DNA of 37,737 nucleotides from Thermoanaerobaculum sp. (GTDB lineage Bacteria > Acidobacteriota > Thermoanaerobaculia > Multivoradales > UBA5704): contig JAJKHS010000075.1 in assembly GCA_021154885.1 (NCBI GenBank), positions 1-37,737 of the forward strand, in the 5' to 3' direction. Both the position numbers and the translations under genes were made by a program. The notes under the pieces are model-generated. The model searched no databases, had not been told where the DNA came from, and saw nothing but the letters and a program-made list of their open reading frames with translations. Positions 1 to 37,737 of the stretch are shown here, in pieces. Numbering within the stretch: the first letter of the stretch is position 1; every line of letters begins with the position of its first letter.

Positions 1-624
1 CCGCTGACGGCGATCCTCTTCACCGTCGAGCTCACTCACGATTGGAACGTGCTGCCGGCCCTGCTGGTGGGAGCGGTCGTGGCGCACGGCACGACCGTCC
101 TGCTGCTGCGCCGCTCGATCCTCACCGAGAAGCTCGCCCGGCGCGGCCATCACCTGGTGCGTGAATACAGCGTCGATCCTTTCGAGGTCCACCGCATCGC
201 CGAGGTCATGGATCGCGGCGTCGTGACCATCCCGGCGACGATGACGGTGGCCGAGCTGTCCGCCCGCATCGCCGCCGGCGACCCGGCTCTGACCAGCCGT
301 CAGGGTATCCCCATCGTCGACGCGCGAGGCGAGCTGGCGGGGATCATCACGCGCAGCGATCTGATGCGGGCGATGGAGAGCGAGCAGGGGCGAGCCGCGA
401 GCGTGCTGGAGGCCGGCACGCGGGACCTGATCGTCGCCTATCCCGACGAGCTCCTGCGCGACGCCGTGGCGCGCATGTTGGCGCACGACATCGGCCGGCT
501 GCCGGTCGTCGATCGGCAAGACCGTCGCCGCTTGCTGGGATATCTGGGCCGCGCCGGCATCATGCGGGCGCGGGTGCGGCTTTTCCAGGAAGAGAACCTG
601 CGCGAGCGGGGAGGCGGGTCTTAG
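1..624 (+). CDS. ClC-family chloride channel/antiporter, C-terminal part with CBS domains (5' truncated by window)
   Basis: The reading frame is open from base 1, so the gene begins upstream of the window. The first residues (PLTAILFTVELTHDWNVLPA) match the last membrane helices of ClC-type chloride channels or H+/Cl- antiporters. They continue into the ILTEKLARRG...REY linker typical of bacterial ClC proteins with a cytoplasmic tail. Two CBS domains follow, one around VMDRGVVTIPATMTVAEL and one around VLEAGTRDLIVAYPDE, ending LPVVD; these usually bind adenine nucleotides and gate transport. The stop is TAG just before a repeat-rich intergenic stretch. A GTG at 49 would be an internal codon, not the start. 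Family assignment is firm; whether it is a channel or an exchanger cannot be told because the selectivity filter lies outside the window. Confidence 0.88.
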   Translation, partial: PLTAILFTVELTHDWNVLPALLVGAVVAHGTTVLLLRRSILTEKLARRGHHLVREYSVDPFEVHRIAEVMDRGVVTIPATMTVAELSARIAAGDPALTSRQGIPIVDARGELAGIITRSDLMRAMESEQGRAASVLEAGTRDLIVAYPDELLRDAVARMLAHDIGRLPVVDRQDRRRLLGYLGRAGIMRARVRLFQEENLRERGGGS

Positions 625-744
625 AGGGTGTCTCAAAAGATCGCCAGCGACTCCGATGGCGCCCGGGATTGAAAGGACGGAACGTTTGTGGAGGAGGAGT
701 AGGCGGGGCACCGGATCTCCGCTCTACACTCCGACGACCCTGCC

Positions 745-950
745 GCAAAACTCGCGAGCCCTGGTGCGGCCTCGCGAAGCCTGCTGCAAAACTCGCGAGG
801 CCCGGTCCGCGCCTCGCGAGCCCTCTACGAGATTTCGTGAGTTTTGCAACAGGCCTCGCGAAGCCCCGCACAGGGCGCGGGAATTTTGCAGCAGGCCTCG
901 CGAGTTTCGCAACAGGGCTCGCAATCCCCTTCACCGGGATTCGCGAGCTC
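745..950. repeat. Intergenic tandem array of about ten degenerate 21-bp units with a TCGCGA core
   Basis: The gap between the ClC gene and aroC (625-986) holds no convincing gene. Most of it is a direct-repeat array whose CTCGCGA-like cores start at about 751, 771, 792, 813, 834, 855, 876, 897, 918 and 940. The spacing is 21 bp apart from one 20-bp and one 22-bp step. Typical units read GCAAAACTCGCGAGGCC or CAACAGGCCTCGCGAAG. Several frames stay open on both strands because the period is a multiple of three and the units lack stops; this is not evidence of coding. A second 21-bp array lies at 33654-33968. Confidence 0.8.
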
Positions 951-986
951 CGACCGGTGTTTCGGGCCGTAGGCTTACCAGCCGCC

Positions 987-2168
987 CTACACGCCGCCCG
1001 GCCACGCCTTCTGTAGAGCCATCGTCGCCTCCCAGTGGGCCTTCACCTCGGCCATGGAGTCGCCGCCCACCTTCTCCAGCAGCGCGTCGGCCAGCACCAG
1101 GGCCACCATGGCCTCGGCGATGACCCCCGCGGCGGGGAGGGCGGTGACGTCGCTCCTCTCGTACTGCGAAGCGTGGGGCTCCAGGGTGTCGAGGTCGACG
1201 CTGGGGAGCCCCTTGCGCAGGGTGGCGATGGGTTTCTTGTAGGCGGTGATCACCACGTCCTCGCCGTTGGTGACGCCCCCCTCCAGGCCGCCGGCGCGAT
1301 TGGTGGGGCGGGTCCAGCGGCCTTCGGTGCGCTCGATGGCGTCGTGGGCGACGCTGCCGAAGCCGCGGGAGGCCGCGATCCCCGAGCCGATCTCCACCCC
1401 CTTGACGGCGTGGATGGAGAGGATGGCCTGGGCGAGGCGGCCGTCGAGCTTCTCGTCCCACTGCACGTGTGAGCCGAGACCCGGCGGCACGTTGTGGGCG
1501 ATCACCGTCACGGCGCCGCCGAGGGTGTCCCCCTCCTCCTTGGCCTGATCCACCAGGCGAACCATCTCCGGCTCCAGCGCGCGGTCGATGGCGCGCAGGG
1601 GAGAGGTCTCGTCGACCTTCAGGAGGTCCTCCCAGGTGGGAGGGGGAGCGTCGGCGCCGACGGGACCGAGGAAGCGGACGCCGCTCCTGATCTCCACTCC
1701 GAATTCCCGCAGCAGCATGCGGGCGAAGGCGCCGGCGGCGACGCGGGCGGTGGTCTCCCGGGCCGAGGCCCGCTCGAGGACGTCGCGCAGGTCCCGGCGG
1801 TCGTACTTGATCCCCCCGGCGAGGTCGGTGTGACCCGGCCGCGGGGACTTGAGGCGCCGCAGCTCGGCGAGGCGGGGATCGACCTCTTCGGGGCCCATCA
1901 CCTTCTCCCAGTTGGCGTAATCGCGGTTGGCGATCCACAGGGTGACAGGGGAGCCCAGGGTCTCGCCGCCGCGCACGCCGCCGCGGATCTCGGCCGTGTC
2001 CTTCTCGATCTGCATCCGCCGTCCACGGCCGTAGCCATGCTGGCGGCGGGCGAGGTCGTGGGCGAGCAGTTCGAGATCCACCCGCAGCCCGGCGGGCAGT
2101 CCGGTGAGGAGGGCGGTGAGGCCGGGACCGTGGCTCTCGCCGCCGGTCGTGAGCTGAAGCCGGCGCAT
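987..2168 (-). CDS. aroC: Chorismate synthase
   Basis: This enzyme converts 5-enolpyruvylshikimate-3-phosphate to chorismate with reduced FMN, the last step of the shikimate pathway. The 393-residue protein begins MRRLQLTTGGESHGPGL, with the GESHG signature at the N-terminus. It also has the RASARETTARVAAGA signature and the RPTNRAGGLEGGVTNGE signature in the second half. The ATG at 2168 was chosen over an upstream in-frame ATG at 2261 because homologues begin at this motif. No Shine-Dalgarno is visible; instead a TATCCT box lies 8 nt before the ATG, suggesting a very short leader. It diverges from the lanthipeptide precursor. Another shikimate gene, aroB, is 14 kb away. Confidence 0.97.
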   Translation of the reverse strand: MRRLQLTTGGESHGPGLTALLTGLPAGLRVDLELLAHDLARRQHGYGRGRRMQIEKDTAEIRGGVRGGETLGSPVTLWIANRDYANWEKVMGPEEVDPRLAELRRLKSPRPGHTDLAGGIKYDRRDLRDVLERASARETTARVAAGAFARMLLREFGVEIRSGVRFLGPVGADAPPPTWEDLLKVDETSPLRAIDRALEPEMVRLVDQAKEEGDTLGGAVTVIAHNVPPGLGSHVQWDEKLDGRLAQAILSIHAVKGVEIGSGIAASRGFGSVAHDAIERTEGRWTRPTNRAGGLEGGVTNGEDVVITAYKKPIATLRKGLPSVDLDTLEPHASQYERSDVTALPAAGVIAEAMVALVLADALLEKVGGDSMAEVKAHWEATMALQKAWPGGV

Positions 2169-2209
2169 GGCGGGGAAGGATAGCAGGAGGCGGGCTGGAG
2201 CGGCGGCCC

Positions 2210-2238
2210 TTGAAGATGGCCGGCGACGGCTGTATAAG
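2210..2238 (+). promoter_or_regulatory. Sigma70-like promoter of the lanthipeptide precursor
   Basis: TTGAAG at 2210-2215 and TATAAG at 2233-2238 are separated by exactly 17 bp. They lie 35 bp before the lanA start, predicting a leader of about 28 nt that contains the Shine-Dalgarno AAGGAG (2261-2266). This is the best consensus-like promoter in the window. Confidence 0.65.
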
Positions 2239-2272
2239 GATGCACTGGTCCTACACTCCAAAGGAGAGCGCG

Positions 2273-2434
2273 ATGAAGAAAGAGGTCAAGCGGAAGTTGA
2301 GTCTCAATCGGGAGACCGTGCGCACGCTGGAGGACGAACGACTGCAGACGGTGGTGGGAGAGCGCGGACCGACGGATGCTTCGGCCTGCAAGAGCTGTAT
2401 AAACACGACGTGCTGCCCGAGCAGGACCTGCTGA
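2273..2434 (+). CDS. Class I lanthipeptide precursor peptide (LanA)
   Basis: A 53-residue peptide beginning MKKEVKRKLSLNRETVRTLE. The leader contains the LxLxRETVRxL...LxxV-G pattern recognised in many class I (LanB/LanC) lanthipeptide leaders, ending TVVGER. The C-terminal part (about residues 34-53, TDASACKSCINTTCCPSRTC) has five cysteines (39, 42, 47, 48, 53) and seven Ser/Thr (34, 37, 41, 45, 46, 50, 52), as expected for a core that is dehydrated and cyclised to lanthionine rings. The start at 2273 is set by AAGGAG six nt upstream; an in-frame upstream ATG at 2210 lies in the promoter. The position before Arg31 is Glu rather than the usual second Gly or Ala, so the cleavage point is unclear. 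A lanC gene follows directly. The modification pattern and activity are inferred, not seen. Confidence 0.88.
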   Translation: MKKEVKRKLSLNRETVRTLEDERLQTVVGERGPTDASACKSCINTTCCPSRTC

Positions 2435-2445
2435 GAGGCCGGGCA

Positions 2446-2466
2446 CTCTCTCCACCGGGGAGAGGG
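2446..2466 (+). terminator. Hairpin between lanA and lanC, possible attenuator or processing site
   Basis: CTCTCTCC (2446-2453) and GGAGAGGG (2459-2466) can pair over eight positions, one a G-T wobble, around a 5-nt loop. There is no T-run, so it is not a classic intrinsic terminator. Partial read-through hairpins after precursor genes are common in lanthipeptide operons and raise peptide mRNA over enzyme mRNA; that role is inferred here. Confidence 0.4.
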
Positions 2467-2503
2467 CCCCAACCGCCGCCGGACACGATATCCTTCTCCG
2501 CCC

Positions 2504-3775
2504 ATGATCGAGTCGCGTATTCAATCTCAATCCTCCTGGCGTCCCATCCTCCCTCCCGAAGCCGCGGAGCGCGCCTTGGGGGCAGTGGAGGAGATCGCCG
2601 CCGACCTCCGGTCCCATCTGGCTTCGTCGTCGCTCGCCACCGGCCCGAGCCTGGCCGGCGGCACCGCCGGGCTCGCCCTGTTTTTCTCCTATCTCGACCA
2701 GGTCCGGCCCGGGGAGGGGTACGACGACCTCGCGATGGAGCTGCTGGAGCAGGCCGTCACGGCGACGGCCGAGAGCCCGCTGCCGCCCAGCCTCTACAGC
2801 GGCTTCTCCGGGGTCGCCTGGACGATGGAGCACCTGCGGGGCCGTCTCTACGAGGACGAGGACGGCGAGGACGCCGGCGAGGAGGTGGCGACAGCGCTGG
2901 TGGAGCACGTGGGGCTGACGCCGTGGCGCGGGCACTACGACGTGATCTCCGGCCTCGTGGGCTTCGGCGTTTACGCCCTGGAGCGGCTGCCGCGCCCGGG
3001 CGGAGAGGAGTGCCTGCGGCGGGTGGTGGCCCGGCTGTCCGAGACGGCCGAGCACGGTCCCCAGGGAATCACCTGGCTGACCGGGCCGGAGCTCATGCCG
3101 GAGCGGGACCTCGAGCTGTTCCCGGCGGGGAACTACAACCTCGGCGTGGCCCACGGCGTGCCGGGGGTGATCGGCCTGCTGGGGCTGGCACAGACGGCGA
3201 GAGTGGAGTGCCGCCCGCTGCTGGACGGCGCCGTGGCCTGGCTGCTGGCCCAGAAGCTGCCGCCGGGATCGGGGTCGGTCTTCAGCTACAGCGTGGCGGC
3301 CGGCGTCGAGGCGAATCCCACGCGTGTCGCCTGGTGCTACGGCGACCTGGGGATTGCCGCGACCCTGCTGGTGGCCGGCCGCGCCGTGGGAGAGCGGGAC
3401 TGGGAGCGCGAGGCCGTGGAGATCGCACGGCAGTCCGCCGCGCGCACCCTGGAGGATTCCGGAATGCAGGACGGGGGGATCTGCCACGGCGGAGCCGGCA
3501 TCGCCCACCTCTTCAACCGTCTCCACCAGGCGACCGGCGACCCGGCGCTGGGGGAGGCGGCCCGGCGCTGGATCGACCAGACCCTGGCGCTGCGGCAGCC
3601 CGGGGTGGGAATCGGAGGTTTCCAGATGTGGGTGCCGAACGAGGAGAGGGAGCTCGGCTGGCGGGACGAGGCCGGCTTCCTCACCGGCTCGTCCGGCGTC
3701 GGGCTGGCCCTGCTGGCGGCAGCCACTGAGGTCGAGCCGGAGTGGGACCGGGTGCTGCAGATCTCACCGGTTTGA
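2504..3775 (+). CDS. Lanthionine synthetase C family cyclase (LanC)
   Basis: LanC enzymes catalyse addition of cysteine thiols to dehydroalanine or dehydrobutyrine in the modified precursor, forming the thioether rings. The 423-residue protein has the expected zinc ligands: Cys278 in RVAWCYGDLG, and Cys327-His328 in GGICHGGAGIAH. It also has the upstream motif VAHGVPGVIG (His218) and repeated GxxG barrel-hairpin motifs such as YSGFSGVAW and GFLTGSSGVGLAL. Length is normal for stand-alone LanC. The start ATG at 2504 lacks a Shine-Dalgarno but has TATCCT nine nt upstream, so it may have its own short-leader transcript besides read-through from lanA. It lies 69 bp after lanA on the same strand, which ties it to that peptide. 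Confidence 0.95.
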   Translation: MIESRIQSQSSWRPILPPEAAERALGAVEEIAADLRSHLASSSLATGPSLAGGTAGLALFFSYLDQVRPGEGYDDLAMELLEQAVTATAESPLPPSLYSGFSGVAWTMEHLRGRLYEDEDGEDAGEEVATALVEHVGLTPWRGHYDVISGLVGFGVYALERLPRPGGEECLRRVVARLSETAEHGPQGITWLTGPELMPERDLELFPAGNYNLGVAHGVPGVIGLLGLAQTARVECRPLLDGAVAWLLAQKLPPGSGSVFSYSVAAGVEANPTRVAWCYGDLGIAATLLVAGRAVGERDWEREAVEIARQSAARTLEDSGMQDGGICHGGAGIAHLFNRLHQATGDPALGEAARRWIDQTLALRQPGVGIGGFQMWVPNEERELGWRDEAGFLTGSSGVGLALLAAATEVEPEWDRVLQISPV

Positions 3776-3840
3776 GAGGTTTGTAAGGCGTAGGATTACA
3801 GTCAGAGGAGGTTCGGGCTCTTGGCCTGGATGGAGCGGCT

Positions 3841-4122
3841 ATGAACGAGCAGGTCAAGGATCTCCTGGAACAGGGAGCGGCGCTCCTCAAAGCCGCGGGG
3901 GCGAGGGAGGTGTATGTCTTCGGTTCGGTGGCCGAAGGACGGTCGCGTGAGGGCTCCGACATCGACTTGGCCGTGGCCGGACTGCCACCGAAGACCTTCT
4001 TCGCCACCATGGCCCGCTTGGCCGATCTTTTCGATCGGACTGTGGACCTGGTGGACCTGGACGAGGTCAGCCCATTCACCGCACATCTGCGCAGCAAGGG
4101 ACTTCTGCGACGTGTGGCCTGA
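3841..4122 (+). CDS. MNT-family nucleotidyltransferase antitoxin
   Basis: A 93-residue minimal nucleotidyltransferase. The active-site pattern is GS(x10)DxD, seen as FGSVAEGRSREGSDIDLAV with Ser29, Asp40 and Asp42. Proteins of this family (MntA) transfer AMP from ATP to a tyrosine of a partner HEPN ribonuclease and so silence it. The downstream gene is such a partner and its probable GTG start overlaps the end of this gene by 11 nt, as in typical MNT/HEPN operons. A purine-rich GGAG lies close before the ATG. The pair sits between the lanC gene and the convergent lanB gene, an unusual place that suggests insertion into the lanthipeptide locus. Confidence 0.88.
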   Translation: MNEQVKDLLEQGAALLKAAGAREVYVFGSVAEGRSREGSDIDLAVAGLPPKTFFATMARLADLFDRTVDLVDLDEVSPFTAHLRSKGLLRRVA

Positions 4123-4582
4123 GCTGAAAGAGCAGATCGGTGTCGAGGAGGCACAACTGCAGCATCTTCTGGAGCTCCACCGTTCGCTCTTGGAGAAATG
4201 TCAGTCTGAGGAGCCCGGTCCCATCGAGCTCTCCGCCTTGGCGGCACTGCTGCATTCCTTTTACACAGGGATTGAGAACCTGTTTCGCAGGGTTGCGATT
4301 GAAATTGACGGCGGCGCAACACACGGTGACGCCTGGCACCGCCGTCTCCTGCAACAGATGACCGAGGATAGAGGGGGCAGACCTCACGTCATCTCTTCAG
4401 ATCTTCTTGATCGTCTCCAATCCTACCTTCAGTTTCGACATTTCTTCCGGCATTCGTACTCGTTCCAGCTCAGATGGGACAAGCTGGAGCCCTTGATCCT
4501 GCAGTGTGAGGAGACTTTTACCATCCTTCGCGGCGAGATCGCGGCTTTTTCCGCCCGCATGGAAGAGCTTCATCAAGGCTGA
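4112..4582 (+). CDS. HEPN-domain (HepT-like) ribonuclease toxin
   Basis: The protein is 156 residues if the GTG at 4112 is the start; no in-frame ATG precedes the conserved region. It is helical and carries the HEPN signature Rx4HxY in RHFFRHSY (Arg109, His114, Tyr116), the catalytic ribonuclease motif whose tyrosine is the target of AMP transfer by the partner. The segment FYTGIENLFRRVA near residues 50-62 is also typical of HepT-like proteins. It is translated after the MNT gene with overlapping ends. Function as a toxin/antitoxin unit follows from the family and the gene order. It ends 35 bp before the stop of the convergent lanB gene, with a shared hairpin between them. Confidence 0.82.
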   Translation: MWPELKEQIGVEEAQLQHLLELHRSLLEKCQSEEPGPIELSALAALLHSFYTGIENLFRRVAIEIDGGATHGDAWHRRLLQQMTEDRGGRPHVISSDLLDRLQSYLQFRHFFRHSYSFQLRWDKLEPLILQCEETFTILRGEIAAFSARMEELHQG

Positions 4583-4592
4583 GCCGCGGAGA

Positions 4593-4620
4593 TGAGGGCT
4601 CCGGTGGGCGAGAGCCCTCA
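4593..4620. terminator. Bidirectional hairpin between convergent hepT-like and lanB genes
   Basis: TGAGGGCTC (4593-4601) and GAGCCCTCA (4612-4620) form a perfect 9-bp inverted repeat with a 10-nt loop, ending on the lanB stop codon. No T-tract follows on either strand, so it could stop or only stabilise transcripts. Its position between convergent genes supports a 3'-end role. Confidence 0.5.
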
Positions 4621-7600
4621 CGAAGCCGCCGCCGGCACCGGCTTGTCCGGCTTGCCCCCCTTGCGTGCCCGGGCCGCGCGCGATTCGTGGAGCTGGAAGA
4701 GGAAATCGTAGAGCACCAGCTCGTGGGCGCGGGCGGCGGAGCGGATCATGCGGTTGACGTGCATGTGGATGAAGCTGGGCGCGAGGTCGGCGACCGACTG
4801 GTTGAGCCGGCCGGCGACGGCGCGCGCCCGCAGCTCGGCGCAGAGCGGCGCCAGGCGCTCCGAGCGGCGGCGCAGCACGGCCAGGGCGGGCGCCAGCTCG
4901 CTCGCCTCGTCGCCCGCCGGATCGAGCAGGGGGGCGAGGCTCCGCCCCTCCTTGCGGAACTTCTGATCGAGCTGTACGCGCAGGCCCTTGCCGCCGCCGA
5001 ACTCGCGGCCGAAGCCCTCCTTCATCACCCGCATCGTGCGCGTCCGCTCCTCGCCTTCGAGCCCGAGATCGGTGAGCAGCATGTCGGCGCCGCGCAGGGC
5101 GATGCGCCAGCGCACGTCCGCCCCCTCGTCGCCCTCCAGCATCTCGACGATGGCGAGGACGGCGTCGCTGTCGGCCTCGAAGATCGACTCGGCGAGGAGC
5201 ATCCCCTCCGGCCCGCCGTAGCGCTCCACCTCCCGTTCGTAGGTGTCGAGTTGCACCTTCCACAGCCGGCCATCGGCGAGGCGGGGGTCGAGCTCTGCAT
5301 GGAGACGGGGGAGGAGCCGCCCGCCCAGCTCCGCCGGGCGGCCGTGGAAGCGCAGGCGCAGGTGCCACTCCGGATCGCCGTAGCGGATGAAGAACCAACT
5401 GTCGGCCGTGCCTTCGGCGAGCGCCTCGCGCGCCACCGGCGCCACCACCTCGCGCAGCAGGCCGTCCGCCGTCGAGGTGCCGGTGTAGACCTTGACGTAC
5501 AGCCACTCGGAGCCGGGCGGGAAGGTGCGGCGCAGGGGGGGAGGCGGCGCCTGCTCCCGCCGCTCCGGCCGCGGTCTCGGCTCGGCGGCGGCCTCCCGAG
5601 GCTTGCGCACGTAGGCCACCAGGATCTCGTGCAGGAACCGCCCCTCGGGACCCGTCGCCGGCAGCTCGTCCGGTCCCGGGAAGAACTCCACCAGGCGGGC
5701 GCGGTCGCGCTCCTCGATGACGTCCAGGAAGGTGTCGATCGAGAGGACGTTGTCGAGATCCACCAGCAGCTCGTTGTCGGCGTCCACCAGGGCCAAGAGG
5801 CGGGGAAGGTTCCGCTTCCCGCGCCACTGCTGCACCGCCGCGTAGCGCTCCGCGCCCTGCGCCTTGACGAGGGCCTTGATCTCGGCCTGCGTCATCCACC
5901 AGGAGGCGCGGGTGAGCACCAGCCGGCCGGTGGTGACGCGGGGGAGGAAGGGGGCGCCGTCGAGGGCGCCCCAGCTCCAGCTCAGGCCTCCCAGGTTCCC
6001 CTGGCCCTGGAGCATGCAGAGGAAGCGGTAGACGCCCAGGCTGCCGCGCCAGAAGTTGTGGGCGCTGGTCAGCCGCGGGATCACCTCCCGTCCCAGGCGC
6101 GCCGAGCGCAGCACGATGCGGTTGCCGGCCACCGAGACCCGCAGGTCGGAGACCGGGATCTGCCGCTCGGCCGGCGCGCCGGAGCGGCCGAGGAAGGGGA
6201 TCTCGTACTCGCGCAGCACCGGCCGCGCCAGGATGTTGCCGATCCGCCCCTGGGGGAGGTGGACGATCTCCGCGAAGATGGCGTCCGGGTGGTGCGCCTC
6301 CTCGGCCCGCAGGTGCTCTTCGACGAGGCGGCTGAGCTCCGGATCGGCGTGGCAGAACCGTCCCAGCAGCCGCGCTCCCGAGGGGCCGCCGCCGTTGTCG
6401 AAGAGGAGCCGGAAATCGCCCCGCGCCAAGGCCTCCGGCGAGGCCGCGGCGAGGGTGGCCATGACGTGGAAGGTGTCGGGCAGCGGCGACTTGGCGGGAG
6501 CTCCCTCCCCCGGCGTCATGGGCGCCATCCTCTCCAGGTCCTCCGGGGTGATCTCGATCTCCCGGCTGCCTTGAGCCAGGGCTTCGTGGACCTTGGCGAG
6601 GAGCACCGCCATGACCCGCCCCCAGGGGACGTTCTGCTCGGCGGGCAGGCCGGCGAAGGCGATGCCGCGCAGCAGGGGCGAGGCCTCGGCGCCGAAGTCG
6701 GACGAGCGCTCGAAGCCGACGCCCACCTCCTCGTCCAGCGCTTCGAGCAGGGGGACCTCGCGCCCTTCGTAGCGCTCGTTGAAGTCTTTGCGGAAGCGGT
6801 CCAGCCCCTCCTGCGGCCGGTCCGTGGCCAGGCGGTAGAGGACGTCGAGGGCGCGTCCGATCTCCTCCAGGACGTCGGCCCCCAGCATCGCCTGGTCCGC
6901 GGGCTTGACCATGTCGAGCTGGAAGAGGCGGGACATCTCGACCGGCGTGGGGAGCTCGCGCAGGGTCTCGGCGATCTTCTCATAGCGGGCCGGCTCCTGG
7001 CCGGGGCCGGCGGCGTCGAGGGCCGCCAGCTCGTCGCGCACCTGCACCAGGCGTTCGAGGGCGCCGGCGACGGAAGCCCCGGCAGGCATCGCGGCGAGTT
7101 GCTCGATCAGGTCGTGGATGGCCTCGGGGCCGGTGACCGGGGTGGAGAGGTCGGAGACCAGGATCTGGCTGTCGATCAGCTCGGCGACGAACTCGGACGC
7201 CTCCTCCGGGCTCACCTCGCCGTCGGGGTCGAAGGCCACCAGGGCGTCGGCGACGTCGCGGGCGCGGGCGCCGCCCTCGGCGCGGCGCAGGGCCTCTTCC
7301 AGGTAGTCCGAGGCGTCGACCGCCACGAGGTGATGGGAGCGGACCTTGTTCTCCAGCCGCGCCTCGGCGTAGCGCAGCCGGGCGGCGGCGCGGTAGAGGC
7401 TGGAGTTGGGGCGATACAGGAGCGCCTCGCGCACCGCCGGATCCCGCCCCAGGTCCTCGCAGAGGGCGAAGAGGTAGTCCATGTCCAGCCGTGTGTGCCG
7501 CTCGTAGGCGGCGCGGGGGGCCACGGCGATGCGGGTGGGAGAGCCGGGGGCGGTCTCGACCGGCCCCAGCGAGCAGCCGGAGAACAGGCCGAACGGGGTG

Positions 7601-7956
7601 GCCCGGGCCGCCATCCTGTAGATATAGCGCAGCAGGGCCCGCTCGGCCCGCAGCCCCTTCTTGCCGTCGGGCGCCGCCCGCCAGGCGGCGAGGCTGTCGT
7701 AGAGCGAGGGGGAGGCGAGGAAGACGGCCTCCAGCACTTCCGGACGGGCGGCCAGGGCGGCGAGGCGGGCGCGCAGCCGCTCGCGGTCGACGGCCAGGGC
7801 GGCCGCCAGGGCCTGGGGCTCGGGGCTTCCCATGGCCCCGGGCGCCTCCAGGCCGGCGGAGAAGGACTCAAGCTCCTCGAAGGGGAGCAGGGGAGTGCGG
7901 AAGGCGAAAAAGCCGGAGGGGGCGAATGGCCTCTCAGGACCGCTTGGCTTGGCCAT
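4618..7956 (-). CDS. Full-length lantibiotic dehydratase (LanB)
   Basis: LanB enzymes dehydrate Ser/Thr of the precursor core. The N-terminal domain transfers glutamate from glutamyl-tRNA to the hydroxyl and the C-terminal domain eliminates it. This 1112-residue protein has both parts in one chain. The N-terminal glutamylation domain starts with the hallmark RATPFGLFSG (about residues 118-127). The SpaB_C/thiopeptide-type elimination domain begins near residue 825 with LYVKVYTG and contains SWFFIRYGDPEWHLRLRF. Length is a little above stand-alone LanB (about 1000 residues) and it is not split, unlike thiopeptide systems. Its ATG lies 23 nt inside the end of the upstream RNB gene, implying coupled translation. 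It faces lanA-lanC from the opposite strand, so dehydratase and cyclase are transcribed separately. Confidence 0.95.
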   Translation of the reverse strand: MAKPSGPERPFAPSGFFAFRTPLLPFEELESFSAGLEAPGAMGSPEPQALAAALAVDRERLRARLAALAARPEVLEAVFLASPSLYDSLAAWRAAPDGKKGLRAERALLRYIYRMAARATPFGLFSGCSLGPVETAPGSPTRIAVAPRAAYERHTRLDMDYLFALCEDLGRDPAVREALLYRPNSSLYRAAARLRYAEARLENKVRSHHLVAVDASDYLEEALRRAEGGARARDVADALVAFDPDGEVSPEEASEFVAELIDSQILVSDLSTPVTGPEAIHDLIEQLAAMPAGASVAGALERLVQVRDELAALDAAGPGQEPARYEKIAETLRELPTPVEMSRLFQLDMVKPADQAMLGADVLEEIGRALDVLYRLATDRPQEGLDRFRKDFNERYEGREVPLLEALDEEVGVGFERSSDFGAEASPLLRGIAFAGLPAEQNVPWGRVMAVLLAKVHEALAQGSREIEITPEDLERMAPMTPGEGAPAKSPLPDTFHVMATLAAASPEALARGDFRLLFDNGGGPSGARLLGRFCHADPELSRLVEEHLRAEEAHHPDAIFAEIVHLPQGRIGNILARPVLREYEIPFLGRSGAPAERQIPVSDLRVSVAGNRIVLRSARLGREVIPRLTSAHNFWRGSLGVYRFLCMLQGQGNLGGLSWSWGALDGAPFLPRVTTGRLVLTRASWWMTQAEIKALVKAQGAERYAAVQQWRGKRNLPRLLALVDADNELLVDLDNVLSIDTFLDVIEERDRARLVEFFPGPDELPATGPEGRFLHEILVAYVRKPREAAAEPRPRPERREQAPPPPLRRTFPPGSEWLYVKVYTGTSTADGLLREVVAPVAREALAEGTADSWFFIRYGDPEWHLRLRFHGRPAELGGRLLPRLHAELDPRLADGRLWKVQLDTYEREVERYGGPEGMLLAESIFEADSDAVLAIVEMLEGDEGADVRWRIALRGADMLLTDLGLEGEERTRTMRVMKEGFGREFGGGKGLRVQLDQKFRKEGRSLAPLLDPAGDEASELAPALAVLRRRSERLAPLCAELRARAVAGRLNQSVADLAPSFIHMHVNRMIRSAARAHELVLYDFLFQLHESRAARARKGGKPDKPVPAAAS

Positions 7957-9427
7957 GGTTCTCCCGGGCGAAGTCGATGAAACCGCGCTCGACGTCGGTC
8001 GAGATCAGGCGGACCCGCACCTTGTCGCCGACGTCGAGCCCCTGGAAGCCCCGCTCGAGGCGGCCCTCGACCAGGGGGTGGAACGTGCGCACCCAGGTCC
8101 CTTTGTCGGAGGCGCCGGTGACGATGGCGTCGAAGGCCTCGCCCACCCGGTTCTCCAGCAGCAGGGCCGCCGCGGACTTGCGCACCTGCCGCTCGACCTT
8201 CTGGGCGGCGTCCTCCTGCTGGGTGCAGTGTTGGGCGAGCTGCGTCAGCTCGTCCATGGAGTAGGGAGCCGGTCGCTTGCCGAACGCCGCCTTGAGCAGG
8301 CGATGGGTGATGAGGTCGGGGTAGCGGCGGTTCGGCGCCGTGGAATGGGTATAGTCCTCGACCGCCAGCCCGAAATGCCCCGGCGGATCGCCGCCCGGCG
8401 GATCGGCCACGTACTCGCCGGGTCCCAGCAGCTTGATGACCGCGAGAGACAGCTCGGGAAAGCGGGTGGGGTCCTGCTGGTGCCGCTGCTCCAGGAACTC
8501 GTTGAGGGCGCGAGCATCCGGCGCCGCGGGCAGGTGGCCGCCGAGGCCCGCCGCGAGCTCGACGATGCGGTCCCAGCGCTTGGGGGTGCGCACCACCCGG
8601 CGCAGCGAGGGCAGGCCGTGCTGGTCGAGGAACCGTGCCGTGACGCCGTTGGCGGCGACCATGAAATCTTCGATGAGCTGCTTGGCCCGGTTGGGCTTGT
8701 CCTCCTTGAGGTCGGTCACCTTGCCGTCGACGATCACGGGCCGGGCCTCGCTGGTCTCGAGGTCGAGGGCGCCGTGCTCGTGGCGCAGGCGGCGCAGGCG
8801 GGAGGCGGCCTGGTCCTGGAGGCGGACCTGGGCGTCTACGCCCGGCGCGGCGGCCAGGGCGGGTGGCATGGGGCCGGTGCCGTCGAGCCAGGCGGCCACC
8901 GAGTCGTAGGCCAGCTTGCAGCGGTTGTGCACCCAGGCGGGGTAGAGGTCCGAGCCGGCGAGCGTGCCGTCCGCGGCCACCGTCATCTCCATGACGATGG
9001 CGAGGCGGTCCTCGCCGTCGTTGAGCGAGGTCAGGCCGGTGGACAGCTTCTCGGGGAGCATGGGAAAGATCCGGGCGGCGGTGTAGACCGAGGTGGTGTT
9101 GGCCTTGGCGTGGCGGTCGATGGCCGAGCCGAGCTTCACCAGGGCGTCGACGTCGGCGATGGCGACCCAGACGCGGATGGCGTCTCCCGGCTGGGCCTCG
9201 GCCACCTCGAGCTGGTCGAGGTCGCGGGAGTCGTCGTTGTCGATCGACGACCAGAGGAGCTGGCGCATATCGCGGGTGCCGGCGCCGGCATCCCGGGCAG
9301 GGGACGACAGGCGGTCCGCTTCGGCCCTGGCGTCCGGCGGGAAATCGGGCTCCAGGCCGCGGTCCCGCATGACGCGGTGAGCGATCGCTTGCAGATCGTG
9401 GTGAGGGCGTCCCGAGTTCGCTTGCAT
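7934..9427 (-). CDS. RNB-domain (RNase II/R family) exoribonuclease, compact form
   Basis: Members degrade RNA 3' to 5' processively. The 497-residue protein has the RNB catalytic stretch SIDNDDSRDLDQ (residues 61-72) and the later DYTHSTAPNRRYPDLITHR motif, followed by a short C-terminal OB/S1-like segment. The N-terminal cold-shock domains of full RNase II or RNase R are missing, making it about 150-300 residues shorter. In the metal-binding cluster, Asp63, Asp69 and Asp71 are present but the fourth aspartate of E. coli RNase II is replaced by Gln72. The start ATG at 9427 has no Shine-Dalgarno but a TATCCT box nine nt upstream. It heads a two-gene unit with lanB (23-nt overlap). Whether it has any link to lanthipeptide production is unknown. 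Confidence 0.9.
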   Translation of the reverse strand: MQANSGRPHHDLQAIAHRVMRDRGLEPDFPPDARAEADRLSSPARDAGAGTRDMRQLLWSSIDNDDSRDLDQLEVAEAQPGDAIRVWVAIADVDALVKLGSAIDRHAKANTTSVYTAARIFPMLPEKLSTGLTSLNDGEDRLAIVMEMTVAADGTLAGSDLYPAWVHNRCKLAYDSVAAWLDGTGPMPPALAAAPGVDAQVRLQDQAASRLRRLRHEHGALDLETSEARPVIVDGKVTDLKEDKPNRAKQLIEDFMVAANGVTARFLDQHGLPSLRRVVRTPKRWDRIVELAAGLGGHLPAAPDARALNEFLEQRHQQDPTRFPELSLAVIKLLGPGEYVADPPGGDPPGHFGLAVEDYTHSTAPNRRYPDLITHRLLKAAFGKRPAPYSMDELTQLAQHCTQQEDAAQKVERQVRKSAAALLLENRVGEAFDAIVTGASDKGTWVRTFHPLVEGRLERGFQGLDVGDKVRVRLISTDVERGFIDFARENHGQAKRS

Positions 9428-9486
9428 GGCGGCCAGAGGATATCAGGAGATGCCGGGGGTGGGATTGTCGCCGCTTGCCGTTTAGA

Positions 9487-11187
9487 ATGGAGAGAGCCTC
9501 GGGAGAACACGCCTTGCCGCCGAAGAACGGTCTGCGCACCTTCGCCTTCCACCGTGACGAGAGCGCCGCCTCGCCCGCCCTGGCCATGGCCCTGGGAGCG
9601 GCGCCCGGCGCCGCCCTCCCGGGGGCGGCGCCGGGAGAGGACCTCGCATCCATGGAGCCGGAGCGGGCGGCCCTGCTGCTGCTCCAGAACGCCCTCGCCA
9701 GCGAACGCCTGCCGGGCTTCACGGCCCCCGACGTGGACGGCGGTGCGGCGGATTTCAAGGCCCTCGGCCACCGCAAGCTCTTCCTCACCAACTCGCAGAC
9801 CGTCAAGTTCCGCGAGCTCTATCGCAAGGTCCCCATCTACGGCTCGCTGATCACCGTGGAGATGGATACCCGCAACCGGCTGTTGTCCATCAACTCCTCC
9901 CTCGGCGAGCCCGCGGGCGTCGACCCGGTGGCCAAGGTCTCGCCGGCCGATGCTCTGGTCACGGTGCGCCAGGCGGCCGGCTTCGGGGAGGAGTCGCTGG
10001 ATGTTCAGCCAGCCCTCTATTACTACTTCGACGCCGCCGGGGCGTGGCGGCTGGTCTACATCGTCCAGGACGTCCCCCGCCGGGAGGCCCCGACGGCAGA
10101 CCATCACCCTCCCGAGGTCTTCGACTACGTGGTGGACGCCCACACCGGCGAGCTGGTGGCGACCCTGCCGCGCACCCAGACGGTCGATCCCCAAACCCCC
10201 CCGGTCATCGAAGAGGAGGCGCTCGATGCGCTCGCCGTGCAGCGCCGGTTCCGCTGCTCGGACGTGCCGGGCCAGGGGCGCGTCCTGGCCGATCCCGGGT
10301 CCAACGTGCGCACCTACGACTTCGCCTTCCGCTCCCTCGACGCCGAGCGCGGTGGGCTGCCGGGCGCCGCCGTCGTCCGCCGCGATCCGGAGCCGTGGGA
10401 CCCGGCGGCGGTCTCCGCCCACGCCAACGCCGCCGAGGTCGCGGACTTCCTGCAGCGGGTGCTGATGCGCCGGGGGCTCGACGATGCCGGAGGGGCGTTC
10501 ATCTCCAGCATCAACTGCGTGCGCGCTGCCGGCGTCCAGGAGTGGCGCAACGCCGCCTGGATCGGCACCCAGATGGTCTACGGCCAACGCGAGGTCGGGG
10601 GCAAGATGCGCTCCTACGCCGTGGCCCGGGACGTGGTGGCGCACGAGATGTTCCACGGCGTCACCGAGCGCACGGCGCGGCTCGACTACGTGGGGGAGAG
10701 CGGGGCCCTGAACGAATCGTACTCGGACATCTTCGGTATCCTGATCGCCAACTCCCACCAGCCGGACGTGGCGCAATGGGACTGGCAGATCGGCGAGGAT
10801 CTGGACGGCACGGGCCTTCCCCTGCGCGACCTCTCGGCACCGGAGCGCTGCGGCCAGCCCGCCCACCGGAAGGACTACAAGGAGATGCCGCGCACCGCGG
10901 CGGGGGACTGGGGCGGCGTCCACACCAACAGCGGCATCCACAACAAGGCCGCCCACAACCTGCTGACGGCAAAGCGCAACGGCGCCCCGATGCTCGATTC
11001 GGCGACGGTGGCAAAGCTCTTCTACGTGACTCTCACCGAGCAGCTCTCGCGCACCTCCGCCTTCGTCGACAGCCGCCGCGGCCTGGAGCTGGTGGCCCGC
11101 AGCCTCTTCCGCAACGACGCCGGCCGCGAGGCCAAGCTGGCGGCCATCGCCAAGGCGTTCGAGGACGTGGGGATCGAGGCGGGTTAG
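9487..11187 (+). CDS. Thermolysin-family (M4) metallopeptidase with propeptide, no visible signal peptide
   Basis: The zinc site is HEMFHGVTE (HExxH), with the third ligand in GALNESYSDIFG. The C-terminal motif WGGVHTNSGIHNKAAHNL is also typical of M4 peptidases. The first half (about residues 50-240) resembles the FTP/PepSY propeptide that keeps thermolysins inactive until processed. M4 enzymes are normally exported, yet the N-terminus (MERASGEHALPPKNGLRTF) has no hydrophobic signal segment, whichever start is used. Start choice is uncertain: ATG at 9487 lacks a ribosome site, while TTG at 9514 has GGGAG eight nt upstream. It diverges from the RNB-lanB unit with about 60 bp between, and its stop overlaps the stop of the convergent thioesterase gene. 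A role as lanthipeptide leader protease is possible but only positional. Confidence 0.9.
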   Translation: MERASGEHALPPKNGLRTFAFHRDESAASPALAMALGAAPGAALPGAAPGEDLASMEPERAALLLLQNALASERLPGFTAPDVDGGAADFKALGHRKLFLTNSQTVKFRELYRKVPIYGSLITVEMDTRNRLLSINSSLGEPAGVDPVAKVSPADALVTVRQAAGFGEESLDVQPALYYYFDAAGAWRLVYIVQDVPRREAPTADHHPPEVFDYVVDAHTGELVATLPRTQTVDPQTPPVIEEEALDALAVQRRFRCSDVPGQGRVLADPGSNVRTYDFAFRSLDAERGGLPGAAVVRRDPEPWDPAAVSAHANAAEVADFLQRVLMRRGLDDAGGAFISSINCVRAAGVQEWRNAAWIGTQMVYGQREVGGKMRSYAVARDVVAHEMFHGVTERTARLDYVGESGALNESYSDIFGILIANSHQPDVAQWDWQIGEDLDGTGLPLRDLSAPERCGQPAHRKDYKEMPRTAAGDWGGVHTNSGIHNKAAHNLLTAKRNGAPMLDSATVAKLFYVTLTEQLSRTSAFVDSRRGLELVARSLFRNDAGREAKLAAIAKAFEDVGIEAG

Positions 11188-11600
11188 GCGATTCCCGCCA
11201 GCCGCTGAAAGGGCTCACGCACTGCCTCGGGAGTACGGCACGGCCGCGCCGTCGCCTTGTCGATCCATAGGTGCTCGGTGGTACCGGTGACCAGCCGCTC
11301 GTCTCCCCGGGTCACCTCGTAGGCGAAGCGCAGGCCGCGGCTCCCCATCCGCTCGCACCAGCAGGCGACGCGGGCCACCTCGCCGTAGCGGGCGGGCCGG
11401 TGATAGCGCACCTCGACGCCGGTGACCATCAGCAGGTAGCCGAGCGCCTCGATCTCGGCGTAGTGGAGACCGGAATGCGAGCAGAGGCGGGTCCTGGCGA
11501 GCTCGAACCATACCACGTAGTTGGCGTGATGGACGACGCCCATCTGGTCGGTCTCGGCGTAGCGGACCTCGATGTCGAGCTCGGCGCGGATTGCGGTCAC
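11184..11600 (-). CDS. YbgC/4-hydroxybenzoyl-CoA-type acyl-CoA thioesterase
   Basis: A hot-dog-fold thioesterase of about 138 residues. The segment VRYAETDQMGVVHHANYVVWFE contains the catalytic aspartate/histidine region (D-x-M-G-V-V-H-H-A-N-Y) of the YbgC family, which hydrolyses short acyl-CoA or acyl-ACP thioesters. The start is taken as GTG at 11600 because it overlaps the stop of the upstream glycosyltransferase as GTGA. A farther in-frame ATG at 11645 would lie well inside that gene. The stop overlaps the M4 peptidase stop by 4 nt from the opposite strand. No tol-pal genes lie nearby, so a Tol-linked role is not supported here. Confidence 0.9.
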   Translation of the reverse strand: MTAIRAELDIEVRYAETDQMGVVHHANYVVWFELARTRLCSHSGLHYAEIEALGYLLMVTGVEVRYHRPARYGEVARVACWCERMGSRGLRFAYEVTRGDERLVTGTTEHLWIDKATARPCRTPEAVREPFQRLAGIA

Positions 11601-12328
11601 GGGTGCGTTCTTCCAATGTGTCCGATATGTCGGGCCACCGTCCACAGGATCTTATACCCCGCGCGCAGCGTGCCGGAGACCGTGCCGGTGATTTTGGAGA
11701 CCCCCACCCGGCGGCGATAGGAGACGGGGACCTCGGTGGCCTTGAGCCCTTCGCGCACGGCCTTGACCTGCATCTCGGCCGTCCAGCCGAAGTCCGGGTC
11801 CGCCATCCCCAGCCGCTCCAGGGCGTCCCAGCGGATGGCGCGGAAGGGCCCGAGGTCGGTGAAGCGGTGACCGTAGAAGAGCCGGATGAGCAGGCAGGCC
11901 ACCAGGTTGCCGGCCCGCGCCTGAGGGAGGAGGGCGCCGCGCTCGCGCCGGCCCAGCACGCGGGAGCCGATCACCAGGTCGGCCTCGCCGGCGAGGATGG
12001 GCGTCACCAGCGACGGCAGCTCCTCGGGATGGTCCGAGTAGTCGGCGTCGACGAAGACGACGACGTCCGGCGGCCCGGTCCGCCGCAGGTGGGCAAGGCC
12101 GGCCAGGCAGGCGCTGCCATACCCTCGGCGGGGCGCCGTCACCACCTCGGCGCCCCCCTCCCGGGCCACCCGGGCCGTGCCGTCCACCGAGCCGTTGTCC
12201 GCCACCACGACGCGCCGGACGAAGGGGTGGGGGACGTCCGCCAGCACCAGGGCCAGGGACGCCTCCTCGTTGAGGGCCGGGATGACGACGTCGATCTTCG
12301 CGACGTTCGCGACGTTCGCTTTGGACAC
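11597..12328 (-). CDS. Family 2 glycosyltransferase, dolichyl-phosphate-mannose-synthase-like
   Basis: A 243-residue GT-A enzyme. It begins with IDVVIPALNEEASL and continues VVVADNGSVDGT, with VFVDADYSDHPEE providing the DxD-type metal and nucleotide-sugar site. The ending RRRVGVSKITGTVSGT is characteristic of the DPM1-like branch, which moves a sugar onto a polyprenyl phosphate. No C-terminal membrane helices are present, so it is the soluble short form. The start is GTG at 12328, preceded six nt upstream by TAAAAT with no Shine-Dalgarno, so the transcript may be leaderless. The N-terminus contains a short duplicated 9-base GCGACGTTC (VANVA). It is coupled to the thioesterase by a GTGA overlap. 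The substrate is not identifiable. Confidence 0.9.
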   Translation of the reverse strand: MSKANVANVAKIDVVIPALNEEASLALVLADVPHPFVRRVVVADNGSVDGTARVAREGGAEVVTAPRRGYGSACLAGLAHLRRTGPPDVVVFVDADYSDHPEELPSLVTPILAGEADLVIGSRVLGRRERGALLPQARAGNLVACLLIRLFYGHRFTDLGPFRAIRWDALERLGMADPDFGWTAEMQVKAVREGLKATEVPVSYRRRVGVSKITGTVSGTLRAGYKILWTVARHIGHIGRTHP

Positions 12329-12334
12329 CCGCGG

Positions 12335-12340
12335 ATTTTA
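12335..12340 (-). promoter_or_regulatory. -10 box for a probable leaderless glycosyltransferase transcript
   Basis: TAAAAT on the minus strand ends six nt before the GTG start of the GT2 gene, which places the expected transcription start on the start codon itself. Confidence 0.5.
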
Positions 12341-12402
12341 TGCCATGCTCTGGGGCCCGGCGCGCGAGGCCGGGGCTCAATTGAAATGGTCAAGGAACCG
12401 CT

Positions 12403-12990
12403 ATGAATCTCAAATCATTGATCCTCTATGCCGCCTCCGCCGTCGTGCCCGCCCTGGCTCTCGCGGCGCCGCCATCTACCGCCACCTCCGCCGCTCCGGG
12501 CAAGCCTGCCGAGGGGACCTTTCACCGGGTCGAGCTCAAGGGCGCCACGGGGCAGGCCCTGCCGTACACGATCGAAGTGCCCATGGGCTGGGAGGCGCGC
12601 CAGGTGTCGGGCTTCCCCGGCCTGTGGATCGGCCCCGCCGACGCCAAACCGCCCGAGGATCCGCGGCTGATCTGGGTGCGGGGGAGCCTGGTCAACCTGA
12701 CCGAGCCCGACAAGGTCGCGGCCAACATCCGCGCCAACGACGCCGCGGATCCGAAGTGGTCGGCGCCGCGGGTGGAGGTCAAGGAGGCGGGTGGCGTGCG
12801 CGGAGTCCTCGTGCAGATGGAAGCCGGCGAGGGCGACAAGGCGCGCAGCAGTCTCACCTTCAAGCTGCCGCTGGAGAAGGTCTCCGTGGACATCGTGGCG
12901 TCGGCTCCCAAGGCTGAGTTCCCGAAGCACCTGCCGCTCTATGAGCGGATCCTCCTCTCGGCGCGGCCGGCGGCTGCCGCGGCGAAATAG
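12403..12990 (+). CDS. Exported protein of unknown function
   Basis: A 195-residue protein with a clear signal peptide (MNLKSLILYAASAVVPALAL, probable cleavage after an ALA near residue 22). It has a Ser/Thr/Pro/Ala-rich linker and then a mainly beta domain containing YTIEVPMGWEAR and FPGLWIGP. Such a profile resembles PsbP-like or lipoprotein-like periplasmic domains, but no family motif is certain. It is preceded by AAGGAA at a good distance from the ATG. The stop lies 10 nt before the gamma-carbonic anhydrase start, so it probably leads a small operon with that gene and aspS. Location is probably periplasmic; no function is assigned. Confidence 0.75.
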   Translation: MNLKSLILYAASAVVPALALAAPPSTATSAAPGKPAEGTFHRVELKGATGQALPYTIEVPMGWEARQVSGFPGLWIGPADAKPPEDPRLIWVRGSLVNLTEPDKVAANIRANDAADPKWSAPRVEVKEAGGVRGVLVQMEAGEGDKARSSLTFKLPLEKVSVDIVASAPKAEFPKHLPLYERILLSARPAAAAAK

Positions 12991-13000
12991 CAGCGCGGTC

Positions 13001-13567
13001 ATGCCCATCCATCCGTACCAGGGGCGCTGGCCATCCCTGGGGGCCCGGGTGTTCCTGGCCCCCGGCGCCCACCTGGCGGGCGACGTGACGCTGGGCGACG
13101 ACGTCTCCTTCTGGTTCCACACCGTGGCCCGGGGGGACGTCAACTTCATCCGCATCGGCGCGCGCACGAACGTCCAGGACGGGACCGTGCTGCACGTCTC
13201 CCATCTCCGACACCCGCTGGTGATCGGCGAAGGGGTGGTGGTGGGGCATCAGGCCGTGCTCCACGGCTGCACCGTCGAGGACGGCGCCCTGATCGGTATC
13301 GGCGCTCGCGTCCTCGACGGCGCGGTGGTGGAGCGGGGGGCGCAGATCGGCGCCGGCGCGGTGGTGGCCCCGGGGCACTGCATCCCGGCCGGCAGCCTGG
13401 CGCTGGGCATCCCGGCGCGGGTGGTGCGGCCGCTGACGGCAGAGGAGACGCTGCGGATCGCGGACACCTGCGAGCGCTACGCGGCGTTGAAGGAGCACTA
13501 TCGCGAGGTCCTGGGCTCGGGGGTCGAGCCGGGGGCGCGGTCAGACGAAGAAAAGGAGAGGTCATGA
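13001..13567 (+). CDS. Gamma-class carbonic anhydrase-like hexapeptide-repeat protein
   Basis: A 188-residue left-handed beta-helix protein. Its hexapeptide repeats start at [20 protein letters not shown]. The conserved TVLHVSH and [11 protein letters not shown] stretches supply the histidines that bind zinc between subunits in gamma-carbonic anhydrases of the YrdA/CaiE/PaaY type. The C-terminal helix ([15 protein letters not shown]) is also typical. Many members lack tested carbonic anhydrase activity, so the reaction is a family inference. The stop overlaps the aspS start as ATGA, indicating translational coupling with aspartyl-tRNA synthetase. A longer ORF upstream in the same frame runs inside the preceding secreted-protein gene and is not the real start. 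Confidence 0.92.
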
Positions 13568-15342
13568 AGCGTCGGGGAGCGGGGACGATCACGAGCGGGG
13601 ACGTGGGGCAGCGGGTGCTCCTCCAGGCCTGGGTGCAGCGCCGGCGGGACCACGGCGGCCTGATCTTCTTCGACCTGCGGGACAGGAGCGGCGTCGTCCA
13701 GGTCGTGCTGCGCCCCGAGGACCGGCCCGAGGTTGCGGCGGCCCTGGCGGCGGCGCGCAACGAGTGGGTGGTGGAGGTCGAGGGCGAGGTGACGCGCCGC
13801 GAGCCCGAGCACGTCAACCCCGACCTGCCGACGGGGGAGGTCGAGGTGGTCGCCGGGCGGGCGGCCGTCCTCTCCCGCTCCGAGCCGCTCCCCTTCGCCC
13901 TCGACGGCAAGAGCGAGGCCGCGGAGGACGTGCGGCTGCGCTACCGCTTCCTCGACCTGCGCCGGCCGGAGCTGCAGAAGAACTTCCTGCTCCGCGACCG
14001 GGTGACCCACGAGGTCCGCAACTACTTCCACGAGCGGGGCTTCGTCGACGTCGAGACCCCCATTCTCACCAAGTCGACCCCCGAGGGCGCGCGCGACTAC
14101 CTGGTGCCCTCGCGCGTCAAGCGGGGGAGCTTCTACGCCCTGCCGCAGTCGCCGCAGCTCTTCAAGCAGCTCCTGATGGTGTCGGGCTTCGAGCGCTACG
14201 TCCAGATCGCCCGCTGCTTCCGCGACGAGGACCTGCGGGCCGACCGCCAGCCGGAGTTCACCCAGGTGGACGTGGAGATGTCCTTCCCCAAAGAGGAGGA
14301 CGTCTACGAGCTGGTCGAGGAGCTCTTCGCCCGCATCTTCCCGCTGGGTGGAATCGACCTGCCCAAGCCGTTTCCGCGCCTGACCTACGACGAGGCCATG
14401 GCGCGCTTCGGCAGCGACCGCCCCGACCTGCGCTTCGGCCTGGAGATCGTGGACCTCTCTGCGCGCCTGGGCGAGAGCGGTTTCCGCGGCTTCAAGGAGA
14501 CGGTCGCGGCCGGTGGCGTGGTGCGGGGCTTCGCCGTGCCCGGCGCCGCCGAGGCCAGCCGCAAGGAGGTGGATGCCTGGGCCGAGATCGCCCGCCGCTC
14601 GGGTGCCGCCGGCGTGCTGACCCTGCGGTCCAGGGGGGGCGAGCTTCTCTTCCAGGTGAAGAACGCGCTCACCGCCGCCGAATTGCAGGGCGCCGCCGAG
14701 GCCCTGGGACTGGAAGAGGGTGGGCTCGCCCTGATCGTGGCGGCCCCGGCCAAGGTGGCGGCCACGGCTCTGGGCACTCTGCGCCTCGAGCTGGCGAAGG
14801 CCTTCAAGCTGATCCCGCCCGATAAGCACGCCTTCCTCTGGGTGACCGAGTTCCCCCTCCTCGAATGGGAGGAGGAGGCCGGCCGCTGGTTCGCCACGCA
14901 CCACCCCTTCACCAGCCCCGACCCGCGGGACCTGGGCAAGCTGGAAAGCGATCCCGGCGCCGTCCGCGCCCGGGCCTACGACGTGGTGCTCGACGGCACG
15001 GAGCTGGGCGGCGGCTCGATCCGCATGCACGACCCGGCCCTCCAGAGCCGCGTCTTCAAGCTCCTGGGCATCGGTGCGGAAGAGGCTCAAGGACGCTTCG
15101 GCTTCTTCCTGGAAGCCCTGCGCTACGGCGCGCCGCCCCATGGTGGAATCGCCCTGGGCCTCGACCGTATGGTGATGCTCCTCGCCGGAGCGCCCTCCAT
15201 CCGCGAGGTGATCGCCTTCCCCAAGACCGCCTCGGCCACCGACCTGATGACCGATGCGCCCTCTCCGGTGGACGACCGGCAGTTGCGGGAGTTGGGGATT
15301 GCTCTGGTGGAAGAAGATCGAGAGGACGCAAAAGACACCTGA
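13564..15342 (+). CDS. aspS: Aspartyl-tRNA synthetase, bacterial type
   Basis: Charges tRNA-Asp (or tRNA-Asn as well, if non-discriminating) with aspartate. The 592-residue length is standard for bacterial AspRS, which carries a GAD insertion. The order is: N-terminal OB anticodon-binding domain ([20 protein letters not shown]), class II catalytic core ([13 protein letters not shown]; motif 2 at [18 protein letters not shown]), the GAD insert around residues 300-420, and motif 3 at [15 protein letters not shown]. The start ATG overlaps the previous stop by 4 nt and has AGGAGAGG upstream. No gat amidotransferase genes are visible, so discriminating and non-discriminating forms cannot be separated from context. 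Confidence 0.97.
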
Positions 15343-15349
15343 GAAGTGG

Positions 15350-15355
15350 TATGAT
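15350..15355 (+). promoter_or_regulatory. -10 box for a probable leaderless transcript
   Basis: TATGAT ends exactly six nt before the ATG at 15362, with no ribosome-binding site between, the geometry expected of leaderless mRNA. Confidence 0.5.
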
Positions 15356-15361
15356 CTGCCT

Positions 15362-15769
15362 ATGAGCGCCGGTGCCGCCAGGAAGCTCGACCCCCCAGCG
15401 CCCGATCCGGCAGGACGGACGCCGGAGTCTTTCCTCGAAGAGATTCAACAGATCTTCAACGCGGGAACCCTGCGTGGAGCGCGCGAGGTGGCAGAGCAGG
15501 GGCTGGCGCTTTATCCCAACCATCCCGAGCTTCGGCGGCTACATCACGCCCTGCGGCCATTCAAGAGCCGAATCGTTTCGGGGCGTAGGCAACCAGATCG
15601 GAGGGAGACCTTTCGGTGGATTACTGAGAATGCCTGGAAGTACGAAGGACAGTGGGTCGCGGTCCTTGGCCCGAAGCTGATCGCGGCGTCGCCTAAGCTC
15701 TCTGAGGTTCTGGAGGTGGTCGAGAAAGGCCACTTCGACGAATCTCCCCTCCTCTATCACGTTGTCTGA
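15362..15769 (+). CDS. Small DUF5678-like protein with TPR-like N-terminus
   Basis: A 135-residue soluble protein. Residues about 20-60 (FLEEIQQIFNAGTLRGAR... and ALYPNHPELRRLHHAL) look like one tetratricopeptide-type helical hairpin. The C-terminal part (WKYEGQWVAVLGPKLIAAS, then SPLLYHVV) resembles the DUF5678 fold, a short domain often paired with small aspartyl-protease-like proteins. The ATG at 15362 is 20 nt after the aspS stop, with TATGAT six nt upstream and no Shine-Dalgarno. The end overlaps the following retropepsin-like gene by 8 nt, so the two probably act together. The biological role is unknown and the domain call is by resemblance. Confidence 0.75.
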   Translation: MSAGAARKLDPPAPDPAGRTPESFLEEIQQIFNAGTLRGAREVAEQGLALYPNHPELRRLHHALRPFKSRIVSGRRQPDRRETFRWITENAWKYEGQWVAVLGPKLIAASPKLSEVLEVVEKGHFDESPLLYHVV

Positions 15770-16220
15770 AACGCCCACTCTGCCGGGCTGGGAACGCGGG
15801 CCGTTCGCGACCGGAAGGGCTCGGTATCTCGACAATCCTATCCGGGCGATCACCCGGTCTCCTCGGATTTTTCTCGAAGTCAGGCCGGGCACGCTCCCGA
15901 CGCCTGTCCTCGCCATGGTGGATACGGCTGCACCCTGGTGTGTCTTCGACGCAGATATAGGAGATGCACTCCGGGATTCGTTCGAGTCGATCCCTGGCCG
16001 GGTCGTCTTGACTACTCGCCTCGGAGCTTATGCCGGCGCCTTGTATCGCGGCCAAGTGGCCTTCGAAGATTTGGAGGGTGAGAGCCTGGACTTCGAGGTC
16101 ACCGCCTTCCTGAGCTCGGATTGGCAGGGCGGGAACTTTCTCGGCTACGAGGGCTTCCTCCAGAGGATCCGCTTTGCCGTCGATCCGGAGAGCAACCTGT
16201 TCTACTTCGGCCGGATCTAA
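15762..16220 (+). CDS. Retropepsin-like (aspartyl protease fold) protein
   Basis: A protein of about 152 residues starting from TTG at 15762, which overlaps the upstream stop. The stretch VLAMVDTAAPWCVFDADIG matches the D-T-G/A-A-P active-site loop of small retropepsin-like proteins, with Asp followed by Thr-Ala in place of Thr-Gly. The later segment NFLGYEGFLQRIRFAVDP matches the second conserved half (LG..GFL....F..D) of such single-domain proteins. Activity would require dimerisation as in retroviral proteases. It pairs with the DUF5678-like gene upstream. Substrate and function are unknown; the changed DTG motif may mean weak or lost proteolysis. Confidence 0.72.
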   Translation: MSETPTLPGWERGPFATGRARYLDNPIRAITRSPRIFLEVRPGTLPTPVLAMVDTAAPWCVFDADIGDALRDSFESIPGRVVLTTRLGAYAGALYRGQVAFEDLEGESLDFEVTAFLSSDWQGGNFLGYEGFLQRIRFAVDPESNLFYFGRI

Positions 16221-16256
16221 GCTGCCGTCCGGGGATGTTGTATCGTCCCCTCCGCC

Positions 16257-17375
16257 ATGCCCCCCTTCGGCGACGACATCAGCCGTCTGATCCTCGATCA
16301 TCCTGACGGCGTGACCCCCGTCCTGGTGGGGGAGGACGCCTTGGTGGCGGCCCGGCCGGAGCTGGCGGCGTGGCTTGCGGGACGCACGGCTTTCGTGGTG
16401 ACCACGGCGCGAGTCTGGGCGCTCCACGGCGACCGGCTCGAGCCGCTCTCCCGGTCCGCGGCACGGTGGGTGGTCCTGGAGGTCGAGGACGGGGAGGAGG
16501 CCAAGTCGGTCGAGTCAGCCGAGCGGCTGTGGAACGAGATGCTCGCCGCGGGCGGCAAGCGCGACAGCCGGCTGCTCGCCTTCGGTGGCGGCAGCGTCGG
16601 CGACCTCGGCGGGTTCGCTGCCGGCTGCTTCCTGCGCGGTATCGAATTCGTGCAGGTCCCCACCACCCTCCTCGCTCAGGTGGACGCCTCGATCGGCGGC
16701 AAGACCGGCGTCGACCTGCCCGGCGGCAAGAACACGGTGGGCCTCTTCCATCACCCGCGCTGGGTGGTGTCCGACACCTCGGTCCTCGCCACTCTCCCGC
16801 GGGAGGAGCTGCGGTCCGGCATGGTCGAAGTGGTGAAGATGGCGGCGCTCCTCGATCCCGACCTCTTCGTCCGGCTGGAGGAGCGGATGGAGACCCTCCT
16901 CGCCGGCGACCCGGCAGCCCTGGGGCCTGTGGTCACCGCCGCCGCGGCGGCCAAGATCGGCGTGGTGGAGCGCGATCCGACCGAGCAGGGGGACCGGCGC
17001 CTGCTCAATTTCGGCCACACCCTGGGGCACGCCGTCGAGTCGGCCTGCGGCTACACCGGGCTGCGCCATGGCGAGGCGGTGGGCTACGGCATCCTCTTCG
17101 CCCTGCGGCTGGCCCTCTCCCGGGGTCTCGACCGCCCGAGCGCGGAGCGCATCCACGCGCTGATCCTCCGGCTGCGTCTGCCGCCGCTGCCGGAGCTGGA
17201 CCCCGAGACCCTTCTCGCCGCCATGGCCCGCGACAAGAAGGCCCTGGAGTCGGGGCTCGTGTGGGTCCTGCCCCGCACCCTGGGCGAGGGCTGGATGGTT
17301 GACGGCGTGCCATCGCACGAGGTCCAGGCCGGGCTGCGGGCCTTCCTGCACAGCCCGTTCACCCTCCCCGCGTAG
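16257..17375 (+). CDS. aroB: 3-dehydroquinate synthase
   Basis: Converts DAHP to 3-dehydroquinate, the second shikimate-pathway step, using NAD+ and a divalent metal. The 372-residue protein has the NAD-binding FGGGSVGDLGGFAAG, the substrate loop VDASIGGKTGVDLPGGKN, and the metal-site histidine segments LNFGHTLGHAVE and LRHGEAVGYG. Length is normal. The ATG at 16257 has no Shine-Dalgarno; TATCGT lies ten nt upstream, suggesting a very short leader. It stands alone between the retropepsin-like gene and the HD-GYP sensor; aroC is on the other strand at the left of the window. Confidence 0.97.
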   Translation: MPPFGDDISRLILDHPDGVTPVLVGEDALVAARPELAAWLAGRTAFVVTTARVWALHGDRLEPLSRSAARWVVLEVEDGEEAKSVESAERLWNEMLAAGGKRDSRLLAFGGGSVGDLGGFAAGCFLRGIEFVQVPTTLLAQVDASIGGKTGVDLPGGKNTVGLFHHPRWVVSDTSVLATLPREELRSGMVEVVKMAALLDPDLFVRLEERMETLLAGDPAALGPVVTAAAAAKIGVVERDPTEQGDRRLLNFGHTLGHAVESACGYTGLRHGEAVGYGILFALRLALSRGLDRPSAERIHALILRLRLPPLPELDPETLLAAMARDKKALESGLVWVLPRTLGEGWMVDGVPSHEVQAGLRAFLHSPFTLPA

Positions 17376-17428
17376 CTCTCGATGGCGCATCCTTTTCACC
17401 GCGGGGGCGAAAACCTCCTCGCTCAGGT

Positions 17429-17434
17429 TATAAT
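17429..17434 (+). promoter_or_regulatory. Consensus -10 box upstream of the HD-GYP gene
   Basis: A perfect TATAAT. With the usual 6-7 nt to the transcription start, the transcript would begin near 17441. This excludes the GTG at 17438 and supports the ATG at 17465 as start. No clear -35 hexamer is seen. Confidence 0.5.
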
Positions 17435-17464
17435 CACGTGCAACAGTTCCCATTGCTCAGAGAC

Positions 17465-19228
17465 ATGCCAAACCGTCGAAGCTTTCTGCGCCGCCTCAAG
17501 CTGAGGACGGTCCTCGTCGTAGCGCTGCTGCTGTCCGGGATCATCCCGCTCGGCGTCAGCAGCTTCGTGCTCATCGGGGAGAGCTACAAGGTCCTGGCCC
17601 GCACCGAGCAGGACAACCTGACCGGGGAGGCTCAATCGCTGTCGGTGCAGGTGAATTCCTACCTGGCCGACGTCCGGCGCCAGCTCTCGCAGTTCGGCAG
17701 CGGCCTTCTCCTCGCTCCCGGTCCGGAGGAGATGACGGCGCGCCTGCAGGAGCGCTGGGTGCAGCAGCATCTCCAGAGCTTCCAGCACAGCAGTCCGGAC
17801 CTCCTGGCGATCCGGGTGCTCGACGCGACCGGTGTGGGACTGGAGCCGAATCTCGCTCCCGAGGTGAGGACGGCCATGGACGCCGCCTTCGAGCAGGCGC
17901 GGAGTCAAAAGCAGCCTGCCTACCGCTTCGTGGCCCTGGGTCGCAACCGTGAGCCCCGGGTGGTCCTGGCGACCCCGATCGTCCTCAAGGCGGGCGACGC
18001 GCCCAAGCTGATCCTGGAATCGCTGGTCAAGTTCCGCCCCCTGGAGAAGGTCTCCCAGGACGTGGCGCGCCAGGGGGTCGGCGTCTTTCTCATCGACCGC
18101 ACGGGGAAGATTCTGTGGTCGGGCGGCGGCGGCATCAAGACGACGGCGCTCGATAAAGAGACTTTGAAAATGTTCATCAGCCGGCCGATGACGCTCACCT
18201 CGACCACCCGGGTGCGGACGCCCGAGGGTGAGCGGCCGTTCTTTGCCCAGGTGAGCGACATCCCGGAGAGCGGCTGGGGCCTCATCGTGCAGAAGCCCCT
18301 GTCCGAGGCCTTCGCCGACGTCAACAAGATGATCTTCAACGCCGTCCTTTCCACGGCCCTGCTCGTCGGCCTGTCCCTGCTCTTCTCCCTGCTCGCGGCG
18401 CGGTGGGTGAGCCAGCCCATTCAGCGCCTGGCCGCTACCACGCATGAGATCGCCGAGGGGAAGTTCGGCGGCGGGGTGGAGATGCAGGGGCTCACCTTCG
18501 AGCTTGCCGACCTGGCCGAGGATTTCAACCGGATGAGCGGCCACGTGGCCTCGCACGTACAGCAGCTCCGCCAGGCGGCGCAGACCAACCGCGAGCTGTT
18601 CATCGGCTCGCTGCGCGCCTTCGTGGCCGCCATCGACGCCAAGGACCCCTACACCCGCGGCCACTCCGAGCGGGTGGCCTCCGTCAGCCGCACCATCTCC
18701 CGCTACCTGCAGCTCCCCGAGGACGTGCAGCACAAGGTCTGGATCGGCGCCCTGCTCCACGACGTTGGCAAGATCGGCGTCGAGGACCGCATCCTGCGCA
18801 AGGCAGGCGTGCTGGCACCCGACGAGTACGAGCAGATGAAGCTGCACACCGTGATGGGCGCCGAGATCATGACCCCCTTCGACCAGCTCCGGGAGATGAT
18901 CCCCGCCATCCGCTCGCACCACGAGGCCTGGAACGGCCGCGGCTACCCGGACGGCCTGAAGGGCGAGCAGATCCCCCTCTTCGCCCGCATCGTCGCGGTG
19001 GCCGACACCTTCGACGCCATCACCACCAACCGGCCCTACCAGCAGGCGTACAGCCTGCAGTTCGCCGTCGACACCATCACCCGCCTGACCGGCAGCCGCT
19101 TCGACGCCAAGATCGTGACCGCCTTCCTGCGCGCCTTCGAGGCCGGCGAGATCCGCGCCGGCGCCACCCGGCCGGCGCGCACCGAGGCCACGGTTGTCGA
19201 AGCCAAGGCGGCCGGCGGACAGCGCTGA
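17465..19228 (+). CDS. Membrane HD-GYP sensor, probable cyclic-di-GMP phosphodiesterase
   Basis: Order of parts: a transmembrane helix (VLVVALLLSGIIPLGVSSF), a large periplasmic Cache-like sensory region (about residues 45-290), a second membrane helix (AVLSTALLVGLSLLFSLLAA), a HAMP linker starting RWVSQPIQRLAATTHEIAEG, and a C-terminal HD-GYP domain. The catalytic motifs are LLHDVGKIG (HD), HHEAWNGRGYPDGL (GYP) and VAVADTFDAIT. HD-GYP proteins hydrolyse cyclic-di-GMP to pGpG or GMP, linking an external signal to adhesion or motility. The protein is 587 residues from ATG 17465. An in-frame GTG at 17438 lies too close to the TATAAT box to be in the mRNA. No partner regulator is adjacent, and the sensed ligand is unknown. 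Confidence 0.93.
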   Translation: MPNRRSFLRRLKLRTVLVVALLLSGIIPLGVSSFVLIGESYKVLARTEQDNLTGEAQSLSVQVNSYLADVRRQLSQFGSGLLLAPGPEEMTARLQERWVQQHLQSFQHSSPDLLAIRVLDATGVGLEPNLAPEVRTAMDAAFEQARSQKQPAYRFVALGRNREPRVVLATPIVLKAGDAPKLILESLVKFRPLEKVSQDVARQGVGVFLIDRTGKILWSGGGGIKTTALDKETLKMFISRPMTLTSTTRVRTPEGERPFFAQVSDIPESGWGLIVQKPLSEAFADVNKMIFNAVLSTALLVGLSLLFSLLAARWVSQPIQRLAATTHEIAEGKFGGGVEMQGLTFELADLAEDFNRMSGHVASHVQQLRQAAQTNRELFIGSLRAFVAAIDAKDPYTRGHSERVASVSRTISRYLQLPEDVQHKVWIGALLHDVGKIGVEDRILRKAGVLAPDEYEQMKLHTVMGAEIMTPFDQLREMIPAIRSHHEAWNGRGYPDGLKGEQIPLFARIVAVADTFDAITTNRPYQQAYSLQFAVDTITRLTGSRFDAKIVTAFLRAFEAGEIRAGATRPARTEATVVEAKAAGGQR

Positions 19229-19234
19229 TACACT
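19229..19234 (+). promoter_or_regulatory. -10 box for a probable leaderless transcript
   Basis: TACACT (within TGATACACT, overlapping the HD-GYP stop region) ends six nt before the ATG at 19241, with no Shine-Dalgarno. Confidence 0.45.
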
Positions 19235-19240
19235 CCCGGT

Positions 19241-19612
19241 ATGGTGTTTCAGTACGTCCTCGCCAACCTCCTGGCCCACAACGACCACGCCCTGGGCGCC
19301 CTGTTCCTGGACGGCACCGGCGAGACGGTCGACCTTGCCTGCGGCACCGATTTCAGCCCCTATGAGATGCGGGTGATCGGCGCCTACCTGGGGATCTATC
19401 TGCGCCAGCTCGAACGGCTCCTCGCCAGCAACGACCTGGGCGAGGCGCGGATGATCCACATCGAGAAGAAGGCCCTCCACATCTACGTCGTCCCCCTGCC
19501 CGAGGGCTACCATCTGGCGCTCGTCCAGGGCCACCCCGCCATGGTCGCCCACGCCCGGGAGACCATGGCCCTGGCCGTCGAGCAGCTCCGGCAGGAATTG
19601 TTCGCGGGGTAG
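19241..19612 (+). CDS. Roadblock/LC7-like small protein
   Basis: A 123-residue soluble alpha/beta protein. The pattern ALGALFLDGTGETVDLACG, a helix-rich middle (YEMRVIGAYLGIYLRQLERLL), a strand IYVVPLPEGYHLALV and a C-terminal helix follow the Roadblock/LC7 (MglB, longin-like) fold. Such proteins in bacteria often regulate small Ras-like GTPases or sense metabolites. No Ras-like GTPase gene is adjacent, but the SRP-receptor GTPase ftsY begins 20 nt downstream and the HD-GYP gene ends just upstream. Start ATG at 19241 is preceded by TACACT six nt away. The fold assignment rests on pattern only. Confidence 0.6.
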   Translation: MVFQYVLANLLAHNDHALGALFLDGTGETVDLACGTDFSPYEMRVIGAYLGIYLRQLERLLASNDLGEARMIHIEKKALHIYVVPLPEGYHLALVQGHPAMVAHARETMALAVEQLRQELFAG

Positions 19613-19631
19613 GGCTATTATTGGTCCTGCC

Positions 19632-20621
19632 ATGGCTGACGAACCCAAGAAGAACGACATTCTGGAGCTCGCGCCGGAGACCCGGCTCCCCGAAGAGGAC
19701 GAAGGGGAGCAGGGCGGCTTCTGGACGAAGCTGAAGCGCGGGCTCTTCATGACCCATACGGAGATCATGGAGAAGGTCTCCGATGCGATGAGCAACCGCG
19801 TCACTCTCGACGACCACACGCTCGACTACCTGGAGGAGATCCTCATCGGCGCCGACCTCGGGGTGGACACCTCCCTGGAACTGGTCGAGCGCGTCAAGAA
19901 AAACGCCCTCAAAGAGCAGACGACCACCGCCGCGAAGCTGCGCAAGCTGCTCTCCGACGAGGTGGCGGACGTGCTCAACGAGATGCCACGCCCGCGCGTC
20001 TTCGGCCGCGGGCCCATGCTGACCCTGGTAGTGGGGGTCAACGGCGTGGGCAAGACGACTTCGATCGCCAAGCTCGCCCGGCGGCATCAGCAGAAGGGCG
20101 AGCGGGTGATGCTCGCGGCCGGCGACACCTTCCGCGCTGCGGCCATCGAGCAGCTCGCCCTCTGGGGCGACCGGCTGGGCGTCGAGGTCATCCGCCAGGG
20201 CCAGGGCGCGGACCCGGGCGCCGTGGTCTACGACGCCATCCACGCCGCCAAGGCCCGCCGGATCGACCAGCTCATCGTCGACACCGCCGGCCGCCTCCAC
20301 ACCAAGGACCACCTGATGGCCGAGCTCAGCAAGGTGCGCCGGGTGATCGACCGCGAGGCCGCCGACTGGCAGAAGCGGACCATCCTGGTGCTCGACGCCA
20401 CCACCGGCCAGAACGCCCTCGCCCAGGCCCGCACCTTCAGCCAGGTGGTGCCCATCGACGGCGTCCTGCTGGCCAAGCTCGACGGCACGGCCAAGGGCGG
20501 CATGGTGGTGGCCATCGCCCGCGAGCTGAGGCTCCCCGTCCTTTATCTGGGAGTGGGGGAGAAGGCCGAGGACCTGGTGGATTTCCGCCCCCGGGAGTTC
20601 GCCTCTGCCCTCGTCGGCTGA
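19632..20621 (+). CDS. ftsY: Signal recognition particle receptor FtsY
   Basis: FtsY docks the ribosome-SRP complex at the membrane; its GTPase pairs with that of Ffh. The 329-residue protein has a short acidic N-terminal A region, an N domain helical bundle (from [17 protein letters not shown]), then the G domain. The G domain has the P-loop [15 protein letters not shown], the [14 protein letters not shown] insertion-box motif, DTAGRLHT and the guanine-specificity TKLD-like [13 protein letters not shown], and ends [17 protein letters not shown]. The A domain is short, as in many non-enteric bacteria. The gene overlaps the start of ribD. TATTAT lies ten nt before the ATG and no Shine-Dalgarno is seen. 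Confidence 0.97.
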
Positions 20622-21771
20622 CCTCCTCCGCCGGGCCCTCCGCCTCGCCGCCCGCGGCCGCTACCGCACCTCGCCCAACCCGATGGTCGGTGCCGTCCTG
20701 GTGCGGCATGGGGAAAAGGACGAAGTGGTGGGGAGCGGCTGGCACCGGCGGGTGGGCGGCCCCCATGCCGAAGTCGAAGCCCTGCGCGAGGCCGGGGAAC
20801 GGGCCCGCGGCGCCACCCTCTACGTCACCCTGGAGCCCTGCGCCCACCACGGCCGCACCCCGCCGTGCGCCGACGCCGTGGTGGCGGCCGGCGTCGCCCG
20901 GGTGGTGGCCTGTCACGGCGACCCCGACCCCCGGGTCGCCGGCCGCGGCTTCGCCAGGCTGCGGGACGCTGGGATCGAGGTCGAGGTGGGAACCCTGGCC
21001 GAGGAGGCCGTGCGCCTCAACCTGCGGTTCCTCGTCGCCGCGACACTCCAACGACCCGAGGTCACCCTCAAGTGGGCCATGAGCCTGGACGGCAAGATCG
21101 CCACCGTCACCGGCGCCAGCCACTGGATCTCCTCGCCCCGGGCGCGGCGCTGGTCCCTGGGGCTGCGCGAAGAGCACGACGCCATCCTGGTGGGGAGCGG
21201 CACGGTTCTGGCGGACGATCCGCGACTGGACCGCAGGCTGGGGCTCGCCGGATCGCCCAATCTCCGCGTGATCCTGGACCGGCGGCTGCGGACGCCCCCC
21301 GAAGCCACTCTCCTGGCGGTGCCGGGTCCGGTGCTGATATATACTCAAGCGACGGACCGCGAGCGGCGCGAAGCCCTGGCAGCCAAGGGGGCCGAGGTGA
21401 TCGGATTGAATCCCGCCGACCCCGCCACCGTGCTCGCCGACCTCTACGGACGAGGCGTCCGCAGCGTGCTGGTCGAAGGCGGAGGTGAGGTGCTGGCGAG
21501 CTTCGTGGCGAGCGGCCTCTACGACCAGGTGTTGGTGGACTGCGCGCCCCTCCTCATCGGCGGCAAAGACGCGCCGGCGCCGCTGGGGGGAGAAGGATTC
21601 CAGACCTTGGCTTCGGCAGCACGGCTGGAGGATCTCGAGGTGCGGCGGCGCAGCGGTGACCTGCTCATCCTCGGCTACCGGCAAGGACTCTTACGAAACC
21701 TGCTGGTAAAGGTCGGCGCCGAGGCGGGTTTGCTAGAATCCCATCCTGGAACAGAAGGAGGAGCGCCTTGA
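20605..21771 (+). CDS. ribD: Bifunctional riboflavin biosynthesis deaminase/reductase
   Basis: Carries out deamination and then side-chain reduction of the pyrimidine intermediate in riboflavin synthesis. The N-terminal deaminase has the zinc ligands in HAEVEAL and EPCAHHGRTPPC. The reductase domain starts at VTLKWAMSLDGKIAT and contains ILVGSGTVLADDPRL. The first ATG (20683) would remove the conserved family N-terminus, visible just upstream in frame as LLRRALRLAARGRYRTSPNP. No ATG, GTG or TTG precedes it before an in-frame stop at 20527. A CTG at 20605 has GGGAG seven nt upstream and is the best candidate start, giving 388 residues and overlapping ftsY by 17 nt. Two toxin-antitoxin modules separate it from ribE. 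Confidence 0.93.
   Translation: MPSSADLLRRALRLAARGRYRTSPNPMVGAVLVRHGEKDEVVGSGWHRRVGGPHAEVEALREAGERARGATLYVTLEPCAHHGRTPPCADAVVAAGVARVVACHGDPDPRVAGRGFARLRDAGIEVEVGTLAEEAVRLNLRFLVAATLQRPEVTLKWAMSLDGKIATVTGASHWISSPRARRWSLGLREEHDAILVGSGTVLADDPRLDRRLGLAGSPNLRVILDRRLRTPPEATLLAVPGPVLIYTQATDRERREALAAKGAEVIGLNPADPATVLADLYGRGVRSVLVEGGGEVLASFVASGLYDQVLVDCAPLLIGGKDAPAPLGGEGFQTLASAARLEDLEVRRRSGDLLILGYRQGLLRNLLVKVGAEAGLLESHPGTEGGAP
21731..21739 (+). promoter_or_regulatory. Extended -10 promoter of the YefM/YoeB module
   Basis: TGCTAGAAT (TGn plus TAGAAT) lies inside the 3' end of ribD, 28 nt before the antitoxin start. The predicted leader contains the strong AAGGAGG at 21755-21761. This would give the toxin-antitoxin pair its own transcription within the rib cluster. 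Confidence 0.5.
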
Positions 21772-22022
21772 ACGCCGTCACTTGGAAAGAAGCCGAGCTC
21801 AATCTGGGACAACTCTTCGAGAGAGTGATCGCGGACGCGGAGCCGACGATCGTCATCACGGAGAGCGGCGAGCGAGTCGTGCTTCTTCCTCTCGATGAGT
21901 ACAACTCCTGGAAAGAGACCCTCTACCTGCTGTCGAATCCCGCCAACGCAGATCACCTGCGGCGGTCGATCGCCGAGGCCCAGGCGGGCAAGGCACAAGA
22001 GCGGGAGCTCCTCGAAGAATGA
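21768..22022 (+). CDS. YefM/Phd-family antitoxin
   Basis: An 84-residue DNA-binding antitoxin. The N-terminal part (EAELNLGQLFERVIADAEPTIV then ITESGERVVLLPLDEYNSW) is the usual Phd/YefM dimerisation and DNA-binding fold. The acidic C-terminal tail (AQERELLEE) would wrap the toxin. The start is TTG at 21768, fixed by AAGGAGG six nt upstream, and overlaps the ribD stop as TTGA. The stop overlaps the toxin start as ATGA. Such antitoxins repress their own promoter together with the toxin; a candidate promoter lies at 21731-21739. Confidence 0.9.
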   Translation: MNAVTWKEAELNLGQLFERVIADAEPTIVITESGERVVLLPLDEYNSWKETLYLLSNPANADHLRRSIAEAQAGKAQERELLEE

Positions 22023-22279
22023 AGCTGACCTTCACGCCCTCAGCGTGGGAGGACTATCTCTGGTTCCAGAATCATGACCGCAAGCTTCTGAAGCGGATCA
22101 ACTCGCTGATCAAGGAAATCCTCCGCACTCCATTTGAAGGTACGGGCAAGCCGGAGCCCCTCAAGGCCGACCTGGCAGGGTCGTGGTCCCGCCGTATTAC
22201 TGAAGAGCATCGCTTGGTCTATACCCTAACTCCGACCGAGGTGACGATCGTCGCCTGCCGGTATCACTACGTGAGGTAG
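22019..22279 (+). CDS. YoeB/Txe-family mRNA interferase toxin
   Basis: YoeB toxins bind the ribosomal A site and cut mRNA during translation. The 86-residue protein keeps the catalytic residues at the positions known for E. coli YoeB: Glu46 (in KPEPLK), Arg65 (EEHRLVY), His83 and Tyr84 (CRYHYVR at the C-terminus). The N-terminus KLTFTPSAWEDYLWFQ is also standard. It overlaps the antitoxin gene by 4 nt. All catalytic residues are present, so it is predicted active. Confidence 0.93.
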   Translation: MKLTFTPSAWEDYLWFQNHDRKLLKRINSLIKEILRTPFEGTGKPEPLKADLAGSWSRRITEEHRLVYTLTPTEVTIVACRYHYVR

Positions 22280-22329
22280 AGAGTGGACGGCGGTATGTTC
22301 CGTCAGTTGACTGTGGAGCCGCGCGCACG

Positions 22330-22335
22330 TATCCT
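22330..22335 (+). promoter_or_regulatory. -10 box for a probable leaderless VapB-like transcript
   Basis: TATCCT ends six nt before the ATG at 22342 with no Shine-Dalgarno. Confidence 0.5.
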
Positions 22336-22341
22336 GTGCTC

Positions 22342-22575
22342 ATGAATGTGACGCTCTCTATCGACGATCAGACTCTCAACCGGGCCAGGCAGCTCGCCCA
22401 GCAGAGAGGAACGTCCCTTAACCAGATGGTTCGGGACTATCTGGCCTCCCTCACTCGCGACGATCCCCACCAAGCCCTCGCCGAGTTGGAGAGGCTTTGG
22501 AGAGAAGAGGCAGGCAATTCGGGCGGCTGGAAGTGGAATCGCGAGGAAGCGTATGACCGGCCGATGCTTCGTTGA
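22342..22575 (+). CDS. Ribbon-helix-helix VapB-type antitoxin
   Basis: A 77-residue protein beginning MNVTLSIDDQTLNRARQLAQ, followed by RGTSLNQMVRDYLASL. This is a ribbon-helix-helix DNA-binding pattern (strand, then two helices), with a C-terminal tail containing LERLWREEAG that would contact the toxin. The start at 22342 is preferred over an earlier in-frame GTG at 22336 because TATCCT lies six nt before it. It overlaps the PIN toxin gene by 23 nt. It is the second toxin-antitoxin unit in a row between ribD and ribE. Confidence 0.85.
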   Translation: MNVTLSIDDQTLNRARQLAQQRGTSLNQMVRDYLASLTRDDPHQALAELERLWREEAGNSGGWKWNREEAYDRPMLR

Positions 22576-22969
22576 CACCAACGTCTTCATCTACGCCGAC
22601 GATGATGACGCCGGTCCCAAGCGCGATCAGGCGCGCGAGCTGATCCGCGAAGTGATGAGCTCGAGAGCGGGTGTCTTGTCGCTTCAAGTTCTGCAGGAGT
22701 ACTTTTCGATTGCCACGAAGAAGCTCGGCATCTCCGCGGCATCCGCGCGGCAAAGGATCGAGTGGCTAAGCCGCTGGGACGTGGTGATCCTGGGTGTCGA
22801 AGATGTGCTGGCGGCTGTCGATCTCCACCGTCTGCATGGTTTCTCCATCTGGGACGCTCTCGTGATCCGCGCCGCTTTGAACGGCGGTTGCCGGGTGCTC
22901 TATAGCGAGGATCTCCAGGACGGCCGGCGCATCGAAGGGCTTGAAGTGGTGAACCCCTTCAAGAGTTAG
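22553..22969 (+). CDS. VapC-type PIN-domain ribonuclease toxin
   Basis: A 138-residue PIN-domain protein with the four expected acidic metal ligands: Asp8 (FVDTNVFIY), Glu49 (LQVLQEYF), Asp101 (SIWDALVI) and Asp120 (YSEDLQDG). VapC toxins cleave tRNA or rRNA and are neutralised by VapB. The ATG lies inside the end of the vapB-like gene, and its stop is two nt before the ribE start. Base composition is slightly less GC-rich than the flanking rib genes, in line with later arrival. Confidence 0.93.
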   Translation: MTGRCFVDTNVFIYADDDDAGPKRDQARELIREVMSSRAGVLSLQVLQEYFSIATKKLGISAASARQRIEWLSRWDVVILGVEDVLAAVDLHRLHGFSIWDALVIRAALNGGCRVLYSEDLQDGRRIEGLEVVNPFKS

Positions 22970-22971
22970 CC

Positions 22972-23592
22972 ATGTTCACCGGCCTCATCATCGAGCGTGG
23001 CACCCTGATCGCGGACCCGACGCCTTCCAACCAGGGAGGCGTGCGTCTGACAATCGGCCTCTCCCCGGACCTCGCGGCGCGGCTCGCGATCGGCGACAGC
23101 TTGGCCGTCTCCGGCGTCTGTCTGACGATCACGGAGAAGGGGACGGACCGCGTGGCCGTGGAGCTCTCCCCCGAGACCCTCTCCCGCACCACCCTGGGCG
23201 AATTGAGCCAAGGCGATGCTGTGAACCTGGAGCCGGCCCTGCGCATGGGCGACGCCCTGGGCGGCCACTGGGTGCAGGGTCACGTGGACGGCACCGCCCG
23301 CGTGGTGGACCGGCGCGACCTCACGGATCACCGGGTGCTCGCCTTCTCGATCCCGCCCGACCTCGCGCCGTTCCTGGTGGAAAAGGGGTCGGTGACGGTC
23401 GACGGCGTCAGCCTCACCGTCTCGGCTCTGTGCTCCGACCGCTTCGAGGTGGCGCTCATCCCCCACACCCTGGAGGTGACGACCCTCTCTCGGCTCGTCC
23501 CTGGCGACGCCGTCAACCTGGAGATGGACGTGCTGGGCAAGTACGTGCACCGCATCCTGGCCGCCCGCGGGCTGGTGGCGCCGCTGCCGTGA
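22972..23592 (+). CDS. ribE: Riboflavin synthase, alpha subunit type
   Basis: Dismutates two 6,7-dimethyl-8-ribityllumazine molecules to riboflavin. The 206-residue protein begins MFTGLI, the family hallmark, and consists of two similar lumazine-binding repeats. The first is about residues 1-95, with SLAVSGVCLTI; the second is about 96-200, with SVTVDGVSLTV. It follows vapC by two nt and overlaps the next gene as GTGA. Together with ribD it forms a riboflavin cluster; ribBA and ribH are not in the window. No FMN riboswitch is recognised upstream of ribD or ribE. Confidence 0.96.
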   Translation: MFTGLIIERGTLIADPTPSNQGGVRLTIGLSPDLAARLAIGDSLAVSGVCLTITEKGTDRVAVELSPETLSRTTLGELSQGDAVNLEPALRMGDALGGHWVQGHVDGTARVVDRRDLTDHRVLAFSIPPDLAPFLVEKGSVTVDGVSLTVSALCSDRFEVALIPHTLEVTTLSRLVPGDAVNLEMDVLGKYVHRILAARGLVAPLP

Positions 23593-24617
23593 GCCGTTCG
23601 GCCGCGGGAACGGAGGCGAAGCCGGCCGCCCAGCTCCCGGAGCCGGGGCGGTTCTGGATCCGCTACGTCCCCCGCTCCTGGGAGCCGCCCGAGCGACCCT
23701 GGGTGAACCTGGCGGCGGGCGCCCTCGGCGAATGGGGGAGGGCGCCCAAGTCCCGGACCTCCGACCTCGCCGCCCTGGCGGACACGCCGCTCGACGACGT
23801 CCTCTATCTCCCGCCCGTGCCGGCGCGCCGGGCCGCGGCCCGCGACGAGATGGCCCGTGCCCGCCTGATGGCCGGCACGCCCGTGCTGGTGCAACTCCTC
23901 CCGGGCGACGAGTCGACCGTGCCGTCCGTGACCGGCGCGGCCTTCGTCTTCGACCTGCTGCCGGTCCTGCTGGACCGTGATCTGGGCCGGCTCCGCCGGC
24001 TGCCGGCGGGAGCCTCGGCGGTCTTCCCCCTGCTTCCCGGCGTCACCGATGATCCGGCCCTCTGGGAGCTGGCCTGCCGCGACCTGGCGGCGGCCGGGGT
24101 GCGCTGCGTCCAGGCCCTGGCGCCGGTCCTCGCGCCCGCCGACCGGCGGCGGCTGGCGGAGCGGTGGGGAGAGGAGGAGGCCTTCGAGGCTCTCTTCCAC
24201 CGTGAGCCCCCCGCCGAGCGCGACTTCGCCCGCCTGGCCCACCGCCACGGCCTGGAGCCGTTCCTCCCGCGGCCGCTCCCCCGCCCGCCGGTGCTCGGCG
24301 CCGGCAACCGCCGCATCGCCGGCGTCCTCGCCTTGGCGGCGGAGCTGTGGCTGCGCCTCGGCCGGCCGGTCGAGGCCGGACAGGCGCTCTACAAGGACGC
24401 CCGCTGGATCGATCGCAGCCCCTACGACCTCGAGGCCCTGGCCCGCGAGGGGAACCTGGGGGTGCTCCCCCTCGACGCCGCGAGCCGCGAGATCGTGGCC
24501 GAGCACGCCGAGACCGGCGGGTCGGAGCGCCTCGACCGACTGCTCGCCGAGTATCTGGCGCCGGACGCACCCGGCGCGGACGAACCCTGGAGGACCGACC
24601 ATGCCCAGTCAACTTAG
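23589..24617 (+). CDS. Conserved-looking cytoplasmic protein of unknown function
   Basis: A 342-residue protein from GTG at 23589, overlapping the ribE stop by 4 nt and the start of the next gene by 17 nt. It has no signal peptide or membrane helix. Visible features are a proline-rich N-terminus, RFWIRYVPRSWEPPERPW, and a middle with alternating strands and helices (PVLVQLLPGDES, AVFPLLPGVTDDPALWEL, VRCVQALAPVLAP) that could be a TIM-barrel-like fold. Coupling to ribE suggests co-expression. No motif allows a function; the adjacent outer-membrane protein gives no clear hint. Confidence 0.75.
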   Translation: MSRSAAGTEAKPAAQLPEPGRFWIRYVPRSWEPPERPWVNLAAGALGEWGRAPKSRTSDLAALADTPLDDVLYLPPVPARRAAARDEMARARLMAGTPVLVQLLPGDESTVPSVTGAAFVFDLLPVLLDRDLGRLRRLPAGASAVFPLLPGVTDDPALWELACRDLAAAGVRCVQALAPVLAPADRRRLAERWGEEEAFEALFHREPPAERDFARLAHRHGLEPFLPRPLPRPPVLGAGNRRIAGVLALAAELWLRLGRPVEAGQALYKDARWIDRSPYDLEALAREGNLGVLPLDAASREIVAEHAETGGSERLDRLLAEYLAPDAPGADEPWRTDHAQST

Positions 24618-25359
24618 AAAATTCGGCCGACGCATGAGACCTGAGCCGCTGCTCCTGGTTCTCTTTGTCTTCCTCGCCGCCGCGCCCGTCCGGGCCTCCT
24701 GGTCGGTGAGCCCGCGGGCCACCCGCGGCGACTTCGAGGCGTTCCACCGCCGCTTCAGCTCGGACGCCTACTTCTACCCGCGCCACGGCGCCGCACCCCT
24801 CGGCCTGCTGGGTTTCGAGGTGTACGCGGACGCGACCTACGAGGACAAGTTCGACGCCCAGTCGTTCAACACCACCGCGGTCGACGGCAGCTACACGGGC
24901 GGCTTCCTCTCCGTGGCACGGGTGGGAGCGCGCAAGGGGCTTCCCGGCGGGGTCGACCTGGGCCTCTCCTACGGCAAGGCCCTGGATGGCGACGTGAAGC
25001 TGATCTCCGGCGAAATCCAGTACGCCATCATCAACGGCGGCCTGCTCTCGCCGGCCCTCTCGGTGCGCGTCACCGGTACCCGCACGGTGAGCGCCGCGGC
25101 CTACGAGCTCAACCAGTACGGCGCCGACCTGCTGCTCTCCAAGGGCTTCACCGTGCTCACGCCTTACGTCGGGGCAGGCTTCGTCCGCAGCCAGGGGCGG
25201 CTCGCCCGCGGCGGCTCCCTGCCGTCCTTCGACGACACCGAGACGCACGCCGTGGCCTTCGCCGGCGTCCGGCTCAACCTGCTGCTGCCCAAGCTCGTTT
25301 TCGAGCTGGAGAAGGGCGAGGCCGTGCAAGGGGCCGTGCGGGTGGGATTCGGATTCTGA
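24601..25359 (+). CDS. Putative outer-membrane beta-barrel protein
   Basis: A 252-residue protein with an N-terminal signal peptide (hydrophobic LLLVLFVFLAAAPVRA, cleavage expected after RA-S near residue 33). The mature part is made of alternating amphipathic strands such as LGFEVYADATYEDKF, GVDLGLSYGKAL and VTPYVGAGFVRSQ. It ends in a strand whose last residue is Phe (VRVGFGF), the usual recognition signal for the BAM complex. These features indicate a small outer-membrane barrel. The ATG at 24601 lies inside the previous gene; an internal ATG at 24634 is an alternative nearer the hydrophobic core. Ligand or role is unknown. Confidence 0.8.
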   Translation: MPSQLRKFGRRMRPEPLLLVLFVFLAAAPVRASWSVSPRATRGDFEAFHRRFSSDAYFYPRHGAAPLGLLGFEVYADATYEDKFDAQSFNTTAVDGSYTGGFLSVARVGARKGLPGGVDLGLSYGKALDGDVKLISGEIQYAIINGGLLSPALSVRVTGTRTVSAAAYELNQYGADLLLSKGFTVLTPYVGAGFVRSQGRLARGGSLPSFDDTETHAVAFAGVRLNLLLPKLVFELEKGEAVQGAVRVGFGF

Positions 25360-25374
25360 TACTTTGGACAGCCG

Positions 25375-26427
<1,053 letters not shown>

Positions 26428-26434
26428 CGCGGCC

Positions 26435-26809
26435 TTACAGCCGCGCCACCAGGTCGATCTCCACCAGGGCGTTCTTCGGCAGGCCCGCCACCTGCACCGT
26501 GGAGCGCGCCGGCCGGTGGTCGCCCATCGCTTCGCCATAGATGGCGTTGAGCTTGGGGAAGTCGGCGAGGTCGGCGACGAAGACCGTGGCCTTGACCACG
26601 TTGGCGAAGGTGCAGCCGGCCGAGGCCAGCACCGCCTTCAGGTTCTTCAGCGTCTGCCGCGCCTGGGCCTCGAAGCCGCCCGGCACCAGCTCGCCGGTGG
26701 CCGGGTCGATCCCCACCTGGCCCGAGGTGTAGAGCCAGCCGTCGACCTCGACGGACTGGGAGTAGGGTCCGATCGCTTGGGGGGCGTCGTTCGTGTGATG
26801 GAATCGCAT
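26435..26809 (-). CDS. ridA: RidA-family enamine/imine deaminase
   Basis: RidA proteins hydrolyse reactive enamine/imine intermediates such as 2-aminoacrylate formed by PLP enzymes. The 124-residue protein has the start HHTNDAPQAIGPYSQSVEV, the middle LYTSGQVGIDP, and the catalytic-arginine region GDHRPARSTVQVAGLP. The arginine that contacts the substrate carboxylate is present (PARST). It follows hpt by 17 nt in the same direction and converges with threonine aldolase, itself a PLP enzyme. Confidence 0.95.
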   Translation of the reverse strand: MRFHHTNDAPQAIGPYSQSVEVDGWLYTSGQVGIDPATGELVPGGFEAQARQTLKNLKAVLASAGCTFANVVKATVFVADLADFPKLNAIYGEAMGDHRPARSTVQVAGLPKNALVEIDLVARL

Positions 26810-26826
26810 CGTAAGTCGAATCCTTT

Positions 26827-27363
26827 CTAGGAAGGCGACGGTACGTCCGGCGCGTCCTCGTCCAGCACCGCGATGTAGGGGAGGTTGCGGTAGTGCTCGT
26901 CGAAGTCGAGCCCGTAGCCCACCACGAAGAGCTTCTCGATCTCGAATCCCCGGTAATCGATCTTCACCTCCACCTCCCGGGCCGCCGCCTTGTCCAGCAG
27001 GGCGCAGAGGCGGACGCTCCTGGCGCCGCGGAAGCGCAGCAGGTCGAGGATGGTGCGCAGCGTGTAGCCGGTATCGACGATGTCCTCGATGAGCAGGACG
27101 TCCTTGCCGCGGATCGACAGGTCGAGGTCCTTGCGGATGCGCACCTCGCCCGGGCTGGTCGAGGAGCCGTAGCTCGACGTCTGGAAGAAGTCGATGGCGA
27201 GCGGCACTTTCAGGCGTTTCAGCAGGTCCACCATGAAGAAGACGGAGCCCTTGAGCACGCCGATGCAGACCAGCCGGTCGCTCGCGGCGTAATCGCGGTC
27301 GATCTCCGCCGCCAGCTCCGCGATCCGCCTTTCGAGATCCTCCTGGGGAATCAGGATGCGCAC
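26827..27363 (-). CDS. hpt: Hypoxanthine(-guanine) phosphoribosyltransferase
   Basis: Salvages hypoxanthine or guanine with PRPP to IMP or GMP. The 178-residue protein shows the PRPP-binding signature VLLIEDIVDTGYTL, the N-terminal GVLKGSVFFMVDLL loop, the flexible SSYGSSTSPGEVR loop and the C-terminal FVVGYGLDFDEHYRNLPYI. The start is taken as GTG at 27363 (RILIPQEDLERRI follows). It has AAGGA at a normal distance on the minus strand, and homologues start near here; a 60-nt in-frame extension upstream is open but unlikely. It forms a two-gene operon with ridA. Confidence 0.95.
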   Translation of the reverse strand: MRILIPQEDLERRIAELAAEIDRDYAASDRLVCIGVLKGSVFFMVDLLKRLKVPLAIDFFQTSSYGSSTSPGEVRIRKDLDLSIRGKDVLLIEDIVDTGYTLRTILDLLRFRGARSVRLCALLDKAAAREVEVKIDYRGFEIEKLFVVGYGLDFDEHYRNLPYIAVLDEDAPDVPSPS

Positions 27364-27464
27364 GCTTGTTTTCCTTTCGGTTTTCCTTTTGGATGGGCTT
27401 GGCGTAATATCCTCACAGCTCAATGTGACTTTGCTTCTGCCGAAGCCGGCGACAGGTTTCTCCC

Positions 27465-29063
27465 ATGACGACCGTCCAGGAACTGAGTGTCCTCCACCGC
27501 CGTTACGCCGACACCTCGCACCGCTTCCGGGCCAGTTGGACCTTCCACCAGTTCCTGCAGAGCCTGGGCAAGACCCTCCTGCAACGGGTGGAAGATCCCC
27601 ACTCGACGGAGTTCCAGGACCTCTATACCGGTCTCAAAGAGATCTCCCAGAGCCTGAACGCCTCCGAGAGCGAACGCATCCGCCACCGGCTGGAGGCGAT
27701 CGACCGCCGGCTGACGGACCTCATCCGCGAGCTCAGCGAGGAGGATACCAAAGTCACCCCCGACTTGCTCCGGCAGTTCTTCCGCCGGGTCAAGAACTAC
27801 GACGAGAAGATCCTCTCCCAGCTCGTGCGCTTCTACCTCTACGCCCATGCCGGCGGCGGCTCCTGGCCCTCGGAGCGGCTGGACAAGGTGGACTTCCTAC
27901 TCGCCCGCCTCTCCGAGGAGATGGACGATCGCACGGGCGAGCTGGTGCTGCGCAGCCACCACCGCCTGAACGAGGTCTTCCAGGGGATCTGGACCCAGCT
28001 CGGCGAGCCCCCTCCCGGCGACCAGGCCGCCGAGGAGCGGCGGGCGGAGATCGACGCCGTGCGCCACGAGATGGCGGCCGTGGAGAGCCTCGACCATCTC
28101 AACGAGAGCGGCCTCATCCGCCGCTACCGCGATCTCAAGCACGGCCTGGGCACCTGGTATTTCTACCCCGACCTGCTGCTCCCCATCCAGGAGACCAACC
28201 TGGTCTTCAAGGCGCGCATCCACAAGCTCTATCGCCAGGAGGAGCAGCGCATCATCGCCGAGTACCAGCGGGTCTTCGAGCTCGAGCGCGAGGTGCCGTT
28301 CGACACCGAGCTCGACCGCGAGCTGGGGGAGTTCCGCGAGGAGATCGAGCGCTTCGAGAAGCAGCTCCAGCGCGAGGAGTTCCGCCTCGGCGACATCGCC
28401 CTCATCCGGCAGCGCGTCAAGCAGCTCCTGCCGCGCCTCGCCGCCGGCCGCGCCGGCACCGTCGACACCCTCGGCCGCTCCGCCGGCCATCCGCCCACCG
28501 CCGACACCGGCGAGATCACCCTGCAACGGGCGGGGGCCGCCGCTTCGACGCCGCTCAAGTCGCACGAGGAGCTGCTGGGGGACCACTACCGCCGGGTGGT
28601 CGAGGCCCTGCGCGACGTCAATCCGCCGGACCTGGCGCCCGAGCGGGTGATCCTGAAGCCCGAGGTCTTCGCCCTGCGCATCGAGGTGCGGGAGGTGGAG
28701 GCCTACCGCCGGGTCTTTGGCAAGGGGAACGCCGACCGCGAGCTGGAGCAGTTCCTGCTCGAGTCGGCGGCCCTGCGCGTGCGCATCAACGAGGAGGCGC
28801 ACGAGATCGCCAGCCTGCTCGACGAGACCTCCGTCACCGGCGACTCCGTGGTCTTCGCCCGCGCCCGGCTGACGGCCCGCGCCGCCGATGCCTACCTCTG
28901 GCGCTTCAATCACGTCCTCAACGAGCTGATGCTCGGCGGCGACCTGGGCGAGTGCCGGCAGGTGCAGCTCCTGCGCATGCGGCTCATGCGCGACTACTCC
29001 GGCCTCTGGCTGCTCGCCTTCAAGCCGCTCTACAAGCGCCTCCCCGCCGGCACGCTGGCCTGA
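27465..29063 (+). CDS. Large helical protein of unknown function
   Basis: A 532-residue protein without signal peptide or membrane segment. It is strongly charged and largely helical, with coiled-coil-prone stretches around residues 60-100 (SESERIRHRLEAIDRRLTDL) and 255-310 (EEQRIIAEYQRVFELEREV). An Ala/Gly-rich probable linker lies near residues 330-365, before a C-terminal helical part. It is transcribed divergently from hpt across a 100-bp gap. The upstream gap contains TATCCT (27408-27413), nine nt before an ATG that is followed at once by TGA. No family motif is recognised. A structural or scaffold role is only a guess. Confidence 0.75.
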   Translation: MTTVQELSVLHRRYADTSHRFRASWTFHQFLQSLGKTLLQRVEDPHSTEFQDLYTGLKEISQSLNASESERIRHRLEAIDRRLTDLIRELSEEDTKVTPDLLRQFFRRVKNYDEKILSQLVRFYLYAHAGGGSWPSERLDKVDFLLARLSEEMDDRTGELVLRSHHRLNEVFQGIWTQLGEPPPGDQAAEERRAEIDAVRHEMAAVESLDHLNESGLIRRYRDLKHGLGTWYFYPDLLLPIQETNLVFKARIHKLYRQEEQRIIAEYQRVFELEREVPFDTELDRELGEFREEIERFEKQLQREEFRLGDIALIRQRVKQLLPRLAAGRAGTVDTLGRSAGHPPTADTGEITLQRAGAAASTPLKSHEELLGDHYRRVVEALRDVNPPDLAPERVILKPEVFALRIEVREVEAYRRVFGKGNADRELEQFLLESAALRVRINEEAHEIASLLDETSVTGDSVVFARARLTARAADAYLWRFNHVLNELMLGGDLGECRQVQLLRMRLMRDYSGLWLLAFKPLYKRLPAGTLA

Positions 29064-29144
29064 TGGGCCTGATCGTCTGAGCGCAGTCCCGGATGCGGTC
29101 CCGGGAATTCGGCACTCCTGTCCAGGACTTATCCTTGAAAGCCA

Positions 29145-29175
29145 CGACCGGGCCGAGGGAGCGACGGCCCGGTCG
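29145..29175. promoter_or_regulatory. Perfect 10-bp inverted repeat, candidate operator of the RND efflux operon
   Basis: CGACCGGGCC (29145-29154) and GGCCCGGTCG (29166-29175) flank an 11-nt spacer. The right half covers the -35 position relative to the TAGAAT at 29191-29196. A repressor of TetR or MarR type is a usual regulator of such pumps, but none is encoded in the window. A hairpin acting on the transcript from the upstream gene is the alternative reading. Confidence 0.5.
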
Positions 29176-29190
29176 GCATCGTCGATCGGA

Positions 29191-29196
29191 TAGAAT
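29191..29196 (+). promoter_or_regulatory. -10 box of the RND efflux operon
   Basis: TAGAAT, the same hexamer as in the YefM promoter, sits 15 nt after the inverted repeat and 85 nt before the adaptor start. No consensus -35 is seen, consistent with a regulated promoter. Confidence 0.4.
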
Positions 29197-29281
29197 GGGA
29201 GTTCGGTTTTCGCCGGCGCAGAGGCAACCTCGCCCCTGGAAATTCGTATTGCTGAAGCTGGTACAAGGGAGACTCGCCGTC

Positions 29282-30418
29282 ATGAAGAAACGCATGTTCC
29301 TGATGCTCCTTGCGGTGGCCGTCTTCGTCGCGGCCCTCGGCACTGTCAAGGCCCGTCAGATTCGAGGGGCCATGGCGCAGCACGCGTCCTTCCAGCCCCC
29401 TCCGGAATCCGTGACCACCACCGTCGCACGGCAGGAGGAGTGGCCGGCGACGGTGAGCGCCATCGGCACGGTGACCGCCGTGCAGGGCGTCACCGTCAGC
29501 GCGGACCTGCCCGGCGTCGTCGAGAAGATCAACTTCGAGTCCGGCCGGATGGTGCGGGCGGGCGATGTCCTCGTGCAGTTGGACTCCCGGCAGGAGGCTG
29601 CACAACTGGTCGCTGCCGAGGCGGCGCGCGACCTCTCCCGCCTCAACCTCGACCGCATGAAGGGCCTGAAGGAGGGCGGCGTCATCGCCGTGGCGGACTA
29701 CGACCGCGCCGCGGCCGACTTCAAGCAGGGGGACGCCAAGGTGGGGGAGATCCACGCCACCCTCGCGCGCAAACTGATCCGGGCGCCGTTCTCGGGGCTC
29801 CTGGGCATCCGCCAGGTCAACCTCGGCCAATATCTCGCCGCCGGCGCGCCCATCGTGCCGCTCCAGTCGCTCCATCCGATCTACGTGAACTTCTCCGTGC
29901 CGCAGCAGGAGGTGGCCCGCCTGCGGCCCGGCGCCGGCGTGCGTATTTCCGCTGCGGGGGCCGCAGGGGCCGAGAGCGTCGAGTCCGCAGGCAAAATCAC
30001 GGCCGTGGATTCGATCGTCGATCCGGCCACCCGCAACGTCCAGATCCAGGCCACGTTCGCCAACGCGGACGGCCGGTTGCGCCCCGGCATGTACGTCGAC
30101 ACCCGGGTCGCCCTGGGGGCGAGCCGGCCGGTCCTCGTGCTGCCCGCCTCCGCAATCAGCTACGCCCCCTACGGCGATTCGGTGTTCCTCGTCGAGGACG
30201 TCAAGGGCCCTACGGGTAAGTCCTACCGCGGCGTGCGCCAGCAGTTCGTGAAGCTCGGCGGCACGCGCGGCGATCAGGTGGCGGTCGTCTCCGGCGTCAA
30301 GCCCGGCGAAGAGGTGGTCACCTCGGGCGTCTTCAAGCTCCGCAACGGCGCCGCCGTTCAGGTGAACAACAAGATTCAACCCGCGAACAACCCGGCGCCG
30401 CGGCCGGAGGACAGCTAG
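29282..30418 (+). CDS. RND efflux periplasmic adaptor (membrane fusion protein)
   Basis: Links the inner-membrane pump to an outer-membrane channel. The 378-residue protein starts with a membrane anchor or signal segment (MFLMLLAVAVFVAALGTV). It continues with a lipoyl-type half (VSADLPGVVEKINFESGRMV) and a helical hairpin (residues about 95-160). The second lipoyl half is RAPFSGLLGIRQVNLGQYL, followed by the beta-barrel and membrane-proximal domains (RPGMYVDTRVALG). There is no lipobox cysteine. The ATG at 29282 was chosen because the anchor starts there; a longer in-frame ORF upstream crosses the promoter region. It precedes the pump gene by 10 nt. Confidence 0.95.
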   Translation: MKKRMFLMLLAVAVFVAALGTVKARQIRGAMAQHASFQPPPESVTTTVARQEEWPATVSAIGTVTAVQGVTVSADLPGVVEKINFESGRMVRAGDVLVQLDSRQEAAQLVAAEAARDLSRLNLDRMKGLKEGGVIAVADYDRAAADFKQGDAKVGEIHATLARKLIRAPFSGLLGIRQVNLGQYLAAGAPIVPLQSLHPIYVNFSVPQQEVARLRPGAGVRISAAGAAGAESVESAGKITAVDSIVDPATRNVQIQATFANADGRLRPGMYVDTRVALGASRPVLVLPASAISYAPYGDSVFLVEDVKGPTGKSYRGVRQQFVKLGGTRGDQVAVVSGVKPGEEVVTSGVFKLRNGAAVQVNNKIQPANNPAPRPEDS

Positions 30419-30428
30419 AGGACGCGCG

Positions 30429-33400
30429 ATGAAGCTGACCGATCTTTTCATCCGCCGGCCCGTCCTGGCCGTGGTGGTCAACCTGGTGATCCTGATCGCC
30501 GGCCTGCAATCCATCCGTTCGCTCACCGTGCGGCAATATCCGCGCACCGACGTGGCGGTGATCAACGTCACCACCGCCTACGTGGGCGCCAACGCCGCCC
30601 TGGTGCGCGGCTTCATCACCACGCCGCTCGAGCGGGTGATCGCCAGCGCCGACGGCATCGATTACATGGAGTCGTCGAGCGCGCAGGGCGTGAGCACCAT
30701 CACCGTGCACCTGAAGCTCAACTTCGACACCAACGCCGCCCTCACCCAGATCCAGGCCAAGGTGGCGCAGGTGCGCAACAACCTGCCGCCCGAGGCCGAG
30801 GCGCCGGTCATCTCGCTGGAGACCGCGGACAGCCAGTTCGCGGGCATGTACCTCAGCTTCTCCTCCCGCGACCTCGATCAGAATCAGATCACCGATTACC
30901 TGGTGCGCGTGGTGCAGCCGAAGCTCACCGCCATCAGCGGCGTGCAGCGCGCCGACATCTTCGGCGATCGCACCTTTGCCATGCGCATCTGGCTCAAGCC
31001 CGACCGCATGGCCGCCCACGGCATCTCGCCGTCCCAGGTGCGCGACGTGCTGGCGGCCAACAATTACCTCTCCGCCCTGGGCCGGACCAAGGGTTCGATG
31101 GTGTCCGTGAACCTGGTCGCCAACACCGATCTCAAGACGCCCGAAGAGTTCCGCCAGATCGTGGTCAAGGAGGAGAACGGCGTCGTCGTGCGGCTCGGCG
31201 AGATCGCCGACGTGGTGCTCGGCGCTGAGAATTACGATCAGGACGTCCGTTTCAACGGCGAGACCGCCGTCTTCATGGGCCTCTGGGTGCTACCCACCGC
31301 CAACACCCTGGACGTGATGACCCGGGTGCGCGAGGCCATGCCGGGGATTCAGGCGCAGTTGCCGGCCGGGATGAAGGCCGGCATCCCCTACGACTCGACG
31401 GTGTACATCCGGGACTCCATCCGCGAAGTGCTCAAGACGCTCACCGAAACCCTGCTCATCGTGGTGCTGGTGATCTTCCTCTTTTTGGGCTCGATGCGCT
31501 CGGTGATTATTCCCGTGGTGGCGATCCCCATCTCGCTCATCGGCGCCGTCTTCCTCATGCAGGCGGCCGGCTTCACGATCAACCTGCTGACCCTGCTCGC
31601 CATCGTGCTTTCCGTCGGCCTCGTGGTGGACGACGCGATCGTCATGGTGGAGAACGTCGAGCGCCACCTGCACGAAGGCAAGAGCCCCTTCCAGGCGGCC
31701 CTCGACGCCGCCCGCGAGCTGGTGGGACCGATCATCGCCATGACCATCACCCTGGCGGCGGTGTACACGCCGGTCGCCATCCAGGGCGGCCTCACGGGCT
31801 CGCTGTTCCGCGAGTTCGCCTTCACCCTCGCCGGCGCGGTGATCGTCTCCGGCGTGGTGGCGCTCACCCTGTCGCCGATGATGGGCTCGAAGCTGCTGCG
31901 CGCCGGCGACACCGAGCGCGGCTTCGCCGGCTTCATCAACCGGCGATTCGAAAGCGTCCGCAACGCCTACACGCGGCTGCTGGAAGGGACGCTCAAGTAC
32001 CGGCCCGTCGTCCTCACCTTCTGGGTGACCGTCATCCTGCTGCTGGTGCCGTTCTATCTGTTCTCGCAAAAAGAGCTGGCGCCGGCGGAAGACCAGGGCA
32101 TCGTCTTCGGGATCATCCAGGCTCCCGCCAACTCGACCCTCGACCAGACCAAGCTCTTCTCGGACGAGATCTACAAGACTTTCCTCTCCTTCCCCGAGAC
32201 CGAGGCCACCTTCCAGATCGTCTTCCCCACGGGAGGCTTCGCGGGCATGGCCGTCAAGCCGTGGAGCGAGCGCAAGAAGTCGAGCGCCGAGCTCCAAGTG
32301 GAGGTCTCGGCCAAGCTGTCGCAGATCGCGGGTCTGCGAGTCATCCCGATCACCCCGCCCGCCCTGCCCGGCGGTGGCGGCGGGCTCCCCGTCGACTTCG
32401 TGATCGCCTCCACGGCCGAGCCCCAGCAACTCGTCGAGATCGCCAACCAGCTCGTGCAGAAGGCCTTCGCGAGCGGCCAGTTCATGTTCGCGGACACCGA
32501 CCTGAAGTTCGATCAGCCGCAGGCCGAGGTCGTCTTCGATCGCGACAAGCTGCGCTCCCAGGGCGTCGACCTTGCGCAGGCCGGCCGCGACCTCTCGACG
32601 CTCCTGGGCGGCAACTTCGTCAACCGGTTCAGCATCCAGGGCCGGAGCTATAAAGTGATTCCGCAGGTCAAGCGTAGCGAGCGACTGACGCCCGATCAAC
32701 TGCGGGACGTCTACGTCACCGGCGCCGGCGGCAAGCTGGTGCCGCTCTCGACCTTCGCCACCCTGCGCACCACCACCGAGCCGCGCGAGCTCAAGCGCTT
32801 CCAGCAGCTCAACGCCGTGCGCATCCAGGGCGCGATTCCGCCGGGGGTGCCGCTCGACCAGGCGCTGCGCTTCCTCGAAGACGAGGCGAAGAAGATCCTG
32901 CCCCAGGGCTACACCGTCGACTACTCCGGCGAGTCGCGGCAGCTCCGGGTCGAAGGCGGCAAGTTCCTCGGCACCTTCCTGCTCTCGGCGATCCTGATCT
33001 ATCTCGTGCTCGCGGCGCAGTTCGAAAGCTTCCGCGATCCATTCATCATCCTCGCCGGCTCCGTGCCCCTGGCGCTGGCCGGCGCCCTGCTCTTCTCCTT
33101 CCTGGGCTTCACCTCGCTCAACGTCTACAGCCAGGTGGGATTGATCACCCTGGTCGGCCTGGTGGCGAAGAACGGAATCCTGATCGTTCAGTTCGCGAAC
33201 CACCTGCAGGAGACGGGGCTGGAGAAGCTGGGGGCCGTCGTCGAGGCGGCCACCACGCGTCTGCGTCCGATCCTGATGACCACCGCGGCCACCGTGGTGG
33301 GACACCTGCCGCTGGTCTTCGCCCACGGCCCGGGAGCCGGCGCGCGCAACAGCATCGGCATCATGCTGGTGAGCGGCATGATCATCGGCACGCTGTTCAC

Positions 33401-33512
33401 CCTCTTCGTCGTGCCGTCCATCTACGTGTTGGTGGCGCGGACGCACCGGACCGAAGCGGTGGAGGAGCGCGAGGCGGAAGCCGGCACGGACGCGACGCCG
33501 GCGCCCGTATAG
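30429..33512 (+). CDS. RND-family multidrug efflux transporter (AcrB/MexF type, HAE1)
   Basis: A 1027-residue proton-driven exporter. It has the N-terminal FIRRPVLAVVVNLVILIAGL helix, a porter-domain loop, and helices 2-6 starting ETLLIVVLVIFLFLGSMRS. The TM4 motif LSVGLVVDDAIVMVENVERH carries the paired aspartates that relay protons. A second loop (residues about 560-860) and a C-terminal helix set with AGSVPLALAGALLFSFLGF and GLVAKNGILIVQF follow. Length and layout match the hydrophobe/amphiphile efflux-1 group. SD-like AGAGGA lies before the ATG. No outer-membrane factor follows, so the pump presumably shares a TolC-like channel from elsewhere. The substrate cannot be predicted. Confidence 0.96.
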   Translation: MKLTDLFIRRPVLAVVVNLVILIAGLQSIRSLTVRQYPRTDVAVINVTTAYVGANAALVRGFITTPLERVIASADGIDYMESSSAQGVSTITVHLKLNFDTNAALTQIQAKVAQVRNNLPPEAEAPVISLETADSQFAGMYLSFSSRDLDQNQITDYLVRVVQPKLTAISGVQRADIFGDRTFAMRIWLKPDRMAAHGISPSQVRDVLAANNYLSALGRTKGSMVSVNLVANTDLKTPEEFRQIVVKEENGVVVRLGEIADVVLGAENYDQDVRFNGETAVFMGLWVLPTANTLDVMTRVREAMPGIQAQLPAGMKAGIPYDSTVYIRDSIREVLKTLTETLLIVVLVIFLFLGSMRSVIIPVVAIPISLIGAVFLMQAAGFTINLLTLLAIVLSVGLVVDDAIVMVENVERHLHEGKSPFQAALDAARELVGPIIAMTITLAAVYTPVAIQGGLTGSLFREFAFTLAGAVIVSGVVALTLSPMMGSKLLRAGDTERGFAGFINRRFESVRNAYTRLLEGTLKYRPVVLTFWVTVILLLVPFYLFSQKELAPAEDQGIVFGIIQAPANSTLDQTKLFSDEIYKTFLSFPETEATFQIVFPTGGFAGMAVKPWSERKKSSAELQVEVSAKLSQIAGLRVIPITPPALPGGGGGLPVDFVIASTAEPQQLVEIANQLVQKAFASGQFMFADTDLKFDQPQAEVVFDRDKLRSQGVDLAQAGRDLSTLLGGNFVNRFSIQGRSYKVIPQVKRSERLTPDQLRDVYVTGAGGKLVPLSTFATLRTTTEPRELKRFQQLNAVRIQGAIPPGVPLDQALRFLEDEAKKILPQGYTVDYSGESRQLRVEGGKFLGTFLLSAILIYLVLAAQFESFRDPFIILAGSVPLALAGALLFSFLGFTSLNVYSQVGLITLVGLVAKNGILIVQFANHLQETGLEKLGAVVEAATTRLRPILMTTAATVVGHLPLVFAHGPGAGARNSIGIMLVSGMIIGTLFTLFVVPSIYVLVARTHRTEAVEEREAEAGTDATPAPV

Positions 33513-33557
33513 GATGGGTGGTGTCTCCATGGGGGCGAGCAGACACGGCAAGCCACG

Positions 33558-33591
33558 CGCCAGGGGGCAACCCGCCTCTACCTCCCTGGCG
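33558..33591 (+). terminator. Hairpin after the RND operon
   Basis: CGCCAGGG (33558-33565) pairs with CCCTGGCG (33584-33591) around an 18-nt loop, 45 nt after the pump stop. No strong T-tract follows. It is directly followed by a duplicated GGCGTCAA. Confidence 0.4.
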
Positions 33592-33653
33592 TCAATCGTT
33601 GGCGTCAAGCCGTCACCAGGTGAAACCTGCCGCGCTCGAGTAGCAAGGCACCG

Positions 33654-33968
33654 GACTCGCGAGTCAGGTCATCCGCAACTCGGATGAGGTCGCTCACTTC
33701 GCGGATGAGATGACCTGCAACTCGGATGAAGTCACTCAATCCGCGAATGAGGACATCTGCAACTCGGATGAGATGACCTGTAACTCGGGGCAGGTCATTC
33801 GCCCCGCGAATGAGGTTACTCACTTCGCGGATGAGAGGACTCGCAACTCGAATGAGATAACTCACTTCGCGGATGAGATGGCCTGCAATTCGGATGAGGT
33901 CATCTCCAACTCGAATGAGGTGAGCCGTAACTCGAATGAGGTCACCTGCAACTCGAATCAGATCATCC
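33654..33968. repeat. Tandem array of exactly fifteen 21-bp units
   Basis: Fifteen consecutive 21-bp units without a single insertion or deletion. Type A units read GCAACTCGGATGAGGTCA plus three variable bases. Type B units have ACTTCGCGGATGAG or a close relative (CCGCGAATGAG) in the first part. The order is roughly A-like, A, B, A, B, A, A, B, B, A, B, A, A, A, A. The first unit contains ACTCGCGAG, the core of the array at 745-950. The + strand reads as NSDEVT-like and the minus strand as [14 protein letters not shown]-like heptads, both open through the array, so coding cannot be inferred. The array directly abuts a truncated integron integrase. Confidence 0.92.
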
Positions 33969-34332
33969 GCCGGCGATGTTTTCGTATGCGCAACCGCGAT
34001 TGGACCGGGGAATCTGCCTTGCGCGAGTATGCTCCGCGCCGTCGCGCGCTCATCCCAAAAGTGGAACCGACGGGAGATCGCGGGCGGCACCACCTGCACG
34101 AACGAAGTCTCCAGAAGGCATTCCTGGCGGCCCGGCGCAAGGCTGGAGTCTTCAAGCCCGCGAGCTGCCACACCTTGCGCCACTCCTTTGCCACCCACCT
34201 CCTCATAAACGGCTACGACATCCGCACGGTGCAGGAGCTTCTCGGGCACAAGAGCGTCAAGACTACCATGATCTACACCCACGTCCTGAACCGGGCGGGC
34301 GGGGAGTGCGGAGCCCCATGGACGCGCTGTAG
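33969..34332 (+). pseudogene. Integron integrase (IntI-type tyrosine recombinase) remnant, C-terminal half, frameshifted
   Basis: The readable part contains [26 protein letters not shown] and [19 protein letters not shown], then [12 protein letters not shown], the classic C-terminal catalytic half of integron integrases (R of HTLRHS, H of LLGH, nucleophile Y of YTHVL). Its last residues ([10 protein letters not shown], then stop at 34332) occur only in another frame, so a frameshift lies near 34300 in a G-rich run. A further shift near 34070 is likely, since HPKSGTDGR, resembling the expected DPRSG segment, is in that other frame too. The N-terminal half is absent, replaced by the 21-bp array. 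It cannot make a working recombinase. The left boundary is approximate. Confidence 0.88.
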
Positions 34333-34698
34333 CCCTGGGTCTGCATGGCGGCTCCGCCACTGGCAGTGCCTGGAATGCATATCGCTGCCGGCTATCATTC
34401 CTTGAGCCTGAGCTCTGGGACGCTTATCCGAACGCCGAGGCCGATCTGCTCCCGCCAACTCCAGTTCCTTCAATCAGATACGCCGGGGACCTGGACTGGA
34501 ACGGGCCTCCGACAGGGTGCCCCCCGATCTGCCTCCACCTGAGCGTGCCTATCGCTCGGCACCACAGGCATTGACGAGGTTTAGGAACCGGCGTATGATT
34601 TCAGCACCCCGAAGAATGAGGGAGATACAGCAGCTTGAAGGGTATCCGGACCGGAACTGTGGCGATCAGGGGGGTATGGCGGAGAAGTTCAAGTAGAG
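34333..34698. other. Non-coding stretch between integrase remnant and first cassette
   Basis: No convincing gene. Short ORFs of about 65 codons lack ribosome sites and family features. In an integron this is where an attI site or decayed cassettes could lie. GTTTAGG occurs near 34580, but no paired arms of an attC were found by eye. Confidence 0.5.
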
Positions 34699-34705
34699 GT
34701 TATGC
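34699..34705 (+). other. Candidate integron crossover site at the left end of a gene cassette
   Basis: GTTATGC fits a core recombination site of the GTTRRRY type loosely (as in known sites ending GTTATGC). It lies 69 bp before the serine-hydrolase start, where a cassette boundary is expected if the attC at 36314-36381 ends this cassette. It might be the attI crossover. Confidence 0.4.
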
Positions 34706-34773
34706 GCGGAGACCGGCGCCTCGAGGTCCGTCACGAGAAGCGCTACGACGATCGGCACAGGAGGACTGTTGTT

Positions 34774-36255
34774 ATGAAACCGACCCGCAGCATGATTGAC
34801 CAGTCGTTCGGGAAACTCGACGAAATCGTGAAGCAAACGATGGAGCGGACGGGTCTGCCGGGCATCGCCCTGGCCGTCGTCTTCGACGATCAGGTTGTTT
34901 ACCAGAACGGCTACGGCTTCCGCTCCACCGAAACGAAGGAGCGCGTGCAAGCCGAGACGGTGTTTCAGATGGCCTCGCTGTCCAAGCCGGTGTCGGCGAC
35001 GATCATGGCCGGGCTGGTCGGCGGTGGAAAATGGAACAACTATGAGAAGGGAACGTTCGCCTGGGAGGACCCAATCATCAAGTACGCGCCCAACGTCGTC
35101 CTGAGCGATCCGTGGGTGACCGACCACGTCACGTTCAAAGATCTGTTCGCACATCGCGGTGGGCTACCAGGCGCATCAGCCGGCAACGATCTCGAGTTGA
35201 TCGAGTACGACCGCGACACGATCCTGCAGCGGCTTCGCTACGTACCCATCATAGGATTCCGCGACAGGTACGACTACTCGAACTTCGGCATGACGCTCGC
35301 TGGTGACGTGGCTGCCAAGGTGGCCGGGTCGAACTGGGAGGACATCTCGGAGCGGGTGCTCTTCGATCCGGTGGGCATGGCCTCCACGAGCATGCGCCAC
35401 CATAGCTACCTGAAGCAGGCCAACCGTGCAGAGCTCCACGTGAAGATCGACGGCCAGTGGAAGCCAGCGTTCAAGCGCAATCCCGACGCCCAAGCCCCAG
35501 CCGGCGGCTGTAGCTCGAACGTCGTCGACCTCGCTCGCTGGGTGCGCCTCTCGCTCAAGGGCGGGAGGTTGGGCGACCAAACTATCATCGACAAGGAAGC
35601 ACTGGACGCGACGCACACCCCGGTGATCATGAACGGGCGACCGCACCCGAACATCGCCGACCCGGCCTCCTTCTACGGACTCGGGTGGGTTATCGGCATG
35701 ACGCCCTATAGGGAAGTGGAATGGAATCACAACGGTGCATTCACCGTCGGCGCCGCCACGGTCGCGAAGCTCATCCCTAGTGAAGGCCTCGGCATCGTTG
35801 TCCTCACCAACGGTGCCCCCATCGGCGTACCCGAGGCCATCGCGGACGCGTACTTCAACCACCTCCACTCGATAGCGGTGACCGACGACGAGGTCTTCGC
35901 GTTGTGGCAGAAGAGGTTTGCCAGTATCTTTGGCGAGCGAATCAAACCTTCGAAGCCGGAGAACCCGACCGCAGCCCGGCCGGACACCGCCTATGTCGGT
36001 ACCTACACGAACCCCTACGTGGGTGACATCGAGATCGTGGCGCAGAACGGGAAGCTCGAGATCGTCGAAGGTCCGAACCACATGCGATTCACGCTCGAGC
36101 ACCTGGACGGCGACACGTTCATCTACACAAATGCCCCCGAAAAGCCCGACTACCCGGCGGACGTCAAGTTCACGGTCGGCCCCAACGGTGTCGCCACGGC
36201 GCTGACCAACTCGGCGTTCAACGCCACTGGGCAGGGCACACTCACGCGGGTCTGA
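34774..36255 (+). CDS. Serine hydrolase of the beta-lactamase/penicillin-binding-protein-like family (cassette gene)
   Basis: A 493-residue protein with the class C-like active-site motifs. These are SxxK as Ser68-Leu-Ser-Lys71 (MASLSKPVSA), YxN as Tyr168-Ser-Asn170 (YDYSNFGMTLAG), and a HNG box (EWNHNGAFTVG) in place of KTG. The C-terminal hundred residues, after RPDTAYVGTYTNPYVGDIE, form a small beta domain like DUF3471, common in esterase-like members. No signal peptide is visible, so it is probably cytoplasmic and an esterase or peptidase more than a periplasmic beta-lactamase. The start at 34774 has AGGAGG nine nt upstream; an in-frame ATG at 34702 falls on the cassette boundary. An attC site follows 58 bp after the stop. 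Confidence 0.9.
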   Translation: MKPTRSMIDQSFGKLDEIVKQTMERTGLPGIALAVVFDDQVVYQNGYGFRSTETKERVQAETVFQMASLSKPVSATIMAGLVGGGKWNNYEKGTFAWEDPIIKYAPNVVLSDPWVTDHVTFKDLFAHRGGLPGASAGNDLELIEYDRDTILQRLRYVPIIGFRDRYDYSNFGMTLAGDVAAKVAGSNWEDISERVLFDPVGMASTSMRHHSYLKQANRAELHVKIDGQWKPAFKRNPDAQAPAGGCSSNVVDLARWVRLSLKGGRLGDQTIIDKEALDATHTPVIMNGRPHPNIADPASFYGLGWVIGMTPYREVEWNHNGAFTVGAATVAKLIPSEGLGIVVLTNGAPIGVPEAIADAYFNHLHSIAVTDDEVFALWQKRFASIFGERIKPSKPENPTAARPDTAYVGTYTNPYVGDIEIVAQNGKLEIVEGPNHMRFTLEHLDGDTFIYTNAPEKPDYPADVKFTVGPNGVATALTNSAFNATGQGTLTRV

Positions 36256-36313
36256 TGCCGTCTGGCGAAAAGCTCTGGGTCAAGCTCCGAAGAAGGAACC
36301 TTGACGAGAAGCC

Positions 36314-36381
36314 GCCGAACCAACGCTCCCACCGGACAGCCGGCTTCGCCGTCCGCGCGGTGAAGCGTCAAACCGTTAGGC
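36314..36381 (+). other. attC recombination site of an integron gene cassette
   Basis: The outer arms GCCGAAC (36314-36320, R'') and GTTAGGC (36375-36381, R', GTTRRRY) pair at six of seven positions. After an unpaired spacer, ACGCT (23-27) pairs with AGCGT (64-68). An offset with an extrahelical base follows, then CACC with GGTG, then GGAC with GTCC around a terminal loop. This is the architecture of attC sites: imperfect stem, two core arms, spacer, extrahelical base. At 68 bp it is within the usual range. The orientation fits the upstream hydrolase gene as cassette cargo. Confidence 0.82.
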
Positions 36382-36425
36382 GCGAGAGAGTCTAATTGAC
36401 CCATTAGCTGGAAGCGCATGATAAA

Positions 36426-37544
36426 ATGGATAAAGCATCATCTACGCCGATTCGCATCGTGCTCGATACAAGTGCTTTGCGAAATGATCCGCGCCTGAAG
36501 GGGGGTGGCTTTGAAGCACTAGCGCGTCTCGCCGAGGCCGGACATGTCCAAATCTACATACCGGACATCGTAGCTCGGGAGTTTAGATCAGCTCCATTGA
36601 ATCTTGCTGAAGCATTTGCAGAGGCTCGCAAGGCTCTTAAAGAACTTTGGCGCCTTGTTCCAGAAGATGTCCAAACTCGAGTGGTTGCATTTGAGTCCGA
36701 TTTAGGCGATGAGTTCGCGAAGATACAGGAGACAACTGCGTCTAGGTTCGACAACTGGATAAAACGTGCCGGTGCTCAAATCGTCCCAGTAGCGGACCAA
36801 CATGGAAGTAAGGTGCTCGATCGCTATTTCTACGGGAAACTACCCTTCCGCTCCGCAAAAGCGCGGCAAGACTTGCCTGATGCGTTTGTCCTTGAGGCAA
36901 TGGTTGATCTAGCCAAAGATGGGCCCCTGTTGGCAGTCATACATGACAAGAAACTTTCGGAGGCTGTGGCTCAGATCGAAAGGGTTACCGTCTTTCGTGA
37001 TGCAAAGTCGGTCATCGAGTCGGATAGTTTCGTCGCTTTGAAAGGTGAAGTGCTTAGCCAATATGAGTTAGAGAATGTGAGGCATGCAGTAAAGGCTTTT
37101 GTGCAACAAGAGAGCCGGTTTAATGCCCAAGTGGTTGACGATATTATTAATGATGTTGCCGGTAGGGTTATCTCTAATCGCCAACCTGGATGGAGTTCGA
37201 CAGAAGAATACGAGGACGTATACGTAGACTCTGTCGATGTTGTGAGCTGGTCTGTGGACGCGGAAGAAATGGAATATTTAGGGGAAGGTGTTGTATCGTT
37301 GCGGCTTAACGCATGTCTGGAAGTAGAACTCGACCCCTCAATCAATTATCCCTTTCCTGACAACCTGCATGTGTCATCGAGCGAAGAATGCATGCATGTC
37401 TCTGGCTCGCTCTCTCTCATATTGGATCAAGATGGACTCCGCCGCCTTCCGGTCGAAGGCATTGGAGTGAATCTTCTCGACAAGGCGACGATAGAACTAG
37501 ATTACATCGACGACATTGCAATCGAGCGGCGGAAGGAGTACTGA
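36426..37544 (+). CDS. PIN-domain protein (probable ribonuclease) in a following cassette
   Basis: A 372-residue protein. The N-terminal half is a PIN domain: IRIVLDTSALRNDP carries the first aspartate, IYIPDIVAREF the conserved glutamate, and RQDLPDAFVLEAM plus LLAVIHDKKL the later acidic positions. It resembles the larger DUF4935-type PIN proteins more than VapC. The C-terminal half (about 215-372) is strand-rich and acidic and carries no recognised motif. Base composition is markedly AT-richer than the rest of the window, with codons such as TTA, ATA and AAT, indicating foreign origin. It begins 45 nt after the attC crossover, as a second cassette would. No partner antitoxin is visible, and no attC was found after it within the window. 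Confidence 0.85.
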   Translation: MDKASSTPIRIVLDTSALRNDPRLKGGGFEALARLAEAGHVQIYIPDIVAREFRSAPLNLAEAFAEARKALKELWRLVPEDVQTRVVAFESDLGDEFAKIQETTASRFDNWIKRAGAQIVPVADQHGSKVLDRYFYGKLPFRSAKARQDLPDAFVLEAMVDLAKDGPLLAVIHDKKLSEAVAQIERVTVFRDAKSVIESDSFVALKGEVLSQYELENVRHAVKAFVQQESRFNAQVVDDIINDVAGRVISNRQPGWSSTEEYEDVYVDSVDVVSWSVDAEEMEYLGEGVVSLRLNACLEVELDPSINYPFPDNLHVSSSEECMHVSGSLSLILDQDGLRRLPVEGIGVNLLDKATIELDYIDDIAIERRKEY

Positions 37545-37737
37545 ACCCGCTAGATAAGGTGCCAGGGTTACCGTAAAGATCGTACGCCGATCTCTCGGGA
37601 TTGACCCTCCGCACCCGCTCTGAAGCGACGAGGAGTGGTTCCGAGACATCTTTTGCAAAGCCGTACCAGCCGGTCTGGACACACCTCTCCCCACGCGAGC
37701 TCGAAGCTCGGAAAGTTGGCCCTCCGGCGGGCGGTGC
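37545..37737. other. Right-end non-coding stretch
   Basis: No gene recognised. TTCCGAG near 37640 and CTCGGAA near 37706 form a 7-bp inverted repeat, but the AAC/GTT core arms of an attC are missing. Confidence 0.4.

Follow-up and report, generated by a model that had tools for sequence, protein, structure and literature searches.

The array of short palindromes that separates the 3′ ends of a CBS-domain gene and aroC is noncoding and intergenic, and it belongs to a dispersed family: BLAST with this array returned 43 matches in the genome that carries it (G000; 8,215,911 bases, 8.2 Mb, in 161 contigs), which group into 18 loci. It lies in the left part of the window, the whole stretch of 37,737 nucleotides of Thermoanaerobaculum sp. 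DNA analysed here (Table 1). Our tentative reading, to which we give somewhat less than an even chance, is that the array is a copy of an interspersed, non-autonomous element, some 200 bp long and made of helically phased palindromes, which is moved by a DNA-binding enzyme acting in trans.

Table 1 Features of the window that bear on the arrays.
Feature	Position	Strand	Remarks
CBS-domain gene, 3′ part	1..624	+	Two CBS domains; ClC-type according to the first-pass annotation; stop codon just ahead of the repeat
Partial copy of another dispersed repeat	625..672	+	GAGGGTGTCTCAAAAG...GGCGCCCGGGATTG
Family-A array	739..950	.	About 10 units, YTCGCGAR core and 13-bp spacer, 21-bp pitch; strand not assigned
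aroC, chorismate synthase	987..2261	-	PF01264; 3′ end faces the array
Family-B array	33655..33985	+	Some 15 repeats of another 21-bp unit; ACTCGCGAG stands at the head

In this left-hand array (family A) the 8-bp core of the unit is itself palindromic. The spacers occur in both orientations and are loose palindromes or hybrids of two half-palindromes, ranging from GCCTGCTGCAAAA to TTTTGCAACAGGC. Cores are found at 751, 771, 792, 813, 834, 855, 897, 918 and 940, with a degenerate core near 876, and the steps between them are 20, 21, 21, 21, 21, 42, 21 and 22. This agrees with the first-pass annotation, made from the letters alone, which had described a core every 21 bp with one step of 20 and one of 22 and had placed GCAAAA or CAACAGGC beside the cores; both were indeed found to flank them. 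Its span of 745-950 does contain the array but sets in slightly late, the first half-unit (CCTGCCGCAAAA) lying near 739. Over 745-950 the self-match at lag 21 was 0.486, the top value of lags 10-40, as compared to a mean of 0.251 for the other lags and a maximum of 0.406 across lags 10-40 in 1000 dinucleotide shuffles. The 21-bp periodicity exceeds chance. Tandem Repeats Finder reported overlapping rows with periods of 20, 21 and 41 at this place, and matches of a family-A profile inside the array include 771-820, 815-862 and 879-922.

This profile, derived from sequence only and built on 53 stretches that each span two units and a further core, gave 131 matches at E ≤ 0.01 in about 22 loci of the genome (best 150 of 11,198 candidates scored), with one weak member on contig C81 near 39.3 kb. 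At three other loci the same array is present with 88-89% identity across 185-187 bp (BLAST). Two TCGCGA separated by 2-32 bases occur 132 times per strand vs 44 times for the reversed control, the 132 including an unrelated repeat of 39-40 bp. By a core-chain rule, 10 of the 18 BLAST-defined arrays are 194-197 bp long, in a range of 112-237. Among their 231 core pairs no more than 31 bp apart, 130 are spaced by 21, 19 by 20, 3 by 22 and 79 otherwise; because 19 pairs step by 20, the helical phasing is not strict. Within an array, the units agree at only 7-12 of 21 positions. Fifteen of the 18 arrays lie outside genes, and three (L044, L047 and L056) overlap a call, as judged by crude codon-usage gene calls; these placements, together with the 20-bp steps, which shift the frame, led us to reject a protein-coding heptad repeat. 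In the congeners, the profile had 13 matches in G002, which has its own unit theme (AGGTCTGGAGCAGACCT), and one marginal match in G001; in G003, a genome of the same family, it had no match.

The right-hand array matches 12 places in the genome and thus defines a second dispersed family, B. The suggestion of the first-pass annotation that such arrays are dispersed through intergenic regions was borne out by the loci of both families, and a genome with only the two arrays of the window is contradicted by them. The kinship that it implied between the two arrays did not hold up: the unit profiles of A and B are no closer than column-permuted controls (p = 0.53, 5000 permutations), and one common sequence family was rejected on this ground. 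We take A and B to be two separate families with a common 21-bp ruler and palindromic style. It was correct that the first right-hand unit contains the sequence given for it in Table 1, but that sequence belongs to the array's head. Several other family-B arrays are likewise headed by a leader core, CTCGCGAG or CCGCGAGTC, and several open with a ACTCGCGAGTC or CCGCGAGTC unit, after a leader common to them.

Comparison with the congener G001 speaks for movement: three sites were checked there and none has an array. The clearest is the site of the GidA-family (trmFO) gene of L057, where G001 retains both neighbours and a TATAAT-like box, and the upstream stop is separated from this box by only some 23 bp, at the place where the genome of the window has an array. 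No array was found upstream of trmFO in G001, G002 or G003; homology to the upstream gene is present in G001, extends over 86 bp in G002 and is absent from G003. At this site the array has been gained relative to the congener. The ClC/aroC site is weaker evidence for movement. G001 has no array there and carries aroC and the other gene in tandem; window 1-626 is 97.3% identical but inverted in G001, against 86% identity for aroC. As the break falls where the dispersed repeat starts (window 626), it may stem from an inversion, from transfer or from a chimeric contig. The L048 site also has no array in G001, but homology is broken there and the comparison is supportive only. Inspection by eye of the copy boundaries and of the trmFO site revealed no target-site duplication. 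Near-identical arrays stand in unrelated places, and whole copies are alike although the units within each are not, which argues that whole, already degenerate arrays move; the arrays appear to spread as ready-made blocks. In G059, a Thermoanaerobaculia MAG, three copies (C5, C2 and C100) of an array of about 900 bp and about 44 units are 86-91% identical in different surroundings; their left edge is nearly identical and one pair is also alike beyond the right edge. The gene beside one of these copies looks as if it encodes a membrane pyrophosphatase. A search of 13 genomes with the G059 array L100 gave matches in G059 alone.

In a Pfam scan of 21 of the 39 listed flanking genes, 18 had a Pfam family, none was a transposase or recombinase, and the 21 proteins had no common class. 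As gene ends face the arrays both ways, a convergent-gene or terminator placement was rejected. The flanking gaps (n = 39, crude gene calls) bring 3′ ends as near as 1 bp, and 5′ starts are at least 42 bp away. A sequence like the repeat at 625-672 also lies ahead of array copy L003.

Period 21 recurs in related genomes. An any-period scan (126-bp windows, best lag of 10-40) of DNA that had not been selected for arrays gave lag 21 as the most frequent lag in the genome of the window, narrowly (5 of 17 clusters in 308 kb; lag 15 had 4), and in G003 (8 of 22 in 329 kb; lag 12 had 4), where three of the eight (L236, L242 and L245 at 9928) look coding by eye. A random sample of 217 kb from G059 gave 3 of 13; lag 39 had 4, which all belong to a single locus. 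In small samples from four genomes at the order level, two lag-21 clusters turned up in total, in G004 and G023, neither of which resembles an intergenic array by eye. In noncoding samples, with crude gene masking and residual coding periodicity still present, lag 21 ranked first of 65 lags in G000, G003, G059, G007 and G016, 16th in G004 and 9th in G023; despite this first rank, no cluster with lag 21 turned up in the 71 kb and five additional stretches of G007. Clusters read by eye revealed about five further unit themes in the genome of the window and different ones in G003 and G059. A spacer-agnostic GTDB scan, which gave mixed matches among those listed, several of them arrays in open frames, had led us to the Thermoanaerobaculia genome and to the short Prevotella arrays described below. 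Thermoanaerobaculia are a class within Acidobacteriota, and RpoB of G001 is 73.7% identical to that of G059, 79-83% to those of six members of the order and 48-51% to sequences from Myxococcota, delta and Gemmatimonadetes. RpoB is present in G000 as a short fragment only, which gave no G059 match, and the placement of G000 as an acidobacterial relative therefore rests on G001.

The second common trait is the palindrome. Significant dyads (p ≤ 0.01) were found in 15 of 57 lag-21 clusters vs none of 56 clusters of other lags, by a permutation of unit columns that preserves periodicity and composition; the 57 include BLAST-chosen loci and related copies, indels were left in, and 42 of them had no significant palindrome at this threshold. 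In the family-A alignment, pairing centred on the spacer amounted to 71.5% of cells vs 68.7 ± 0.8 after shuffling (0 of 500 reached the observed value), and the covariation score was 0.207 vs 0.179 ± 0.011 (reached by 1 of 500). This excess is small, and common descent can account for it. Pairing centred on the core did not exceed shuffles, 91 and 80 of 500 for pairing and covariation, respectively, and was dismissed. Family-A units have no net polarity: compared directly or inverted at the best rotation they are about equally similar, the difference being 1.2 of 21 positions or less in each of the 17 arrays L044-L060 and 0.4 in the array of the window. That family-A units are as alike inverted as direct speaks for an unpolarised role at the level of DNA. 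A single switch of orientation per array is not the rule, since only 8 of 50 arrays have one at p ≤ 0.03 (L046, L047, L051, L061, L215, L346, L352 and L353). GTGTA occurs in the outer left spacers of 4 of the 18 family-A arrays, three of which also have the inverted TACAC at the right end; a terminal repeat common to all 18 was not found.

According to the mechanism that we propose, an array of about 200 bp moves as a whole block and is then reshaped by gain, loss and exchange of units. The pitch of 21 bp, two turns of B-DNA, with its alternating dyads would be explained by an oligomeric DNA-binding protein that occupies dyad after dyad along one face of the helix. The best candidate for this putative binder would be the transposase or recombinase that acts in trans to move the arrays, and each unit theme might be matched to its own enzyme. 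A mobilising enzyme was not identified among the 21 scanned flanking genes or at 8 Y1-transposase loci. These 8 loci were examined out of 12 matches, and one has an adjoining 21-bp array (L189:1941-2172), whose unit profile resembles family A (0 of 2000 permutations as similar). With an array at one of these 8 Y1 loci, mobilisation by RAYTs seems unlikely. More broadly, although this is doubtful, the arrays could represent a hitherto undescribed class of mobile DNA, perhaps at the level of the phylum, in which stand-alone phased-palindrome arrays keep a common 21-bp ruler and vary their themes, each read by its own recombinase in a diversified recognition code.

Three other explanations deserve consideration. 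The arrays might be passive minisatellites, in which units arise by slippage and unequal crossing-over and blocks are dispersed by segmental duplication, with no protein involved. Higher-order repeats within arrays, for example L070, and the duplicated block of G059 that extends beyond the array fit this idea, as do periods of 12, 15, 18 and others in the same samples (17 of 56 clusters without an open frame). It has difficulty, however, with lag 21 being the strongest of 65 lags in noncoding DNA sampled from three genomes whose themes are unrelated, and with significant dyads being confined to lag-21 clusters, and we consider it somewhat unlikely. That the arrays serve the chromosome, as scaffolds for a nucleoid-organising or regulatory protein of benefit to the host, with 21 bp keeping the sites on one face, is unlikely as well. 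The two-turn pitch, the dyads and the missing net polarity would suit such a function, and there is a precedent in the operators of ArgR, where contacts are made, through tandem palindromes, with four consecutive openings of the major groove on a single face, as described in the excerpted text of PMC7248756. Against it stand the sites without an array in the congener, the lack of a common class among the 21 scanned neighbour proteins and the variation of themes between arrays and genomes.

Folding bears on the remaining possibility, that the array is transcribed or becomes single-stranded and acts as a long hairpin, be it as terminator, stability element or dsRNA. Minimum-energy folding turns the window array into one long hairpin and four others, among the folds inspected, largely into long hairpins. 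All 15 family-A arrays folded (of 18) are stabler than their dinucleotide shuffles, with z -3.9 to -8.8, and also than arrays with permuted columns, with z -2.7 to -7.7. L257, however, lacks this stability (z -1.2 and 0.3), and the folds of six arrays of family B are weaker (column-permuted z -1.0 to -3.1). Shuffling the order of units matches the fold energy in 34 of 40 arrays; for the other 6, at most one of 60 such shuffles did as well. The palindrome is thus carried by the unit and not by the array, and the long hairpin follows from the units; as a conserved feature it was rejected. The missing polarity of family A, the neighbouring gene ends that face the arrays both ways and Rfam, which for window 500-1100 gave four matches, the best with 31.1 bits vs a cut-off of 90 and none above the gathering score, also speak against a hairpin element, which we regard as improbable.

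The element proposed here, mobile and made of phased palindromes, resembles several known systems in part. REPs are palindromes of 20-40 bp, most of them with a GTAG or CGTC tag, that form dimers mostly with spacers of 20-100 bp, according to the excerpted text of PMC3733652. Like REPs and BIMEs, the arrays are dispersed, short intergenic palindromes in mosaic groups and in both orientations, they contain imperfect palindromes of 20-40 bp, and the genome has Y1_Tnp genes (12 matches). Unlike the spaced dimers of REPs in that excerpt (PMC3733652), about ten units abut at a 21-bp pitch, and the tags are rarer than in the genome: the 18 family-A arrays (3529 bp) contain 10 GTAG/CTAC and 12 CGTC/GACG, below the genome rate, and the alignment has no conserved GTAG or CGTC columns. 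For E. coli, an excerpt on RepRanger describes REPs without clear clustering or periodicity (PMC12306157). With MITEs the arrays have in common that they are non-autonomous, dispersed and absent from the sister sites checked, and a subset has inverted outer units (GTGTA...TACAC); they differ in having no terminal repeat common to the 18, no target-site duplication seen by eye and a tandem interior. Plasmid iterons and transposon-end site arrays are tandem site arrays as well, located at an origin or a transposon end. CRISPR arrays consist of direct repeats that are identical and about 23-50 bp long, separated by unique spacers; the intergenic position and the alternation of repeat and spacer are a likeness, but the cores here are degenerate and 8 bp long and the 13-bp spacers are recurrent and palindromic, so that a CRISPR array was rejected. 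With the tandem operators of the ArgR type, the arrays have in common the tandem dyads on one face of the DNA (PMC7248756, excerpt), whereas a single operator contrasts with many scattered, stand-alone arrays of many themes. Among the open-access papers listed for 21-bp, acidobacterial, Thermoanaerobaculia or phased palindromic repeats, no title or abstract opening described such a class.

A two-turn ruler that is maintained across unrelated sequences raises the question of what measures 21 bp. The arrays are a defined DNA bait for finding the putative binding protein, and the presence or absence of arrays at the strain level would show whether movement continues today.

Some further repeats were seen on the way. 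The dispersed sequence GAGGGTGTCTSAAAAG...GCGCCCGGGATTG, of which window 625-672 is a partial copy adjoining the array, runs in L252 into a REP-like palindrome, GCCCGGGATTGAAATCCCGGGC (L252:8516), and this palindrome also lies beside the Y1-transposase gene of L190. A dispersed 39-40 bp repeat like TCGCGAGGCCCCCGGAATCGCCATCCTTTGCCATCGCGA is found in the genome of the window at C4:2693, C32:157704, C42:9597 and C53:48470. Short 21-bp arrays with the same CTCGCGAG core are present in Bacteroidota (L107, L126, L139 and L142, Prevotella sp. RGIG4958; also L095); those of Prevotella have AT-rich palindromic spacers.

In family B, the common leader (window 33590-34060; L062-L068) is in L068 the 3′ end of a TPR-protein gene, and the arrays that have it begin at graded positions on the left. 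A trailer around TATGCGCAA occurs in 4 of 9 family-B loci and in three runs on to a stretch that looks promoter-like by eye. Leader, array and trailer are possibly a larger mobile module. Window 33710-34405 is an open frame in which the C-terminal part of a tyrosine recombinase (PF00589) is fused to the translated family-B array; this fragment presumably resembles integron integrases.
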